Origin: Actinomadura luteofluorescens
GTDB lineage: Bacteria; Actinomycetota; Actinomycetes; Streptosporangiales; Streptosporangiaceae
Assembly: GCF_013409365.1 (NCBI RefSeq)
Contig: NZ_JACCBA010000001.1
Span: 124,001-188,000, forward strand
Direction: 5' to 3'
Length of the DNA stretch: 64,000 nucleotides
The notes below the pieces were generated by a model that did no database searches, was not told the DNA's origin, and saw only the letters and a program-made list of their open reading frames with translations. The position numbers and the translations under genes are program-made. Positions within the stretch are counted from its first letter, which is position 1; every line of letters starts with the position of its first letter. This document shows positions 1-64,000 of this stretch, one piece after another.

Positions 1-293
1 ACCGGCACGCCGGCCGCGCGCAGCGCCTCGACGTCGGCGGGCCGGTTCTCCTCGGTGTTGCCGACGACGACGTCGGGCCGCAGCCCGATGATCCGCTCCA
101 GGTCGGGGTTCTTGGTGCCCCGCACGCGCGGCACGTCCAGGCCCTCGGGGTGGGTGCACCAGTCGGTGGCGCCGGCGAGCAGCCCCGGCGCGGTCGCCGC
201 GACCGTCTCGGTCAGGGACGGGACGATCGACACGACTCGGCGCACCCGGTCCGGGACACCGGCCGGGGCGCCGGTGTCGTCGTGGACGGCCAT
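1..293 (-). CDS. Helical-backbone metal receptor, BtuF-like cobalamin-binding protein (3' truncated by window edge)
   Basis: The first 97 codons are visible, from an ATG at 291-293; the rest lies beyond base 1. The fold start is clear: VVSIVPSLTETVAA at residues 20-33, GATDWCTHP near 39-47, then a conserved run ending VVVGNTEENRPADVEALRAA. This is the N-terminal lobe of the BtuF/FhuD class of binding proteins. Neither a signal peptide nor a lipobox precedes it, so it may be cytosolic, as in many actinobacterial members annotated as cobalamin-binding. It starts 12 nt after the icmF stop and is presumably co-transcribed with it. That context favours a B12-related role, since IcmF needs adenosylcobalamin, but the ligand is inferred. 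Confidence 0.75.
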   Translation of the reverse strand, partial: MAVHDDTGAPAGVPDRVRRVVSIVPSLTETVAATAPGLLAGATDWCTHPEGLDVPRVRGTKNPDLERIIGLRPDVVVGNTEENRPADVEALRAAGVP

Positions 294-305
294 CGGCGGG
301 GCGCC

Positions 306-3300
306 TCAGACGTTGCGGCGGTACTGGCCGCCGACCTCGAAGAACGCGTCGGTGATCTGCTGGAGGCTGCACACGCGCGCCGCGTCCATCAGCACCGCGA
401 ACACGTTCTCGCCGGACCGGGCCGCGTCCTTGAGCGCGGCGAGGGCGGCCCGCGCCCCGTCCCGGTGCGCCTCCTGGTAGCCGTGGACGCGGTCGAGCTG
501 GGAGCGCTTCTCGCCCTCGGTGGCGCGGGCGAGCTCGATCGTCTTCGGGGTCCCGTCGCCGGCCTCGGGGCCGCGGAACGTGTTGACGCCGATGATCGGC
601 AGCGAGCCGTCGTGCTTGCGCTGCTCGTACAGCATCGACTCGTCCTGGATGCGGCCGCGCTGGTAGCCGGTCTCCATCGCGCCGAGGACGCCGCCGCGCT
701 CGCTGATGCGGTCGAACTCGGCCAGCACCGCCTCCTCGACCAGATCGGTCAGCTCGTCGATGACGAACGACCCCTGCAGCGGGTTCTCGTTCATCGCCAG
801 CCCCCACTCGCGGTTGATGATGAGCTGGATCGCCAGGGCCCGCCGCACCGACTCGGCCGTCGGCGTGGTGACCGCCTCGTCGTAGGCGTTGGTGTGCAGG
901 CTGTTGCAGTTGTCGTAGATCGCGATGAGCGCCTGCAGCGTCGTGCGGATGTCGTTGAAGTGCATCTCCTGCGCGTGCAGGGAGCGCCCGGACGTCTGCA
1001 CGTGGTACTTGAGCTTCTGGCTGCGCTCGTTCGCGCCGTACCGGTCGCGCATGGCCACGGCCCAGATGCGGCGGGCCACCCGTCCGAGCACGTTGTACTC
1101 GGGGTCCATGCCGTTGGAGAAGAAGAACGACAGGTTGGGCGCGAAGTCGTCGATGTCCATGCCCCGCGCCAGGTAGGACTCGACGTAGGTGAAGCCGTTG
1201 GCGAGGGTGAACGCGAGCTGGCTGATGGGGTTCGCCCCGGCCTCGGCGATGTGGTAGCCGGAGATCGACACCGAGTAGAAGTTGCGGACCTTGTTGGCGA
1301 TGAACCACTCCTGGATGTCGCCCATCATCCGCAGGGAGAACTCGGTGGAGAAGATGCAGGTGTTCTGCCCCTGGTCCTCCTTGAGGATGTCGGCCTGCAC
1401 GGTGCCGCGCACGGTGGACAGCACGCGCGCGCGGATCTGCGCGGCCTCCTCCTCGGACGGCTCGCGGCCGTTCTCCTCGTAGAAGGCGTCCAGCCCCTGG
1501 TCGATGGCCGTGTTGAGGAAGAACGCCAGGATCGTCGGCGCGGGACCGTTGATGGTCATCGACACCGACGTGGTCGGGGACGACAGGTCGAACCCGTCGT
1601 AGAGCGCCTTCATGTCGTCCAGCGTGGCGATCGAGACACCGGACGTGCCGACCTTGCCGTACACGTCGGGGCGCTCGTCGGGGTCGCGCCCGTACAGGGT
1701 GACCGAGTCGAAAGCGGTGGACAGGCGCGTCGCGGGCTGGCCCTCCGACAGCAGCTTGAACCGGCGGTTGGTGCGGAAGGGGTCGCCCTCCCCCGCGAAC
1801 ATGCGGGCGGGGTCCTCGTTGTCGCGCTTGAAGGGGAACACCCCGGCGGTGAACGGGAACCGGCCGGGCAGGTTCTCGTTGCGCAGGAAGCGCAGCAGCT
1901 CGCCGTGGTCGGTGTAGCGCGGCAGCGCGACGCGGGGGATCCTGCTGCCCGACAGGGACTCGCGCGTGAGCGTGGTGCGCAGCTCCCTGTCGCGGATCTT
2001 CACGACCTGCTCGTCGCCGGAGTAGGACTCCACGACGGCGGGCCAGCCCTCGACGAGTTCGGCGTTCCCGGGCTCCACGTCCCGGCGCGCGCCCTCCAGC
2101 AGGCTCTCCACCTCGGAGGCGTCCGTCAGCTCGGCGCGCACCTCGTCCAGCCGCTGGACGCGCCGCACCGCCTCCATCTGCCGCAACGTGTCGGCGTGGT
2201 AGCCGCGGACGGTCTCGGCGATGTCGGACAGGTACCGCACGCGGTTCGGCGGGATGACGTTCGCGGCGCCGGTCGACACCTTGGTCGCGACCTCGGGCAG
2301 GGCACCGTCCTCCAGGCGCAGGCCGTGCTCGCCCAGCAGCCCGCCCAGGTGCTGGTAGAGCGCCGTGACGCCGTCGTCGTCGAACGTGGCGGCGCTCGTG
2401 CCGAACACCGGCATGTCCTCCGGCCGCTGTCCGAACGCCTCCCGGTTGCGCACGAGCTGGCGGCCGACGTCCCGCAGCGCGTCGACCGCGCCGCGCCGCT
2501 CGAACTTGTTGATCGCGACCACGTCCGCGAAGTCGAGCATGTCGATCTTCTCCAGCTGGGACGCGGCGCCGAACTCCGGCGTCATCACGTAGAGCGACAC
2601 GTCCACCAGCGGCACGATCGCGGCGTCGCCCTGCCCGATGCCGGGCGTCTCCAGGATCACCAGGTCGTAGCCGGCGGCCTTGCAGGCGGTGACGATGTCC
2701 TCGGCGTTCTCCGGCAGCTCCCGCGCGCCCCGGGTGGCCAGCGAGCGGAAGAACACCCGGTCGCCGTCGAGGGAGTTCATCCTGATCCGGTCGCCGAGCA
2801 GCGCGCCGCCGCCGCGCCGCCGCGTCGGGTCCACCGCGAGCACCGCGACGCGCAGCCGGTCGCCCTGATCGACGCGCAGGCGCCGCACCAGCTCGTCGGT
2901 GAGGGAGGACTTCCCGGACCCGCCCGTCCCGGTGATGCCCAGCACCGGGACCCGCCGCCCGGCCGCGGCCTCGGCGAGCCGCGCGCGGGCGTCCGCGGGC
3001 AGGGCGCCGGCCTGGAGGCAGGTGATCGTCCGGGCGAGCGCGCGCCGGTCGCCGGCCAGCACGTCGCCGGCCGGCACGGGCTCGGCGGCCAGGTCGACGT
3101 CGCAGTCGCGGACCAGCTCGTTGATCATCCCGGGCAGGCCGAGGCGCTGCCCGTCCTCCGGGGAGAAGATCCGCACCCCCGCCCCCGACAGCCGCGCGAT
3201 CTCCTCGTGCACGATGACGCCGCCGCCCCCGCCGAACACCTTCACGTGCTCGGCGCCGGCCTCCTTCAGGCTGCGCGACAGGTACTCGAAGTACTCGACA

Positions 3301-3533
3301 TGGCCGCCCTGGTAGGAGCTGATCGCCACGCCCTGAGCGTCCTCCTCCAGGACGGCGTCGACGACCTCGCGGACGGAGCGGTCGTGGCCGAGGTGCACCA
3401 CCTCGGCGCCCTGGGACTGCAGGATGCGCCGCATGATGTTGATGGCCGCGTCGTGGCCGTCGAACAGCGCCGCGGCCGTCACGAAGCGCACCGGGTGCAC
3501 CGGCGAGTGCAGCTCCCCCGTCACCGTCCCCAC
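306..3533 (-). CDS. icmF: Fused isobutyryl-CoA mutase IcmF
   Basis: Adenosylcobalamin enzyme interconverting isobutyryl-CoA and n-butyryl-CoA, with its G-protein chaperone built in. At 1075 residues it has the usual IcmF length and order. An N-terminal B12-binding domain carries D25 and H27 in FDGHDAAIN. A MeaB-type GTPase follows, with P-loop GITGTGGSGKSS (K208) and NKFE at 342-345. The mutase TIM barrel runs from about 545 and includes FPFTAGVFPFKR. The three-part fusion separates it from methylmalonyl-CoA mutase, whose subunits are separate. The start is GTG at 3531-3533, with another GTG three codons in. A palindromic site lies directly against the start, so the transcript is probably short-leadered or leaderless. 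It is divergent from a MarR gene that is the likely regulator. Confidence 0.93.
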   Translation of the reverse strand: MGTVTGELHSPVHPVRFVTAAALFDGHDAAINIMRRILQSQGAEVVHLGHDRSVREVVDAVLEEDAQGVAISSYQGGHVEYFEYLSRSLKEAGAEHVKVFGGGGGVIVHEEIARLSGAGVRIFSPEDGQRLGLPGMINELVRDCDVDLAAEPVPAGDVLAGDRRALARTITCLQAGALPADARARLAEAAAGRRVPVLGITGTGGSGKSSLTDELVRRLRVDQGDRLRVAVLAVDPTRRRGGGALLGDRIRMNSLDGDRVFFRSLATRGARELPENAEDIVTACKAAGYDLVILETPGIGQGDAAIVPLVDVSLYVMTPEFGAASQLEKIDMLDFADVVAINKFERRGAVDALRDVGRQLVRNREAFGQRPEDMPVFGTSAATFDDDGVTALYQHLGGLLGEHGLRLEDGALPEVATKVSTGAANVIPPNRVRYLSDIAETVRGYHADTLRQMEAVRRVQRLDEVRAELTDASEVESLLEGARRDVEPGNAELVEGWPAVVESYSGDEQVVKIRDRELRTTLTRESLSGSRIPRVALPRYTDHGELLRFLRNENLPGRFPFTAGVFPFKRDNEDPARMFAGEGDPFRTNRRFKLLSEGQPATRLSTAFDSVTLYGRDPDERPDVYGKVGTSGVSIATLDDMKALYDGFDLSSPTTSVSMTINGPAPTILAFFLNTAIDQGLDAFYEENGREPSEEEAAQIRARVLSTVRGTVQADILKEDQGQNTCIFSTEFSLRMMGDIQEWFIANKVRNFYSVSISGYHIAEAGANPISQLAFTLANGFTYVESYLARGMDIDDFAPNLSFFFSNGMDPEYNVLGRVARRIWAVAMRDRYGANERSQKLKYHVQTSGRSLHAQEMHFNDIRTTLQALIAIYDNCNSLHTNAYDEAVTTPTAESVRRALAIQLIINREWGLAMNENPLQGSFVIDELTDLVEEAVLAEFDRISERGGVLGAMETGYQRGRIQDESMLYEQRKHDGSLPIIGVNTFRGPEAGDGTPKTIELARATEGEKRSQLDRVHGYQEAHRDGARAALAALKDAARSGENVFAVLMDAARVCSLQQITDAFFEVGGQYRRNV

Positions 3534-3534
3534 C

Positions 3535-3570
3535 CCAAACCTTGGACATCCAATATTTGGAAGTTAAAGT
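3535..3570. promoter_or_regulatory. Divergent icmF/marR promoter with two CCAA-N3-TTGG palindromes
   Basis: Two copies of CCAA-N3-TTGG lie at 3535-3545 and 3550-3560 with centres 15 bp apart. Their inner arms form a third inverted repeat, TTGG-ACAT-CCAA, at 3542-3553. A promoter for the MarR gene overlaps them: -35 TTGGAC at 3542-3547, 17-bp spacer, -10 TAAAGT at 3565-3570. The predicted transcription start falls on or next to the GTG at 3578, implying a leaderless mRNA. I infer that the MarR protein binds here and controls both genes. Confidence 0.6.
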
Positions 3571-3577
3571 AGTTTCC

Positions 3578-4111
3578 GTGCGCGACGCAGTCAAGACCGC
3601 ATACGGTGGGCCGGTGCCCGACATGCCCGATCCCATCGCCGAGGCCCACCGCCAGTGGAGCGGCCGCTGGCCCGAGCACGCCGACCGCATGGCGGCCGTC
3701 ACCTCCGTGATGCGGGCCCAGCAGCTCCTGCTGAGCCGGATCGAGGCCGTCCTCAAGCCCCACGGGCTGACGTTCGCCGCCTACGAGGCCCTGCGCCTGC
3801 TCGCCTTCGCCCGCACCGGGACCCTTCCCATGGGCAAGATGGGCAACCGCCTCATGGTGCACCCCGCGTCCGTGACCAACGTGATCGGCCGCCTGGAGCG
3901 GCGGGGCCTGGTCGGCCGCCGCCCCTCCCCCGACGACCGCCGCGTCGTCCTCGCCACCATCACCCCCGCGGGCCGCGACCTCGCCGAGGAGGCCACGCTC
4001 GCCCTCAACGAGTCCGGCTTCGGCATCGCCGGCCTCCCTGCCGCCGAGGCCGCCGACGTCACCACGGCCCTGCGGCGCGTCCGCCTCGCCACCGGCGATC
4101 TGGAGCGGTGA
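3578..4111 (+). CDS. MarR family transcriptional regulator
   Basis: A 178-residue winged-helix regulator, probably a dimer. The recognition helix lies in HPASVTNVIGRLERRGLV and the wing has the typical DDRRVVLATIT. A dimerisation helix pair flanks the domain on both sides. I chose GTG 3578 over an in-frame TTG at 3542 because the TTG lies inside the promoter and the -10 box sits 7 nt before the GTG, which suits a leaderless transcript. The divergent arrangement with icmF points to control of branched-chain or short-chain acyl-CoA use. The ligand, perhaps an acyl-CoA, is a guess. Confidence 0.85.
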   Translation: MRDAVKTAYGGPVPDMPDPIAEAHRQWSGRWPEHADRMAAVTSVMRAQQLLLSRIEAVLKPHGLTFAAYEALRLLAFARTGTLPMGKMGNRLMVHPASVTNVIGRLERRGLVGRRPSPDDRRVVLATITPAGRDLAEEATLALNESGFGIAGLPAAEAADVTTALRRVRLATGDLER

Positions 4112-4112
4112 C

Positions 4113-4138
4113 GGATCGGCCGGGCCCCCGGCCGATCC
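4113..4138. terminator. GC-rich hairpin between convergent genes
   Basis: A near-perfect inverted repeat with 11-12 bp arms (GGATCGGCCGGG and its complement) around a 2-4 nt loop. It begins directly after the MarR stop codon and lies 22 bp from the 3' end of the convergent hydrolase gene. There is no U-tract, as is common for actinobacterial terminators. It could serve both strands. Confidence 0.6.
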
Positions 4139-4159
4139 GCACATGGTCGCCGCGGCGGC

Positions 4160-5263
4160 TCAGCGGTCGCGGACCCAGGCGTCGACCAGGTCGGCGACCT
4201 CGGGCCGGGAGCGCGGCAGGTAGTGGGTGTCCCTGATGCGGTGGAGGGTCCGGTCGGACGCGGCGAGGGCACCGAGGATCGCGCGGGCGTCGCCGTCGTA
4301 GACGCACTCGTCCGCCGTGGCGTGCACCACCAGGGACGGGACGGTGACGCGCGCCAGGTGCGGGGCGGCGGTGCACTGCGAGGTGCGCAGGCTCCACATC
4401 GACAGCCAGGACCGCAGCGTGCACAGCGAGCCGATGCCGAACACGCCGTAGTTGGCCCTGGCGGGGTCGCCGAGGTAACAGCGGTTGGGCTCCCGGTCGG
4501 ACGGTTCGATGGCGGGGTCGATCATGCGCAGGTCGGCCCAGGTCCGGTGCACGGTGAACAGGGCGTCGCGGGCGCGCGTTCCCTTCAGGGCGTCCAGGCG
4601 GGCGAGGACCCGGTCGGTGATTCGCTCGTTGCGGGCGCGCTGGGCGGCGCGGTAGCGGGACTGGAACTCCGCGCTGAACGGGGGCCCGTTGCCGGGGTCG
4701 AAGGGGTCGAGGGACGGGTCGGCCGAGAGCGGGTCGGTCTCGTCGGCGACCGAGGGGTCCATCCAGGCGGTGAGGACCTCGGGGCGGCCGGAGTGGGCGG
4801 CGAGCGCGACGAACAGGTCCCCGGCGGGCAGGTCCTCGATGGCGGCGACCGGGCGCATCCCGGCGACCGGCGTGACATTGGGGTCGACGGCCTGCGACTG
4901 GTAGGCGGCCATCAGCGAGCCGCCGCCGGAGTTGCCGAGCAGGACGATCCGCTCGGCGCCCGCCCGCTCGCGGAGCCAGCGCACGCCCACGCCGATCTCG
5001 GCGAGGGCGTGGTCGAGCAGGAAGTACGCCTCGTTGCCGCGGAAGCGGGTGTTCCAGCCGAGGAAGCCGTACCCGCGGGCCGCTAGGTGCTCGGCGAGGT
5101 AGTGCTCGGAGAAGTCGACGTTGTAGTGGGTCGCGATGAACGCGGTCCTCGGGGCGGCCCCGGCCGGGCGGTGGTAGATCCCCTGGCACGGGTGGCCGCC
5201 CGCGCCGGCCCGGCCGGCCAGGGGCGACGGCAGCCCCACGAACTCCCTGACGATCTCGCCCAT
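4160..5263 (-). CDS. Alpha/beta hydrolase
   Basis: A 367-residue serine hydrolase of unknown substrate. The nucleophile elbow is LLGNSGGGSL with S112. A C-terminal VVHATADE strand and DTHYLPRS loop supply the likely acid and catalytic His. There is no signal peptide, so it is probably cytosolic. I start it at ATG 5263, with GGGAGG 8 nt upstream. An in-frame extension of 31 codons exists but has no such site. It is divergent from the tryptophan dioxygenase gene. A formamidase role in kynurenine formation is conceivable from this neighbour, but the HGG motif usual in alpha/beta-hydrolase kynurenine formamidases is absent, so I do not assign it. Confidence 0.75.
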   Translation of the reverse strand: MGEIVREFVGLPSPLAGRAGAGGHPCQGIYHRPAGAAPRTAFIATHYNVDFSEHYLAEHLAARGYGFLGWNTRFRGNEAYFLLDHALAEIGVGVRWLRERAGAERIVLLGNSGGGSLMAAYQSQAVDPNVTPVAGMRPVAAIEDLPAGDLFVALAAHSGRPEVLTAWMDPSVADETDPLSADPSLDPFDPGNGPPFSAEFQSRYRAAQRARNERITDRVLARLDALKGTRARDALFTVHRTWADLRMIDPAIEPSDREPNRCYLGDPARANYGVFGIGSLCTLRSWLSMWSLRTSQCTAAPHLARVTVPSLVVHATADECVYDGDARAILGALAASDRTLHRIRDTHYLPRSRPEVADLVDAWVRDR

Positions 5264-5400
5264 CCGGCGCCTCCCGGCTCGATACCGAATCGAGTTCTGA
5301 TCGTAGGGGGATATGGACGCGGCACGGCCACCCACCGCCTGGACGTGCCCGTCCATCCCATATGCTGCGGATCACATCCGTTGTGTCGCAAGGAGGCGTG

Positions 5401-6201
5401 ATGGCGGATTCGCCGACGATGACGTACGGCGGCTATCTGAGGCTCGACGACCTGCTGTCGTGCCAGGAGCCGAAGACGCGTGCGCACGACGAGCTGCTCT
5501 TCGTGATCATCCATCAGGTCTACGAGCTGTGGTTCAAGCAGATCCTGCACGAGGCCGCGCTGCTGCAGAGCCGGATGGAGGAGGGCAACAGCGGCGGGTC
5601 GCTGCACACCGCCCGCCGCATCGCCAAGATCCTCAAGACCGTCGTCGGGCAGCTGGACGTGCTGGAGACGATGACGCCCCGGCAGTTCGCCTCGTTCCGC
5701 GACGCGCTCGGCAACTCCAGCGGCTTCCAGAGCGAGCAGTTCCGCGAGATCGAGGCCGTCCTCGGGCGGCGCTCCTTCCCCGCCTCCGACCTGCGCGGCG
5801 ACGAGCGCCTCCGGGCGGCCGTGTCCCGCCCGTCGGTGTTCGACTCGCTGCTGCGCTACCTCGCCGGGCGCGGCCACCCCGTCCCGCGCGAGGCGCTGGA
5901 GCGTGACTTCTCCCTGCCGTGGGAGCCCGACCCCGGGGTGCAGAAGGTCCTGCTCGCCGTCTACGCGGACGAGTCCGGGCCCGCCGCCGAGGTCTGCGAG
6001 GCGCTCGTCGACGTGGACGAGGGCATCCAGGAGTGGCGCTACCGGCATCTGAAGATGGTCGAGCGCACGATCGGCGCGAAGATCGGCACGGGCGGCTCGG
6101 CCGGCGCCGACTACCTGCGCAGCACCCTGTTCGCCCCCGCCTTCCCCGACCTGTGGGAGGTCCGCTCCCAGACCGAGGAGGTCCCCGTCCATGGCGGCTG
6201 A
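5401..6201 (+). CDS. kynA: Tryptophan 2,3-dioxygenase
   Basis: Haem enzyme opening the indole ring of L-Trp to N-formylkynurenine, the first step of the kynurenine route; normally a cytosolic tetramer. At 266 residues it has bacterial TDO length. The signature LLFVIIHQVYELWFKQILHE carries distal His H38. WRYRHLKMVER holds the axial haem His H216, followed by the conserved GTGGSAGADYLRST. ATG 5401 has a strong AAGGAGG 5 nt upstream. The gene overlaps the next one by 11 nt, so TDO and the monooxygenase are translationally coupled. No formamidase or kynureninase is adjacent. Confidence 0.93.
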   Translation: MADSPTMTYGGYLRLDDLLSCQEPKTRAHDELLFVIIHQVYELWFKQILHEAALLQSRMEEGNSGGSLHTARRIAKILKTVVGQLDVLETMTPRQFASFRDALGNSSGFQSEQFREIEAVLGRRSFPASDLRGDERLRAAVSRPSVFDSLLRYLAGRGHPVPREALERDFSLPWEPDPGVQKVLLAVYADESGPAAEVCEALVDVDEGIQEWRYRHLKMVERTIGAKIGTGGSAGADYLRSTLFAPAFPDLWEVRSQTEEVPVHGG

Positions 6202-7501
6202 GGGCGGCGAGCGGGTCGCGATCGTCGGCGCGGGCCTGGCGGGCTGCCTGCTCGCGGTGCTGCTCGGACGCCGCGGCATCGCGGTGACGGTGTACGAGCG
6301 GCGGCCCGACCCGCGCGTCGCGGGCGCCGAGCGGGGCCGCTCGATCAACCTGGCGGTCTCGGCTCGCGGCCTGGCCGCGCTGGAGCAGGTCGGCCTGCGC
6401 GACCAGTCGCTCAAGCAGGCGCTGCCCATGCACGGGCGGATGGTGCATCCCCTGGCGGGCGCGCAGAACTTCCAGCCCTACAGCGCCGGCGGCGAGCGCG
6501 CCATCAACTCCATCAGCCGCGCCGAGCTGAACCGGTCGCTGCTCGACACCGCCGAGAGCACGCCGGGGGTCACGCTGCGGTTCTCCCAGCGCGTCACCGG
6601 CGTGGACGTCGAGGCCGGCGCCCTCCTGCTGGAGGACGCGGACCCCGAACCCGCCGACGTCGTCCTGGCCGGGGACGGCGCCTACAGCGCGGTCCGCCGG
6701 TCGCTGCGCCTGGACGAGGACGCCGACTTCCTGGAGCACGGCTACAAGGAGCTGACCGTCCCGCCGAGGGACGGCGGTTTCGCGCTCGACCCGGACGCGC
6801 TGCACATCTGGCCGCGCGGCACCTCGATGATGATCGCGCTGCCGAACCTGGACCGCTCGTTCACCTGCACGCTGTTCTGGCCGAAGCAGGACTTCGCCGC
6901 CCTCGACACCCCGGAGAAGGTCACCGCCTACTTCGAGCGGCACTATCCCGACGTGGCGGGCCTCATGCCGGACCTCACCGGCGACTACGAGCGCAACCCG
7001 GTCGGGTCGCTGGTGACCGTCCGGTGCTGGCCGTGGACGCGGTACGGCCGCGGCGCCCTGGTGGCGCTGCTGGGCGACGCCGCGCACGCGATCGTGCCCT
7101 TCTTCGGGCAGGGCGCGAACTGCGCCTTCGAGGACTGCATCGAGATCGACCGGTGCCTGACCGAGACGGGCGGCGACTGGCCCCGCGCGCTGTCGCTCTA
7201 CCAGGAGCGGCGCAAGGCCAACACCGACGCGATCGCCGAGATGGCGCTGGACAACTTCGTCGAGATGCGCGACCGGGTGTCCTCCCCGGTGTACCGGGCG
7301 AAGCAGGCCGCGACGCACGCGCTGGAGCGCCGCCTGGCCGGACGGTACGTCTCCCGCTACGAACTGGTGTCGTTCTCGACGATCCCCTACGCGCGGATCC
7401 CGGCGCGGATCAGACGGCAGAACCGGGTGCTAGCCGCGGCCGCCCTCGGTTCCGCGGCGGCCCTCGGCCTCGGACTGCGCGCCCTCGTCCGGCGCCGCTG
7501 A
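6191..7501 (+). CDS. kmo: Kynurenine 3-monooxygenase
   Basis: FAD- and NADPH-dependent hydroxylase making 3-hydroxykynurenine. Of 436 residues, the N-terminal dinucleotide fold is IVGAGLAGC (residues 11-19). The family run AERGRSINLAVSARG follows, and GDAAHAIVPFFGQGAN near residue 295 is the second FAD motif. The C-terminus (about 415-431) is a single hydrophobic helix followed by arginines, resembling the membrane anchor of mitochondrial KMO. The start lies inside the 3' end of kynA, in another frame. The last 72 bp overlap the convergent MFS gene. KMO is uncommon in bacteria. It may serve NAD synthesis or an aryl-amine precursor for a secondary metabolite. Confidence 0.9.
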   Translation: MAAEGGERVAIVGAGLAGCLLAVLLGRRGIAVTVYERRPDPRVAGAERGRSINLAVSARGLAALEQVGLRDQSLKQALPMHGRMVHPLAGAQNFQPYSAGGERAINSISRAELNRSLLDTAESTPGVTLRFSQRVTGVDVEAGALLLEDADPEPADVVLAGDGAYSAVRRSLRLDEDADFLEHGYKELTVPPRDGGFALDPDALHIWPRGTSMMIALPNLDRSFTCTLFWPKQDFAALDTPEKVTAYFERHYPDVAGLMPDLTGDYERNPVGSLVTVRCWPWTRYGRGALVALLGDAAHAIVPFFGQGANCAFEDCIEIDRCLTETGGDWPRALSLYQERRKANTDAIAEMALDNFVEMRDRVSSPVYRAKQAATHALERRLAGRYVSRYELVSFSTIPYARIPARIRRQNRVLAAAALGSAAALGLGLRALVRRR

Positions 7502-8878
7502 CACCGGGCGGCGGCCGGCGGCCAGGTCGGCGACCGCCGCCACCAGCGCCGCCAGCACGAACCCCAGCACGACGATCAGCCCGCGCCGGAACGCGGCCGC
7601 CCACTCCCCCCCGGTGCCGGCCAGCGTGGCGAAGAACACCGCCCCGACGGCGGCGATCCCCATCGCGGTGCCGACCCGCTGGCCGGTCTGCAGGACGCCC
7701 GCCGCGCTGCCGCCCTCGGTGTAGTCCACCTCCGACAGCGTGATCGTCTGGTTCGGCGAGATGACCAGGCCGGTGCCAAGCCCGGCCAGCAGCAGCGGCG
7801 CCGCGGTCGCCCAGGCCACGCCGGCGCCGGGCCTCAGCTCGACGGCGAGCCACGCCGCGCCGAGCCCCACGAGCACCAGGCACAGGCCGGCGGCGACGAG
7901 GTGGCGGCCGAACCGGGAGACGACCCGGCCGCCGAGCGCGGACGCCACACCGGAGCCGACCGCGAAGGGGGTGATGGCGAGGCCAGCGCCGAGCGCGCTG
8001 TAGCCGAGGCCGTTCTGCAGGTAGAGGGTGAAGATGAAGAACACCGCGGTGAACCCGGCGAAGTACAGCAGCGCGATCGCCGTGCCCAGCGTGTAGGAGC
8101 GGAGGCGAAACAGCGCGAGGACGACCATCGGCGTCCGCGCCCGGCGCTCCCAGGCCGCGAAGGCCACCAGCAGCGCGGCGCCCGCGGGGATCAGCAGCCA
8201 CTTCAGGGCGCCCCGCCACTGCTGCTCCTGGACGAGCGGCAGGAGCACGCACAGGACCCCCGCGCCCAGCAGCAGCACCCCGAGCGGGTCCAGGCCCTGC
8301 CGCTGCCCGTAGACGGGGGCGGGCAGCAGCCGCCACGCCAGGAACAGCGCCGCGATCCCGACCGGGATGTTGACGTAGAACACCCACCGCCAGCCCTCCG
8401 CCGACCCGGCGATCGCGATCAGCCCGCCGCCGAGCAGCGGGCCGACGGCGGTCGCGATCCCGATGACGGCCCCGAGCGCCCCGAACGCCCGCCCCCGCTC
8501 GGCCCCCCGGAACAGCTGCTGGATGAGCCCCGCGACCTGCGGGTTGAGGATGCCGCCCGCGACGCCCTGCACGAGCCGGGCGAGGACGAGCAGCAGAATC
8601 GTCGGGGCGAGGCCCGCCGCCGCGCTCGCCACCGTGAACAGGGCCAGCCCGGACATGAACACCGCCCGGCGACTGCGGGCGTCGCCGAGCCGCCCGGCCG
8701 GGACCAGCACGAGCCCGAAGGTCAGGGCGTACCCCGACAGGATCCACTGGAGCTGCGCGTCGGACGCGTGCAGCCCCGCCCGGATCGACGGCAGCGCCAC
8801 GTTGACGATGCTGACGTCCAGCAGCGTCATGAACGCCGCCACAAGGCACACAGAGAGCGCCTGCCAGCGCTTGTTCAT
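7430..8878 (-). CDS. MFS multidrug-type transporter, DHA2 (14-TM) family
   Basis: A 482-residue inner-membrane proton antiporter of the EmrB/QacA class. The N-terminus AAFMTLLDVSIVNVALPSI is the family's TM1 signature (motif D1). GRLGDARSRRAVF is motif A between TM2 and TM3, and LARLVQGVAGGILNPQ is motif C-like in TM5. Hydrophobic segments continue to about residue 455 and the rest is a charged tail. That tail is encoded across the 72-bp convergent overlap with kmo. The substrate is unknown. The promoter would lie in the low-complexity region 8879-9115. Confidence 0.88.
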   Translation of the reverse strand: MNKRWQALSVCLVAAFMTLLDVSIVNVALPSIRAGLHASDAQLQWILSGYALTFGLVLVPAGRLGDARSRRAVFMSGLALFTVASAAAGLAPTILLLVLARLVQGVAGGILNPQVAGLIQQLFRGAERGRAFGALGAVIGIATAVGPLLGGGLIAIAGSAEGWRWVFYVNIPVGIAALFLAWRLLPAPVYGQRQGLDPLGVLLLGAGVLCVLLPLVQEQQWRGALKWLLIPAGAALLVAFAAWERRARTPMVVLALFRLRSYTLGTAIALLYFAGFTAVFFIFTLYLQNGLGYSALGAGLAITPFAVGSGVASALGGRVVSRFGRHLVAAGLCLVLVGLGAAWLAVELRPGAGVAWATAAPLLLAGLGTGLVISPNQTITLSEVDYTEGGSAAGVLQTGQRVGTAMGIAAVGAVFFATLAGTGGEWAAAFRRGLIVVLGFVLAALVAAVADLAAGRRPVSAAPDEGAQSEAEGRRGTEGGRG

Positions 8879-8885
8879 TGCCTTT

Positions 8886-9033
8886 TCTCCTCCTTCGGGC
8901 CGTGTTTATTGCAGTGCTCTCCTCCTTCGGGCCTGGCGGCCCTCCATCGTCGGGCACCGCGGCGATCGCTGGCATCGCTCCGGCTCGCCTTGCGGCTCGC
9001 TTCGCGATCAGATTCTTGCTTCGCTCGAATCTG
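8886..9033. repeat. Low-complexity intergenic region, possibly a decayed relative of the dispersed repeat
   Basis: Two direct copies of TCTCCTCCTTCGGGCC lie at 8886-8901 and 8918-8933, 32 bp apart, separated by GTGTTT-containing sequence. The stretch CTCGCCTTGCGGCTCGCTTCGC follows, and then a perfect hairpin CAGATTC/GAATCTG at 9009-9015 and 9027-9033. The word order (TTCG, GCC, GTGTTT, CAGT, CTCGCC, GCGGCT) resembles the modules at 9356-9562 and 23538-23790, but identity is low. It separates two divergent genes and must also carry their promoters. Confidence 0.4.
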
Positions 9034-9115
9034 CCTTCGGACGCGATCGCGGCTGTTGCGGTTGTTGCGTGGTCGCGGTGGTGGCTGAGGGCGCTGTGAT
9101 GGCTAAGGTCGGCTC

Positions 9116-9355
9116 ATGACCGACATTGAACCGGAGGACGGGGCCGAGGAGTTGCAGTGCTCCGCCAAGGGGTGCCGCGCGGACGCCGTGTGGGCGCTGC
9201 GATGGAACAACCCGAAGATCCACACGCCGGAGCGGCGGAAGATCTGGCTCGCCTGCGACGAGCACCGCCAGAGCCTGTCGGCGTTCCTTGATCGCCGCGA
9301 CTTCCTGAAGGACGTGGTGCCGGTCGCCGAACGCGACGAGCCGGCCGACGGCTAG
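9116..9355 (+). CDS. Conserved small cytosolic protein, 79 aa
   Basis: A short protein with an acidic N-terminus and the ordered core CSAKGCRADAVWALRWNNP, then WLACDEHRQSLSAFL. The cysteines and histidine (C-x4-C, then C-x2-H) could bind a metal ion. I recognise it as a widespread actinobacterial orphan that databases sometimes call acetone carboxylase without support. I do not assign a function. Coding is supported by the conserved-looking hydrophobic core and compact acidic ends. The stop is followed at once by the dispersed repeat element. Confidence 0.7.
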   Translation: MTDIEPEDGAEELQCSAKGCRADAVWALRWNNPKIHTPERRKIWLACDEHRQSLSAFLDRRDFLKDVVPVAERDEPADG

Positions 9356-9562
9356 GGCCTGTCTCGAAGTGCCCGGCCACGCGCGCGAACGCGTGACCTG
9401 GCCGGTGGAGCGAGGCCGGAGGCGAGCGGAGCCGGGCAGATCGCGAAGCGATGCCGCGGTCGCCCAGGCCAGGTCACGCAGCGAGCCGCCAGGCGAGCGA
9501 AGTGGGCCGGGACTGAGAAACACAGCCGCAAGGCGAGCGAAGTGGGCCGGGACTGAGAAGCA
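9356..9562 (-). repeat. Dispersed structured intergenic repeat, copy A (two modules)
   Basis: Read on the minus strand, this starts with two tandem modules of about 40 bp. Each contains AGTCCCGGCCCACTTCGCTC, then CGCC and TGCGG or TGGCGG. An arm follows with GCGTGACCTGGCC, the hairpin ATCGCTTCGCGAT, and GGCCAGGTCACGC, so 13-bp outer arms enclose smaller stems. Nearly the same sequence occurs in the opposite orientation at 23538-23790. It fills the gap between two convergent genes. No open frame in it looks coding. Confidence 0.85.
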
Positions 9563-9564
9563 GC

Positions 9565-9837
9565 CTATGCGTCGTCGAGGACCGGCTCGCCGGCCTGCTC
9601 GGGCACCTCGGCCCGCCAGCCCTCGGCCATCTCGGTCAGCCGCGCGGCGCCGTCCCGCGCGGGCACGCCGCGGCCGACCGCGAGGCCGAGCAGGTAGGCC
9701 GTCAGCGGCGCGCCGGGCCGTGCGACGTTGTGGGCGACGTCGCGGGCGAGGTCCAGGACCAGGCCCTGGTCGACGTCCCCGCGCTCCAGGCCCAGTTCGA
9801 GGCACGCCGCGTTGATCCAGTCCTCAAGGACAGCCAT
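9565..9837 (-). CDS. DUF6457-type small protein of molybdenum-cofactor loci
   Basis: A 90-residue soluble helical protein beginning MAVLEDWINAACLELGLE. I recognise it as the family that accompanies, or is fused to, MobA in actinobacteria (DUF6457). It includes LVLDLARDVAHNVARPGAPL and ends in acidic residues. The start at ATG 9837 has AAGGGGG 5 nt upstream; a 13-codon extension has no support. It lies 49 bp after mobA in the same direction, so moaA-mobA-DUF6457 is probably one operon. Its biochemical role is unknown; help in cofactor nucleotide attachment or transfer is inferred from position only. Confidence 0.75.
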   Translation of the reverse strand: MAVLEDWINAACLELGLERGDVDQGLVLDLARDVAHNVARPGAPLTAYLLGLAVGRGVPARDGAARLTEMAEGWRAEVPEQAGEPVLDDA

Positions 9838-9886
9838 GGGTTCCCCCTTCGAGCATGGTCCTGGTGGTGTGCCCACTCTCCCACGA

Positions 9887-10453
9887 TCAAAGCAGGCGCT
9901 CGGCGGCGGCCAGCTGTTCGGGAGTGTCGCAGTCGAACCACGCGGGGCGGCCGCCGGGCGGCGGCGCGACCGGGACGGGGGCCAGCGGGCCGAGCAGGCC
10001 GCGCAGGGACGCGCCGTCGTAGGCGGCCAGCGACTCCCGCAGGGCGGCCGCGCGCCAGCAGCCCGCGAGCCACTGCTCGCGGCCGTCCCCGTCCACCAGG
10101 ACGGCCCCGTCCCGCTCCCCCGCCGCCTCCAGCAGCGCGGCGACGTGGGCGGGCCGCAGGAACGGCAGGTCCGCCGCCAGCAGCACCAGCCTGGCCGCGC
10201 GGACCTCGGCGAGCCCGGCGCGCAGCGCGGGCACCGGCCCGCCGCCCGGCGGGTCCTCGCGGACGACGACGGCGCCCGGCAGGACGTCGCGGCGCGGCCC
10301 CACCACGATCAGCCGGGACGCGCCGGACGCGGCCGCCGCCGACCATTCGATCAGCCGGCGTCCCCCCACGGAGGCCGCGGGCTTGTCGGCGCCGAACCGC
10401 CGGGCGCGCCCGCCCGCGAGCAGCACGGCGTCGAAGGGCGCGCCGGCGTCCAC
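9887..10453 (-). CDS. mobA: Molybdenum cofactor guanylyltransferase MobA
   Basis: Transfers GMP from GTP to molybdopterin, giving the MGD cofactor used by DMSO-reductase-class enzymes such as formate dehydrogenase. Of 188 residues, the nucleotide-binding signature is LLAGGRARRFGADKP (11-25). LLAADLPFLRP supplies the metal-binding Asp, and a C-terminal FDCDTPEQL follows. All are standard for MobA. The GTG start at 10453 is 5 nt past the moaA stop, so the genes are coupled. The length is normal. Confidence 0.9.
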   Translation of the reverse strand: MDAGAPFDAVLLAGGRARRFGADKPAASVGGRRLIEWSAAAASGASRLIVVGPRRDVLPGAVVVREDPPGGGPVPALRAGLAEVRAARLVLLAADLPFLRPAHVAALLEAAGERDGAVLVDGDGREQWLAGCWRAAALRESLAAYDGASLRGLLGPLAPVPVAPPPGGRPAWFDCDTPEQLAAAERLL

Positions 10454-10458
10454 GCGGC

Positions 10459-11454
10459 TCAGCCGCCGATCGCCGACATGGGCCGGGCGGGCTGGAGGAA
10501 CGACGGGTCGTCGATGCCGTGCCCGGCGCGCTTGGTCCGTACGGCCGCGCGCCAGCGGTCGGCCAGTTCGGCGTCGGCGGCGCCGGCGCGCATCGCGTCC
10601 CGCAGGTTGGACTCCTCGGTGGCGAACAGGCAGTTGCGGACCTGCCCGTCGGCGGTGAGCCGCACCCGGTCGCAGGCGCCGCAGAACGGCCGGGTCACCG
10701 AGCCGATCACGCCGACCGTCTCGGGGCCGCCGTCGACCAGGAACGACTCGGCGGGAGCGCTGCCCCGCTCGTGCCCGTGATCGGGCACGAGGTCGAACTC
10801 GGCGGACAGCCGGTCCAGGATCTCGTCCGCGGTGATCATGTTCTCGCGGGTCCAGCCGTGCTGGGCGTCCAGCGGCATCTGCTCGATGAACCGCAGCCGG
10901 TAGCCGTGCTCCAGGCAGTAGCGCAGCAGCGGGACGGCCTCGTGGTCGTTGACCCCGCGCATCAGCACCGTGTTGATCTTGACCGGGGCCAGCCCGGCCC
11001 GCCGCGCCGCCGCCAGCCCCTCCAGTACGTCGGCGAGCCGGTCGCGGTGCGCGAGGCGCCGGAAGGTCTCGCGGTCGAGGGTGTCGAGGGAGACGTTCAC
11101 CCGGTCGAGCCCGGCCTCGGCCAGCGGCGCGGCCAGCCGGTCGAGCCCGATCCCGTTGGTGGTCAGCGAGATCTGGGGACGCGGCGCCTGCTCCGCCGTC
11201 CGCCGCACGATGCCGGCGAGCCCGCGCCGCAGCAGCGGCTCGCCGCCGGTGTAGCGGACCTCGGTGACGCCGAGGTCGCGCACGGCGAGTCCGACCAGCC
11301 GGACGACCTCGTCGTCGGTGAGCAGTTCCGGCTTCGGCAGCCAGTCCAGCCCCTCGGGCGGCATGCAGTACGAGCAGCGCAGGTTGCACCGGTCGGTGAG
11401 GGAGACCCGCAGGTCCGTCGCGGTACGGCCGAAGGTGTCGACCAGCACGGGCAC
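10459..11454 (-). CDS. moaA: GTP 3',8-cyclase MoaA
   Basis: Radical-SAM enzyme starting molybdopterin synthesis: it converts GTP to 3',8-cyclo-GTP, which MoaC then uses. Of 331 residues, the SAM cluster motif is CNLRCSYC (C23, C27, C30). The substrate-side cluster uses C258, C261 and C275 in FCGACDRVR and RNCLF. VRYTGGEPLLR is the GGEP motif. The C-terminal GG, needed in MoaA for activity, is present as SAIGG. No moaC is adjacent. I checked the 5' region for a molybdenum-cofactor riboswitch and saw no convincing fold. Confidence 0.95.
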   Translation of the reverse strand: MPVLVDTFGRTATDLRVSLTDRCNLRCSYCMPPEGLDWLPKPELLTDDEVVRLVGLAVRDLGVTEVRYTGGEPLLRRGLAGIVRRTAEQAPRPQISLTTNGIGLDRLAAPLAEAGLDRVNVSLDTLDRETFRRLAHRDRLADVLEGLAAARRAGLAPVKINTVLMRGVNDHEAVPLLRYCLEHGYRLRFIEQMPLDAQHGWTRENMITADEILDRLSAEFDLVPDHGHERGSAPAESFLVDGGPETVGVIGSVTRPFCGACDRVRLTADGQVRNCLFATEESNLRDAMRAGAADAELADRWRAAVRTKRAGHGIDDPSFLQPARPMSAIGG

Positions 11455-11555
11455 CCCTTCCTGTCGCGGTCTGGATCTCCAGCCTATTGCGGCGGTTGAC
11501 GATCCGATCCCCCGCGGGAGACGGTGATCTTCAGCCGAGGAGCAGGGAGGCCGGA

Positions 11556-12383
11556 GTGGCGACGTCGCGGGAGTGGGAGTTCGCGGGCACGCGGGGAGCC
11601 GTCAACGCCCGGATCTGGGCGGACGGCGAGCCGCGCTACGTCGCGGTGCTCGTGCACGGCTACGGCGAGCACCTCGGCCGCTACGACCACGTCGCGGACG
11701 TCCTGGTCCGGCACGGCGCCGTCGTCTGCGGTCCGGACCACGCGGGCCACGGCCGCTCGGCCGGCGACCGCGTGCTGGTCGAGGACTTCGCGGACGTCGT
11801 CGCCGACCTGCACACGGTCGTGGAGGCGGCCCGCGGCGACCACCCGGACCTGCCCGTCGTCATGATCGGCCATTCCATGGGCGGTCTGATCGCCGCCCGG
11901 TACGCCCAGCTCCACGGCGCCGGCCTCGCCGCCCTCGTGCTGTCCGGCCCGGTCCTCGGCCGCTGGCACGTCGTCGAGGAGCTGCTGCCCCTCGACGCGA
12001 TGCCGGACGAGCCGATCGACACCTCCACGCTCTCGCGCGACCCGGCCGTCGGCAGGGCCTACACCGAGGACCCCCTGATCTGGCACGGCCCGTTCAAGAA
12101 GCCCACCGTCCGGGCGCTGGACGACGCCCTGCGCCGCGTCGGCGAGCACGGGTCCCTGGGCGCGCTGCCGACCTTCTACGTCCACGGCGAGGCCGACGAG
12201 CTCGTCCGCCCGCGCGACACCCGCGTCGGCATCGAGGCGATCCGCGGGGACGACCTCACCGAGCGCCTCTACCCGGGCGCCCGGCACGAGGTCTTCAACG
12301 AGACCAACCGCGACGAGGTCCTCGCCGACGTCACCGCGTTCATCGACCGCGTGCTGCCGGAGGCGCCGAAGCCCGGCTCGTGA
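11556..12383 (+). CDS. Monoacylglycerol lipase-like alpha/beta hydrolase
   Basis: A 275-residue serine hydrolase of the monoacylglycerol lipase group. The oxyanion loop is VLVHGYGEHLGRYDH and the nucleophile is GHSMGG with S107. The likely triad partners are D214 in GEADELV and H244 in ARHEVFNE. PDHAGHGRS is the typical second loop. There is no signal peptide, so it probably acts on intracellular acylglycerols. GTG 11556 has AGGGAGG 6 nt upstream; an in-frame extension of 23 codons lacks a ribosome site. It converges on rtcB with a 22-bp gap. Confidence 0.85.
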   Translation: MATSREWEFAGTRGAVNARIWADGEPRYVAVLVHGYGEHLGRYDHVADVLVRHGAVVCGPDHAGHGRSAGDRVLVEDFADVVADLHTVVEAARGDHPDLPVVMIGHSMGGLIAARYAQLHGAGLAALVLSGPVLGRWHVVEELLPLDAMPDEPIDTSTLSRDPAVGRAYTEDPLIWHGPFKKPTVRALDDALRRVGEHGSLGALPTFYVHGEADELVRPRDTRVGIEAIRGDDLTERLYPGARHEVFNETNRDEVLADVTAFIDRVLPEAPKPGS

Positions 12384-12405
12384 GGCGGCGGCGCCCCGGC
12401 GGGGG

Positions 12406-13605
12406 TCAGCCCTTCACGCAGATGAGCTGGCGGAGGTGCGCCACGACCTCGACGAGGTCGGACTGGGCCTCGATCACCGCGTCCAGGTCCTTGTAGGCGC
12501 CGGGGATCTCGTCCACGACACCGCTGTCCTTGCGGCACTCGACGCCCCTGGTCTGCTCGACCAGGTCCTCGACGGTGAAGTGCTTGCGGGCCTTGTTGCG
12601 GCTCATCCTGCGGCCCGCCCCGTGGGAGGCGGAGTTGTAGGCGGTCTCGTTGCCGAGGCCGCGGACGATGTAGGTGCCGGTCGCCATGGAGCCCGGGATG
12701 ATCCCGAGGTCGCCGCGCCCGGCGCGGATCGCGCCCTTGCGGGTGACGAGCAGCTCGACGCCGCCGTACTCCTCCTCCGCCACGTAGTTGTGGTGGCAGG
12801 AGATGACCTCGCCCCACCTGCAGCGCTTCTCGCCGAACCGCTTGGTGACGACGTTCTGCGCGAGCGCGGTCATGACGGCGCGGTTGCGGCGCGCGTACTC
12901 CTGCGCCCAGAACAGGTCGTGGCGGTAGGCGTCCATCTTCGCGGTGCCCTTGAGGAACACCGCGAGGTCGCCGTCCGGCAGGTCCTGGTTGTGGGGCAGC
13001 TTGCGGGCGGCCTCGATGTGGTGCTCGGCCAGCTCGTTGCCGATGTTGCGCGACCCCGAGTGCAGGACGAGCCAGATCGCGCCGTCGTCGTCGGCGCACA
13101 GCTCCAGGAAGTGATTGCCGCCGCCGAGCGTGCCCATCTGCGAGCGGGCGCGGCCGTGGCGGGACCGGACCGCCGGGTGCAGGTCGTCGAAGCCCTGCCA
13201 GAAGTCGTACCAGCCGCGTTCCTTGAGGCCCGGGAGCGCGGACGGGTCGACGGCGTTCTTGTGCGAGCCGCGGCCCACCGGGATCGCCTTCTCCAGGCGG
13301 CTGCGCAGCCCGGCCAGGTCGTCCGGCATGTCCTCGACGGTGAGGGACGACTTGACGGCGGTCATGCCGCAGCCGATGTCGACGCCCACGGCCGCCGGGG
13401 ACACCGCGTCCCTCATCGCGATCACCGAGCCGACGGTGGCGCCCTTGCCGTAGTGGACGTCGGGCATCACCGCGAGGCCCTCCACCCACGGCAGGGCGGA
13501 GACGTTGCGCAGCTGGTCGAGGGCGAGGTCCTCGACGCTCTGCGGGTCGGTCCACATCCGGATCGGGACGCGTCCGCCCTTCAGGGTCTGGTACGGCATT
13601 CCCAC
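12406..13605 (-). CDS. rtcB: RNA-splicing ligase RtcB
   Basis: GTP- and Mn2+-dependent ligase joining 2',3'-cyclic phosphate or 3'-phosphate RNA ends to 5'-OH ends, used in RNA repair. Of 399 residues, the metal ligands are visible: D76 and C79 in GVDIGCGM, H165 in GGGNHFLEL, H182 in LHSGSRN and H271 in CHHNY. The guanylylated His is H328 in SHGAGRRMSR. It is slightly shorter than archaeal RtcB (about 480), as is usual in this bacterial subgroup. No archease gene is adjacent. A second ATG lies two codons into the frame. Confidence 0.93.
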   Translation of the reverse strand: MGMPYQTLKGGRVPIRMWTDPQSVEDLALDQLRNVSALPWVEGLAVMPDVHYGKGATVGSVIAMRDAVSPAAVGVDIGCGMTAVKSSLTVEDMPDDLAGLRSRLEKAIPVGRGSHKNAVDPSALPGLKERGWYDFWQGFDDLHPAVRSRHGRARSQMGTLGGGNHFLELCADDDGAIWLVLHSGSRNIGNELAEHHIEAARKLPHNQDLPDGDLAVFLKGTAKMDAYRHDLFWAQEYARRNRAVMTALAQNVVTKRFGEKRCRWGEVISCHHNYVAEEEYGGVELLVTRKGAIRAGRGDLGIIPGSMATGTYIVRGLGNETAYNSASHGAGRRMSRNKARKHFTVEDLVEQTRGVECRKDSGVVDEIPGAYKDLDAVIEAQSDLVEVVAHLRQLICVKG

Positions 13606-13647
13606 TCCTTGATCGACGGAACCGGACCGCGATCTATGACGCCAGAG

Positions 13648-15411
13648 TCACCCCTCCCGGTTCAACCGGTTTTCGCCCTGCCGGCGCTCGGTGAGGCCGA
13701 GCCTGTCGAGGTGGCGCAGCAGGGCGACGGCGACGTCGCGGCCGGTCCCGAGGGCGTCGCCGGCCTGCGCGGGCGTGAACGGCTGCGGCAGCCCCGACAG
13801 GACGCGCAGCGCCTCCCGGTCGGCGCCCGGGAGCAGCACGAGACCGTCGTCGATCCGCAGGACGGCGCCCGCGCGTTCGGCGCCGGCGAGGGTGTCGCCG
13901 GTGAGGCCCAGCTCTTCGAGGCGCCCGGCGCTGGGCGGCACGAACGGGGCGTCGGCGAGGTCGGCGCGGAGCCGCTCCACGGCCGCGGCCCAGGGCGGAG
14001 GCGGCGTCGCGGCGACCGCCGTCGGCGCGGGCTCGGCGGCCGGTGCCGGGGCGGGGCCGGCGGCCGGGCCGTAGACGCGTCCCGCGTCCAGGCGCAGCGG
14101 CGGCCGGACGAGCGCGGCGACGAGCTCCCGGGACGGCAGGCCGAGGCGGAGCCGGACCGCCTCCAAAGGGATCCCGGGGGCGCTCGGGCTCGCGGCGGCG
14201 TGCCGGGACGTCTCCTCGGCGAGCCGCTCGAACAGCGACCGCCAGTGCGCCGGGTCGGCGACCCACTCGCCGTTCAGGGCGACGGCGCCGGCCGGGGGCG
14301 CGCAGCCCATGAGCGACAGCTCAGAACGGCGGAGCACGCCATGCCGCCGGAGCACCACGGCGCCGTCCGGGCGGTCCGGCCAGGTCGCCAGCTCCCGGGC
14401 TCGGGCGGCACCCGCGCCACGTCGCACGAGGGTCGGCGGCCGGACGTCCAGGACGCTCACCCCGGCGATCGAGCGGCGCTCGGGGTCGCGCAGGAGCCCG
14501 ATGTCGCCGAGGTGGAGGGCGAGCCGGGTGTTGAGGGTCAGGCGGGCCGTGTCGGGGCCGAGGGGCCGCAGCCCGACCGCGACGGCGGCCGACCCGATGT
14601 GCAGCGTCATCCGCCGCGCGAGCCTGCCGGACGCTTCGCCGAAGCGGGTCCGGACGTCGACGGAGGTGGTGTGCGTCCAGGCGCCCGGGGTGACCAGGGC
14701 CATGCCGGCCTCCACGCGGCCCGCGTCGCGCAGCGTCAGCACGACGCGGGAGACCCCGCCGACCGAGTCGCGGGGCTCGTCGGCGCAGCCGATCGTCCGG
14801 ACGCGGACCCGCTCGCCCGCTGGCATGAGGAGCAGCTCGTCCCCGACGGCGACCGTCCCGGCGGCGAGGGTGCCGGCGATGACGGTCTGCCGCCCGGCGG
14901 TGAACGCCCGGTCGGCCCACAGCCGCACCGGCGCTGCCGGGTCGGGCACGGGCAGCCGGCCGGCGAGGCGGTCGAGCGCGGCGGCCAGCTCGGCCGTCCC
15001 GGCGCCGGTCTCGGCGCTCACCGCGACGGCCTCCGCGCCGCGCAGCGCGGTCCCGGCCAGCCGCTCGCGGATCTGGCGGAGCGCGGGCTTGGGATCGGCG
15101 GCGTCGGCCTTGGTGACGGCGAGGACGCCGAAGCGGACGCCGAGCGCACCAAGGGCGTCCAGATGCTCGCGCGTCTGCGGCATCCAGCCCTCGTCGGCGG
15201 CGACGGCGAGCAGGACCGCGGACGCGGGCGCCGCGACGGCGAGCATGTCCGGGACGGACCGCTCGTTCCCCGGGGCGTCGACGAACGCGACGCGCCGGCC
15301 CGAGGGCAGCTCCGTCCAGGCGCCCGTCTCACCGGGCCGCCTGCCCGTGAGGGCGCGCACGAGCGCCGACTTGCCGTGCCCACCGTGACCGGCGGTGGTG
15401 ACGACGTGCAT
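13648..15411 (-). CDS. selB: Selenocysteine-specific elongation factor SelB with an altered GTPase domain
   Basis: By overall fold this delivers Sec-tRNA to UGA codons read with a SECIS hairpin. At 587 residues it keeps all parts: G domain, two beta-barrels, and C-terminal winged helices that bind SECIS RNA. Two features depart from the family. Between G23 and D45 the switch I region is about 13 residues shorter than in E. coli SelB as I recall it, and no G2 threonine is recognisable. The G3 motif reads DAPGNE (45-50), with Asn in place of the His of DVPGHE. The P-loop is GHGGHGKS rather than GHVDHGKS, and TKAD (100-103) is intact. No frameshift explains this. ATG 15411 begins MHVVTTAGHGG. 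GTP hydrolysis is probably impaired or changed. Confidence 0.82.
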   Translation of the reverse strand: MHVVTTAGHGGHGKSALVRALTGRRPGETGAWTELPSGRRVAFVDAPGNERSVPDMLAVAAPASAVLLAVAADEGWMPQTREHLDALGALGVRFGVLAVTKADAADPKPALRQIRERLAGTALRGAEAVAVSAETGAGTAELAAALDRLAGRLPVPDPAAPVRLWADRAFTAGRQTVIAGTLAAGTVAVGDELLLMPAGERVRVRTIGCADEPRDSVGGVSRVVLTLRDAGRVEAGMALVTPGAWTHTTSVDVRTRFGEASGRLARRMTLHIGSAAVAVGLRPLGPDTARLTLNTRLALHLGDIGLLRDPERRSIAGVSVLDVRPPTLVRRGAGAARARELATWPDRPDGAVVLRRHGVLRRSELSLMGCAPPAGAVALNGEWVADPAHWRSLFERLAEETSRHAAASPSAPGIPLEAVRLRLGLPSRELVAALVRPPLRLDAGRVYGPAAGPAPAPAAEPAPTAVAATPPPPWAAAVERLRADLADAPFVPPSAGRLEELGLTGDTLAGAERAGAVLRIDDGLVLLPGADREALRVLSGLPQPFTPAQAGDALGTGRDVAVALLRHLDRLGLTERRQGENRLNREG

Positions 15412-15617
15412 CAGCGTCCTTTCCGGGCCTGAACGCCGATGGCCGCGCGAGGGCGGGCCGTGCGGGGAGGGGCGGTGCGGGAGGTGATGCGGGGGTTGCG
15501 CAGACGAAGGTCCACGAAAGGTAACCCTAGGGACGTGCGGGCCCCGCGCAAAACGCCGACGCGCTGGCGCGTCGCGCCGCACCCTCGGGCATCGAGGGGT
15601 AAATCCTCCGCTCTACA

Positions 15618-15634
15618 CTTATTTAGGTTAAGTA
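15618..15634. promoter_or_regulatory. AT-rich inverted repeat ACTTA-N7-TAAGT upstream of an MFS gene
   Basis: The only AT-rich stretch between selB and the MFS gene carries this 5-bp-arm inverted repeat about 55 bp before the MFS start. It looks like an operator or core promoter. The embedded TTAGGTTA matches half an iron box, but the other half is missing. A separate hairpin CGACGCG-CTGG-CGCGTCG at 15557-15574 lies towards selB. Confidence 0.4.
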
Positions 15635-15686
15635 ACTACATGCCGCGCGCCGGAGATCCGGCGACCGGCCGATGCGGGAGGTTCGC

Positions 15687-17150
15687 ATGACCGGCGCCCC
15701 GGCGGCTCGCAGGACAGGCGCCCCGGCGGCGGGCGGGGCCGGTGCCCCGGCGGCGCCCGGAGCCGGCGCCCCGGCCGGCCGGCCCACCGGCCCCACCCTG
15801 CTCGCGCTCGCCGTCGCCGGGATGGTCGTGTCGGTGCAGCAGACGCTCGTGCTGCCGCTGCTGCCGCAGCTCATGGTCCGGTTCGACGCCCCCATCACGG
15901 ACGTGACGTGGGTGTTCACCGCGTCCCTGCTGGCCGGCGCCGTCGCCACCCCGCTGCTGACGCGGTTCGGCGACATGTACGGCAAGAAGCGGATGATCCT
16001 GCTCGCCCTCGCGCTGCTGCTGGCCGGCTCGGTGGTGTGCGCGGTGTCCGGCACGCTGCCGGTGCTCATCGCCGGGCGCGCCCTGCAGGGCGTGTCCGCG
16101 GCGATGATCCCGCTCGCCATCGGCATGATCCGCGACACGTTCCCGGCCGAACGGGTCACCACGGCGATCGGCATCGTCAGCGCGACCATGGGCGTCGGCG
16201 GCAGCGCCGGCATGATCGTGACCGGGCTGATCGCCGCCCGCACCGGCAGCCACCACCCGGTGTTCTGGATCGCCGCCGCGCTGGCGGCGGCCGGGCTGGT
16301 GCTGGTCGCCGCGACGGCGCGCGACGTCGGCGTCCGCGCCGGCGGGCGGCCGGACCTGCCGGGCGCCGCCCTGCTCGCCGGCTGGCTGGTCTGCCTGCTG
16401 CTCGGCATCAGCCAGGGCAACGCGTGGGGCTGGACGTCCGGCGGGGTCCTCGCCCTGTTCGGCGCCGCGGCCGCGCTGTGCGCGGTCTGGGTGGCGGTCG
16501 AGCTGCGGGTCCGCGCGCCGCTGGTGCGGCTGGGCCTGCTGGTCGGCCCCCGGTCGCTGTCGGCCAACGTCGTCTCGGCGCTGCTCGGCTTCTCGATGTT
16601 CGCCGCGTTCACGCTCATCGCCGGCTTCGTCCAGGCGCGGCCGGAGGAGGTCGGCTACGGACTCGGCGGCTCGGTGCTGGACGTCGGCCTCTACATGCTG
16701 CCGAGCACCGTGACGATGCTGCTGTTCTCGGCGATGGCCGGGCGCCTCGCGGCCCGGCTCGGCCCGGCCTACACGCTCGCGATCGGGTCGGCGTTCGCCG
16801 GGCTGTGCTACGCGTGGCTCGCGGTGTCGAACTCGCACGTGTACGACATGCTCGCGTTCAGCGCCATCCAGGGGATCGGGTTCGGGATAGCCTACGCCGC
16901 GCTCGGCACCCTCGCCGTCCGGCACGTCCCGATGGACCAGAGCGGGATCGCCAGCGGCATCAACTCGCTCGTCCGCACCACGGGCGGCAGCGTCGCGGGC
17001 GCCGTCACGGCGTCGATCCTGGCCGGACGGGCCGCGGGCGCCGGCGTCCCCTCCCTCGGCGCCTACGAGCTGTGCTTCTGGGTCGTCTCCGCGGGGGCGG
17101 CGCTGGCCGCCCTCATCGCCGTCGCGCACGCCCTGCGCCACCCCGGGTAG
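15687..17150 (+). CDS. MFS drug-efflux-type transporter
   Basis: A 487-residue integral membrane protein of the 14-TM DHA2 class. After a 40-residue Ala/Gly/Pro-rich tail, TM1 begins near LLALAVAGMVVSVQQTLVLP. RFGDMYGKKRMIL is the family motif A. LIAGRALQGVSAAMIPLAIG corresponds to the TM4-TM5 loop. The N-terminal tail holds four copies of GAPA, and the DNA beneath it is itself repetitive. ATG 15687 has GGGAGG 6 nt upstream. The substrate is unknown. The motif order supports export, probably proton-coupled. Confidence 0.85.
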   Translation: MTGAPAARRTGAPAAGGAGAPAAPGAGAPAGRPTGPTLLALAVAGMVVSVQQTLVLPLLPQLMVRFDAPITDVTWVFTASLLAGAVATPLLTRFGDMYGKKRMILLALALLLAGSVVCAVSGTLPVLIAGRALQGVSAAMIPLAIGMIRDTFPAERVTTAIGIVSATMGVGGSAGMIVTGLIAARTGSHHPVFWIAAALAAAGLVLVAATARDVGVRAGGRPDLPGAALLAGWLVCLLLGISQGNAWGWTSGGVLALFGAAAALCAVWVAVELRVRAPLVRLGLLVGPRSLSANVVSALLGFSMFAAFTLIAGFVQARPEEVGYGLGGSVLDVGLYMLPSTVTMLLFSAMAGRLAARLGPAYTLAIGSAFAGLCYAWLAVSNSHVYDMLAFSAIQGIGFGIAYAALGTLAVRHVPMDQSGIASGINSLVRTTGGSVAGAVTASILAGRAAGAGVPSLGAYELCFWVVSAGAALAALIAVAHALRHPG

Positions 17151-17284
17151 ACCCCGTCCGGCGGCGCGGGCCCTTGACGAACCGGCCCCGCGCCATGCCC
17201 TATAGGTGTGCGGCCCGAATCGCGGCGACGCCGGTCCGGGCCTCCGCGCAGATCCGGGCCAGGACCCGTCACCGGGAGGACGAC

Positions 17285-19165
17285 ATGGGCGCCTACGCGG
17301 CCGCGTACGAACGCAGCATCGCCGATCCGACCCGCTTCTGGGGGCTGGCGGCACGGGACGTGCGGTGGCTCGTACCGCCGGACCGGGTGCTGGACGACGG
17401 GGCGCCGCCCTTCTACCGGTGGTTCACCGGCGGCGAGCTCAACACCTGCGACAACGCGCTGGACCGGCACGTCGAGGAGGGCCGCGGCGAGCAGGCCGCG
17501 CTGATCTACGACAGCCCCGTCACCGGGACCGTGCGGACCTACACCTTCCGGGAGCTGACCGGCCTCGTCGCGCGGTTCGCCGGGGCGCTGCGCGCGCAGG
17601 GCGTCGACCGCGGCGACCGCGTGGTCATCTACCTGCCGATGGTGCCCGAGGCGGTCATCGCGATGCTGGCGTGCGCGCGGCTCGGCGCCGTGCACTCGGT
17701 GGTCTTCGGCGGGTTCGCGGCGCGGGAGCTGGCCGTGCGCATCGACGACGCCCGCCCGAAGGCGGTCGTGTCGGCGTCCTGCGGCATCGAGGCGGGCCGG
17801 GTCGTCCCCTACAAGCCGCTGCTGGACCGGGCGCTGGAACTGGCCCGGCACAAGGTCGAGCGGTGCGTGATCCGGCAGCGCGAGCAGCTGCACGCCGACC
17901 TCGTTCGGCCGCGGGACGTGGAGTGGGACGAGGCGGTCGCGGCCGCCGAGCCCGCCGGGTGCGTGCCCGTCGCCGCCACCGACCCGCTCTACATCCTCTA
18001 CACCTCCGGCACGACCGGGCGGCCGAAGGGCGTCGTGCGCGACAACGGCGGGCACGCGGTGGCGCTGCGCTGGTCGATGGAGAACGTGTTCGGCGTGGGG
18101 CAGGGCGACGTCTTCTGGGCGGCCTCCGACGTCGGCTGGGTCGTCGGCCACTCCTACATCGTGTACGCGCCGCTGCTCACCGGCTGCACCACCGTGCTGT
18201 ACGAGGGCAAGCCGGTCGGGACGCCGGACGCGGGCGCGTTCTGGCGCGTCGCCGCGCAGCACCGGGTGAAGGCGCTGTTCACCGCGCCGACCGCGATCCG
18301 GGCGATCAAGAAGGAGGACCCCGAGGGCGCGCTGCTCGCCGGGCACGACCTGTCCGCCCTGGACACGCTGTTCCTCGCCGGGGAGCGCCTCGACCCCGAC
18401 ACCTACCGGTGGGCCTCGCGCGTCCTGGACCGCCCGGTGATCGACCACTGGTGGCAGACCGAGACCGGCTGGCCGATCGTGGCGAACCTGCGCGGGCTGG
18501 AGCCGATGCCGGTCAAGGCGGGGTCGCCGTCGGTGCCGGTGCCGGGGTACGACGTGCGGGTCCTCGGCCCGGACGGCTCCCCCGTCCCGCCGGGCGCCGA
18601 CGGCGACATCGCGATCCGGCTGCCGCTGCCGCCGGGCACGCTGCCCACGCTCTGGCAGGACGACGAGCGCTTCGTCGAGTCGTACCTGACGAGGTTCCCC
18701 GGCCACTACCTGACCGGCGACGGCGGGCACGTCGACGAGGACGGCTACGTCTGGGTGATGGGCCGCACCGACGACGTGATCAACGTGGCCGGGCACCGGC
18801 TGTCCACGGGGACGATGGAGGAGGTCGTCTCGTCCCATCCGGCCGTGGCCGAATGCGCCGTGATCGGCGTCCACGACCCGCTCAAGGGGCAGGTGCCGCG
18901 GGGGCTGGTCGTGCTCAAGAGCGGGATCCTGGCCGAGCCCGGCGAGGTGTGCGCCGAGCTGGTCGCGATGGTGCGCGAGCAGATCGGGCCCGTCGCCGCG
19001 CTCAAGGAGATCTCCGTCGTGCCCGCGCTGCCGAAGACGCGGTCGGGCAAGATCCTGCGGGGCGTGATGCGGGGCATCGCCGACGGGCAGGAGGTGTCCG
19101 TCCCGTCCACGATCGAGGACCCGGACGTGCTGGACGGCCTGCGCCCCGTCCTGCGCCGGGAATGA
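17285..19165 (+). CDS. prpE: Propionate--CoA ligase
   Basis: ATP-dependent synthetase making propionyl-CoA from propionate. It has 626 residues, close to PrpE length. The adenylate-forming P-loop is ILYTSGTTGRPKG. HWWQTETGWPI is the acid-discriminating motif typical of acetyl- and propionyl-CoA synthetases, and KTRSGKILRG near the C-terminus carries the acetylatable catalytic Lys. The open frame extends far upstream, but ATG 17285 has GGGAGG 6 nt before it and homologous sequence starts there. The product could feed methylmalonyl-CoA metabolism. Acetyl-CoA synthetase is the alternative, but the sequence is closer to PrpE. Confidence 0.88.
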   Translation: MGAYAAAYERSIADPTRFWGLAARDVRWLVPPDRVLDDGAPPFYRWFTGGELNTCDNALDRHVEEGRGEQAALIYDSPVTGTVRTYTFRELTGLVARFAGALRAQGVDRGDRVVIYLPMVPEAVIAMLACARLGAVHSVVFGGFAARELAVRIDDARPKAVVSASCGIEAGRVVPYKPLLDRALELARHKVERCVIRQREQLHADLVRPRDVEWDEAVAAAEPAGCVPVAATDPLYILYTSGTTGRPKGVVRDNGGHAVALRWSMENVFGVGQGDVFWAASDVGWVVGHSYIVYAPLLTGCTTVLYEGKPVGTPDAGAFWRVAAQHRVKALFTAPTAIRAIKKEDPEGALLAGHDLSALDTLFLAGERLDPDTYRWASRVLDRPVIDHWWQTETGWPIVANLRGLEPMPVKAGSPSVPVPGYDVRVLGPDGSPVPPGADGDIAIRLPLPPGTLPTLWQDDERFVESYLTRFPGHYLTGDGGHVDEDGYVWVMGRTDDVINVAGHRLSTGTMEEVVSSHPAVAECAVIGVHDPLKGQVPRGLVVLKSGILAEPGEVCAELVAMVREQIGPVAALKEISVVPALPKTRSGKILRGVMRGIADGQEVSVPSTIEDPDVLDGLRPVLRRE

Positions 19166-19194
19166 GGGCCGTTCCGGAGGGGGCGGGCCCCGCG

Positions 19195-19470
19195 TCACAG
19201 GTGGCGGCCGGTCCGTTTGGGCCAGAACGCCTCCACCAGGAGGACCGCGGCCACCGCGAGGAGGACCTGGAAGAGCGCCTCCCACAGGTTCCAGCCGCCC
19301 TCGCCGAGGCCGCACAGGTGGACCAGCCCGGTTCCGCCGAACGCCGCGACGACGCCGACCGCCACCAGCAGCCACGCCGGAATGTTCTCGCGGCCCGGCA
19401 CGACGAACCTGCCCAGGACGCCGATGACGGCGCCCAGGATCACGGCGGCCACGAGCCCGCCGATGGTCAT
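19195..19470 (-). CDS. GlsB/YeaQ/YmgE family small membrane protein
   Basis: A 91-residue inner-membrane protein with three hydrophobic helices. The glycine-rich first helix, GGLVAAVILGAVIGVLGR, and the following FVVPGRENIPAW are the signature of the transglycosylase-associated (YeaQ/YmgE) family. Members are linked to general stress but have no defined activity. It is convergent with prpE, 29 bp away, and lies 78 bp downstream of selD on the same strand. Confidence 0.85.
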   Translation of the reverse strand: MTIGGLVAAVILGAVIGVLGRFVVPGRENIPAWLLVAVGVVAAFGGTGLVHLCGLGEGGWNLWEALFQVLLAVAAVLLVEAFWPKRTGRHL

Positions 19471-19548
19471 GCCTCGCCTCCCCCGTCCCGATGGGGCCGT
19501 GCCGGGAACCTACCCCCGTCCCCGATCGGCGACACGGGGGCCGGGCGG

Positions 19549-20538
19549 CTAGCGGACGACGAGGGTGCGCCGCCCTCGGCCGACGAGCTCGCCGACGACG
19601 GGCGCGCCCGGGATCTCCCCGGCGACCAGCAGCCCGCCGGAGATCTGCGCGTCGGCGAGCAGCAGCCGCTCCTCCTCGGCGATCCGGCGGAAGTCGGCGT
19701 GCGGCGACACCCACGCCAGGTTGCGGCGGGTGCCGCCCGGCACGAACCCGTCCCGCACCGCGGCGCGCGCGCCGTCGAGGTAGGGGACGGCGGAGGCGTC
19801 CACGACGGCGGTGACGCCGCTCGCCCGCGCGAGCTTGTACAGGTGGCCGAGCAGCCCGAAGCCGGAGACGTCGGTGGCGCACGCGGCGCCGTGTTCGAGC
19901 GCGGCCAGGCCCGCCGCCGCGTTCAGCTCCGTCATGGCCGCGACCGCGTGCGGGAACACCTCCCCGGTCGCCCTGTGCCGGGCGTTGAGCGCGCCGACGC
20001 CGAGCGGCTTGGTCAGCGTGAGCGGCACGCCGGCACGGCCCGCGTCCAGCCGCAGCAGCCGGTCCGGGTCGGCGGTGCCGGTGACCGCGAGGCCGTACTT
20101 CGGCTCGGGGTCCTCGATGCTGTGCCCGCCGGCGATCGCGACGCCGGCCAGGGCCGCCGTGTCCCGCCCGCCGCGCAGCACCTCGCGGGCCAGCTCGGCG
20201 GGCAGCGCGTCGGCGGGCCAGCCGAGCAGGTTCAGGGCCATCAGCGGCACGCCCCCGACCGCGTAGACGTCCGACAGCGCGTCGGCGGCGGCGATGCGGC
20301 CCCAGTCGTAGGCGTCGTCGACGACGGGGGTGAAGAAGTCGGCGGTCGAGACGACGGCCCGGCCGCCCTCGAGGCGCAGCACGGCGGCGTCGTCTCCGTC
20401 GGGGCCGCCGACGAGGAGCGCGTCGTCTCCGCCGGTGAGGCCGGCCACGACCCGCTCCAGCTCCCCTGGCGGAATCTTGCTCGAGCCGCCGCCGCGCGCG
20501 TACTGCGTCAGGCGGGCCACGGGGGCGAGTCGGGTCAC
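19549..20538 (-). CDS. selD: Selenide, water dikinase homologue (SelD) lacking the catalytic Cys
   Basis: SelD makes selenophosphate from selenide and ATP, the Se donor for Sec-tRNA. The 329-residue protein is full length with a normal PurM-like fold: DDAAVLRLEGG, STADFFTPVVDD, the AGGHSIEDPEPKYGLAVTG block and ATDVSGFGLLGHL. The N-terminus should read GGGCACKIPPGEL or similar, with catalytic Cys or Sec before the invariant Lys. Here it reads GGGSSKIPPGEL. S19 and S20 replace the Cys-x-Cys, one residue is lost, and K21 is kept. I confirmed this on the DNA; no in-frame UGA is present. It resembles eukaryotic SPS1 paralogues, which lack the Cys/Sec and make no selenophosphate. The start is GTG 20538 behind a good promoter. 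Confidence 0.85.
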   Translation of the reverse strand: MTRLAPVARLTQYARGGGSSKIPPGELERVVAGLTGGDDALLVGGPDGDDAAVLRLEGGRAVVSTADFFTPVVDDAYDWGRIAAADALSDVYAVGGVPLMALNLLGWPADALPAELAREVLRGGRDTAALAGVAIAGGHSIEDPEPKYGLAVTGTADPDRLLRLDAGRAGVPLTLTKPLGVGALNARHRATGEVFPHAVAAMTELNAAAGLAALEHGAACATDVSGFGLLGHLYKLARASGVTAVVDASAVPYLDGARAAVRDGFVPGGTRRNLAWVSPHADFRRIAEEERLLLADAQISGGLLVAGEIPGAPVVGELVGRGRRTLVVR

Positions 20539-20544
20539 CGCTGA

Positions 20545-20574
20545 ATTTAACGCACAACTACCTCAAATGATCAA
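20545..20574 (-). promoter_or_regulatory. Probable selD promoter, leaderless
   Basis: On the minus strand, TTGATC (20569-20574) and TTAAAT (20545-20550) are separated by 18 bp in an unusually AT-rich patch. The -10 box ends 6 nt before the selD GTG, so transcription should start at or next to the start codon. No ribosome-binding site precedes the GTG, in line with this. Confidence 0.5.
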
Positions 20575-20727
20575 CAAACGGACGGTACCCACCCGGTCAC
20601 CGATCGCCGACCGGTCCCCGCGACCGGCCCGGAAAACCAGCGAACCCCTTGTCCGAACCCGGTTCGGCGTGATGCGATTTCCCCCCTGCAAGTCATCACT
20701 TACTCACCACCGACCATGAGGGGCGAC

Positions 20728-22569
20728 ATGGGGATCCAGGAACAGCGGGCCGACCTCGACCGGGCCGTGGCGGGGCGGACGATCTGCACCGCCCTCGCCG
20801 CGACCGCCGCGCGGCACGGCGCCAGGCCCGCCTACTCCGACCGGACCGGCGGCGAGTGGAGCACCCTCACCTGGGCGGACACCCGGACCCGCGCGCTGGA
20901 GACGGCCGCCGGGTTCGCCGCCCTCGGCCTGGAGCCCGGCGACGTCGTCGCGCTGATGATGCCGAACCGCTCCGAGCACGTGCTGGCCGACCTCGGCGCG
21001 GTGCACGCCGGCGGCGTCCCCACCACCGTGTACGCGACGCTCGCGCCCGATCAGGTCGCGTTCGTCGCCGGCCACTGCTCGGCCAGGTACGCCGTGCTGG
21101 ACGGCGCGGACCAGCTCGGCCGCTGGCTGCCCGTCCTGGACCGCCTCCCCGGCCTCCGCAAGATCATCGTGGTGGACGCCGGCGCCTGCCCGCCCGGCGA
21201 CCGCTTCCTCACCTGGGACGCCTTCACCGAGCTCGGCCGCCGGGAGCTGGCCGCCGACCCGCTCGCGATCGACCGGCGCTGGCAGGCGGTCGGGCCCGGG
21301 GACACCGTCACCCTCCTGTACACCTCCGGCACCACCGGCGACCCCAAGGGCGTCCTGATCACGCATTCGATGGTGCTGCACGAGGCGGAGATGGTCGAGC
21401 GCAGCTCCGTCCTGCCCGAGCACCCGGCCGGCGTCTCCTACCTGCCGTTCGCGCACATCGCCGACCGCGTGCTCAGCTACTACCTGCCGGTCCGGCTCGC
21501 CTCCCACGTCCACTTCTGCCCCGACCCGGCCCAGCTGACGACGATCCTCGGCGAGGTGCGGCCGCACTCCTTCTTCGGCGTCCCGCGCGTCTGGGAGAAG
21601 ATCATGGCCGGCATCCAGGCGGTGCTGTCCGCCGAGCAGGACGAGGCGAAGAAGCGGGCGGTCTCCGCCGCCCTGGACGCCGGCCGCGCCTACGTGGCGG
21701 CGCAGGAGCACGGCGGCACCCTCACCCCGCAGATCACCGAGGCCTTCGAGCGGGCCGACCAGGCGGTCCTCACCCCCATGCGCGCCCTGCTCGGCCTGGA
21801 CCGCGTCCGCCAGGCCTCCAGCGCCGCCGCGCCGCTGCCCGTCGAGGTGGCCCGGTTCTTCGCCGGGCTCGGCCTGAAGATCTTCGACGCCTACGGGATG
21901 ACGGAGACGACCGGCGCCATCACCGCCAACCTCGCCGACTCCTTCAAGCTCGGCACCGTCGGCCGCCCCTTCCCCGGCGTCGAGCTGAAGCTCGCCGACG
22001 ACGGCGAGATCCTCGTCCGCGGCGCCACCTGCACCCCCGGCTACCTGGACCGCCCCGACGCCACCGCCGACCTCATCGACGCCGACGGCTGGGTGCACAC
22101 CGGCGACGTCGGCCGCCTGGACGGGGACGGCTTCCTCACCGTCGTCGACCGCAAGAAGGAACTGATCATCACCGCGGGCGGCGAGAACATCGCCCCCTCC
22201 CTGGTCGAGAACCGGCTCAAGGAGCACCCGCTCATCGGCCAGGCCCTGGCCTTCGGCGACCGCCGCCCCTACGTCGTCGCGCTCATCACCCTCGACGGCG
22301 AGGTCGCGCCCGTCTGGGCGGCCGCCCACGGGGTCGACACCACCGACCTCGCCGCCCTCGCCGACCACCCGCTCGTCCTGGAGGAGGTCGCCCGGGCCGT
22401 CGAGGACGCCAACGCCCGGCTCGCGCGCGTCCAGCAGGTCAAGCGGTGGCGCCTGCTCACCGCCGAGTGGACCGCCGAGAGCGAGGAGCTCACCCCGACC
22501 CTCAAGCTGAAGCGCCGCGTCGTGCACACCAAGTACGCCGCCGACATCGACGCCCTCTACACCGGCTAA
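20728..22569 (+). CDS. Long-chain acyl-CoA synthetase (FadD15-like)
   Basis: Activates fatty acids to acyl-CoA through an acyl-adenylate. Of 613 residues, the P-loop is LLYTSGTTGDPKGV. DAYGMTETTGAI is the A5 adenylate motif, and GWVHTGDVGRLDGDGF precedes the hinge with DRKKELIITAGGENIAP, the long-chain FadD linker signature. The C-terminal lysine motif appears as TPTLKLKRR. I prefer ATG 20728 over ATG 20716 because GAGGGG lies 4 nt before it. The protein appears soluble or peripheral. The gene ends only 10 bp before tRNA-Sec, so its mRNA may run into the tRNA gene. Confidence 0.9.
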   Translation: MGIQEQRADLDRAVAGRTICTALAATAARHGARPAYSDRTGGEWSTLTWADTRTRALETAAGFAALGLEPGDVVALMMPNRSEHVLADLGAVHAGGVPTTVYATLAPDQVAFVAGHCSARYAVLDGADQLGRWLPVLDRLPGLRKIIVVDAGACPPGDRFLTWDAFTELGRRELAADPLAIDRRWQAVGPGDTVTLLYTSGTTGDPKGVLITHSMVLHEAEMVERSSVLPEHPAGVSYLPFAHIADRVLSYYLPVRLASHVHFCPDPAQLTTILGEVRPHSFFGVPRVWEKIMAGIQAVLSAEQDEAKKRAVSAALDAGRAYVAAQEHGGTLTPQITEAFERADQAVLTPMRALLGLDRVRQASSAAAPLPVEVARFFAGLGLKIFDAYGMTETTGAITANLADSFKLGTVGRPFPGVELKLADDGEILVRGATCTPGYLDRPDATADLIDADGWVHTGDVGRLDGDGFLTVVDRKKELIITAGGENIAPSLVENRLKEHPLIGQALAFGDRRPYVVALITLDGEVAPVWAAAHGVDTTDLAALADHPLVLEEVARAVEDANARLARVQQVKRWRLLTAEWTAESEELTPTLKLKRRVVHTKYAADIDALYTG

Positions 22570-22579
22570 GATCACCGCC

Positions 22580-22675
22580 GGAGGCGTGTGAGCGCCTGGT
22601 GGCCTCCCCGGCCTTCAAAGCCGACGGTCCCGAGGATCTCGGGACGGCGGGTTCGATTCCCGTACGCCTCCGCCA
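22580..22675 (+). tRNA. selC: tRNA-Sec (UCA anticodon)
   Basis: The 96-nt gene encodes its own CCA end. The acceptor stem is 8 bp (GGAGGCGT with ACGCCTCC), the length expected for bacterial tRNA-Sec. The anticodon loop CTTCAAA gives UCA, which reads UGA. A long variable arm has an 8-bp stem (GTCCCGAG with CTCGGGAC), as in class II tRNAs. The T arm is CGGG-TTCGATT-CCCG. The discriminator base is G before CCA. All parts needed for SerRS charging and SelA or SelB recognition look intact, in contrast to the altered SelB and SelD. Confidence 0.95.
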
Positions 22676-22679
22676 TCTC

Positions 22680-22699
22680 GCCCCCCGCGGGATGGGGGC
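22680..22699 (+). terminator. Hairpin after tRNA-Sec
   Basis: GCCCCC (22680-22685) pairs with GGGGGC (22694-22699) around an 8-nt loop, 4 nt downstream of the tRNA CCA end. There is no U-tract. It could stop transcription or mark the 3' processing boundary. Confidence 0.5.
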
Positions 22700-22722
22700 C
22701 GGGCGCGACGTAACGTGAGGGC

Positions 22723-22914
22723 ATGAGGCGTCGCAAGCTGGCCTACGGGATCATGATGGGGACGTGCCTCACCCTGTTCGTGCTGGCCTGGGCGGTCGTC
22801 CGGTTCTACTCGCACCCCGCGGCGATCGCGATGACGGTGGTCGCGCTGGTCATCCCGCCGTTCGCGGCGGTGGTGGCGAACTGGAACATCGACCGGACGG
22901 ACCGCCGTAGGTGA
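22723..22914 (+). CDS. DUF3099-like small membrane protein
   Basis: A 63-residue protein with a basic start (MRRRKLAY) and two hydrophobic helices (about 8-26 and 32-52), ending in NWNIDRTDRRR. It matches my memory of actinobacterial DUF3099. Function is unknown. Its stop overlaps the start of the next gene by 4 nt (GTGA), so the two membrane proteins are translationally coupled. Confidence 0.75.
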   Translation: MRRRKLAYGIMMGTCLTLFVLAWAVVRFYSHPAAIAMTVVALVIPPFAAVVANWNIDRTDRRR

Positions 22915-23537
22915 GCGGCCACGGGGTCGCGTGGGTGCTGGACCTCGCCGGGATCTTCGTGTTCGCCGTGTCGGGGGCGCTCGCGGCCGTCCGGCAGCGG
23001 CTGGACGTCGTCGGGATGGTGGTGCTGGCGGAGATCACCGCGCTCGGCGGCGGGATCCTGCGCGACCTGATCATCGGGGCCGTGCCCCCGGCGGCGTTCA
23101 CCGACCTCGGGTACGTGCTGGTGCCGATGGCGGCGTCGGCGCTGGTGTTCTTCTGGCATCCGCAGGTGACGCGGCTGCTGCCGGCGGTGCTGCTGTTCGA
23201 CGCGGCCGGGCTCGGGCTGTTCTGCGCGACCGGGACGGTCAAGGCGCTCGAGTACGGGCTCTCGCCGGTGCACGCGGTGCTGCTCGGCATCGTGACGGCG
23301 GTGGGCGGCGGCATCCTGCGCGACGTGCTGGCGGGCCGGATCCCGGCGGTGCTGTACGACCGGCAGCTGTACGCGGTGCCCGCGCTGCTCGGCGCGGCCG
23401 TGACGGCCGGCGCCGAGAGCGCGGGCCTGCACGGCGGCGCCGTCACCGCGGGCGCCGCCGCGCTGGCGTTCGGGCTGCGCGTCCTCGCGATGCGGCAGGG
23501 GTGGCGGGCGCCCCGCCCCCGCGGCGTGCCCGACTAG
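22911..23537 (+). CDS. Trimeric intracellular cation channel (TRIC) family protein
   Basis: A 208-residue, seven-helix membrane protein of the bacterial TRIC/UPF0126 group. Two internally repeated halves carry the hallmark glycine motif ITALGGGILRDLIIG and TAVGGGILRDVLAG, which line a K+-conducting pore in characterised members. The start is GTG 22911, overlapping the DUF3099 stop. The length is normal. K+ or another monovalent cation is the likely permeant. Its link to the neighbours is unclear. Confidence 0.9.
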   Translation: MSGHGVAWVLDLAGIFVFAVSGALAAVRQRLDVVGMVVLAEITALGGGILRDLIIGAVPPAAFTDLGYVLVPMAASALVFFWHPQVTRLLPAVLLFDAAGLGLFCATGTVKALEYGLSPVHAVLLGIVTAVGGGILRDVLAGRIPAVLYDRQLYAVPALLGAAVTAGAESAGLHGGAVTAGAAALAFGLRVLAMRQGWRAPRPRGVPD

Positions 23538-23790
23538 CTGTGTTTCGAAGTCCCGGCCCACTTCGCTCGCCTTGCGGCTGTGTTTCAACAGTCCCGGCCC
23601 ACTTCGCTCGCCTGGCGGCTGTGTTTTCACAGTCCCGGCCCACTTCGCTCGCCTGGCGGCTCGCTGCGTGACCTGGCCTGGGCGAACGCGGCATCGCTTC
23701 GCGATCTGGCCGGTGCCGCTCGCCTCCGGCTTCGCGGCACCGGCCAGGTCACGCGTTCGCGCGCGTGGCCGGGGCCACTTCGGGACGGGC
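23538..23790 (+). repeat. Dispersed structured intergenic repeat, copy B (three modules)
   Basis: Three tandem modules lie at 23538-23577, 23578-23618 and 23619-23659. Each is about 40 bp: CTGTGTTT, a short variable linker, AGTCCCGGCCCACTTCGCTC, then GCCTTGCGG or GCCTGGCGG. An arm to about 23790 contains GCGTGACCTGGCC, ATCGCTTCGCGAT, a 12-bp stem GGCCGGTGCCGC/GCGGCACCGGCC, and GGCCAGGTCACGC. Module 3 opens with a perfect hairpin CTGTG-TTTT-CACAG. It occupies most of the 320-bp gap between the TRIC gene and fdhD. The rest of the gap (23791-23857) shows nothing I can name. Copy A is its inverted counterpart. Confidence 0.88.
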
Positions 23791-23857
23791 CCTGGCCCCT
23801 CGGTGGCCGGGGCCTGGGCTTCGTTTGGGGCGGGTTTCCGGGGTACCGTCAACGGTC

Positions 23858-24670
23858 ATGGGGCGGATCACCGTGCGCAGGCCCGTGCTGCGGCTGAGCG
23901 CGTCCGGGCCGCCGGTGCGCCGGCCCGACACGCTCGCGGCCGAGGAGCCGCTGGAGATCCGCGTCGCCGGCAAACCGCTCACGATCACGATGCGCACGCC
24001 CGGGCACGACTTCGACCTGGTCGCCGGGTTCCTGGCGGCCGAGGGCGTGGTCGGCGGGGCCGGCGAGATCGCGGCGATGCGGTACTGCGCCGACACCGAG
24101 GAGCAGAACACCCTCGACGTGCTCCTGTCCCCCGGCGTGCCGCCGCCGGACGACTCCATGACGCGGGCGTTCACCACCACCAGCGCCTGCGGGGTGTGCG
24201 GCAAATCGAGCATCGAGGCGCTGCGCGCCGACCGGCCCTACGAGGTGGCGGCCGACCCGGTGCGGCTCACCCCGGCCGTGCTGGCGGCCATGCCGGAGCG
24301 GCTGCGCGAGGCGCAGCGCGTGTTCGACCGGACGGGCGGCCTGCACGCCGCCGGGCTGTTCGACGCCGAAGGCGAACTCCTGGCCGTGCGCGAGGACGTC
24401 GGCCGCCACAACGCCGTCGACAAGGTGATCGGGTGGGCCCTGCGGGAAGAGCGGCTGCCGCTGGCCGGAACGGTCCTCATGGTGAGCGGGCGCGCGTCGT
24501 TCGAGCTGACGCAGAAGGCGATGACGGCCGGCGTCCCGGTCCTGGCGGCGGTGTCGGCGCCGTCCTCCCTGGCGGTGGACCTCGCCGAGGACGCGGGGAT
24601 GACGCTCGTCGGCTTCCTGCGCGGCGAGACCATGAACGTCTACGCCGGGGCGGAGCGTATCGCCCTGTGA
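23858..24670 (+). CDS. fdhD: Formate dehydrogenase sulfurtransferase FdhD
   Basis: Carries sulfur from a cysteine desulfurase to the Mo-bisPGD cofactor of formate dehydrogenase, which is needed for activity. Of 270 residues, the reactive loop is [17 protein letters not shown] with C111 and C114. [20 protein letters not shown] and [13 protein letters not shown] are further conserved blocks. The open frame extends upstream into the repeat element, but sequence conservation starts at [12 protein letters not shown] (ATG 23858). With moaA and mobA it implies a formate dehydrogenase elsewhere in the genome. Confidence 0.93.
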
Positions 24671-24830
24671 GCGGCGCCACTTGTCACGCCGGGTCGAAAA
24701 CCGAGCGGTAACTTGTTGGGTTCCCCTCAAGAAACCGCGGCCCCGGCAGGAGTTGACTGCACTGCCAATGGCAAAGCGCGGCGCGGGGGCACGCCGCGGC
24801 CGGCCCGGACGCGTGGAAGGCGAGGACCGC

Positions 24831-25763
24831 ATGACGAGGCCCCAGGCGAGCGGCGGTACGGCGCCCGTCGACGAGCGCCATCCGCCGATCAAGCCGCGGC
24901 GCGTCTCCTTCGACTGGTCGCGGACCCCGCTGCACTGGGTCCCGGGCGACCCGGTCGCCACCCACATCATCAACTCCTTCCACATCGTCCTGCCCGAGGG
25001 CGAGAAGTGGTTCATCCAGTGCGTCAAGGACGCCCGCCCGCACATCCGGGACGAGCGGCTGCTGGAGGAGATCAAGGGCTTCATCGGGCAGGAGATGGTG
25101 CACGCCCGGTCCCACCAGGGCGTCCTGGACCAGATCCTGGGACGCGCCGGCATCGACGTCTCCAAGATCACCGACGCGGCAGGCCGGGGCAACGCCGAGC
25201 GCCCCTCGCAGATGGCGGCGCTGAAGGAGCGCAACCCGCGGGCATGGCGGCGCCGGTTGCGCTTCGAGCTGGCGGCGGTCGCCTCGATCGAGCACTACAC
25301 CGCCGTGCTCGGACAGTGGATCATGGACAACGACCGGCTCGACAAGGCCGGCGTGGACCCGACGATGCTGGACCTGCTGCGCTGGCACGGCGCCGAGGAG
25401 GTCGAGCACCGCTCGGTGGTGTTCGACGTCTACAAGGCCATGGGCGGCCGGTACCCGACCCGCGTCGCCGCGTGGGTCGTGTCGCTGTTCTTCCTGTACT
25501 GGGCGCTGATCGGCGGCTCGCTCTACCTGCTCAAGCAGGACCCGACGATCAAGCGGCGGGTGACCCCGCTGCGCGTCTACCGCTCCTACCGGCGGTCCGT
25601 CCGGCTCGGCCACGTGCCCGGCATCTTCCGGCTCCTGCTCGGTGAGGCGCCCGTCTACCTGAGGCCGGACCACCACCCGTCCAAGGTGTGCTCCACTCCC
25701 CGGGCGCTCGACTACCTCACGCATTCGCCCGCCGCGAAGGCCGCGGGTTACGACCCCTACTAG
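24831..25763 (+). CDS. Predicted metal-dependent hydrolase (PF10118-like)
   Basis: A 310-residue protein of the family called metal-dependent hydrolase, with no defined substrate. Paired motifs GQEMVHARSH and GAEEVEHRSVVFD, about 100 residues apart, look like the helices of a di-iron or ferritin-like site. One or two hydrophobic helices follow (AAWVVSLFFLYWALIGGSLY), so it may sit at the membrane. ATG 24831 follows GGAAGG at a fair distance; the open frame extends 50 codons upstream with poor composition. The 160 bp before it are partly AT-rich and may hold the promoter. It precedes, but is not overlapped with, an M24 peptidase gene. Confidence 0.75.
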   Translation: MTRPQASGGTAPVDERHPPIKPRRVSFDWSRTPLHWVPGDPVATHIINSFHIVLPEGEKWFIQCVKDARPHIRDERLLEEIKGFIGQEMVHARSHQGVLDQILGRAGIDVSKITDAAGRGNAERPSQMAALKERNPRAWRRRLRFELAAVASIEHYTAVLGQWIMDNDRLDKAGVDPTMLDLLRWHGAEEVEHRSVVFDVYKAMGGRYPTRVAAWVVSLFFLYWALIGGSLYLLKQDPTIKRRVTPLRVYRSYRRSVRLGHVPGIFRLLLGEAPVYLRPDHHPSKVCSTPRALDYLTHSPAAKAAGYDPY

Positions 25764-25811
25764 ACCCGCACGCCCTACTGGACCCGCACGCCCACTGGAC
25801 CCGCACGGTGG
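25760..25811. repeat. Three tandem 17-18-bp repeats at a stop codon
   Basis: Copies of CT(A/G)GACCCGCACGCCC lie at 25760-25777, 25778-25794 and 25795-25811; the third diverges at its end. The first copy contains the TAG stop of the upstream gene. It is probably a slippage-type duplication. No binding protein is suggested. Confidence 0.8.
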
Positions 25812-25832
25812 CGGGCGTCACGCCGCGAGGCC

Positions 25833-25862
25833 TTGACCCGGGCGCGGATCGGCGATTTATTA
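25833..25862 (+). promoter_or_regulatory. Probable promoter of the M24 peptidase / ephD pair
   Basis: TTGACC (25833-25838) and TTATTA (25857-25862) have an 18-bp spacer in an AT-rich spot. The start point would be about 25868-25870, on the first candidate GTG, with no ribosome-binding site. A leaderless transcript is likely. Confidence 0.5.
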
Positions 25863-25867
25863 ACGGC

Positions 25868-26713
25868 GTGTCCAATAACGTGTCGCTCGCCCGCGTCCAC
25901 GACGCGGCGGAGCTGGAGCGGTTCCGTGCCGTCCAGCGGCTGTCCTACCGGTGCGCCGAAGAGGTCGCCGGCACGCTCGAACCGGGCGTGACCGAGCGCG
26001 AGGCGTGCCGCCGCATGCGCCGGTGGCTGCGCGAGCGCGGGGTCGACGACTGGCTGCACACCCCGTTCGCCTGGTTCGGCGACCGGTCGGCGTTCCGCGG
26101 CTTCCGGCTGCCGACGCAGTTCCTGCCCGGCGGGACGCGCCTGGAGGAGGGCATGCCCTACATCCTCGACATGGCCCCGGTGCGGGACGGCCACTCCGCC
26201 GACATCGGGTACGGCGGCGTCCTCGGCGAGAACAGGATCTGGGAGCGGCTCGACGCCGACCTCGCCGGCTACCGGACGTTGATCCTCGGCCTCGTCCGCG
26301 AGCGGCGCACGTTCGCCGACATCTACGCCGAGGTCGACGCGCTCATCGAGCGCCAGGGCTACGACAGCCGCCACCGCGCGTATCCGGGGCGCGTCATCGG
26401 CCATCAGATCGGCGTCATAGGCGGGATCCTCCCGAAGCGCGTGGGATTCCCATTCGGTGTACGGTTCCTCCAGACCATCGGCCGCGAACTGGTCAAGGAG
26501 CGCCTGGAAGGGCGATCCCCGCTCTGGAACGGGGCCGCGCAGTCCCAGCACCCCCCGACGCCCGGGCTGTGGGCGGTCGAGCCCCACATCGGGTTCCGCG
26601 GCGTCGGCGTGAAGTTCGAGGAGATCCTCGTGGTCACCGAGGACGACGCGTACTGGCTCGACGACGACCTTCCCCACGTGCACCGGTGGGCCCGACGGGA
26701 GACGACCGCATGA
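25868..26713 (+). CDS. M24 family metallopeptidase
   Basis: A 281-residue pita-bread-fold protein related to Xaa-Pro and methionine aminopeptidases. It starts with a long helix (AELERFRAVQRLSYRCAEEV). YILDMAPVRDGHSADIGYGG supplies the two metal-binding Asp residues, GHQIG near the middle gives a metal His, and VEPHIG plus FEEILVVTE give the Glu ligands. The peptide substrate is unknown, and members can also be non-peptidase amidohydrolases. Candidate starts are GTG 25868 and GTG 25880; neither has a ribosome site, which suits leaderless translation. Its stop overlaps the next ATG (ATGA), so it is coupled to the EphD-like gene. Confidence 0.78.
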   Translation: MSNNVSLARVHDAAELERFRAVQRLSYRCAEEVAGTLEPGVTEREACRRMRRWLRERGVDDWLHTPFAWFGDRSAFRGFRLPTQFLPGGTRLEEGMPYILDMAPVRDGHSADIGYGGVLGENRIWERLDADLAGYRTLILGLVRERRTFADIYAEVDALIERQGYDSRHRAYPGRVIGHQIGVIGGILPKRVGFPFGVRFLQTIGRELVKERLEGRSPLWNGAAQSQHPPTPGLWAVEPHIGFRGVGVKFEEILVVTEDDAYWLDDDLPHVHRWARRETTA

Positions 26714-28479
26714 CACACCCCGCCCCACCCGCGGCCCGGCGGCGCGTCCGCGGCGACGGCGTCGACCTCGCCGTCTACGAGCAGGGCGACCGGTCGCGCC
26801 CCACCGTCCTGCTGGTGCACGGCTACCCCGACACCCACGCCGTCTGGGACGAGGTGGCCGCGCGGCTCGCCCGGCGGTTCCACGTCGTCCGCTACGACGT
26901 GCGCGGCGCGGGCGCCTCGTCCCGCCCGTTCGGACGCCGGCGCTACACGTTCGAGTACCTGATGGCCGACATGGAGGCCGTCCTGGACGCGACCGCGCCC
27001 GAGCGCAAGGTGCACCTGGTGGGGCACGACTGGGGCTCGATCCAGTCGTGGGAAGCGGTCTGCACCATGCCGGGCCGCTTCGCCTCCTTCACCTCGATCT
27101 CGGGTCCGTGCCTGGACCACGTCGCCCACTGGACGCGGCGGAACCTGGCGCGCCCCACCCCGGCCAACCTGCGGCGGGCGGCGGGCCAGGCCGTCCGCTC
27201 CTGGTACATCTACTTCTTCCAGACTCCGGGGCTGCCGGAGCTGCTCTGGCGGGCCGGCATGGCGAAGCCGTTCGCCAAGGCCCTGGAGCTCGGCGAGGGC
27301 GTCCCGCCCCGGCCGGGCCACCCGGCCAGGACGATGGCGCGCGACGCCGCGGCCGGGGTCGGGCTGTACCGGGCGAACATGCTCCAGCGGCTGCGCCGCC
27401 CGCGCGACCGGCACACGGACGTCCCGACGCAGGTCATCGTCCCGACCAAGGACCTGTTCGTCTCGCCCCACCTCGTCGGCGGGCTGGCCAAGCGCGTCCC
27501 GAACCTGTCGCTGCGCACGCTCAAGGCCGGGCACTGGGTGCCGCGCAGCCACCCGGACGTCGTCGCCCGCTGGATCACCGAGCACATCGCCGGCGTCCAG
27601 GGCGGCCCGCTCGCCGCCGCCGAGGCGCGCGCGCTCAAGCGGGCCCGGGTGACCCGGAGCCGGCGCCCCTTCGACGGCTCCCTCGTCGTCGTCACGGGCG
27701 CGGGAAGCGGGATCGGCCGCGCGACCGCGCTGGCCTTCGCCGAACGCGGCGCCGAGGTGGTCGCCGCCGACCTCGACGCGGCCGCCGCCGAGCGCACCGC
27801 CGACCTCGCCGGCCTCCTCGGCCCCGCGGGACACGCCTTCCAGGTGGACGTGTCCGACCGCGGCGCGATGGAGGACTTCGCCAAGGCGGTCATGCACGAG
27901 CACGGCGTACCGGACGTCGTGGTCAACAACGCCGGGATCGGCATGGCCGGCCCCTTCCTGGAGCACGACGCCGACGACTGGCGCAAGGTCCTGGACGTCA
28001 ACCTGTGGGGCGTCCTGCACGGCTCACGGCTCTTCGCCCAGCAGATGGTGGAGCGGGGGCAGGGCGGCCACATCGTCAACACCGCCTCGGCCGCCGCGTT
28101 CACGCCGACGCGCGCGCTGCCCGCCTACGCGACGAGCAAGGCGGCCGTGCTGATGCTGTCGGAGTGCCTGCGCGCCGAGCTCAAGGGCCAGGGCATCGGG
28201 GTCAGCGCCGTCTGCCCGGGGATCGTCAACACCAACATCACCCGCACGTCCCGGTTCGTCGGCCAGGGCAAGCGGGAGGAGGCGCGCAGCCGGGAACGCG
28301 TCGCGCGCGCCTACGCGCGCCGCGGTTACGGGCCGGACCGCGTGGCGGAGCAGATCGTCGCGGCCGTCCGCGACGACCGCGCGGTCGTCCCGGTGACGCC
28401 GGAGGCGCGCCTGGGCTACCTCGGGTCGCGCGTGGCGCCGGGCGTCATGCGGCTGCTGGCCCGTCTCGACGTGGGCTGA
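26710..28479 (+). CDS. ephD: EphD-type fusion: epoxide hydrolase-like plus short-chain dehydrogenase
   Basis: A 589-residue two-enzyme fusion. Residues 1 to about 300 form an alpha/beta hydrolase with HGYPD (37-41) and nucleophile D107 in GHDWGS, the epoxide hydrolase arrangement. From about 318 a classical SDR follows: TGAGSGIG (329-336), NNAG, and catalytic Y473-x3-K477 in AYATSKAA. This order is that of mycobacterial EphD (Rv2214c), which has been tied to mycolate and lipid modification. The substrate here is not known, though an epoxide or hydroxylated lipid is plausible. ATG 26710 overlaps the M24 stop. Confidence 0.88.
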   Translation: MTHPAPPAARRRVRGDGVDLAVYEQGDRSRPTVLLVHGYPDTHAVWDEVAARLARRFHVVRYDVRGAGASSRPFGRRRYTFEYLMADMEAVLDATAPERKVHLVGHDWGSIQSWEAVCTMPGRFASFTSISGPCLDHVAHWTRRNLARPTPANLRRAAGQAVRSWYIYFFQTPGLPELLWRAGMAKPFAKALELGEGVPPRPGHPARTMARDAAAGVGLYRANMLQRLRRPRDRHTDVPTQVIVPTKDLFVSPHLVGGLAKRVPNLSLRTLKAGHWVPRSHPDVVARWITEHIAGVQGGPLAAAEARALKRARVTRSRRPFDGSLVVVTGAGSGIGRATALAFAERGAEVVAADLDAAAAERTADLAGLLGPAGHAFQVDVSDRGAMEDFAKAVMHEHGVPDVVVNNAGIGMAGPFLEHDADDWRKVLDVNLWGVLHGSRLFAQQMVERGQGGHIVNTASAAAFTPTRALPAYATSKAAVLMLSECLRAELKGQGIGVSAVCPGIVNTNITRTSRFVGQGKREEARSRERVARAYARRGYGPDRVAEQIVAAVRDDRAVVPVTPEARLGYLGSRVAPGVMRLLARLDVG

Positions 28480-28530
28480 CCGCGCCCCTCCCGGGCGCGC
28501 CCGTAGGGTGATCGAGGGGAGGGATGCCGC

Positions 28531-30144
28531 ATGGCCGACGCCGTCGTCGTCGGCGCGGGCCACAACGGGCTCGTCGCCGCCAACATGCTGGCCGACGCCG
28601 GGTGGGACGTCGAGGTGCTCGAAGCGCAGCCCGAACCGGGCGGCGCGGTGCGCAGCGACCGGGGCGTCCACCCCGATCACGTGAGCGACCTGTGCAGCGC
28701 GTTCTACCCGCTCGGCGTCGCGTCGCCCGCGATGAGGGCGCTGGAGCTCGAGCGGCACGGGCTGCGCTGGCGGCACGCGCCCGCCGTCCTCGCCCACCCG
28801 CTCCCGGACGGGCGCTGCGCCGTCCTCGACCGCGACCGCGACGTGACCGCCGCGGGCCTCGACGCGCTCGGCGCGGGCGACGGCGAGGCGTGGCTGCGGC
28901 TCTGCCGGCTGTGGGACGAGATGGGAGAGGACGTCCTGCGCGCCCTGTTCAGCCCGTTCCCGCCGGTGCGGGCCGCACTCCCGCTGCTGGCGTCGGCGCG
29001 CCGGGCGGGCGGGCTCCGCGTCCTGCGCACCCTGCTGGCCCCCGTCCGCACGCTCGGGGAGCAGGAGTTCGCCGGGCCCGGCGGTCCGCTGCTGCTCGCC
29101 GGATCGGCGCTGCACACCGACCTGTTCCCCGAGTCGAGCACCGGGTCGCTGTTCGGCTGGCTGCTCGCCATGACCGGGCAGCGGTACGGGTGGCCGGTCC
29201 CCGAGGGCGGCGCGGGCGAGCTGACGGCGGCGCTCGTGCGGCGGCTGGAGTCGCGCGGCGGGCGCCTGCGCTGCGACACCCCGGTCGCCTCCGTCGTCGT
29301 CCGGAACGGGCGCGCGCTCGGCGTCCGCACCGCGTCCGGCGAACCGGTGCGCGCCGCGAAGGCCGTCCTCGCCGACGTGTCGGCCCCCGCCCTCTACGGA
29401 GGGCTCGTCGCCTGGGCGGACCTGCCCGCCTCGCTGCGCGCCGACATGCGCCGCTTCGTCTGGGACCACGCCACCTTCAAGGTCGACTGGGCGCTGTCCG
29501 GGCCGATCCCCTGGGCGGCGGGCGGCGCCGGGCGCGCCGGGACCGTCCACCTGTCCCCCGGCCTGGACGCGATGACCGACTACAGCGCGCAGCTCGCCAC
29601 CGGGCGCGTCCCGTCCGAGCCGTTCGCGCTCCTCGGCCAGATGACGACCGCCGACCCCACCCGCTCTCCCGCCGGCACCGAGTCGGTCTGGGCCTACACC
29701 CACGTCCCGCACCGGGTGAAGGCCGACGCGGGACCGGACGGGATCACCGGCGTCTGGGACGGGCGCGAGCGCGACGCCATGGCGAGGCGGATCGAGGACG
29801 TCGTGGAGCGCTACGCCCCCGGCTTCCGCTCCCGCGTCCTCGATCGCCGCGTCACCGCGCCGCCCGCCTTCCAGGAGCACGACGCCAACCTGCGCAACGG
29901 CGCGCTCAACGGCGGCACGGCGATGCTCCACCAGCAGCTCGTCTTCCGTCCCGCCCCCGGCCTCGGGCGCGCCGAGACACCGGTCGCGGGCCTGTACCTG
30001 GCGTCGGCCTCCGCGCACCCGGGCGGCGGCGTGCACGGCGCGTGCGGCGCCAACGCCGCCCGCGCCGCACTCGCCCACGCCGGCCCGGCGGGACGCCTGC
30101 TCACCCCGGCGATCGGCGCGGTGTCCCGCTACCTCGCCCCCTGA
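28531..30144 (+). CDS. FAD-dependent oxidoreductase, phytoene desaturase/PYROXD2-like
   Basis: A 537-residue flavoprotein. The N-terminal Rossmann motif VVGAGHNGLVAANMLADAG (6-24) with downstream EAQPEPGGAVRS is the signature of carotenoid desaturase-like oxidoreductases. The C-terminus ASAHPGGGVHGACGANAARA closes the FAD site. No carotenoid genes are adjacent, so the PYROXD2-like group, whose substrates are unclear, fits better than phytoene desaturase. It starts 51 bp after ephD and may belong to the same transcript. Its 3' end overlaps the convergent MFS gene by 16 bp. Confidence 0.82.
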   Translation: MADAVVVGAGHNGLVAANMLADAGWDVEVLEAQPEPGGAVRSDRGVHPDHVSDLCSAFYPLGVASPAMRALELERHGLRWRHAPAVLAHPLPDGRCAVLDRDRDVTAAGLDALGAGDGEAWLRLCRLWDEMGEDVLRALFSPFPPVRAALPLLASARRAGGLRVLRTLLAPVRTLGEQEFAGPGGPLLLAGSALHTDLFPESSTGSLFGWLLAMTGQRYGWPVPEGGAGELTAALVRRLESRGGRLRCDTPVASVVVRNGRALGVRTASGEPVRAAKAVLADVSAPALYGGLVAWADLPASLRADMRRFVWDHATFKVDWALSGPIPWAAGGAGRAGTVHLSPGLDAMTDYSAQLATGRVPSEPFALLGQMTTADPTRSPAGTESVWAYTHVPHRVKADAGPDGITGVWDGRERDAMARRIEDVVERYAPGFRSRVLDRRVTAPPAFQEHDANLRNGALNGGTAMLHQQLVFRPAPGLGRAETPVAGLYLASASAHPGGGVHGACGANAARAALAHAGPAGRLLTPAIGAVSRYLAP

Positions 30145-31634
30145 CCGGGGCGGAAAGCGCGACGGGGCGGGAGACGGGTCAGGGCCGCCGTGGCCTGCTC
30201 CGCCGACAGCGGCTTCGCCACGTCCTCCAGGGACCGCTGCGCGGCCTCGACGCCGATGGCCAGCTCCACCAGCCCGGCGGCGATCATCAGCCCGGCGCCC
30301 AGGTAGTAGCCGTTCACGACGTTCGCCACCTTCTCGGTCTCCACCAGGCGGCCGAACAGCGCGGGCCCGATCACGCCGCCGAGGCCCGTCCCGACGGCGT
30401 AGAACGCGGCGATCGCCATCGCCCGGGTCTCCATAGGGAAGATCTCGCTGACCGTGAGGTAGGCCGACGACGCGCCGGCGGAGGCGAAGAAGAACACCGC
30501 GCACCAGCAGGCCGTCAGCGTCCAGGCGTCGAGCAGGTCCGCGCGGAACAGCAGCCCGGTCCCGATCAGCAGCACGCCGGAGACCACGTAGGACGCCGTG
30601 ACCATCGTCCTCCGGCCGACCGTGTCGAACAGTCCGCCGAGCAAGAGCGCGCCGAGGAAGTTCCCGATGCCGATCGGGATCAGGTAGTAGCCGACCTTGG
30701 CGTCGGGGACGTCGAAGAACGTGCTGAGCACGAGCGCGTAGGTGAAGTAGACGGCGTTGTAGAGGAACGCCTGCCCGATGAACAGCGAGAGGCCGAGGAC
30801 CGTCCGGCGCGGGTAGCGGCGCACCGCCGTCGAAGCGATCTCCCCGAACGACAAGACGCGGCGCTGCCGGACCCGGATGCTCTCGCGGGGCTCCTCCAGG
30901 GGCTCGCCGGTCTCCTCGGTGATCTCCCGCTCGATGCCGCCCACCACGCGCTCGGCCTGGTCCTCGTGCCCGTGGATGAACAGCCAGCGCGGGCTCTCGG
31001 GCACCATCCGGCGGACGAACAGCACGCCGAGGCCGAGAAGGGCGCCGAGCGCGAACAGGGCCCGCCAGCCGAGGTCCTCGGGAACGAGGTCGCCGTTCAG
31101 CACCGGGATCGACAGCGCAGCCGCGATGGACGTGCCGATCCAGAACGAGCCGTTCACCACCACGTCGACCCGGCCCCGCACCCGCGCCGGGATCAGCTCG
31201 TCGATCGCCGAGTTGATCGCGGCGTACTCGCCGCCGATGCCGGCCCCGGTGAAGAACCGGCACGCGTAGAACCACAGGGGGTTGAACGAGAACGCGGTCG
31301 CCACGGTCGCCGCCAGGTACAGCGCGAGCGTGGCGATGAAGAGCTTCTTGCGCCCGAACCGGTCGGTCAGATGCCCGAAGAACAGGGCGCCCAGGCAGGC
31401 GCCGACCACGTAGATGGACGCGGCCAGCCCGACCTGCCCGTCGGTCAGCCCGAGCCCCCCGGAGGCGTCGGTGAGCCGCGGGCCGATGACGCCGACGACG
31501 GTCACCTCCAGGCCGTCCAGGATCCAGACCGCGCCGAGGCCGATCAGGACCGTCCAGTGCCAGCGTGACCACGGCAACCGGTCGAGCCGTGCCGGGACAT
31601 CCGTTTCGATGGTGCGCTCCGCCGTCATCGCCAT
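30129..31634 (-). CDS. MFS transporter, sugar/organic-acid symporter type
   Basis: A 501-residue, 12-helix membrane carrier. TM1 carries WILDGLEVTVVGVIGP, common to metabolite:H+ and aromatic-acid symporters. GHLTDRFGRKKLF is motif A. GAGIGGEYAAINSAIDELIPARVRG follows, and PESPRWLFIHG marks the central loop as in the sugar porter group. The large cytosolic loop after TM6 (about 215-265) is charged. The solute is not predictable from sequence; a carboxylate is my best guess. ATG 31634 is followed by a second ATG. A 14-bp palindrome lies 23 bp upstream. Confidence 0.82.
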   Translation of the reverse strand: MAMTAERTIETDVPARLDRLPWSRWHWTVLIGLGAVWILDGLEVTVVGVIGPRLTDASGGLGLTDGQVGLAASIYVVGACLGALFFGHLTDRFGRKKLFIATLALYLAATVATAFSFNPLWFYACRFFTGAGIGGEYAAINSAIDELIPARVRGRVDVVVNGSFWIGTSIAAALSIPVLNGDLVPEDLGWRALFALGALLGLGVLFVRRMVPESPRWLFIHGHEDQAERVVGGIEREITEETGEPLEEPRESIRVRQRRVLSFGEIASTAVRRYPRRTVLGLSLFIGQAFLYNAVYFTYALVLSTFFDVPDAKVGYYLIPIGIGNFLGALLLGGLFDTVGRRTMVTASYVVSGVLLIGTGLLFRADLLDAWTLTACWCAVFFFASAGASSAYLTVSEIFPMETRAMAIAAFYAVGTGLGGVIGPALFGRLVETEKVANVVNGYYLGAGLMIAAGLVELAIGVEAAQRSLEDVAKPLSAEQATAALTRLPPRRAFRPGQGAR

Positions 31635-31656
31635 GCGTCCCTTGGTTCCCGATCTA

Positions 31657-31681
31657 CGGCATTTATGCCGCCTTTATGCCG
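31657..31681. promoter_or_regulatory. Palindromic operator CGGCAT-TT-ATGCCG plus a third half-site
   Basis: A perfect 14-bp palindrome occupies 31657-31670. A third ATGCCG follows at 31676-31681, 11 bp on from the second arm. It lies 23 bp upstream of the MFS start, where a repressor would block transcription. No regulator gene is adjacent, and the CBS protein across the gap is not a DNA-binding type. Confidence 0.55.
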
Positions 31682-31827
31682 TCGCCTGACCGGGAGGGTT
31701 CACGGACCGGGGGTTTCGCTGGAGGCCGGAACATGCGATTTTGGCAGGAACAAGAGCCCGGCCAGCGGCCCCCGCCCCCGGACGGCCGCCGTCCCCCGGG
31801 TCCGAATCCGGCACCGGAGCGTGAGGC

Positions 31828-32262
31828 ATGCGGATACGCGACATCCTGCGGAGGAAGGGAGACGCGGTGGCCACGGTGCGGCCCGACGCCACCGTCCGGC
31901 AGCTCCTCTCCGTCCTGGCGGAGCACAACATCGGGGCGACGGTGGTCTCGCCCGACGGCGCCTCGATCGCCGGCATCGTGTCCGAGCGGGACGTGGTGCG
32001 GCGGCTGCACGAGCACGGCGCGGCGCTGCTCGACCGCCCCGTCTCGGAGATCATGACCGCCGAGGTCCGCACCTGCGGGCCGGGCGACCAGGTCGAGGAT
32101 CTCCGCCGCGCCATGACCGAGCACCGGTTCCGGCACGTGCCCGTCGTCGAGGACGGCCGGCTCGCCGGGATCGTCAGCATCGGCGACGTGGTCAAGAGCG
32201 CCATCGACGAGCTGGAGAGCGAGCGCGAGCACCTGGTCGACTACATCCAGCGCGCGCCCTGA
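31828..32262 (+). CDS. CBS-domain pair protein
   Basis: A stand-alone protein of 144 residues made of two CBS motifs: IGATVVSPDGASIAGIVSER and the later FRHVPVVEDGRLAGIVSIGD. Such pairs bind adenine nucleotides and sense energy state or redox cofactors. There is no attached enzyme or membrane domain. ATG 31828 follows GGAGCGTGAGG. It is divergent from the MFS gene and convergent with the MocR-type gene. The partner protein is unknown. Confidence 0.88.
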   Translation: MRIRDILRRKGDAVATVRPDATVRQLLSVLAEHNIGATVVSPDGASIAGIVSERDVVRRLHEHGAALLDRPVSEIMTAEVRTCGPGDQVEDLRRAMTEHRFRHVPVVEDGRLAGIVSIGDVVKSAIDELESEREHLVDYIQRAP

Positions 32263-32299
32263 CGCCCGCCGGACCCGGCGCCCGCGGGTGAGGCGGACC

Positions 32300-32336
32300 G
32301 TCAGAGGTCCACGTCAGAGGTCCACGTCAGACGTAG
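32300..32336. repeat. Tandem 13-bp repeat over a stop codon
   Basis: GTCAGAGGTCCAC occurs at 32300-32312 and 32313-32325, and a partial copy GTCAGACGTAG follows at 32326-32336. The last copy contains the TGA stop of the MocR-type gene, so the minus strand carries three TGA triplets 13 nt apart. It is probably a local duplication with no regulatory role. Confidence 0.75.
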
Positions 32337-33820
32337 GCGGGCAGAGGCCGGGCGGCAGGCGCCGCCTCGGCCTCACGCTGGGCGACGGCCAGCCGCCGCA
32401 CGGCCAGGCGCAGCGTGTCCGGCGGCAGCACGTACGGGAGCCGCACGTAGTCCTCCAGCACGCCGTCCGCCCCGAACACCGGGCCGGCGACCACGCGGAC
32501 GCCGAGCCGCTCGGACGCCTCGGCCAGCCGGGAGGCGATCGGCGCGCCGATCCTCGCCCACAGCGACATCCCCCCGGCCGGGAGCCGGAACTCCCAGCCC
32601 GGCAGCTCCTCGCGCAGCGCCGCGGCGAGCGCGTCGCGGCCGCGCAGCAGACTCGCGGCGCGTTCGGCGCGGACCTCCTCGACCCGCAGCAGCAGCTCCC
32701 GGACGATCAGCTGGTCCAGCACCGGGCTCGCCATGTCGAACGGCTCGCGGGCCAGCACGAGGCGGCGGGCCAGCGGGGCGGTGGCGCGGATCCACCCGAT
32801 CCGCAGCCCGCCCCACAGCAGCTTGGAGGCCGACCCGATCGTGACGACCCGGCCGCCGGTGTCGAAGGAGGCCAGCGGCGGCTCGCGCGGAGCCTCGGGG
32901 TCGTGGGCGAGCTCGGCGAAGGTCTCGTCGGCGACGAAAAACGCGTCCGCGCGCCGTCCGGCGTCGACGATCCCGGCCCGGTCGCCCGCGTCCATGAGGT
33001 ACCCGGTCGGGTTCTGGAAGTCGGGGATCAGGTAGGCCGTCCGGACGGCGGCCTGCCGCATGGCGCCCGCGGCGAGCTCGATGTCCCAGCCCTCGTTGAC
33101 GCCGACGGGGACGAGCCGGGCGCCGCGGCGGCGCAGCGCGCCGAGCGCGTGCGGGTAGGTGGGGCGCTCGACCATCACGGCGTCGCCCGGCTCCACCAGC
33201 AGCTGGGTGAGCAGCGTGAACGCGTGCTGCGCGCCGGTGGTGACGACGATCTGGTCGGCGCGGGTCGCGACGCCGCGCGCGGTGTAGCCGTCCGCGATGA
33301 CCTGCCGCAGGCTCGCCAGCCCCGCGGGCTCGTAGCCGGGGCCCGAGCTGTGGCGGGGCAGCTCGTCGACGGCCGCGGCGACGGCCTCCTCGAAGATCGC
33401 GGGGGCGCCGGGGGCGGCGCAGCCGAGGTCGACGAACGTCGGGTCGTCCGGCGCGGGGTGGGCCATGCCGTACCGGTGGCCGGCGGGGACGGCGTCGCCC
33501 CGCGGGCCGTGGAGCGCGCCGGGCGGCTCGGCCGACGACATGCGGACCGGGGGCAGCGCCGTCCAGCTCCCCGCGCCCTGCCTGCTCTGGACGTAGCCCT
33601 CGTCGCGGAGCCGGTCGTAGGCGGTCGTCACGGTGGTGCGGCTGACGCCGAGGGCGGCGGCCAGGTCGCGTTCGGCGGGCAGCCGCGTGCGCAGCGCGAG
33701 CCGGCCGTCCAGGACCAGGGCGCGCAGCGACCGGGCCACCGCCGCGTAGACCGGGCGCTCCCCCGACACGTCCCCGAGAAGCCGGGCCAGGTTCGGACCG
33801 CTCACGTAGCGCGTACTCAT
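32327..33820 (-). CDS. yczR: MocR/GntR-family regulator, YczR-like
   Basis: A 497-residue PLP-dependent regulator. A GntR winged helix (about 20-85, with LPAERDLAAALGVSRTTVTT) is fused to a fold type I aminotransferase domain. FQNPTGY is the PLP-pocket motif, and the Lys expected to bind PLP is K333 in IGSASKLLWGG. Divergence from a YczE-type membrane protein gene matches the known YczR-YczE pairing, so it probably controls that gene and itself. I start it at ATG 33820; a GTG three codons earlier is possible. The effector is unknown. Confidence 0.85.
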   Translation of the reverse strand: MSTRYVSGPNLARLLGDVSGERPVYAAVARSLRALVLDGRLALRTRLPAERDLAAALGVSRTTVTTAYDRLRDEGYVQSRQGAGSWTALPPVRMSSAEPPGALHGPRGDAVPAGHRYGMAHPAPDDPTFVDLGCAAPGAPAIFEEAVAAAVDELPRHSSGPGYEPAGLASLRQVIADGYTARGVATRADQIVVTTGAQHAFTLLTQLLVEPGDAVMVERPTYPHALGALRRRGARLVPVGVNEGWDIELAAGAMRQAAVRTAYLIPDFQNPTGYLMDAGDRAGIVDAGRRADAFFVADETFAELAHDPEAPREPPLASFDTGGRVVTIGSASKLLWGGLRIGWIRATAPLARRLVLAREPFDMASPVLDQLIVRELLLRVEEVRAERAASLLRGRDALAAALREELPGWEFRLPAGGMSLWARIGAPIASRLAEASERLGVRVVAGPVFGADGVLEDYVRLPYVLPPDTLRLAVRRLAVAQREAEAAPAARPLPAYV

Positions 33821-33853
33821 ACGAGCCACTTTCGCACATTGGCCCTATCAGTA

Positions 33854-33889
33854 CCAGTCCACTAACGACAGAGTGGTTCGAGACACTGG
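33854..33889. promoter_or_regulatory. Nested inverted repeats, likely YczR operator
   Basis: CCAGT (33854-33858) directly precedes CCACT (33859-33863), mirrored by AGTGG (33872-33876) and ACTGG (33885-33889). A further CAGTGG lies at 33894-33899. These sites lie between the divergent MocR-type and YczE-type genes, next to both starts. MocR proteins are known to bind paired and direct repeats in such gaps. That these are its sites is inferred. Confidence 0.55.
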
Positions 33890-33913
33890 CCGGCAGTGGA
33901 AGGAAAGCTCGAA

Positions 33914-34540
33914 ATGGCCTTGATGGTGCGCCGCCTGGTGCAGCTCTACGTTGGATTGGCCTTGTACGGGCTCGGCATCGCCCTCCAGGTGTCGTCCGGC
34001 CTCGGCAACGACCCCTGGGACGTCTTCCACCAGGGGCTCTCGCGGCGCTTCGGCCTGTCGATGGGCGCCTGGATCATCATCACGGGCGCGGTCGTGATGC
34101 TCGCCTGGATCCCGATGCGGCAGCGGCCCGGCATCGGGACCGTCAGCAACGTCGTCCTCGTCGGCGTCTTCGCCGACCTGTTCCTGTGGCTGCTGCCCGC
34201 CCCGGACGCGCTCGCCGGACGGTGGGCGTTCCTGATCGCCGCCGTCCTGGTGGGCGGCTTCGCCACCGGCTGCTACATCGGCGCCGGCCTCGGCCCGGGT
34301 CCCCGGGACGGGCTGATGACCGGGCTCGCGGCGCGCGGGCACTCGATCCGTGTGGTCCGGACGGCGATCGAGCTGTCGGTGCTGGCCGTCGGATGGCTGC
34401 TCGGCGGCACCGTCGGGATTGGAACGGTCCTGTACGCCGTGGCGATCGGGCCGCTGACCCACGTCCTGCTGCCCCGGCTGACCGTCCGGACCCCCACGCC
34501 CGCGCCCGCTCCGGAACCCGAGCCCGCCGGCGCCCGCTAG
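33914..34540 (+). CDS. yczE: YczE/YitT-like integral membrane protein
   Basis: A 208-residue membrane protein with about five helices. VQLYVGLALYGLGIALQVSSG is followed by LGNDPWDVFHQGLS, the YczE hallmark, and GCYIGAGLGPGPRDGLMTGL is the second conserved loop. The C-terminal tail is Pro/Ala/Glu-rich. I chose ATG 33914, which has AAGGAAAG upstream; a GTG at 33896 is less likely. Function is unknown. In other bacteria the family is controlled by YczR. Its stop overlaps the stop of the convergent glycerate kinase gene within CTAG. Confidence 0.85.
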   Translation: MALMVRRLVQLYVGLALYGLGIALQVSSGLGNDPWDVFHQGLSRRFGLSMGAWIIITGAVVMLAWIPMRQRPGIGTVSNVVLVGVFADLFLWLLPAPDALAGRWAFLIAAVLVGGFATGCYIGAGLGPGPRDGLMTGLAARGHSIRVVRTAIELSVLAVGWLLGGTVGIGTVLYAVAIGPLTHVLLPRLTVRTPTPAPAPEPEPAGAR

Positions 34541-35664
34541 CGGCGGAACAGGCGGACCGCCTGCTCGGCGACGGCCGCGAGCAGGGGCGCGGCGCCGGCC
34601 TTCAGCTCCGCCAGGGTGCGGGGGCCGTCGGCGAGGCTGAACGCGGCGGTCAGGCCGAGCGCGTGCAGCTCCTCCAGCGGACCGGCGACGCCGCCCGCCA
34701 GGGCGACGCACGGGACGCCGCGGTCACGGGCGAGCGCCGCGACCGCGGACACCACCTTGCCGCCGGCGCTCTGCCCGTCGACCCGGCCCTCCCCCGTGAC
34801 GACGAGGTCGGCGCCGTCGAGCGCGGCGGGCAGGCCGACGGCCTCGGCGACCAGGAGGGCTCCGCCGGACGGCTCGGCGCCGAGCAGGCCGACGAGCCCG
34901 CCGCAGGTGCCGCCCGCCGCGCCCGCCCCGGGCAGGTCGTGCACGCGGGGGCCGCCGCGCGCGGCGACCGCGTCGGCGAAGACGGCGAGGGCGGCGTCCA
35001 GCTCGGCCACCTGGCCGGAGGACGCGCCCTTCTGCGGGCCGAACACGGCGGCGGCGCCGTCCGGCCCGACGAGCGGGTTGGTCACGTCGCAGGCCACCCG
35101 GAACCGGGTCGCGCGGACCTCCGCCGGCACCCCGGAGTCGTCGATCGACGCCAGGCGGGCGAGCGCGGCGCCGCCCGGCGGCAACTCCACACCGGCGGCG
35201 TCCAGGAAGCGCACGCCGAGGGCGCGCAGCAGCCCCGCGCCGCCGTCGGTGCTGGCGCTGCCGCCGATGCAGACCAGCACGTCGCGGGCGCCGCGCCGCA
35301 CCGCGTCGGCGATCAGCTCGCCGGTGCCGGTGGTGGCGGCGTTCATCGGGTCGGGCGGGACGTCCTCGACGAGCGGCAGCCCGGAGGCCGCGGCCAGCTC
35401 CACCACCGCCGAGCGGCCGTCACCGGACAGCGCGTAGCGCGCCTTGACCGGGCGTCCCACCGGGTCGGTCGCGGCCACCTCGACCGCGTCGCCGCCGCGG
35501 GCGCTGAGGAAGCAGTCGAGGGTGCCCTCGCCGCCGTCGGCCATCGGCACGGCGGCCACGTCCGCGCCGGGCGCGGCACGCCGGACGCCCTCCGCGACGG
35601 CGGCGCACACCTGCGCGGCCGACAGGCTCCCCTTGAACGAGTCGGGTGCGACGACGACCCTCAT
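34537..35664 (-). CDS. glxK: Glycerate kinase
   Basis: Phosphorylates D-glycerate with ATP. It has 375 residues, the normal length for the GlxK class. The N-terminus MRVVVAPDSFKGSLSA is diagnostic. MADGGEGTLDCF, CIGGSASTDGGAGLL, TNPLVGPDGAAAVFGPQKGA and VTGEGRVDGQSAGGKV complete the family pattern. ATG 35664 shares one base with the TGA of the preceding gene (TGATG), so translation is coupled. The link to its hypothetical neighbour and LD-carboxypeptidase is operonic only. Confidence 0.92.
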   Translation of the reverse strand: MRVVVAPDSFKGSLSAAQVCAAVAEGVRRAAPGADVAAVPMADGGEGTLDCFLSARGGDAVEVAATDPVGRPVKARYALSGDGRSAVVELAAASGLPLVEDVPPDPMNAATTGTGELIADAVRRGARDVLVCIGGSASTDGGAGLLRALGVRFLDAAGVELPPGGAALARLASIDDSGVPAEVRATRFRVACDVTNPLVGPDGAAAVFGPQKGASSGQVAELDAALAVFADAVAARGGPRVHDLPGAGAAGGTCGGLVGLLGAEPSGGALLVAEAVGLPAALDGADLVVTGEGRVDGQSAGGKVVSAVAALARDRGVPCVALAGGVAGPLEELHALGLTAAFSLADGPRTLAELKAGAAPLLAAVAEQAVRLFRR

Positions 35665-36554
35665 CAGCGCTCCGCCGCCAGCGTCGCGAGCACGGAGGCG
35701 AACTCCTCCGGCAGGACCAGCGTGTCGCCCTCGTAGCGGGTCTCCAGGCAGGTCAGCTCGCCGGCGCGCCACCAGTACAGGTGCGGGCTGAGCGAGCCGG
35801 GGCCCTCCTCGTAGGCGCGGTGCGCCTGCGCCTGCAGCTCGGTCGCCGCCGCCACGGCCTCGCGGTAGCGCGCCCTCGGATGGCGGTCGGCGATCCGGAG
35901 CGGGTGGGCGACGATGAGGCTGCGGTTGGGCGCGATGACCAGCGCGCCGTACGGGCCGATCGGCAGGTACTCCTCAAGCCACGCCAGGTGCGTGACGGCG
36001 TAGAACGTCCACCCGTGCAGGACGGAGACCCGGACGCCGCCGAGGTCCTGCTCGTCCATCTGGAGCGGGCCGTCTGCGCGGACGTTGGCGCGGCCGAGCA
36101 TGAACAGCGCGTCGCCCGACACCGGCCAGCCGCCCATCTCCTCGGTGGTGACCGTCCGGACGGTGGTGGGCGTGTCGACCACCACCACCTCGATCAGGCC
36201 GGGCGCGAACGGCCGGGCCGCGAGCACCCCGTTGTCGGCCTCCGCCGGGTAGATGCGGGTGCGCAGCAGGTGCTGGGCGAGGTCGAAGTCGCTGAGGTCC
36301 AGCGGCTCCTCGATCGCCGTGACGATCGTGGTGACGTGGTCGGAGACCAGCGCGGGCCAGTCGTCGCGCGGCACGAGCCGCGCGAGCTGCCGCAGGTCGC
36401 GCAGGCTGACGTGCAGCCTGTTGGCGCCCTCCAGCAGCATGACCTCGCCGGGCACCCGGCTGCAACGGTAGCCGAGGCTCTCGGCCACGAGGACGAGCAG
36501 GGAGTCGAGGGTCCCGTCGTCCCATGGATCGGGACGGGCGTGGCGGCCGCTCAT
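35664..36554 (-). CDS. Hypothetical protein, DUF1444/YtpQ-like
   Basis: A 296-residue soluble protein without a clear enzyme motif. Its C-terminal half, with GALVIAPNRSLIVAHPLR and LSPHLYWW, resembles the YtpQ/DUF1444 group, a weak call from memory. It starts at ATG 36554, overlapping the LD-carboxypeptidase stop by 4 nt (ATGA), and its own stop overlaps the glycerate kinase start. The three genes therefore form one coupled unit. Codon use is like the neighbours. Function is unknown. Confidence 0.7.
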   Translation of the reverse strand: MSGRHARPDPWDDGTLDSLLVLVAESLGYRCSRVPGEVMLLEGANRLHVSLRDLRQLARLVPRDDWPALVSDHVTTIVTAIEEPLDLSDFDLAQHLLRTRIYPAEADNGVLAARPFAPGLIEVVVVDTPTTVRTVTTEEMGGWPVSGDALFMLGRANVRADGPLQMDEQDLGGVRVSVLHGWTFYAVTHLAWLEEYLPIGPYGALVIAPNRSLIVAHPLRIADRHPRARYREAVAAATELQAQAHRAYEEGPGSLSPHLYWWRAGELTCLETRYEGDTLVLPEEFASVLATLAAER

Positions 36555-37681
36555 CGCGCACCTCCCGGGGGCGCTTCGAGGGTGAGCGCGCCGGTGTCCG
36601 GCACGGCGGGGTGCGGATGTGCGGGGTCGTGGCCCGGCGGGGCCGGGGCGTGCAGCGCGGCGGGGGCGCCGAGTTCCAGGGTGTGCTGGCGCGGCCCGTG
36701 CCCGGCGGGGAGGCCGGCGAGGACCGGGACGCCGAGCGGGCCGAGCCGCGCGGCGAACACCGCGTCGAGCTCGGCGGGGTCGCCGCAGTCCTTCCAGGAG
36801 CCGAGCGCGAACCCGGCGGCGCCGTCGAACCAGCCGGCCTGGAGCAGCTGGACGAGCATCCGGTCGATCCGGTAGGGCGCCTCGGTCACGTCCTCCAGGA
36901 AGACGATGCGGCCCGCGGCGGGCGGCGGGGCGTACGGGGTGCCGAGCACGGCCGTCAGGAGCGAGAGGGTGCCGCCGGTCAGCGGGCCCTCCGCGCGCCC
37001 GGGCCGCAGCGTGCGCGTGCCTGGCAGGACGGCGGGCGCGACGGCGGGGCCGCCGAGAAGGGCGGCGCGCAGGGCGTCGAGAGAGGCGTCCGGCGCCGCC
37101 GGGTCGAGGTCGGCGACCACTCCCGCGGGCATGGGACCGAAGGACGTCGTGATCCGCAGGCGCGTTCCAAAAGCGCCGTGCAGCGCGGTGATGTCGCTGG
37201 AGCCGTGCAGGATCTTCGGCCCGCCGCCGGAGGCGAGGGACGCCTCCGTCGCGGCGCGCAGGGCGTCCCAGTCGAGGTGGTCCAGGACGCGGGTGGCGCC
37301 GTAGCCGCCCCGCGCGCAGACCACCGCGCGGACCCGCGGGTCGCACCAGGCGGCCTGGAGGTCGGCGGCGCGGTCGGCGTCGGTTCCGGCCAGCCGGTGC
37401 CAGTCGCCGCGCACCGGCCCCGCGGGGCCCAGGTTGACACGGTCGAGGGCGTGCTTGCCGACCACGACGTCAAGGCCGAGGTCGCGCAGCACGGCGCAGC
37501 CCGCCTCCAGCCGGGAGGGCTCGGCGGGGCCGCTGGGCGCGACCACCGCGACACGGTCGCCGGGCCGCAGCCGCGCGTACCTGCGGGCCTTCCGCGCGCG
37601 CTCCGCACCGCCGGGCGTGCCGGCGGAGGGCGCGTCCGGCGACCCGCCGGCCGCCACCGCGCGGGCGCCCCCGCTGTTCAA
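36551..37681 (-). CDS. LD-carboxypeptidase, peptidase family S66
   Basis: Cleaves the bond between L- and D-amino acids in peptidoglycan tetrapeptides during cell-wall recycling; some relatives (MccF) detoxify peptide-nucleotide antibiotics. Counting from the TTG at 37681 (376 aa), the triad is S162 in HGSSDIT, E263 in FLEDV and H328 in PAGHGP, with family spacing. There is no signal peptide, so it is cytosolic. I prefer TTG 37681 because AGGAGG lies 7 nt before it. A GTG at 37699, six codons earlier, is possible but overlaps that site. It is the first gene of a three-gene coupled set. Confidence 0.87.
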   Translation of the reverse strand: MNSGGARAVAAGGSPDAPSAGTPGGAERARKARRYARLRPGDRVAVVAPSGPAEPSRLEAGCAVLRDLGLDVVVGKHALDRVNLGPAGPVRGDWHRLAGTDADRAADLQAAWCDPRVRAVVCARGGYGATRVLDHLDWDALRAATEASLASGGGPKILHGSSDITALHGAFGTRLRITTSFGPMPAGVVADLDPAAPDASLDALRAALLGGPAVAPAVLPGTRTLRPGRAEGPLTGGTLSLLTAVLGTPYAPPPAAGRIVFLEDVTEAPYRIDRMLVQLLQAGWFDGAAGFALGSWKDCGDPAELDAVFAARLGPLGVPVLAGLPAGHGPRQHTLELGAPAALHAPAPPGHDPAHPHPAVPDTGALTLEAPPGGAR

Positions 37682-37769
37682 CCCGATCCCTCCTCGCACC
37701 GCGACGGATAGAGCTTGTCAGGATCCGGACGCCAGTGGAAGGGGCGACCGGTCACGACCCGCCAACAGA

Positions 37770-38537
37770 TCATCGCCCCGTGCCGAGCGCGAGGCCGGCG
37801 AGGCGCGGCAGCGTCTCGCCGATCGGCCGGCGCAGCACCGCGTCGGCCAGCCCATCGTACGGTGTCTCCTCCGCGTTGATGATCACTAGGCGGGCGCCGT
37901 GGTCGACCGCCTCCAGGCACAGCCCGGCGGCGGGCTGCACGGTGAGCGAGGTGCCGACGGCCAGGAACAGGTCGCAGGACCGCGCGGCGGCGATCGCCGC
38001 GTCCAGGACGTCCTGGTCGAGGGCCTGGCCGAAGGAGATCGTCGCGGACTTCTGGATGCCGCCGCACTCGGCGCACAGCGGGTCCGCCTCCCCCGCCTCC
38101 ACCCGGGCGATGATCTCCGGCATCGGGGTGCGCAGCCCGCAGGACAGGCACGCGGCCTCGCGCGCGGTCCCGTGGATCTCGATGACGACGCCGTCGGAGG
38201 ATCCGGCGCGCTGGTGCAGGCCGTCGATGTTCTGGGTGATCAGGGCGCGCAGCCGCCCCGCCCGCTCCAGCTCGACCAGCGCGGCGTGCGCGGGGTTGGG
38301 CTCGGCCTCCCAGACGGGGGCGTCGCGCCGGGCCCGCCAGGCGCGGCGCCGCACCTCGGGGTCGGCGAGGTAGGCGCCGATCGTGGACATCGCCTCCGCC
38401 GACGGGTCGCGCGTCCAGACGCCGTTCGGGCCGCGGAAGTCGGGGATCCCGCTGTCGGTGGAGATGCCGGCGCCGGTGAGCACCGTGATCGCCTCGGCCT
38501 CCGGCAGGAGGCGGGCCAGCGTGATGGGAGCGTCCAC
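37770..38537 (-). CDS. NAD-dependent protein deacylase, sirtuin
   Basis: A Sir2 enzyme of 255 residues removing acyl groups from lysines, with NAD as co-substrate. Motifs seen are GAGISTDSGIPDFRG (22-36), TQNIDGLH (101-108), catalytic H122 in EIHGT, and zinc cysteines C130, C133, C155 and C158. GTSLTVQPAA binds NAD ribose. It may deacylate acyl-CoA synthetases such as the PrpE in this window, whose acetylatable KTRSGK motif is a known sirtuin target type; that is an inference. The GTG start at 38537 is divergent from the sulfotransferase gene. Confidence 0.93.
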   Translation of the reverse strand: MDAPITLARLLPEAEAITVLTGAGISTDSGIPDFRGPNGVWTRDPSAEAMSTIGAYLADPEVRRRAWRARRDAPVWEAEPNPAHAALVELERAGRLRALITQNIDGLHQRAGSSDGVVIEIHGTAREAACLSCGLRTPMPEIIARVEAGEADPLCAECGGIQKSATISFGQALDQDVLDAAIAAARSCDLFLAVGTSLTVQPAAGLCLEAVDHGARLVIINAEETPYDGLADAVLRRPIGETLPRLAGLALGTGR

Positions 38538-38679
38538 CGCACCATGGTAGGTCCAGCGCCGCGCGGCGCGTCCCGGTGACGGGACGGTCCGCGCCGAGTT
38601 AACGGATGGGTATCGGGCGGGCCCTTACGGAGGGTCACGGACCGACCGGCCCTCAAAAGGTGACAAACTTGGCCCGGTT

Positions 38680-39645
38680 ATGAGGTCGACGCCGCACATC
38701 CTGGTGATCAACGGTACCAAGGTCCGCCGCCCGGTGTTCTTCCTGGGCGCGCCGCACTCGGGTGCGGAGCTGCTGGCGCGCGCGGTCAAGCGCTCCCCCG
38801 GCTTCCACCTGACCGCCGGCCGGCCCGACGTGCTGCGCGTCACCTACGCCTTCGCCCGGCAGCCCTCGATCGCCGAGCGCGGGGAGGGCGCCGCCCGCGT
38901 GCTGCGGGACGCCTACGCGCAGGCGTGGCAGGTGTCGGCGCGGGCCTGCGGGGAGTGTCCGGACGAGTGCCGCGAGATGGGCGGGCTGCCGCCGCGCCCG
39001 CCCGGCCGGCCGGAGGGGCCCGCCTCCGCCGCCGAGCTGCCCGGCCCGTGCGTGCGGGCGCAAGGGCTCGCGCGGTACGCCGACGCCTCCCCCGACCTGA
39101 TCTACAGCGCCGACGTGCTGCTGGACGCCTTCCCCGACGCCCAGCTCGTCCAGGTGATCCGGGACGGGCGGGACGTGGTCGCCGACATGCTGGCCGACGA
39201 GCGCTGCCTGGCCTGGTTCAAGCCGGGCCTGGCCAACCTCGACACGGTGTTCCCCAACCCGTTCTTCGGCGTCGAGGACCACACCGACCGGAGCCGGTGG
39301 CCGCGCGCGGCCGCCGCCGTCAAGTGCGCCCTGCGGTGGCGGGGGTCGGTGCGGCTGAGCGCGAAGCTGCGCCTCCAGGTCCCCGAGGAGCAGTTGGCCA
39401 CCGTCCGGTACGAGGAGCTGGTGGACCGGCCACGCCGCGTCGGCGCCGAGCTGTCGGAGTACCTGGACGCGCCGCTGTCGAAGTCGGCGCTGTCGGGACT
39501 GGTGCGGGCCGGGACGCGGGACGCCGCCGAACCGGGCGTCGGGGTGTGGCGCGAGCGCCTCACCCCGCGGCAGGCCGCCCAGGTCGAGAAGGTCGCGGGC
39601 ACCGAGCTGAGGCGCCTCGGCTACCCGCTCGGCTCCGCGGACTGA
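38680..39645 (+). CDS. PAPS-dependent sulfotransferase family protein
   Basis: A 321-residue enzyme expected to move sulfate from PAPS to an alcohol or amine. The 5'-phosphosulfate loop appears as FFLGAPHSGAELL near residue 20, a variant of GAPRSGTT with His and Ala-Glu in place of Arg and Thr. The 3'-phosphate motif QVIRDGRDVVADM is intact, and RYEELVDRPRR follows. An insertion with C-x2-C-x3-C (CGECPDEC) near residue 90 is unusual and may bind metal. There is no signal peptide. The substrate is unknown. ATG 38680 lies just after GGTGACAAACTTGG. Confidence 0.75.
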   Translation: MRSTPHILVINGTKVRRPVFFLGAPHSGAELLARAVKRSPGFHLTAGRPDVLRVTYAFARQPSIAERGEGAARVLRDAYAQAWQVSARACGECPDECREMGGLPPRPPGRPEGPASAAELPGPCVRAQGLARYADASPDLIYSADVLLDAFPDAQLVQVIRDGRDVVADMLADERCLAWFKPGLANLDTVFPNPFFGVEDHTDRSRWPRAAAAVKCALRWRGSVRLSAKLRLQVPEEQLATVRYEELVDRPRRVGAELSEYLDAPLSKSALSGLVRAGTRDAAEPGVGVWRERLTPRQAAQVEKVAGTELRRLGYPLGSAD

Positions 39646-39652
39646 GCGGCCG

Positions 39653-41626
39653 CTACTCGGCGCCCAGCGGCTCGGCGTCCAGCGGCTCGGCCCGGCGCCG
39701 CTCGGGGCCCTGGTCGCGCTGGTGCGAGAACTGCGTGCGGTAGAGCTCGGCGTACAGGCCGCCCTCCAGCAGCAGCTCCTCGTGCCGGCCGCGCTCGGCG
39801 ACCCGGCCGCCGTCGATCACCAGGATCTGGTCGGCCTCCCGAATCGTGGACAGCCGGTGCGCGATCACCAGCGACGTCCGGCCCGCGAGGGCGGTGCGCA
39901 GGGCCCGCTGGACGGCCGCCTCGGACTCGGAGTCCAGGTGCGCGGTCGCCTCGTCCAGCACGACCACCGACGGGGCCTTGAGCAGCAGCCGGGCGATCGC
40001 GAGCCGCTGCTTCTCCCCGCCCGACAGCCGGTAGCCGCGGTCGCCGACGACGGTGTCCAGGCCCTCGGCCATCTCCTCGACGAGGCCGCCGATGTGCGCC
40101 GCCTCCAGCGCGGCGAGGATCTCCTCGTCGGAGGCGTCCGGGCGGGCGTAGCGCATGTTCTCGCGGATCGAGTCGTGGAACAGGTGCGCGTCCTGGCTGA
40201 CGACGCCGATCTCGGCGCGCAGCGATTCGAGCGTGACGTCGCGGACGTCGACGCCGCCGATCCGGACCGCACCGGACGACACGTCGTACAGCCGCGACAC
40301 CAGGTGCGTGATCGTCGACTTGCCCGCACCGGACGGCCCGACCAGCGCGACGAGCTGCCCCGGCGCGGCGGTGAAGTCGACGTCGTGCAGCACCTCCCGG
40401 CCGGGCGCGGTGTCGGTGCGCGCGATCGACTCCAGCGAGGCGAGCGACACCTCGTCCGCCGACGGGTAGGCGAACCGGACGTGGTCGAACTCGACCGACG
40501 GCGCCTTCGAGAGCGCCGGACCCGCGCCGTCGCCGTCCGGGGCGCGGGCCTCGTCCAGCTCCCGGGCGTCCTCGCGGTCGCGGACCAGCGGCTTCAGGTC
40601 GAGCACCTCGAACACGCGGTCGAAGCTGACGAGCGCGGTCATCACGTCCACGTGCACGTTGGACAGCGCGGTCAGCGGCCCGTACATCCGGGTCAGCAGG
40701 GTGGCGAGCGCGACGAGCGTGCCGAGCTCGAAGGTGCCGTCCACCACCAGGTAGCCGCCGACGCCGTAGACCATGGCGGTGGCCAGCGCGGCGACCAGGG
40801 TCAGCGCGGTGAAGAAGACCCGCCCGTACATGGCGGCGACGACGCCGACGTCGCGGACACGGGCGGCGCGGCCGGAGAAGTTGCCCTCCTCCTCGGCGGG
40901 ACGCCCGTAGAGCTTGGCGAGCATGGCCCCGGCGACGTTGAACCGCTCGGTCATCAGCGAGCCCATCTCGGCGTCCAGGACCATCTGCTCCCGGCTGACC
41001 CGCTGCAGCCGCTTGCCGACCCACTTGGCCGGCAGGATGAAGATCGGGAGCAGCAGCAGCGCGATCACCGTGACCTGCCAGGACAGGATGAGCATCGTCA
41101 CCAGCACCAGGACCAGGCTGATCACGTTGGACACCACCGACGACAGGGTGGTGGTGAGGGCGCGCTGCGCGCCGATCACGTCGTTGTTGAGGCGGCTGAC
41201 GAGCGAGCCGGTCTGCGCCCGCATGAAGAACGCGACGGGCTGCCGCTGGACGTGCGCGAACACCTGGCTGCGCAGGTCGTAGATGAGCCCCTCGCCGATG
41301 CGCGCCGAGTACCAGCGCTGCGCGAGGCCGAGCACGGCCTCCACCAGGGCGAGCCCGGCGACCGCGCCGGCGAGCCAGAGCACGACGCTCGACCGGCCCG
41401 GCACGATGCCGCGGTCGATGATCCCCTTGAGCAGCAGCGGGTTGGCGACGACGATCAGCGCGGCCAGCGAGTTCAGCGTCAGGAAGATCGTCAGCTCGCG
41501 GACGTAGGGCCGGGCGTAGCCCGCGATCCGCCCCACGGTGCCGGGCGCCAGCTTCTGCCGGGTGACGGAGCTGTCCTTGCGGAAGGACGCCATCACCTGC
41601 CAGCCACTGCCCGGCATTCCAGGCAT
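39653..41626 (-). CDS. ABC exporter half-transporter (type IV, membrane plus ATPase)
   Basis: A 657-residue protein with six N-terminal helices, which fits an exporter of drugs or lipids working as a homodimer. The nucleotide-binding half has LVGPSGAGKSTITHLVSR, LSGGEKQRLAIARLLLKAP and VVLDEATAHLDSESE. VFAHVQRQPVAFF in the loop is typical of the MsbA/LmrA group. The C-terminus has a short duplicated AEPL motif. Starts at 41626, 41617 and 41593 are all possible; I chose the longest, with GGAGG 12 nt upstream. A 12-bp direct repeat lies in its promoter. Confidence 0.88.
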   Translation of the reverse strand: MPGMPGSGWQVMASFRKDSSVTRQKLAPGTVGRIAGYARPYVRELTIFLTLNSLAALIVVANPLLLKGIIDRGIVPGRSSVVLWLAGAVAGLALVEAVLGLAQRWYSARIGEGLIYDLRSQVFAHVQRQPVAFFMRAQTGSLVSRLNNDVIGAQRALTTTLSSVVSNVISLVLVLVTMLILSWQVTVIALLLLPIFILPAKWVGKRLQRVSREQMVLDAEMGSLMTERFNVAGAMLAKLYGRPAEEEGNFSGRAARVRDVGVVAAMYGRVFFTALTLVAALATAMVYGVGGYLVVDGTFELGTLVALATLLTRMYGPLTALSNVHVDVMTALVSFDRVFEVLDLKPLVRDREDARELDEARAPDGDGAGPALSKAPSVEFDHVRFAYPSADEVSLASLESIARTDTAPGREVLHDVDFTAAPGQLVALVGPSGAGKSTITHLVSRLYDVSSGAVRIGGVDVRDVTLESLRAEIGVVSQDAHLFHDSIRENMRYARPDASDEEILAALEAAHIGGLVEEMAEGLDTVVGDRGYRLSGGEKQRLAIARLLLKAPSVVVLDEATAHLDSESEAAVQRALRTALAGRTSLVIAHRLSTIREADQILVIDGGRVAERGRHEELLLEGGLYAELYRTQFSHQRDQGPERRRAEPLDAEPLGAE

Positions 41627-41654
41627 TCCCACGAGCGCCTCCGGTAGAGCCTCG

Positions 41655-41678
41655 ACGTCATCAAGTACGTAATCAAGT
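41655..41678. promoter_or_regulatory. Tandem 12-bp direct repeat upstream of the ABC exporter
   Basis: On the plus strand ACGTCATCAAGT (41655-41666) is followed directly by ACGTAATCAAGT (41667-41678), one mismatch in twelve. It is the only AT-rich patch upstream of the ABC gene and starts 29 bp from its first ATG. It looks like a binding site for a regulator that contacts one face of the helix. No regulator is adjacent. Confidence 0.5.
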
Positions 41679-41824
41679 AAGCATCTCAGTATCCGGCGTG
41701 GACAACGCGCCCGCGCCCGCCCCTCTTCCCGGCTCCGCTCACGGCGTAACACGCCTCTGGACAAGCCGCTCCCGGGGTGTAACCGTGATCACCACTTCCA
41801 GGCTCACACCCCCCAGGAGCCCCC

Positions 41825-43753
41825 ATGAGACGACGCCTCACCGGCGGCGCCGGCGTGATCACCCTCACCGCCGCGCTCGCCGTCGCCCTCGTGCCGCCCG
41901 CGGCGGCGGCCGGACCCACGAGGTCCGCGCCGCGGCCGCCGGGCGGCCACCAGATCACGGTGCGGAACGGGGAGACGCAGCCGGTGTTCTCCCGCGCCGA
42001 CGCCGTCACCCAGACCGTGAACATCGAGACCACGGCCGACAGCGACCGCGACGGCGTGCGGGACCGCGTGCAGCTGCGGATCATGCGCCCCCGGGAGACC
42101 GACACCGCCGGGCTCAGGGTCCCGACGATCCTGGAGCCGAGCCCGTACTGGGCCGGGATCAAGGACGTCCCGAACCACCCGGTCGACATCGGCGACGCCG
42201 GGGCCCGCGCGCTCACCGGCACGCGCCGCGACCTCGCCGAGATCTTCCCCGGCTACTACGACAACTACTTCCTGCCCCGCGGCTACGCGGTCGCCGACCT
42301 GGACAGCATCGGGACGGGCGGCTCGACCGGCTGCCCGACCTCCGGCGACCGCAGCGAGCAGGCGGGCGCGAAGGCCGCCGTGGACTGGCTGAACGGGCGG
42401 GCCCGGGGCTGGACGCCGGACGGCGCGCCGGTGAAGGCGACCTGGTCCACCGGGAACGTCGGCATGATCGGCCAGTCCTACGACGGGACGCTGCCGAACA
42501 TGGCCGCCGCCACCGGCGTCGAGGGCCTGAAGGCCATCGTCCCGATCGCGGGGATCTCCAGCTGGTACGACTACTACCGCGCGGGCGGCGGCGTGGTCGC
42601 GCCCGGCGGGTACCAGGGCGAGGACCTGGACGTGCTGGCCAAGGCCGTGCTGACCCGCGAGCACCCCGAGGTCTGCGCGAAGGTCATCGACGGCATCGAG
42701 GCGGCGCAGGACCGCGAGACCGGCGACTACTCCGAGGTGTGGGCCGAGCGCGACTACGTCGGGCAGGCGCGGAAGGTGCGCGCCGCCGTCATGGTGGTGC
42801 ACGGGCTCAACGACTGGAACGTCAAGATCAAGAACTCCGTGCAGTGGTGGAACGCGCTGAAGGAGGCGGGCGTGCCGCGCAAGCTGTGGCTCCACCAGGG
42901 CAACCACTCCACCCCGTTCCGCTGGCGGGCCGAGGAGTGGCTGCGCCAGACGCTGCACTGGTTCGACCGCTACCTGTACGGCATCCGCAACGGGATCGAG
43001 CGCGAGCCGCGAGTGGACGTCCAGCACGCGGATGGAACGTGGGAGACGGCGAAGGACTGGCCCGTCCCCGGCACCCGCACCGTCCCGGTCAGCCTCAACG
43101 CCGGCGCGTCCGGGCAGCCGGGCATCCTCGGCCTCCGGCCCCGGCCCGGCGGGGAGCAGTCGTTCACGGACGCGGGCAAGACCCGCACGGCCGAGCAGCT
43201 CCTCGCGGACGAGGACCAGGCCGACCCGAACCGGCTCGCCTACCTGACCGGGCCGCTGGCCGGGCCCGTCCGGGTGGACGGCATCCCGTCGGTGTCCCTG
43301 CGGGCGTCCCTCGACGGCCGGTCGCCGTACCTGACGGCGCTGCTGGTCGACTACGGCACCGACACCCGTCCGACGGGCGCGCGGATCACCACCGGTGAGG
43401 AGTTCTGCTACGGCCAGAGCGTGCCGGGCGACTCCGGCTGCACGATCCGGCAGGCGCTGCACACCGAGACCGCTCCCTACAAGATCATCACGCGGGGGTG
43501 GCTGGACGCGCGGAACCGGCACGACATCGCCCGGACCGAGCCGATCGAGGCGGGGCGGGCCTACACCTTCCGGTGGGACCTCGAACCCACCGACTACACG
43601 GTGAAGGCCGGCCACCGGCTCGGCGTGATCCTGCTGTCCACCGACCACGACTACACGCTCCGCTACCCGGCGGGGACGAAGGTCGCCGTGCGGCCGGGCG
43701 TCAGCAGGGTGCTGCTGCCGCTGGCGCGGGGCGGACGGGAGTCGCTCGGATAA
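41825..43753 (+). CDS. Secreted Xaa-Pro dipeptidyl-peptidase, family S15
   Basis: Exported serine peptidase of 642 residues removing X-Pro dipeptides from peptide N-termini. The signal peptide is MRRRLTGGAGVITL and onward, with likely cleavage after AAAA near residue 28. The triad is S218 in GMIGQSYDG, D330 in HGLNDWNV and H361 in GNHSTPF. The C-terminal jelly-roll domain (from about 430) is typical of S15 and CocE/NonD enzymes. ATG 41825 follows CCAGGAGCCCC. It could supply peptides for uptake. Related cocaine-esterase-like enzymes are the alternative call. Confidence 0.88.
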   Translation: MRRRLTGGAGVITLTAALAVALVPPAAAAGPTRSAPRPPGGHQITVRNGETQPVFSRADAVTQTVNIETTADSDRDGVRDRVQLRIMRPRETDTAGLRVPTILEPSPYWAGIKDVPNHPVDIGDAGARALTGTRRDLAEIFPGYYDNYFLPRGYAVADLDSIGTGGSTGCPTSGDRSEQAGAKAAVDWLNGRARGWTPDGAPVKATWSTGNVGMIGQSYDGTLPNMAAATGVEGLKAIVPIAGISSWYDYYRAGGGVVAPGGYQGEDLDVLAKAVLTREHPEVCAKVIDGIEAAQDRETGDYSEVWAERDYVGQARKVRAAVMVVHGLNDWNVKIKNSVQWWNALKEAGVPRKLWLHQGNHSTPFRWRAEEWLRQTLHWFDRYLYGIRNGIEREPRVDVQHADGTWETAKDWPVPGTRTVPVSLNAGASGQPGILGLRPRPGGEQSFTDAGKTRTAEQLLADEDQADPNRLAYLTGPLAGPVRVDGIPSVSLRASLDGRSPYLTALLVDYGTDTRPTGARITTGEEFCYGQSVPGDSGCTIRQALHTETAPYKIITRGWLDARNRHDIARTEPIEAGRAYTFRWDLEPTDYTVKAGHRLGVILLSTDHDYTLRYPAGTKVAVRPGVSRVLLPLARGGRESLG

Positions 43754-43761
43754 CGCGGCGC

Positions 43762-43802
43762 GGCGGGCCGGGGGCGAGGGGCTTCCCTCCCCCGGCCCGC
43801 CC
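43762..43802. terminator. Large GC hairpin between convergent genes
   Basis: GGCGGGCCGGGGG with GAGGG pairs with CCCTCCCCCGGCCCGCC around a short CTT-containing loop. It fills almost the whole gap between the S15 peptidase stop and the crotonase stop. It probably ends both transcripts. Confidence 0.65.
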
Positions 43803-43804
43803 GC

Positions 43805-44632
43805 TCACGAGCCGAACACCTCGCGGAGGCGGCCGATCTGCTCGCGGCGCTCGGCGGCGCACTGCTCGTCGAGGGTGTTCTCCGCGGCCTGCCACAGCAG
43901 CCGCTTGGTGGCGGCGGCCGCGCCCGGGTTGACCGCCAGCAGGGCCTCCGCGAGGTCGCGGACAGCGCCGTCCAGGCCGTCGCGCGGGACGACGGTCTCG
44001 GCGAGCCCGATCCGGGCCGCCTCGTCGGCGAGCACCGTCCGGGCGGTCAGGCACAGCTCCAGGGCGCGCCCGACCCCCACGAGCTCGACCAGCGGCTTGG
44101 TGCCGGTCAGGTCCGGGACGAGCCCGAGCGCGGGCTCCTTCATGCAGAACTTGGCGTCCTCGGCGATCACGCGGATGTCGCAGGCCAGCGCGAGCTGGAA
44201 GCCGGCGCCGATGGCGTGGCCGTGCACCGCCGCGACCGAGACGATGTCGGGGCGCCGCAGCCAGGTGTAGCCCTCCTGCAGCCCGGCGATGAAGCGGTCG
44301 GTGCCCTCGGCGTCGGAGCCGTCGGTGAACCCCTCGCCGCCTCCGCCGCCGGAGAACATGCCGAGGTCGATGCCGGCCGAGAACGAGGGGCCCTCGCCCC
44401 GCAGGACGACGACGCGCACGCCCGCGGGCAGGGAGCGCCCGATCGCGGCGAGTCCGCGCCACGTCGCGAACGTCATGGCGTTGCGCCGCTCGGGCCGGTT
44501 CAGGGTGACGGTCGCCACCGCGCCGTCCACGTCCAGCCGCAGGCCCGCCTCGTCGAGACCGGGCGGGACCGGCTCCGTGCTTTCCGGCGCCGTGGCCGTT
44601 TCCGGCCTGCCGGCCGTGGTCGCGTCCCCCAT
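43805..44632 (-). CDS. Enoyl-CoA hydratase/isomerase family protein
   Basis: A crotonase-fold protein of 275 residues. NRPERRNAMTFATWRGL binds CoA. FSAGIDLGMF supplies the first oxyanion-hole segment and HGHAIGAGFQLALACD the second. KEPALGLVPDLTGT holds one of the acidic residues expected in hydratases or isomerases. The PDLTGT form is closer to isomerase-like crotonases than to classical hydratase PGAGGT. The first 35 residues are a low-complexity tail. ATG 44632 has AAGGAAG 7 nt upstream. Its role in fatty-acid or other CoA chemistry is not fixed by context. Confidence 0.82.
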   Translation of the reverse strand: MGDATTAGRPETATAPESTEPVPPGLDEAGLRLDVDGAVATVTLNRPERRNAMTFATWRGLAAIGRSLPAGVRVVVLRGEGPSFSAGIDLGMFSGGGGGEGFTDGSDAEGTDRFIAGLQEGYTWLRRPDIVSVAAVHGHAIGAGFQLALACDIRVIAEDAKFCMKEPALGLVPDLTGTKPLVELVGVGRALELCLTARTVLADEAARIGLAETVVPRDGLDGAVRDLAEALLAVNPGAAAATKRLLWQAAENTLDEQCAAERREQIGRLREVFGS

Positions 44633-44778
44633 GGGTCTTCCTTCCGATGAGCGTTCGGGTCCCGTCCCGCCGTCCACGGGACGGGACCCGCAATCCTGTC
44701 CGCCGCCGCGACCGAACCTTACTCGGTCGGTCGCGGCGCCGGGTCAGGCGGTGCGCTCATCCGGGGGCCGGTGTCCGG

Positions 44779-44991
44779 TCAGGACTTCTTGCCCCGGGTC
44801 GCGCCACCGCGACCGCGCAGGTTGACGCCGGACTCGGTCAGAATCCGGTGGATGAAACCGTACGAGCGGCCGGTGGCGGCTGCCAGGGCGCGGATGCTCT
44901 CGCCGGAGTCGTACCTCTTCTTCAGGTCCGCCGCCAGCTTGTCGCGCTCGGCACCGGTCACGCGGGTGCCCTTCTTCAGGGTCTCGGCCAC
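44779..44991 (-). CDS. Small helix-turn-helix DNA-binding protein, 70 aa
   Basis: A basic protein with one homeodomain-like HTH, SIRALAAATGRSYGFIHRIL, and a Lys/Arg/Gly tail (RGRGGATRGKKS). It is common and well conserved in actinobacteria but I know of no assigned target. I chose the GTG at 44991 because GGGAGG lies 6 nt upstream and the conserved sequence starts AETLKKGTRVTG. An ATG 16 codons earlier lacks support. It stands alone between crotonase and ABC-F genes on the same strand. Confidence 0.8.
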   Translation of the reverse strand: MAETLKKGTRVTGAERDKLAADLKKRYDSGESIRALAAATGRSYGFIHRILTESGVNLRGRGGATRGKKS

Positions 44992-45107
44992 GAGTACCTC
45001 CCGTAGTGATGTGGTGACCGCTGCGTTATCCCCCGCCATGATCAGTCATTCCCGCCGGTTCGGCTACCCACTCGGCCAGAAAAGATCTGCGGAAGTCACT
45101 CCGCAGG

Positions 45108-46706
45108 TCACGCGAGGGCCACCAGATCGGCAAACTCGTCACTCCAGATGTCTTCCACACCATCGGGGAGCAAAATCACTCTTTCCGGTGCGAGCGCCTC
45201 CACCGCGCCCTCGTCGTGGGTCACCATGACGATCGCTCCGGCGAACGTCCGCAGCGCCGCGAGGATCTCCTCGCGGCTCGCCGGGTCGAGGTTGTTCGTG
45301 GGCTCGTCCAGCAGCAGCACGTTGGCGCTGGAGACCACGAGCATCGCCAGTGCCAGCCTGGTCTTCTCGCCGCCGGACAGCACCCCGGCGGGCTTGTCGA
45401 CGTCGTCGCCGGAGAACAGGAACGAGCCGAGGATCTTGCGGACCTCGACCGGCGCCATGCCGGGGGCGGCGGACTGCATGTTCTCCAGGACGGACCGCTC
45501 GACCTCCAGCAACTCGTGCTCCTGGGCGTAGTAGCCGAGACGCAGCCCGTGCCCGGCCACGACCGTTCCGGTGTCGGCCTTGTCGACCCCCGCCAGCAGC
45601 CGCAGAAGCGTCGTTTTCCCGGCGCCGTTCAGGCCCAGAATGACGACCCGGCTGCCGCGGTCGATGGCCAGGTCGACGTCGGTGAATATCTCCAAAGATC
45701 CGTACGATTTCGACAAACCCTCCGCGGTGAGGGGAGTTTTGCCACACGGAGCCGGGTCCGGGAAACGAATTTTGGCCACCTTGTCGGCCTGCCGCTCGCC
45801 CTCGACGCCCGCCAGCAGCTGCCGGGCCCGCCGGTCCATCTGCTGGGCCGCCTTGGCCTTGGTGGCCTTGGCGCGCATCTTGTCGGCCTGCGACAGCAGC
45901 GCCGACGCCTGCCGCTGCGCGTTCGCCGACTCGCGCTTGCGGCGCCGCTCGTCGGTCTCCCGCTGGTCGAGGTACTTCTTCCAGCCGACGTTGTAGATGT
46001 CGATCACGCTGCGGTTGGCGTCCAGGTGGAACACCCGGTTGACCACCGCGTCCAGCAGCTCCACGTCGTGGCTGATCACGACGAGGCCGCCCTGGTGGCC
46101 CTTGAGGAAGTCGCGCAGCCAGACGATCGAGTCGGCGTCCAGGTGGTTGGTGGGCTCGTCCAGCAGCAGGGTGTCGGCGCCGGAGAACAGGATGCGCGCC
46201 AGCTCGACGCGCCGCCGCTGGCCGCCCGACAGCGTGCCGAGCGGCTGGGTCAGGACGCGGTCCGGCAGGCCGAGGCTGGAGGCGATCGAGGCGGCCTCGG
46301 CCTCCGCGCTGTAGCCGCCGAGGACGTGCAGCCGCTCCTCCAGCCGCCCGTACCGGCGGACGGCCTTGTCGCGCCCGGCGCCGGTCGCGGTCGCCATCGC
46401 CTCCTCGGCGGCGCGCAGCTCGCGGATCACCTCGTCCAGCCCGCGGGCCGACAGGATCCGGTCGCGCGCCAGCTCGTCCAGGTCGACGCCGCGGGGGTCC
46501 TGCGGGAGGTAGCCGATGGTCCCGGAGGACGTCACGGCGCCCTGCGCGGGCGGCGCCTCGCCCGCCAGGACCTTGGTGAGGGTGGTCTTGCCGGCGCCGT
46601 TGCGGCCGACGAAGCCGACCCGGTCGCCGGGGTTGACCCGGAAGCTGGCGGCCTCGATCAGCAGCCGGGGTCCGGCGCGCAGCTCGATGTCTTTCGCGAT
46701 GATCAC
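45108..46706 (-). CDS. ABC-F family ATPase (ribosome-associated)
   Basis: A 532-residue protein with two ATPase domains and no membrane helices. P-loops are GRNGAGKTT (34-42) and GLNGAGKTT, with signatures LSGGQRRRVELAR and LSGGEKTRLALAM. Both Walker B motifs read LLLDEPTNHLD or LLLDEPTNNLD. The linker between domains is charged and helical, rich in Lys, Arg and Gln, as in ABC-F proteins that reach the ribosomal P or E site. It could be a housekeeping factor of the EttA kind or an antibiotic target-protection protein; the linker alone cannot tell. The GTG start at 46706 is preceded by a long hairpin leader, as in many inducible members. Confidence 0.9.
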   Translation of the reverse strand: MIIAKDIELRAGPRLLIEAASFRVNPGDRVGFVGRNGAGKTTLTKVLAGEAPPAQGAVTSSGTIGYLPQDPRGVDLDELARDRILSARGLDEVIRELRAAEEAMATATGAGRDKAVRRYGRLEERLHVLGGYSAEAEAASIASSLGLPDRVLTQPLGTLSGGQRRRVELARILFSGADTLLLDEPTNHLDADSIVWLRDFLKGHQGGLVVISHDVELLDAVVNRVFHLDANRSVIDIYNVGWKKYLDQRETDERRRKRESANAQRQASALLSQADKMRAKATKAKAAQQMDRRARQLLAGVEGERQADKVAKIRFPDPAPCGKTPLTAEGLSKSYGSLEIFTDVDLAIDRGSRVVILGLNGAGKTTLLRLLAGVDKADTGTVVAGHGLRLGYYAQEHELLEVERSVLENMQSAAPGMAPVEVRKILGSFLFSGDDVDKPAGVLSGGEKTRLALAMLVVSSANVLLLDEPTNNLDPASREEILAALRTFAGAIVMVTHDEGAVEALAPERVILLPDGVEDIWSDEFADLVALA

Positions 46707-46739
46707 AGTGACAGGGCTCCCCTGACGGACGGCTCGGAG

Positions 46740-46799
46740 GACAGGCACGAAGAAGCGCGCCGCGCGGTCCTGTGACCGGGGCGCGCTGTGCGGCCTGTC
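46740..46799 (-). promoter_or_regulatory. Nested hairpin in the ABC-F leader
   Basis: In the minus-strand leader, GACAGGC (46793-46799) pairs with GCCTGTC (46740-46746). Inside it AGCGCGCC (46780-46787) pairs with GGCGCGCT (46754-46761), and an inner GGTC-ACAG-GACC hairpin lies at the centre. It ends 34 nt before the GTG. There is no U-tract. It may be a transcription attenuator or a translational control element, as known upstream of some resistance ABC-F genes. Mechanism and inducer are inferred. Confidence 0.5.
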
Positions 46800-46977
46800 A
46801 GTTCGGGAGCGGAACCATTCGCCCAGTGTACGTGAAGCCGGGCCGGTCCCGGCCATCGCGGAGCCCGCCCGGTTCCGATGTGTAGACGCCGGGGGCGGGG
46901 CCAGGATGGGAAGTGGCGGCGCGTGCGGCGGGACGACACCGGGGCCACGGTCCCCGGCACGGAGGAGTGTGAGGCAG

Positions 46978-47775
46978 ATGACGCACGTCACGAGCAACGC
47001 GCCGGACGGAACGCCCGCCTGGCTGGACATCGGCGTCCCCGACCTCGACCGCGCCAAGACGTTCTACGGGACCCTCTTGGGCTGGCAGTTCGAGGACGCG
47101 GGGCCGGAGGCGGGGCACTACAACCTGTGCACCCTGCGCGGCGAGCCCGTCGCCGGGATGATGCGCAACCCGGAGGGCGAGGCGGAGGTCTACTGGTGGG
47201 CGGTCTACTTCGCCGCCGGCGACTGCGACGGGTTCGTGAAGCGCGCCGTCGACGCCGGCGGTGAGATCGTCGTCCCGGCCATGGACGTCATGGACCGCGG
47301 GCGCATGGCGATCGTCCGCGACCCGCAGGGGGCGCAGTTCGGGCTGTGGGAGGGCCGCGCCCACCCGGGCTCGCGGATCGTCAACGAGCCCGGCTCGTTC
47401 GTGTGGAACGAGCTCGTCACGCGCGACTCGGCGGCGGCCGGGGAGTTCTACAGGGCGGTGTTCGGCTACGAGCTGGAGCCGATGCCGGGCGACATGGACT
47501 ACACCCTCCTGAAGCGGCCGGGCGACGGCCGCTACATCGGCGGCATCTTCGGCGGATCCGAGATCCGCCTCGGCGGCGGCGAGCACCCCGCCTCGTCCTG
47601 GGCGACGTACTTCGCGGTCGACGACGCCGACGAGGCGGTCCGCAAGGTCCGCGCGGGCGGCGGCGCCGCCGACTCCGAGCCGGAGAACACCCCGTACGGG
47701 CGGACGGCCGCCGTCCGCGATCCCTTCGGGGTCCCGTTCAACGTGATGAGGCCCGCGCAGGAGCCGCAGTCCTGA
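46978..47775 (+). CDS. VOC family protein with two glyoxalase/dioxygenase-like domains
   Basis: A soluble protein of 265 residues made of two tandem vicinal-oxygen-chelate domains (about 10-130 and 140-260). Each starts with the family turn, PAWLDIGVPDLDRAKTFYG and FVWNELVTRDSAAAGEFYR. Each ends in DPQGAQFGLWEG or DPFGVPFNVM. It resembles hydroxylase-like VOC proteins of actinobacteria with no fixed substrate. ATG 46978 lies behind GGAGGAG. It is divergent from the ABC-F gene and converges on the AIM24 operon. Confidence 0.88.
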   Translation: MTHVTSNAPDGTPAWLDIGVPDLDRAKTFYGTLLGWQFEDAGPEAGHYNLCTLRGEPVAGMMRNPEGEAEVYWWAVYFAAGDCDGFVKRAVDAGGEIVVPAMDVMDRGRMAIVRDPQGAQFGLWEGRAHPGSRIVNEPGSFVWNELVTRDSAAAGEFYRAVFGYELEPMPGDMDYTLLKRPGDGRYIGGIFGGSEIRLGGGEHPASSWATYFAVDDADEAVRKVRAGGGAADSEPENTPYGRTAAVRDPFGVPFNVMRPAQEPQS

Positions 47776-47785
47776 GCCGGCGCCG

Positions 47786-47818
47786 CCCGGGGCCGGACGC
47801 GCTCCGTCCGGCCCCGGG
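47786..47818. terminator. Perfect 14-bp stem hairpin between convergent genes
   Basis: CCCGGGGCCGGACG (47786-47799) and its exact complement (47805-47818) enclose a 5-nt loop CGCTC. It lies between the VOC stop (47775) and the AIM24 stop (47821), so it can serve as a bidirectional terminator. Confidence 0.75.
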
Positions 47819-47820
47819 GG

Positions 47821-48582
47821 TCAGCTCTGGCGTTCGGCAGCGAGCCGCTGTGTGATCGTGTGCTGGAGGCGCTGGAGGCCGGACGTGCCGACCAGCCCGA
47901 TCTGGCCCTCGAGGTCGCGCAGCAGGACGTCCTCGTTCATCACGACCTCCGACGACTGCATCATCACGGTGCCCTGGCCGGTGAAGTCGAACTGGTGCTC
48001 CTCGCCGGACGAGCCGCCGATCCCGAAGATCATCCGGGCGGCGCCGAACGCGCCGCGCATGTAGGAGTGGTCGTAGTGGTGGCACGGCGACGGGCAGTCG
48101 GCCCAGCCGAGCAGCGCCTGCGGGTCGACGCGGATCGGCGGTTCGACGAAGTGCACGGGCCCGTTGGAGGCGGCGACGAACCGCCCCGTGCCGATCAGGG
48201 TCAGGAACCCGGGGATGATCGACTGCTTCAGCTCCAGGCCCGGCTCGAAGGCGAGCAGGTTCCCCGCCCGGACGGTGAGGTTGCCCTCCTCCAGATCGAA
48301 GGAGTTGACGTCGAACCCGCGGTCGGCGAGGACGAGCTTGCCCTGCCCCTGCGCGACGATCCAGTCCTGCGCGTACAGCGGGGAGTTGAAGGTGTGCGCG
48401 ACGAGGGAGTCCAGCGGGCCGGCCGACAGCGCCTCGAACCTGATCTGCCCGTAGTAGGCGATCATCTTGCCCTTCTGCGCGAACCACTGCCCGTTGAGGT
48501 CGACGCTGAAGGCGTAGGGGTTGACGTTGTCGTTGGACGGCAGCGTCGTGGGGTTCCAGGTCTGCGTCCCGAACGTGCTCAC
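47821..48582 (-). CDS. AIM24 family protein, third gene of the trio
   Basis: A 253-residue soluble beta-rich protein. It shows the AIM24 pattern of short strands with Gly turns, such as GQGKLVLADRG and GQGTVMMQSSE. It differs from its two paralogues by an insertion with CPSPCHHYDHSY near residue 150, a possible metal site. The GTG at 48582 has AGGAAG upstream and lies 2 nt after the previous stop. The family is named after a yeast mitochondrial protein; no bacterial role is firmly known. Confidence 0.82.
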   Translation of the reverse strand: MSTFGTQTWNPTTLPSNDNVNPYAFSVDLNGQWFAQKGKMIAYYGQIRFEALSAGPLDSLVAHTFNSPLYAQDWIVAQGQGKLVLADRGFDVNSFDLEEGNLTVRAGNLLAFEPGLELKQSIIPGFLTLIGTGRFVAASNGPVHFVEPPIRVDPQALLGWADCPSPCHHYDHSYMRGAFGAARMIFGIGGSSGEEHQFDFTGQGTVMMQSSEVVMNEDVLLRDLEGQIGLVGTSGLQRLQHTITQRLAAERQS

Positions 48583-48584
48583 GG

Positions 48585-49238
48585 TCAGATCTTCCTCTCG
48601 CTGGCCTGGACGTAGACGACGCCGGAGCCGCTCAGCTCCAGCTGGAAGCCCTCGCCGGAGCCGCGCCCGATGAGGTCGCGCAGCCCCACCGCCGTGGTGA
48701 GCTTGTTCTGCACCTGGCCGCGGTGGGCCACGTACGCCTGCGGGTCGACGTGGACGGGGCGCTGCGGGGTGATCGGCAGCTCCATCACGCCGCCGTGCGA
48801 CAGCAGCGCGCACGCGCCGTGCCCGGTGAGCGTCGTGGTGAACAGGCCCTGCCCGGTGACCGCGCCGCGCACGATGCCGCGCACGCCGCCCTGCTCGCCC
48901 ATGAACATGGTCCCGACCTGCAGGGTCGCGTCGTGCACCAGCAGCCGGTCGGCCTCGGCGTACAGGGTGTCGGCGCCGTTCAGCTCGACGACGGACACAT
49001 GCAGCCCGCCGTGGCCGAACATGACGCTGCCCTGGCCGGTGACGTGCATCATCGCGCTGTGCTCGCCGGCGACGGCCCGTCCGAGGGCGCCGCCGACGCC
49101 CTGACCCGCCGTGGTGCTCGGGGCGAACGACACCGGGCCGGTGTAGGCCAGCATCGCGCCGCGCTTGCTGTAGACCTCCTGCCCCGGCCCGATCGCCACC
49201 TGGAGCATCTTGGAATTGATCGACTGGTAGCCGGGCAT
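48585..49238 (-). CDS. AIM24 family protein, second gene of the trio
   Basis: A 217-residue protein with the AIM24 fold: KRGAMLAYTGPVSF, GQGSVMFGHGGLHVSVVEL, GQGLFTTTLTGHGACALLS and GSGVVYVQASERKI at the end. ATG 49238 shares its first base with the stop of the preceding gene (TGATG), so the trio is translationally coupled. It has no enzymatic motif or signal peptide. Function is unknown. It is closest in layout to the first gene. Confidence 0.85.
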   Translation of the reverse strand: MPGYQSINSKMLQVAIGPGQEVYSKRGAMLAYTGPVSFAPSTTAGQGVGGALGRAVAGEHSAMMHVTGQGSVMFGHGGLHVSVVELNGADTLYAEADRLLVHDATLQVGTMFMGEQGGVRGIVRGAVTGQGLFTTTLTGHGACALLSHGGVMELPITPQRPVHVDPQAYVAHRGQVQNKLTTAVGLRDLIGRGSGEGFQLELSGSGVVYVQASERKI

Positions 49239-49876
49239 CAGATCTCCAGAATCCCGCCGCGCTCGGCCGGCTGGACGTAGACCAGCCCGTGCCCCTGGTA
49301 CCGGAACTGCACGCTCTCCCCCGATCCCTGGCCGATCACCGTCCGCCAGTTGACGTCGGTGACCACGTCCTGCTGAAGCCGCCCGTGGTGGCAGACGTAG
49401 GCGTGCGGGTCGACGCACAGCGGCGTCTGCGGCGTCACCTCCAGGGCGATGGCCGGGCCCTGCGACAGGACCGCCACCGTCCCGTGGCCCTCGACCTTGG
49501 TGGTGGCGAGGCCCTGGCCGGTGCCCATCCCCCGCAGGCCGACGAACTGCACGCCCGTCTGCAGGTTCCCGTCGAGCGCGAGGAGGCTCTCCGACTCCAC
49601 GAACAGGGTGTCGCCCGTGAGCTGGACGAGCGTCACCTCCGTCGCCTCGCTCGCCAGGTAGACCGTCCCCTGTCCCGTGATCTCCATGAGGGTCATGCCC
49701 TCGCCGGCGATCCTGCGCTTGAGGGCACCGCGCAGGCCCTCGCCGCCCGTCATGCCCTGCCGCTTGAACGCCATCTGGCCCTCGTAGGCCACCATCGAGC
49801 CGTTCAGCGCCCGGATCGTCTCGCCGCCCAGGTCGACGGCGAGCATCTTCGAGCCGTTCATTCGAAATTGCGCCAC
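49238..49876 (-). CDS. AIM24 family protein, first gene of the trio
   Basis: A 212-residue AIM24 protein. MNGSKMLAVDLGGE is followed by NGSMVAYEGQMAFKRQG, EITGQGTVYLASEA, VEGHGTVAVLSQG and GHGLVYVQPAERGGI, near identical in layout to Streptomyces relatives I recall. I chose GTG 49876 because homologues start (M)AQFR at this point; no clear ribosome site precedes it. It opens an operon of three paralogues. Function is unknown. Confidence 0.85.
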   Translation of the reverse strand: MAQFRMNGSKMLAVDLGGETIRALNGSMVAYEGQMAFKRQGMTGGEGLRGALKRRIAGEGMTLMEITGQGTVYLASEATEVTLVQLTGDTLFVESESLLALDGNLQTGVQFVGLRGMGTGQGLATTKVEGHGTVAVLSQGPAIALEVTPQTPLCVDPHAYVCHHGRLQQDVVTDVNWRTVIGQGSGESVQFRYQGHGLVYVQPAERGGILEI

Positions 49877-49943
49877 GAAGCGAGAAGATACAGCCCGGCG
49901 CGTTGCCGGTCCGCCCGGTGCGCCGATCGGCAAGGATGAGCAC

Positions 49944-50339
49944 ATGTGGATCGCTCCCGAACGCCGCAGTCTCAGCCGGTGGGCCGTCCCAGGGCTCGTC
50001 CTGGGCGCCGGTGTGGTGGTCGGGGCCGTGCTGGCCGCCGACGGGCGGTCCGGGACGGCCCTCATCACGCTGGCCGCGCTGGCCGGATACGCGGCCTACC
50101 TCGCCTACCGCCGCAACGAGCCCGCGCTGCCGCTCAGTGAGGGGTTCGGGTCGGGCACCCGGGCCCGCGCGCACCTGCGGGCCGCCGCCATGACGGGCGA
50201 CGTGCTGACCGTCGCGGTCGTCGGCGGCCTCGTGGTGCAGGCGCTGCGCGGTGCCGACATCACCGCCTACGTGTGGCTGGCGGCCGTCGCCGGCGTGACG
50301 TACCTGCTGTCGGCGGTCGCCGGGGGCCGCGGCCTGTGA
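49944..50339 (+). CDS. Small integral membrane protein, 131 aa
   Basis: Four hydrophobic helices (about 13-30, 37-55, 82-100 and 108-127) separated by short loops; the middle loop RRNEPALPLSEGFGSGTRAR is cytosolic by the positive-inside rule. I do not recognise the family. ATG 49944 is close to GGCAAGGATGAGCAC, which holds a fair ribosome site. It is divergent from the AIM24 operon by 67 bp. No partner is evident. Confidence 0.65.
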   Translation: MWIAPERRSLSRWAVPGLVLGAGVVVGAVLAADGRSGTALITLAALAGYAAYLAYRRNEPALPLSEGFGSGTRARAHLRAAAMTGDVLTVAVVGGLVVQALRGADITAYVWLAAVAGVTYLLSAVAGGRGL

Positions 50340-50434
50340 CCGGGCACCGACCGGCCGTGTGAGCTGCGGGAACAGTCGGTTAACTTCTCCTGACAAATGC
50401 GGTTTCGCGGGTTCGGACGCGGCATGATGCGCCT

Positions 50435-51583
50435 GTGTCCGCCACCGACACCCTCGACGCGCTCGTCCCGGCCCGGGCCGTGTTCCACCCCGTGGTCGAC
50501 CTCGGCACGGGCGCCGTCGTCGCCGTCGAGGCGCACGCCGGCCCGGCCGAGGGGCCCGGCCCGTCCGGCGGCCCTGCGCGGCCCGACCCGGCGTCCGGGG
50601 ACGTGCGGCGCGCGGTCGAGGCGGCACGCGCGGCTGCCGAGCTGCGAACGCCGCTGCCGCTGCAGATCGGGCTGCGCGCCGAGACCCTCGCGAGCGGCGG
50701 GCACCTGCTGGACGGCCTGCACCGCGGCCTCGGCGAGACCGGACGGCGCCCCCAAGAGATCATCATTTGCGTCGGCGGGGGCTTCCCGCCCGCGCGGCGC
50801 CCGGCCCTCGCCGCCGCGCTGTCGGCGCTGCGCCGCGCCGGGTACCTCGTCGGGCTCTCCGGCCTCGGCTCCGCGCACACCCCGCTCGACCTGCTGGTCG
50901 ACGGCGCCTCCTACCTGCTCAAGCTCGATCCCGGGCTCGCCCGGTCGGCGGCCGCCGACCCGCGCCGCGCGGCGCTCGTCGCGAGCCTGGTCGAGCTGGC
51001 GCACCGGCTGGAGACGCACGTCCTCGCTCCGGGCATGACGACGCGCGACCAGGTGCTGCACCTGCGCGAGGCCGGCGTCCGGCTCGTCCAGGGCCCGGCC
51101 CTCGCGCCGCCGGACTGGCGGCCCGGCATGCCGGTGCACATCCCGGTCACGGGCGAGCGCGAGCCGCCCGCCCGTCCCGGCGCCGGGCTCGGGCCGCGGG
51201 TGTCGGAGTTCACCCTCCCCGCGGTGACGCTGCCGCGGACGGCGACGGCCGGCGAGGTGCTCACCGTGCTCAACGCCGAAACCGGCGCCACCAGCGTCGT
51301 CCTGGTGGACGAGCGGCAGCGCCCGAGCTTCACCGTGGACCGGACGCGCTTCCTGCTCCAGCTGTCGGGCGCGTACGGGCACGCCCTGCACGCGCGCCGC
51401 CCCGCCGCGCGGCTCGCCGACCCGCCGCGGCCGGTGCCGCGCACCGTCCCGGCGATCGCCGCGCTGCGGGCGGCGGGCGCCGAGGACGAGCGCGTCTACG
51501 ACGACCTGGTGGTGGTGGACGAGGTCGGCCGCTGCCTCGGCATCGTCCGGGTGGCCGACCTCATCCGGGCCATGTCGCGCTGA
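50435..51583 (+). CDS. Degenerate EAL-domain protein with a C-terminal CBS-like region
   Basis: A 382-residue soluble protein. Residues 10-230 align by eye with c-di-GMP phosphodiesterase EAL domains, but the catalytic residues are gone. The EAL motif is EAH (32-34). The metal-binding LEITE segment reads ICVGG (111-115). DDFGTG appears as SGLGSA (142-147), and AEGVE is APGMT (198-202). The shape motifs LLKLD (161-165) and LVQG (217-220) remain. Residues 235-382 look like a CBS pair. It is probably a sensor or scaffold, possibly a c-di-GMP or nucleotide receptor. The start is GTG 50435. Confidence 0.75.
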   Translation: MSATDTLDALVPARAVFHPVVDLGTGAVVAVEAHAGPAEGPGPSGGPARPDPASGDVRRAVEAARAAAELRTPLPLQIGLRAETLASGGHLLDGLHRGLGETGRRPQEIIICVGGGFPPARRPALAAALSALRRAGYLVGLSGLGSAHTPLDLLVDGASYLLKLDPGLARSAAADPRRAALVASLVELAHRLETHVLAPGMTTRDQVLHLREAGVRLVQGPALAPPDWRPGMPVHIPVTGEREPPARPGAGLGPRVSEFTLPAVTLPRTATAGEVLTVLNAETGATSVVLVDERQRPSFTVDRTRFLLQLSGAYGHALHARRPAARLADPPRPVPRTVPAIAALRAAGAEDERVYDDLVVVDEVGRCLGIVRVADLIRAMSR

Positions 51584-51599
51584 GATCGCCGCTGGGGAC

Positions 51600-52298
51600 C
51601 TAGCCCGTCCCGGGTGATCCGTTATGTGGATCAAGGCCGGAAAGTTCCGTCACGGCCGTCTCCTGGGCGAGGATGGCCGCCTGGACGCGGCTGCCGAGCC
51701 CCAGTTTGGCGAGGATCCTGCTCACGTGCGTCTTGGTGGTCGTCTCGGCCATGGCGAGCCGGGCCGCGATCTGCCCGTTCGACAGCCCCTCCCCGAGGCA
51801 GGCGAACACCTCGCGCTCGCGCGGCGTCAGCTCCGCCAGCCCCGGCACCTCCGCCGCGGCCGCCGGACGCGCCGCGAAGGCGCCGATCAGCCGGCGGGTG
51901 ACCCGGGGGGCGATGATCCCCTCGCCCGCGGCGACCGTCCGCACGGCCTCCACCAGCCTGTCGGCGTCGACGTCCTTGAGCAGGAACCCGGCGGCCCCCG
52001 CCCGCAGCGCCCCGAACACGTACTCGTCCATGTCGAACGTCGTCAGCACCAGGACGTCGGTGAACGCGGAGATCAGCCGGGTGGCGGCGATGCCGTCCAG
52101 GCGGGGCATGCGGACGTCCATGAGCACCACGTCGGGCCGCAGCTCGCCGGCCAGCTCCACCGCCCGCGCCCCGTCGGCGGCCTCGCCGACCACCCGCACG
52201 CCCGCCGCGGCGCCGAGGATCAGCACCAGCCCCGCCCGCACCGCCGCCTGGTCGTCGGCGACCAGCACGTCGATCACGCCGTCCCCCGCCGCGCTCAC
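51600..52298 (-). CDS. NarL/FixJ-family response regulator
   Basis: A 232-residue two-domain regulator. The receiver has ADDQAAVRAGL, phospho-acceptor D61 in VVLMDVRMPRLDG, and the switch Thr and Lys in VLTTFDMDEY and FLLKD. The output HTH is LuxR-type: LTPREREVFACLGEGLSNGQ to KTHVSRILAKLGL. The start GTG 52298 overlaps the kinase stop (GTGA), so the pair is coupled. The stimulus and targets are unknown. Confidence 0.93.
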   Translation of the reverse strand: MSAAGDGVIDVLVADDQAAVRAGLVLILGAAAGVRVVGEAADGARAVELAGELRPDVVLMDVRMPRLDGIAATRLISAFTDVLVLTTFDMDEYVFGALRAGAAGFLLKDVDADRLVEAVRTVAAGEGIIAPRVTRRLIGAFAARPAAAAEVPGLAELTPREREVFACLGEGLSNGQIAARLAMAETTTKTHVSRILAKLGLGSRVQAAILAQETAVTELSGLDPHNGSPGTG

Positions 52299-53491
52299 GC
52301 CGCCCCGCCCAGCGAGTCGACGGGCAGCTCGGCGTGCACCCGCCACCGGCCGCCGTCCGGCCCGGCGGCGAACCTCCCGGCGAGCATCGCGGCCCGCTCG
52401 CGCATCCCGACCAGGCCGCTGCCGGTGCCGGGCAGCCGGGAGCCGTCCCGGCCGAGCGGGCTCAGCACGTCGATCACCACGTTCCCGCCCGCGTACTCCA
52501 CCCGCACGTCGGCGCGCCCCGGCCCGGCGTGCTTCAGCGCGTTCGTCAGCGACTCCTGGACGATCCGGTAGGCGGCCAGCTCGACCGCCGCCGGCAGCTC
52601 CGGCTGCTCCCCGGCGACCTCCAGCCGCGCCGACAGGTCGGACCGCGCGGTGTGCCGGACGAGCCGGTCCAGCTCGGCCAGCCGCGGCCGCGCCGCCGGG
52701 TCCGCGCCGTCGCCCTCGCGCAGCAGCCCGATCATCCGCCGCATCTCGGCGAGCCCCTGCACGCTGTTCTCCCGGATGACCTCCATCGCCCGGTCCACCG
52801 CCTCGCGGTCCAGGCTCCGCACCTTCAGCACGGCCGAGGAGTGCAGCGCGACCGCGCTCAGGTGGTTGGCGATCACGTCGTGCAGCTCGCGGGCCATCCG
52901 GGCGCGCTCGGCGGTCACGGCGGCCCGCCGGTCCATCTCGGCCAGCCGCGCCACCTGCTCGGCGCGCTCCCGCTCGGCCTCGGCTCGTGCCCGCTCGGCC
53001 TCGGCGCGGGACCGGTGCTCCCGGACCGCCATCGCGGTCAGCACCGGCGTCACCCACACCACCCCGGCGACCGAGGCGGCGAGCACGCCGACCGCCACAC
53101 CGCGCAGCGCCGCCGCCGTCGCGAGCGCCACCGCCGCGCTCGCCGCGAGCGTCGCCCCGAGCAGCCACTCCGCCGTCCGTCGCCGCCCGTACAGGCTCGC
53201 CGCGTACAGCACGTCCCCGTAGATCATCGCGGTGGCGAGGCTCGGCCCGAACGCGACGTCGGCGAAGTTGAACGGCGTCGCCAGCAGCAGCCCGGCTAGC
53301 GGGGCCGTCCGCCGCAGCGGTATCGCCGCGCACAGCCCGAGCAGGGGGATCAGGCGCAGCCAGAACGAGGGATTCCAGCCGTGGGACCACACCGTGTGCC
53401 CGTGCGCCGCGAGCACCACCAGGCCGCCCGCGAGCGCGGCGGCGGCGATCAGCGCGTCCTGGCGTGTGGTGAGACGTCGGAGCCTGTGCAC
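52295..53491 (-). CDS. Sensor histidine kinase, HisKA_3 (NarL-partner) type
   Basis: A 398-residue membrane kinase. Four or five hydrophobic helices (about 12-150) form the sensor, followed by a coiled coil rich in Glu, Arg and Ala (155-190). The phospho-acceptor is H204 in ARELHDVIANHLSAV. The ATPase domain shows ESLTNALKHAG and GSGLVGMRERAAML. It has no large extracytoplasmic domain, so it may sense the membrane itself, as cell-envelope stress kinases do. The GTG start lies at 53491. It sits first in the two-gene operon. Confidence 0.92.
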   Translation of the reverse strand: MHRLRRLTTRQDALIAAAALAGGLVVLAAHGHTVWSHGWNPSFWLRLIPLLGLCAAIPLRRTAPLAGLLLATPFNFADVAFGPSLATAMIYGDVLYAASLYGRRRTAEWLLGATLAASAAVALATAAALRGVAVGVLAASVAGVVWVTPVLTAMAVREHRSRAEAERARAEAERERAEQVARLAEMDRRAAVTAERARMARELHDVIANHLSAVALHSSAVLKVRSLDREAVDRAMEVIRENSVQGLAEMRRMIGLLREGDGADPAARPRLAELDRLVRHTARSDLSARLEVAGEQPELPAAVELAAYRIVQESLTNALKHAGPGRADVRVEYAGGNVVIDVLSPLGRDGSRLPGTGSGLVGMRERAAMLAGRFAAGPDGGRWRVHAELPVDSLGGAA

Positions 53492-53646
53492 GGGTCCATC
53501 TCAGCATCCCGCCCGCGATGCCTCGTCCGCCCCGGTGAGGAGCCCGCGTACATCCTTCGGACGACCCGCGGAACCTCACCGCAGACGACGATCCGCCCCG
53601 TTCCGGGGCCGACGATGGGATCCCGGCCGTCGAAAGGGGATGCCAC

Positions 53647-54222
53647 GTGCTGCTTGCGGTGATCGCCGGATGCGAGATCGGCTTCTGGGTCCTGCTGGCC
53701 GCGGGCCTCCTCGCCCGCTACCCGCTGCGCCTGCGCCGCACCGGCGCGGCGCTCCTGCTGTGCGTCCCGCTGGTCGACCTGGTCCTGCTGGCCGCGACGG
53801 CGATCGACCTGCGCGGCGGCGCGACCGCCGGCACGGCCCACGGGCTGGCGGCGGCCTACCTCGGCTACTCGGTCGCCTTCGGCCACAGCATGACGCGCTG
53901 GGCGGACGAGCGCTTCGCCCACCGCTTCGCCGGCGGCCCGCCGCCCACCCGCGCTCCGAAGTACGGAGCGGCGCGCGTCCGCCACGAGTGGCGCGAGTTC
54001 GGCAAGGCCGCCCTCGCCACGGCCATCGCCTGCGCCCTGCTCCTGGCGATGATCGCCCTGGTCGGCGACGCCGACCGCACGCGGGCCCTCGACGCCTGGC
54101 TGGGGCGCCTCGGATTCGTCCTGGCGATCTGGTTCCTGTGGCCGGTCACGACCACCCTCTGGCCGCCCAGGCCGCGGGACGGGGCCGCCCGCGACTCCGC
54201 CGGGCGGGCACGGCCAGAGTGA
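53647..54222 (+). CDS. Hypothetical integral membrane protein, 191 aa
   Basis: About five hydrophobic helices (3-22, 34-54, 66-80, 118-140 and 150-168). A charged central loop (RFAHRFAGGPPPTRAPKYG) lies inside, and GHSMTRWADERFAHR is a distinctive motif I recall from actinobacterial orphans. Function is unknown. The GTG start at 53647 follows GAAAGGGG. It is divergent from the histidine kinase (155-bp gap), so it could be a target of that system. That is only positional. Confidence 0.65.
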   Translation: MLLAVIAGCEIGFWVLLAAGLLARYPLRLRRTGAALLLCVPLVDLVLLAATAIDLRGGATAGTAHGLAAAYLGYSVAFGHSMTRWADERFAHRFAGGPPPTRAPKYGAARVRHEWREFGKAALATAIACALLLAMIALVGDADRTRALDAWLGRLGFVLAIWFLWPVTTTLWPPRPRDGAARDSAGRARPE

Positions 54223-54332
54223 CGACCCGCCCGCCCTGGAAGCGGCCGACGGCGGCCACGTTCGCGGCCTCGCTTGCCCGAGCGCACGGGCGCGGTGTCC
54301 CATGGGCGGTGATCGAGCGGAAAGGGGCCGGG

Positions 54333-54746
54333 ATGGACCCACTGGTGCTGGCCGCGGCGACCGCCGTGGTCGGGGCGATGGCGACGGACGGGTGGCAGCA
54401 GGGCCGGGCCGCGGTGGTCGCGCTGTGGCGCCGGGCCAGGCCCGCCGACGCGCCGGCCGTCGAGGGCGAGCTGGAGGCCGTGCGCGAGGAGGTCCTCGCG
54501 GCGCGGGAGTCCGGCGACCGGGCGGCCGAGGACGGCCTGGTGGCCGACTGGGAGCGCCGGCTGCGCAGGCTGCTGGCCGCCGACCCGCGGATCGGCGCCG
54601 AACTGCGGCGGCTCGTGGACGAGGAGCTCGGCCCCCTGCTGCCCGAGGAGGAGCGCGACCGGGCCCGGACGATCACCCAGAACGCGACCGCGTCCGGGAA
54701 CGGCCGGATCTACCAGGCGGGCCGCGACCTGCACAACCGGTCCTGA
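54333..54746 (+). CDS. Small protein with C-terminal possible amyloid-signalling (BASS-like) motif
   Basis: A 137-residue protein. A hydrophobic N-terminal helix (PLVLAAATAVVGAMATDGW) leads into a highly charged helical middle (about 30-112). The tail TQNATASGNGRIYQAGRDLH follows and ends the protein. N-x-A-x-x-G-x-G and the YQAGRD core resemble short motifs at the ends of actinobacterial NLR-associated proteins, described as bacterial amyloid signalling sequences. ATG 54333 has AAAGGGG 8 nt upstream. A partner (NB-ARC or effector) is not in the window, so the role is inferred from the motif alone. Confidence 0.6.
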   Translation: MDPLVLAAATAVVGAMATDGWQQGRAAVVALWRRARPADAPAVEGELEAVREEVLAARESGDRAAEDGLVADWERRLRRLLAADPRIGAELRRLVDEELGPLLPEEERDRARTITQNATASGNGRIYQAGRDLHNRS

Positions 54747-54772
54747 CCGGTGGCCGCGCCGTCCACGCACGC

Positions 54773-54805
54773 GTGAGGCCGCGCCCGGGCGGGGCGCGGC
54801 CTCAC
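54773..54805. terminator. 14-bp stem hairpin at the end of the suf operon
   Basis: GTGAGGCCGCGCCC and its exact complement enclose a 5-nt loop. It lies 13 bp beyond the sufT stop and 26 bp beyond the stop of the convergent small gene. It probably terminates both. Confidence 0.7.
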
Positions 54806-54818
54806 GGCGTGGTGCGGG

Positions 54819-55199
54819 TCAGACGTTGAAGCCGAGGGCGCGGAGCTGGTCGCGGCCCTCGTCGGTGATCTTGTCGGGGCCCCACGGCGGCAGCCAGACC
54901 CAGTTGATCTTGACGTCCTTGGCGAGGCCCTCCAGCGCGCTGTGGGCCTGGTCCTCGATCACGTCGGTGAGCGGGCAGGCCGCGCTGGTGAGCGTCATGT
55001 CCAGGGTGGCGACCTCGTCCGTCAGGTCGACGCCGTACACCAGGCCGAGATCGACGACGTTGATGCCGAGCTCGGGGTCGACGACGTCCTTGAGGGCCTC
55101 CAGGATCTCCGCCTCCTCCTCGGAGGGGGCGGCGGCCGCGGGCGCCTCGGCGTCGGGCGTCTCCTGGGCGGGCGTGTCGGTCGCGGGCGTGTCGGTCAT
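54819..55199 (-). CDS. sufT: SufT-like metal-sulfur cluster assembly factor (MIP18/DUF59)
   Basis: A 126-residue protein; after an acidic Pro/Thr/Ala tail (1-35) the DUF59 domain follows. Key motifs are VVDPELGINVVDLGLVYG, LTSAACPLTDVIEDQ with the conserved Cys, and VWLPPWGPDKITDEGRDQL. SufT proteins help mature Fe-S enzymes under high demand. ATG 55199 overlaps the sufU stop (ATGA). It is the last gene of the suf operon. Confidence 0.9.
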   Translation of the reverse strand: MTDTPATDTPAQETPDAEAPAAAAPSEEEAEILEALKDVVDPELGINVVDLGLVYGVDLTDEVATLDMTLTSAACPLTDVIEDQAHSALEGLAKDVKINWVWLPPWGPDKITDEGRDQLRALGFNV

Positions 55200-55654
55200 G
55201 GTGCCTCTCCGAGTGCGCGGGCGGTCGCGTCCTTCCACGCCATCCAGGCGAGCAGGGCGCATTTGATCCGGGCGGGGTACTTCGAGACCCCGGCGAAGGC
55301 GACGGCGTCCTCCAGGACGTCCTCGTCGGGCGCGACGTCCTGGCCGCGGGACTGCATCAGCGCCAGGAACTCCTCGCCGACCGCCATCCCCTCCTTGACG
55401 GACTTGCCGATCAGCAGGTCGGACATCACCGAGGCGCTGGCCTGGCTGATCGAGCAGCCCATGGCGTCATAGGACACGTCGGCGACCGTGGCGTCCTGGC
55501 CCTCGCCCTCCAGGTGGACGCGCAGCGTCACCTCGTCGCCGCACGTGGGGTTGACGTGGTGCGCCTCACCCTCGTACGGCTCCCGCAGCCCCTTGTGCAG
55601 GGGGTTGCGGTAGTGGTCCAGGATGACCTCCTGGTACATCGCCTCCAGCTGCAT
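55196..55654 (-). CDS. sufU: SufU, zinc-dependent sulfur acceptor of SufS
   Basis: A 152-residue protein that takes persulfide sulfur from SufS and passes it to the SufBCD scaffold. Zinc and sulfur-relay cysteines are C38 (NPTCGD, with D40), C67 (GCSISQAS) and C132 (IKCALL). The insert after GCSISQ is SufU-like and lacks the IscU His, so SufU fits better than IscU. Its start is 54 bp after the sufS stop. The overlap with sufT couples them. Confidence 0.93.
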   Translation of the reverse strand: MQLEAMYQEVILDHYRNPLHKGLREPYEGEAHHVNPTCGDEVTLRVHLEGEGQDATVADVSYDAMGCSISQASASVMSDLLIGKSVKEGMAVGEEFLALMQSRGQDVAPDEDVLEDAVAFAGVSKYPARIKCALLAWMAWKDATARALGEAP

Positions 55655-55708
55655 GGCGTCCCTTCCAAACCTTTCTCGCTACAACCTGGGCGCGGCACGT
55701 CGTGTTCC

Positions 55709-57744
<2,036 letters not shown>

Positions 57745-57768
57745 TGCGTGTAGTCCTTCGTCGTGCGG

Positions 57769-58086
57769 TCAGTCGTCGCCGGCGAGCGAGACGTAGACCT
57801 CGCCGTCCTCGACCCTGACCTTGTAGGTGGCGACCGGCTGCGTGGCCGGCGGGTTGGTGGGCTTGCCGCTGCGCAGGTCGAAGCAGGACCCGTGCAGCCA
57901 GCACTCGATGGTGCCGTTGTAGACCTCGCCCTCGGAGAGCGAGACCTCGGCGTGCGAGCAGATGTCGTTCAGCGCGAACACGTCGCCGCCGCTCCGCGCG
58001 ATGACGACGGGCGTGTCGTCGACCTCGACGCCGAGCGCCCCGTCGGCGGGGACCTCGTCCAGGGCGCAGACCTTCACGTAGGTCAC
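57769..58086 (-). CDS. Rieske-type [2Fe-2S] ferredoxin in the suf operon
   Basis: A 105-residue ferredoxin related to the small electron carriers of non-haem iron oxygenases. Cluster ligands are C43, H45 and C62, H65 in ICSHAEVSL and ECWLHGSCFD. It is a regular member of actinobacterial suf operons between sufD and sufC and may feed electrons to assembly or act as a first client. The GTG start at 58086 overlaps the sufD stop (GTGA). Confidence 0.92.
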   Translation of the reverse strand: MTYVKVCALDEVPADGALGVEVDDTPVVIARSGGDVFALNDICSHAEVSLSEGEVYNGTIECWLHGSCFDLRSGKPTNPPATQPVATYKVRVEDGEVYVSLAGDD

Positions 58087-59219
58087 TTGGCCGCTCCCTG
58101 GTCCAGTTCCGCCTCGATCGCCTCGCGCACCTTCTCGCGCACCTCGGCGACCTCGATGCGCTCGATGAGCTGGCCGAGGAAGCCCCGGACCACCATGCGG
58201 CGCGCCTGGTCGAAGGTGATGCCGCGCGCCTGGAGGTAGAACAGGTGCTCGTCGTCGAGCCGCCCGGACGCCGAGGCGTGCCCGGCGCCGGCGACCTCGC
58301 CGGTGAGGATCTCCAGGTTCGGCACCGAGTCGACCCGCGTCCCGTCGGTGAGCACGAGGTTGCGGTTCAGCTCGTAGGTGTCGGTGCCCTCGGCCTCCGC
58401 GCGGATGATCACGTCGCCGATCCAGACGGCGTGCGCGTCCCGGTCCTGCAGGGCGCCGCGGTAGTCGACGCGGCTGCGGCAGTGCGGGACGGCGTGGTCG
58501 ACCAGGAGGCGGTGCTCCAGGTGCTGGCCGCCGTCGACGAAGTACACCCCGTACAGCTCGGCGTCGCCGCCGGGCCCCTCGTAGGCGACGGACGGGGAGA
58601 TCCGCACGACGTCGCCGCCGAGCGAGACGTTGTGCGAGACGAACCGGGCGTCGCGGCCGAGCCGGGCGTGCTGGTGGGAGACGTGGACGCCGTCGTCCGC
58701 CCAGTCCTGCAGGCTGATCACCGAGAGGCGGGCGCCGTCGCCGACGACGAACTCGACGTTGTCGGCGTAGGTCGCCGACCCGTGGTGCGCCAGCACGACG
58801 GTGGCCTCGGCGAAGGGCTCCAGGACGACGGTGGTGTGCCCGTAGGCGGCGGCCGAGGCGTCCTCGCCGCGCAGCCGCAGCACCGTCGGCGCCGAGGCGG
58901 CGGTCTCCTTCGGGACGGTCACGACCGTGGCCTGGGTGAAGGAGGTCCACGCCTGGGCGCTGACCCGGTCGGCGGGGACGTAGGCCCTGCCGAGGCGCTC
59001 GTCGTCGCGGCCGACGGTCTCGACGGTCACCTCGGGCGCCGCCTCGACCTCCAGCAGGACCTTGCCGCCGTCCTCCGCCGTGCCGTTGTGCAGGCCGCGC
59101 AGGCGCCGCAGCGGGGTGAACCGCCACTCCTCCTCGCGGCCCGTGGGCACGTCGAAGTCGGCGACCTCGTAGGACGCCTTCTCGTGCAGCGTCGAGAGAG
59201 GCTTCTGCTCCAGCCCCAT
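58083..59219 (-). CDS. sufD: SufD, Fe-S scaffold subunit
   Basis: A 378-residue beta-helix protein that pairs with SufB. Recognisable blocks are HLEHRLLVDHAVPHCRS, GALQDRDAHAVWIGDVII and SVPNLEILTGEVAGAGHA. The last includes the conserved His expected at the SufB-SufD interface. ATG 59219 shares a base with the sufB stop (TGATG), so the subunits are made in step. Confidence 0.94.
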   Translation of the reverse strand: MGLEQKPLSTLHEKASYEVADFDVPTGREEEWRFTPLRRLRGLHNGTAEDGGKVLLEVEAAPEVTVETVGRDDERLGRAYVPADRVSAQAWTSFTQATVVTVPKETAASAPTVLRLRGEDASAAAYGHTTVVLEPFAEATVVLAHHGSATYADNVEFVVGDGARLSVISLQDWADDGVHVSHQHARLGRDARFVSHNVSLGGDVVRISPSVAYEGPGGDAELYGVYFVDGGQHLEHRLLVDHAVPHCRSRVDYRGALQDRDAHAVWIGDVIIRAEAEGTDTYELNRNLVLTDGTRVDSVPNLEILTGEVAGAGHASASGRLDDEHLFYLQARGITFDQARRMVVRGFLGQLIERIEVAEVREKVREAIEAELDQGAAK

Positions 59220-60631
59220 CAGCCGACGGCTCCTTCCATCTGCAGCTCGATGAGCCGGTTCAGCTCCAGGGCGTACTCCATCGGCAGCTCGCGCGCGATC
59301 GGCTCGACGAACCCGCGCACGATCATCGCCATCGCCTCGTCCTCGGTGAGGCCGCGGCTCATCAGGTAGAACAGCTGCTGCTCGGACACCTTGGAGACGG
59401 TGGCCTCGTGGCCCATCTCCACGTCGTCCTCGCGGACGTCGACGTAGGGGTAGGTGTCGGAACGGCTGATCTGGTCGACCAGCAGCGCGTCGCACTTGAC
59501 CGTGGACTTGCTGTGCTCGGCCCCCTCCTGGATCTGCACCAGGCCGCGGTAGGACGTGCGGCCTCCGCCGCGCGCCACCGACTTGGAGATGATGCTGCTG
59601 GAGGTGTTCGGCGCGGCGTGCACCATCTTCGCGCCGGCGTCCTGGTGCTGGTCCTCGCCCGCGAACGCGATCGACAGGGTCTCGCCCTTGGCGTGCTCGC
59701 CGAGCAGGTAGATCGCCGGGTACTTCATGGTGACCTTGGAGCCGATGTTGCCGTCGACCCACTCCATGGTGGCGCCCTCGTAGGCGACGGCGCGCTTGGT
59801 CACCAGGTTGTAGACGTTGTTGGACCAGTTCTGGATCGTCGTGTAGCGGACGCGGGCGTCCTTCTTCACGACGATCTCCACGACGGCCGAGTGCAGCGAG
59901 TCGGACTTGTAGATCGGGGCGGTGCAGCCCTCGACGTAGTGGACGTAGGAGCCCTCGTCGGCGATGATCAGCGTCCGCTCGAACTGGCCCATGTTCTCGG
60001 TGTTGATCCGGAAGTAGGCCTGGAGCGGGATCTCCACGTGCACGCCCGGCGGGACGTAGATGAACGAGCCGCCCGACCACACGGCGGTGTTGAGCGCGGC
60101 GAACTTGTTGTCGCCGACCGGGATCACCGAGCCGAAGTACTCCTGGAAGATCTCCGGGTGCTCGCGCAGGCCGGTGTCGGTGTCGACGAAGATGACGCCC
60201 TTCTCCTCAAGGTCCTCGCGGATCTTGTGGTAGACGACCTCCGACTCGTACTGGGCGGCGACGCCGGCGATGAGGCGCTGCTTCTCCGCCTCGGGGATGC
60301 CGAGCTTGTCGTAGGTGTTCTTGATGTCCTCGGGGAGCTCCTCCCAGGACGTGGCCTGCTGCTCCGTGGAGCGCACGAAGTACTTGATGTTCTCGAAGTC
60401 GATGCCCGTCAGGTCCGAGCCCCAGGTGGGCATCGGCTTCTTGCTGAACAGCCGCAGCCCCTTGAGGCGCAGGTCGAGCATCCACTCGGGCTCGTTCTTC
60501 TTGCCCGAGATGTCGCGGACGACGTCCTCGTTCAGGCCTCGGCGCGCCGAGGCGCCGGCCGCGTCCGAGTCGGCCCAGCCGAACTTGTACCTGTCGAGCC
60601 CTTCGAGCTCCGGGTGGGCTGCCGTAGTCAT
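59219..60631 (-). CDS. sufB: SufB, Fe-S scaffold subunit
   Basis: A 470-residue protein, the main cluster-building subunit. It contains the nearly invariant [39 protein letters not shown] and the C-terminal [20 protein letters not shown]. Cysteine in KCDALLVD near residue 400 matches the catalytic Cys of SufB. No intein interrupts it, unlike in mycobacteria. ATG 60631 overlaps the sufR stop by 4 nt. Confidence 0.96.
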
Positions 60632-61479
60632 AGGGAGGTCCCTCCGGACTCCTCGTCACTGGTCAGATGCGTTCCGGCGGACGCCCCCGCGTCCGCCGTG
60701 TCCCCGCCAGGGGCGGCGTGCGCGGCGCGGGCGCCGCCCTCGCCGGTGTCGCCGGCCCCGCACAGCGAGCGGGAGCTGACGTGGGTGGTGCAGATGCCGT
60801 CGCCGTGCGCGATCGTGGCGAGCCGCTGAACGGGAGTGCCCAGCAGGCGGCTGAACGCCTCGGTCTCGGCCTCGCACAGCTGGGGGAACTCCGCCGCGAC
60901 GTGCGCGACAGGGCAGTGGTGCTGGCACAGCTGCTCGCCGCCGCCCGGCTGGGGCGCCTTGGCGGCGGCGGCCGCGTAGCCGTCCCCCGACAGGGCCTCG
61001 GCGAGCGTGCGGACCCGCTGGTGGGGCGGTGCGTCCTGCACGACGGGCCGGTACCGGCGCTCCAGGTCGGCGATCTGCCGCCGGGCGAACTCGGCGACCG
61101 CGTGGTCGCCGGCCGTCTCGGCGAGGAACCGCAGGGCGCTGGTCGCCAGATCGTCGTAGGCGTGCACGAAGGCGCTGCGCCCGGCGTCGGTGATGGCGAA
61201 CCACTTGGCGGGACGGCCCCGGCCGCGCCGGGACTGCGGCACCCGCGCCTTGCGGACCTCGATCATGCCCTCGGCCAGCAGCGCGTCCAGGTGCCGCCGG
61301 ATCGCCGCCGGCGTGAGGCCGACGCGCTCCCCGAGCGTGGACGCGGTGACGGGGCCGTGCTCGAGGATCAGCCTGGCCACCCGGGCGCGGGTGTCGCGCT
61401 CGGGCTGGCCGGACGGCACGCCGGCGGAGCGCACGGCGGCGCCCCCGGTGCTCGTCTGATCCTCGCCCACGTTTTTCAC
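60628..61479 (-). CDS. sufR: SufR, Fe-S-sensing repressor of the suf operon
   Basis: A 283-residue ArsR/DeoR-like winged-helix regulator (HTH at about 43-75, [20 protein letters not shown]) with a C-terminal cluster-binding part. The likely [4Fe-4S] ligands are C185, C189 and C202 in [10 protein letters not shown] and PQLCEAE, the layout of mycobacterial and Streptomyces SufR. When it holds a cluster it represses suf. The start is GTG 61479, though GTG 61470 is equally possible, and the operator overlaps the first codon, so the mRNA is probably leaderless. It is the first gene of an eight-gene operon. Confidence 0.92.
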
Positions 61480-61490
61480 AACATCAGTGT
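61476..61490 (-). promoter_or_regulatory. SufR-type operator at the sufR start
   Basis: Read on the minus strand it is ACACT-GATGT-TGTGA. This equals the ACACT-N5-TGTGA box I recall for M. tuberculosis SufR. It includes the GTG start codon of sufR, which fits autorepression from a leaderless promoter. Recognition by this SufR is inferred. Confidence 0.6.
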
Positions 61491-61539
61491 GCCGTAATTA
61501 CTTCCCGCGAAACACCGGTTCGCCGATGTCGTAGCTCAC

Positions 61540-61558
61540 GCAGGTAAGCCTTACCTAA
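61540..61558. promoter_or_regulatory. DtxR/IdeR-type iron box upstream of sufR
   Basis: On the minus strand it reads TTAGGTAAGGCTTACCTGC, which fits the 19-bp consensus TWAGGTWAGSCTWACCTWA at 17 positions. It lies 61 bp upstream of the sufR start and over the stop codon of the universal stress gene. Iron-dependent repression of suf through an IdeR/DmdR protein is the natural reading, but no binding data are available. Confidence 0.65.
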
Positions 61559-62603
61559 GCTGGGCGTCCTCGCCGGCGGGGGACTCGCCCTGCCCCGCAC
61601 CGGTCCCGCGCGGCAGCACCAGCACCGGGCACGGCGCGGCCCGGACGATCTTGCCGGACCCCTCCCCGAGGAACACCTTGCGCAGCGGCCCGTGACGGCC
61701 GGGCAGGCAGGCGACGATCTCGCCCGGCAGCATATCGACGGCGTCCAGGGTCCCCGCGACCCCGGTCCCGACCTCCGCGAGCCGCTCCACCGGCATCCCG
61801 TCCCCCAGGCGCGCCCCGAGCAGGCCCGCGGCTTCCCGCAGGTCCTCGTCGGCCTGGGCGACCTGGCGTTCCAGCGCGCCGGCGACCCCGCCGAGCCTGG
61901 CCGCGAGGGCCGCCGGGCGCACCACCAGCGTCAGCAGCCGCATCGGAAGCCCCAGCGTCTGCGCGAGCGCGGCGGCGGCCAGCAGCGGACCCTCGACGTC
62001 GCGGCGCGGCCAGAACGCCACCGTCATCCGCTCCAGCCGCCGCGCCGAGCGGTCGGGCCCCAGCATCCGGTGGTGGTGCAGCGACTCCTCGGCGTACCCG
62101 CGCGGCGCCAGCATGACCGGGACGGGCGAGTCGTGCAGGAGCTGGTCGGCGGTGCTGCCGATGGCGATCCGGCCGCGGCGGCCTCCCGGCGCCGAGCCGA
62201 TGACGACGAGGTCGGCGCCCACCTCCCGCGCGGCCTCGATGAGGCCGCGCCCGCTGCCCCGGTGGGCGCGCACCCGCAGGTCCAGCTCCGAGCGCGGCAC
62301 CTGGAGCTCGCCGAGCCGCGCGGCGGCCCCGGCCAGTGCCTCCTCCGCCTGCCCCCTGAGGTAGGCGACCCATTCGGCGTCGACCGAGGCGGGGCTGCGC
62401 GCGGGCCAGGGGGGCGGATGGACGTTGACGACCGTCAGCGGCGCGAGCCGGCTCGACCGGTCCGCCGACCGGATCAGCGCGGCCAGGGCCAGGGCGTCGT
62501 CGCCGCGATCGTCGGGCGAGTACCCGACGACCACGCGCAGCCCGTTCGGTCCCCCGCCCCCCGGCTCGCCGCCGCGCGGTTCGGTGCCGTTCGGTTCACT
62601 CAT
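61551..62603 (-). CDS. Universal stress protein with two Usp domains
   Basis: A 350-residue tandem Usp protein. Domain 1 (about 20-165) has VVVGYSPDDRGDDALA and ends in the ATP-binding motif GSAPGGRRGRIAIGSTADQL with PVPVMLAP. Domain 2 (about 190-340) has KVFLGEGSGKIVRAAPCPVLVLP, a looser match. The first 20 residues are a low-complexity tail. ATG 62603 overlaps the permease stop by 8 nt, so the two are coupled; a Usp protein often accompanies such transporters and may tune them. Its last bases carry the iron box. Confidence 0.88.
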   Translation of the reverse strand: MSEPNGTEPRGGEPGGGGPNGLRVVVGYSPDDRGDDALALAALIRSADRSSRLAPLTVVNVHPPPWPARSPASVDAEWVAYLRGQAEEALAGAAARLGELQVPRSELDLRVRAHRGSGRGLIEAAREVGADLVVIGSAPGGRRGRIAIGSTADQLLHDSPVPVMLAPRGYAEESLHHHRMLGPDRSARRLERMTVAFWPRRDVEGPLLAAAALAQTLGLPMRLLTLVVRPAALAARLGGVAGALERQVAQADEDLREAAGLLGARLGDGMPVERLAEVGTGVAGTLDAVDMLPGEIVACLPGRHGPLRKVFLGEGSGKIVRAAPCPVLVLPRGTGAGQGESPAGEDAQLR

Positions 62604-64000
62604 GCGGGCTCCCTCCGATGGGCCCTGCGTTGCGGACGGCCAGGCGCGAATGGCGGCGGCCGTAAAGGAAGTAGGCGGCCAGGCCGACCGCGGTCCAGAT
62701 CGCGAAGACGGTCCAGGTGACACCGCCGAGCCCGACCATCAGGTACACGCACAGTGCGATGCCGAGCAGCGGCGTCACCGGGTACAGCGGCGCCCGGAAG
62801 CTGCGCGGAAGCTCCGGCCGGGTGCGGCGCAGGATGATCACGCCGACGCTGACCAGGGCGAACGCGAACAGCGTCCCGATGCTGGTGGCGTCGACCAGCC
62901 GGCCGAGCGGGATCACCGCGGCGAGGAGCGCGATGAACGCCGCCACGATGACGGTGTTGGCGACCGGCACGCGGCGCCGCGGGCTCACCTTCTGGAAGAC
63001 GTGCGGGACGAGCCCGTCCCGCGACATCGCGAACAGGATGCGCGTCTGCCCGTACATGACGGTGAGCACGACGCTGGCGATGGCGATCACGGCGCCCAGC
63101 GACAGGACCACCGACGGCCACGCCCGCCCGCTCACCGAGTCCAGCACCTGCGCCAGGGAGGCCTCGGAGCCGCTGAGCGAGAACCGCGTCCAGTGCATGG
63201 CGCCGACCGCGGCGAGCCCGACCAGGACGTAGAGGGCGGTCACGATGGCCAGCGAGAAGATGATCGCCAGGGGCAGGTCCCGGCGCGGGTTCCGGGCCTC
63301 CTCGCCGGCGGTGGAGGCGGCGTCGAAGCCGATGTAGGAGAAGAACACCTTGGAGCCCGCCGCGCTGATGCCCGCCCACCCCATCGGCGCGAACGGGGCC
63401 ATGTTCCCCGCCCGGAAGGCCGTGAAGGCGATCGCGCAGAAGAACAGCAGCACGCCGATCTTGAGGAACACCATGACCGTGTTCGCGGCGGCGCTCTCGG
63501 ACGTGCCGCGCAGCAGCAGCACCGTGGCGAACAGCACCACGATCACCGCGGGAACGTTGACCAGGCCGCCCTCCCCCGGCGGGTTGCTGATCTGCGCCGG
63601 GATCGTGAAGCCCGCCGCGCCGTCGAGGAAGGCGTTGAGGTAGGAGCCCCAGCCGACCGCGACGGCCGACACCGACACGGCGTACTCCAGCAGCAGGCAC
63701 CAGCCGCAGACCCACGCGACCAGCTCGCCCAGCGTCGCGTAGGCATAGGAGTAGGACGAGCCGGACACGGGGATGGTGCCGGCCAGCTCGGCGTACGACA
63801 GCGCCGAGAACAGGGCGGTGACGGCGGCGAGGACGAACGACAGCACCACGGCGGGCCCGGCCAGCGGGACCGCCTCGCCGAGGACGACGAAGATGCCGGT
63901 GCCGAGGGTCGCGCCGACGCTGAACAGGGTGAGCTGGAGCAGGCTCATCGTGCGCCTCAGCTCACCGCCCTCGCCGTGCCCGCCCTCGGCGACGATGAGG
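62596..64000 (-). CDS. APC-superfamily amino acid permease (5' truncated by window edge)
   Basis: A membrane transporter with about 12 helices. QLTLFSVGATLGTGIFVVLG is TM1 with the unwound GxG segment, and SYAELAGTIPVSGSSYSYAY follows. FFSYIGFDAASTAGEEARNPRRDLP is the cationic amino acid transporter signature. The frame has no stop up to base 64000, and the 17 codons before the first ATG at 63948 end in ELRRT, which looks like the usual pre-TM1 sequence. The real start is therefore probably outside. Substrate is an amino acid, possibly cationic. Confidence 0.85.
   Translation of the reverse strand, partial: LIVAEGGHGEGGELRRTMSLLQLTLFSVGATLGTGIFVVLGEAVPLAGPAVVLSFVLAAVTALFSALSYAELAGTIPVSGSSYSYAYATLGELVAWVCGWCLLLEYAVSVSAVAVGWGSYLNAFLDGAAGFTIPAQISNPPGEGGLVNVPAVIVVLFATVLLLRGTSESAAANTVMVFLKIGVLLFFCAIAFTAFRAGNMAPFAPMGWAGISAAGSKVFFSYIGFDAASTAGEEARNPRRDLPLAIIFSLAIVTALYVLVGLAAVGAMHWTRFSLSGSEASLAQVLDSVSGRAWPSVVLSLGAVIAIASVVLTVMYGQTRILFAMSRDGLVPHVFQKVSPRRRVPVANTVIVAAFIALLAAVIPLGRLVDATSIGTLFAFALVSVGVIILRRTRPELPRSFRAPLYPVTPLLGIALCVYLMVGLGGVTWTVFAIWTAVGLAAYFLYGRRHSRLAVRNAGPIGGSPHE

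Follow-up and report, generated by a model that had tools for sequence, protein, structure and literature searches.

A SelD paralog without an active-site cysteine, probably retained as a pseudo-SelD in Actinomadura

What might a selenophosphate synthetase be kept for once its catalytic cysteine is gone? The question is raised by a gene in a 64,000-nucleotide stretch of the Actinomadura luteofluorescens genome (hereinafter the window), namely the reverse-strand ORF at 19549..20538, which starts with GTG and codes for a 329-aa protein with the N-terminus VTRLAPVARLTQYARGGGSSKIPPGEL. The protein matches the SelD equivalog model TIGR00476 over its full length (341 bits; cut-off 125) and aligns over residues 8-306 with E. 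coli SelD (PDB 3u0o); thiL and other AIRS relatives were rejected as its identity, with scores far under the SelD score. Rereading of the ORF and its translation bore out the original prediction of a GGG-SSK loop with neither Cys nor Sec, at the coordinates it gave: the codons for residues 16-21 (20476..20493, reverse strand) read GGGSSK at the place of the canonical GGGCACK. The E. coli C17-G-C19-K20 site is thus represented by Ser-Ser-Lys, one residue fewer, with no Cys and no in-frame TGA, and the Cys or Sec that marks an active enzyme at E. coli position 17 is absent. The further claim that the Lys and all other SelD blocks are kept holds for Lys20, Asp51, Asp68, Asp91, and Asp227 and fails at Asn87, which is replaced by Asp, and at Thr229, which reads as Ser in the window sequence. 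A sequencing error at the SSK site is ruled out by its presence, with differing codons, in four genomes, viz., the window genome (G000), G055 (A. mexicana), G056, and G059, and by GGGGACK and GGG-SCK loops in near relatives. The four Asp residues, Asn87, and the Cys-X-X-Lys motif are given as essential in SelD in the account of PMC4210487. Because the C17S variant of E. coli SelD is reported to be inactive in catalysis, its ATPase down to about 12% (PMC3956282), the window protein is, by analogy, unlikely to make selenophosphate.

The original prediction had proposed a search of the genome for a second selD with Cys or Sec, and one is indeed present. The window genome (9.62 Mb, one contig) codes for a further SelD (C1:6810419-6811330) with the loop GGGCACK, situated downstream of selA and selB, which rules out the window copy as the sole SelD of this genome. 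An adjoining formate dehydrogenase gene has its frame broken by an in-frame UGA codon in the context NQARV-TGA-HSST, which we take to be the Sec site expected of this enzyme. We termed the window copy and its locus A and the other selA-selB-selD locus B. SelD-A and SelD-B of this genome are 72% identical, and on the tree SelD-B is a separate, deeper locus relative to A, not a recent duplicate. The only strong tRNA-Sec match of the genome lies in the window (22580..22671, forward strand); two strong tRNA-Sec genes each are found in G009, G012, G025, G041, G043, and G060.

Among the 65 Actinomadura genomes searched (with 149 relatives in a wider search), SelD-A is found in 60 (61 loci, two of them in G064), and the 48 loci labelled B come from 46 genomes, A and B occurring together in 46; two of these 48 loci (G041, G060) branch deeper, on a branch of their own. 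We surveyed the active-site loop at 121 loci. The first Cys is kept in all 48 loci labelled B (46 CACK, two CASK) and in all 72 loci from elsewhere, which comprise 20 from non-Actinomadura genomes and 52 of 80 database loci, the other 28 having been left out as they carry the names Actinomadura or Spirillospora. In SelD-A it is lost from 21 of the 60 genomes, i.e., 17 of the 46 with B and four of the five without the selenocysteine trait, and is kept in all eight genomes with A as the sole Sec locus, as well as in G051, where the A copy is accompanied by a class-C SelD. The Cys-less loops are diverse and include GGGGACK (five genomes), GGG-SSK (four), GGGGAST (three), GGG-SCK (two; the first Cys is the one missing), GGGGAGK (two), GGGGAGR (two), and GGGSASK, AAGGAGK, and GGGGGGK (one each). 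On the tree the state of the first Cys requires at least eight changes as a parsimony minimum. In the clade of the window copy the nearest relatives of the GGG-SSK copies have GGGGACK and GGG-SCK loops, and hence the first Cys seems to have been lost first. Cys17 is retained in SelD-A of 29 of the 46 B-bearing genomes, including 13 with a CACK or CTCK loop. SelD-A is not essential throughout the genus, since no SelD is found in G007 at E <= 1e-20 and a class-C SelD replaces A in four genomes. A plasmid search was uninformative, its best match being 71.2% identical and from other genera.

The degeneration extends beyond the loop. We scored 93 near-invariant columns, defined on 69 SelD sequences presumed active, and in SelD-A Lys20 changes twice, Asp51 twice, Asp68 five times, Asn87 ten times, Asp91 six times, and Asp227 six times, a mean of 5.2 for these six catalytic columns vs 0.93 for the 87 others (p 4e-5). 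The same six columns show no changes in SelD-B, and the Cys17 column changes nine times in A and never in B; Thr229, which was not among the catalytic columns chosen, changes ten times in A. Nine copies have lost most metal and Lys sites, D51, D91, or D227 is gone in some of the SSK and SCK copies, and G006 and G019 have Cys17 but have lost Lys20, Asp68, Asp91, and Asp227. In 23 of the 60 species carrying it SelD-A looks inactive, as judged from its residues, and across these 23 copies 62 of the 93 near-invariant columns are unchanged. The 28 A loci that have Cys17 beside another SelD show changes in none of 140 catalytic cells (the per-cell Fisher tests ignore kinship) and may therefore still code for enzymes. 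The TIGR00476 model is blind to the loss of the active site, as the GAGR copy of G010 still scores 253.5 bits.

The Cys-less copies are nonetheless under purifying selection. Using Nei-Gojobori counts, we obtained dN/dS values of 0.20, 0.26, and 0.27 for the SSK pairs, 0.32 for G010-G016, 0.29 for G003-G010, 0.36 for G011-G054, and 0.31 for G018-G027, i.e., 0.20-0.36 in seven of seven pairs, not all of which are independent. A neutral simulation, built on simple base frequencies and free of indels, centers on 1.15-1.23, and for each pair none of its 300 runs was as low as the observed value. Comparison values are 0.19-0.24 for B copies, 0.26 for single Sec-serving A copies, and 0.36 for the four Sec-less copies. 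The Cys-less copies are thus constrained nearly as enzymes are, with partial relaxation in the most degenerate ones.

A second gene of the A locus codes for a SelB paralog of 587 aa (SelB-A; 13648..15411, reverse strand), about 50% identical to SelB-B of the window genome. Its P-loop reads GHGGHGKSA, switch I (G2) is deleted, and the G3 motif DVPGH has become DAPGN, so that it does not present the G1, G2, and G3 motifs of a translational GTPase; a SelB-wing_3 match is retained. With TIGR00475 it reaches 169.6 bits against a cut-off of 242.25, which does not discriminate here because the best stretch of the canonical SelB-B of the same genome, at 241.3 bits, also falls just short. A SelB relative at E <= 1e-70 is present in all 65 genomes, and the state of its motifs follows the service of the locus. 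G1-G3 are intact in all 12 genomes in which the A locus serves Sec (eight with SelD-A, four with a class-C SelD), none of which has lost the switch motifs, and switch I is deleted or garbled in 53 of 53 genomes comprising the 46 with B, the six Sec-less ones, and G051 (the motifs of G046 and G061 having been read from matching named loci). SelB-B has G1-G3 intact at 39 of 40 loci, the remaining one having been mis-extracted. Ten genomes have a TGA inside the SelB match, seven of them with ORFs of 560-600 aa in which the stop is near the end; of the other three, the SelB of G061 was not extracted whole, and G036 and G042, like G007, have a SelB-A that is cut short or frameshifted. In the SSK genomes dN/dS is 0.28 for SelB-A vs 0.32 for SelB-B, and all 14 pairs, seven of SelD-A and seven of SelB-A, lie well under the neutral expectation, with 0/300 simulations as low in any.

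In the SelB tree all degenerate SelB-A sequences fall on one side of a branch (support 87), with the Sec-less rows among the B-bearing ones. Neither a constraint that keeps the B-bearing degenerate rows together (p-AU 0.45) nor one that groups every degenerate row except the four Sec-less ones (p-AU 0.49) is rejected. On a five-protein tree the state of the locus, intact or degenerate, changes at least three times, and the four Cys-less Sec-less species fall beside G018 and G027, two B-bearing genomes (support 97), and outside the 45-row B-bearing clade. In view of the unrejected constraints and the changes on the five-protein tree, we do not claim a single origin of degeneration; the degenerations of SelD-A and SelB-A each seem to have arisen more than once. 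A protein record labelled Mycobacterium tuberculosis (P0192) is 83% identical to SelB-A of the window and is probably mislabelled or contaminated.

Six genomes are without the selenocysteine trait. SelA above the cut-off is lacking in G003, G007, G010, G016, G045, and G058; it is likewise lacking in G035, G036, and G044, which we took as draft gaps because B and tRNA-Sec are present. The best tRNA-Sec matches in the six Sec-less genomes reach 44-50.5 bits vs at least 66.7 bits in the other 59; although the 50.5 bits of G003 exceed the Rfam gathering score, these weak matches were identified as tRNA-Met in G003 and as tRNA-Ser in all six. SelB is present in the six only in degenerate form, and neither SelU nor YqeB was found above the cut-off in any of the 65 Actinomadura genomes. 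A Cys-less SelD is kept in four of the six, viz., G003 (A. atramentaria), G010 (A. rubteroloni), G058 (A. flavalba), and G016; SelD-A of G045 (A. viridis) has the loop GGGCAGK. SelB-A lies at the SelD-A locus, across the PrpE gene, in three of these four genomes and nearby in the fourth (G058). Being kept at the same locus, it is the first candidate for a partner of SelD-A.

Taken together, these observations suggest that SelD-A is probably a retained bacterial pseudo-SelD, in which catalysis has been lost and the protein kept for another role. SelD-A would be the SelD of the older selenocysteine locus of Actinomadura; in the eight single-locus species the canonical ortholog is still found at this position, close to selA and selB. 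The B locus could, in most species, supply selenophosphate and so free SelD-A, which would then lose its catalytic residues stepwise in many lineages; in the window lineage the tree points to the loss of Cys17 first, then of one loop residue, and then of the second Cys. As purifying selection keeps the fold and the remaining sequence, the role would be one for which the protein is required and selenophosphate synthesis is not. The most likely mechanism would be that of a non-catalytic binding partner or scaffold, with the AIRS-type fold holding a protein or ligand. This step, taken alone, is a tentative proposal, favored because the ATP and metal ligands are dispensable in several lineages.

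A more specific but rather doubtful extension is that the old Sec locus now serves, by exaptation, as a selenium-independent module of two proteins, SelD and a pseudo-SelB, that would bind RNA or the translation apparatus and not catalyze. SelD would in that case be a pseudoenzyme already or one in the making, and the pseudo-SelB, having lost switch I, would keep domains II-III and the winged-helix end. Both proteins are kept in about 50 Actinomadura species, five of them without the selenocysteine trait.

Slow decay is an unlikely account, in which SelD-A and SelB-A would be redundant leftovers whose frames stay open through high G+C, with its few stops, under no selection. It would explain why active-site loss is seen where copy B makes the gene redundant or the Sec trait is gone, and is consistent with the three broken SelB-A genes, the absence of SelD from G007, and the slightly raised dN/dS of the most degenerate lineages. 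It is at odds with the dN/dS values far under neutral in 14 of 14 pairs, with the unchanged two-thirds of the near-invariant columns in the 23 inactive-looking copies, and with the five to six times more frequent change of the catalytic columns than of other near-invariant ones, which pure decay should hit alike.

SelD dimerizes, and SelD-A might thus regulate selenium metabolism as a pseudo-subunit that pairs with SelD-B through subunit exchange or titration. We consider this quite improbable: A and B do coexist in 46 genomes, but it cannot be the general role because the four Sec-less genomes keep a Cys-less SelD without SelD-B, selA, or tRNA-Sec. Least probable of all is a residual catalysis, either slow Cys-free selenophosphate synthesis or phosphorylation of another substrate via the ATP site, for which the residual ATPase of the E. 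coli C17S variant and the Lys20 and Asp residues of the window copy might speak, and against which stand the Asp at the essential Asn87 of that copy and the loss of Asp and Lys sites across the SSK, SCK, and nine most depleted copies, such that an ATP-driven activity is not the shared thing under selection.

Retention as a pseudo-SelD, the reading that we prefer, has its closest known counterpart in metazoan SPS1 (SEPHS1; Drosophila SPS1-Arg, human SPS1-Thr). As described in PMC4561486 and PMC2500217, SPS1 resembles SelD-A in having neither Cys nor Sec while an active paralog exists elsewhere in the genome, in its recurrent independent origin, and in its persistence where selenoproteins are lost, as in selenoprotein-less insects. 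SelD-A differs in being bacterial, in that its active counterpart is a separate, deeper locus, in the degenerate SelB close by, and in the additional loss of the Asp residues and the Lys in several lineages. The bacterial parallel to SPS1 that the original prediction had raised as a possibility therefore gains support, at the level of sequence comparison, from the second, Cys-bearing SelD, from purifying selection across species, and from retention in the four Sec-less genomes. The likeness does not extend to ancestry: the window protein scores 250 bits with E. coli SelD vs 81.6 bits with human SPS1, and these scores, together with the 72% identity to SelD-B, argue on pairwise comparison against descent from metazoan SPS2 duplications.

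Two further systems invite comparison. Crenarchaeal SelD-like proteins also occur in organisms without selenium traits; however, as presented in PMC4210487, they keep the catalytic Cys and other functional residues and are distant (26% identity in the example), and we did not adopt them as the class of SelD-A. The archaeal aSelBL proteins described in PMC3037878 share with SelB-A a disrupted GTPase domain and occurrence in organisms without selenocysteine but are without the C-terminal extension needed for SECIS recognition, whereas SelB-A keeps its SelB-wing_3 match; we liken the two by features and not by common history. In the survey of 223 prokaryotic genomes by Mariotti et al. (2015; PMC4561486), every SelD is reported to have Sec or Cys, and the copies with neither described there are metazoan. 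In open-licence literature, Actinomadura appears with SelD or SelB only in PMC5029168, and titles and abstracts yielded no bacterial case of such SelD copies or of SelB pseudoenzymes, which is weak evidence of novelty.

The findings also recast a published orphan SelD. In A. atramentaria (G003) Cys17, Asp68, Asp91, and Asp227 of SelD are all gone. Orphan SelD is reportedly treated also by Haft and Self in 2008. A. atramentaria DSM 43919 is among the orphan-SelD organisms of Peng et al. (2016; PMC5029168), who regard an additional selenium trait as likely for some of these organisms and leave room for a pseudogene or for a role outside selenium metabolism. It fits that category, as its genome has SelD and no known selenium trait, and differs in the loss of these four residues, which makes a selenophosphate-based new trait unlikely there. 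A gene named selD is thus no proof of selenium use. Redundancy, loss of catalysis, and retention after the loss of selenocysteine would have followed one another several times within one bacterial genus, and Actinomadura offers bacteria in which to test what the SelD fold does without catalysis.

The neighborhood of SelD-A in the window includes a conserved, promoter-like element, TTGATC-N18-TTAAAT (20545..20574, reverse strand), 6 nt 5' of the GTG, a spacing that would give a leaderless mRNA; TTGATC[AG] is found upstream of SelD at 59 of the 61 A loci, and a sigma-70 consensus scan gave nothing above threshold. A small ORF of 91 aa without Pfam or NCBIfam matches (19195..19470) follows 79 nt downstream on the same strand. 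It is seen by tblastn at many A loci and not at those of G003, G010, and G016, which make up three of the four Sec-less genomes with a Cys-less SelD, and on that ground it was rejected as a general partner of SelD-A. The forward-strand genes are those for an MFS transporter (15672..17150), between SelB-A and the syntenic PrpE, a propionate/acetate-CoA ligase-like protein (17306..19165), for a FadD11-like acyl-CoA ligase divergent from SelD-A (20716..22569), and for the formate dehydrogenase accessory protein FdhD (23765..24670). On the reverse strand, the ORF adjoining SelB-A (12406-13605) is presumably related to RtcB RNA ligase, and another (10459-11454) codes for what we take to be a MoaA-like radical SAM protein, which perhaps serves the molybdoenzyme formate dehydrogenase, as FdhD would.

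Two observations concern the genomes at large. The two A loci of G064 lie near both ends of its contig C1 (5600-6589 and 9488754-9489740), on the same strand, and reflect either an assembly that repeats its ends or a duplicated terminus. The third SelD class is a distant one, sharing 53-55% identity with SelD-B, and is represented by L143 (G011:C16:44500-54500), which brings the SelD types of G011 to three, and by L149 (G092:C5:20500-30500); both have an in-frame TGA at the catalytic position (HGAG-TGA-ACK) and are likely Sec-containing SelD proteins.
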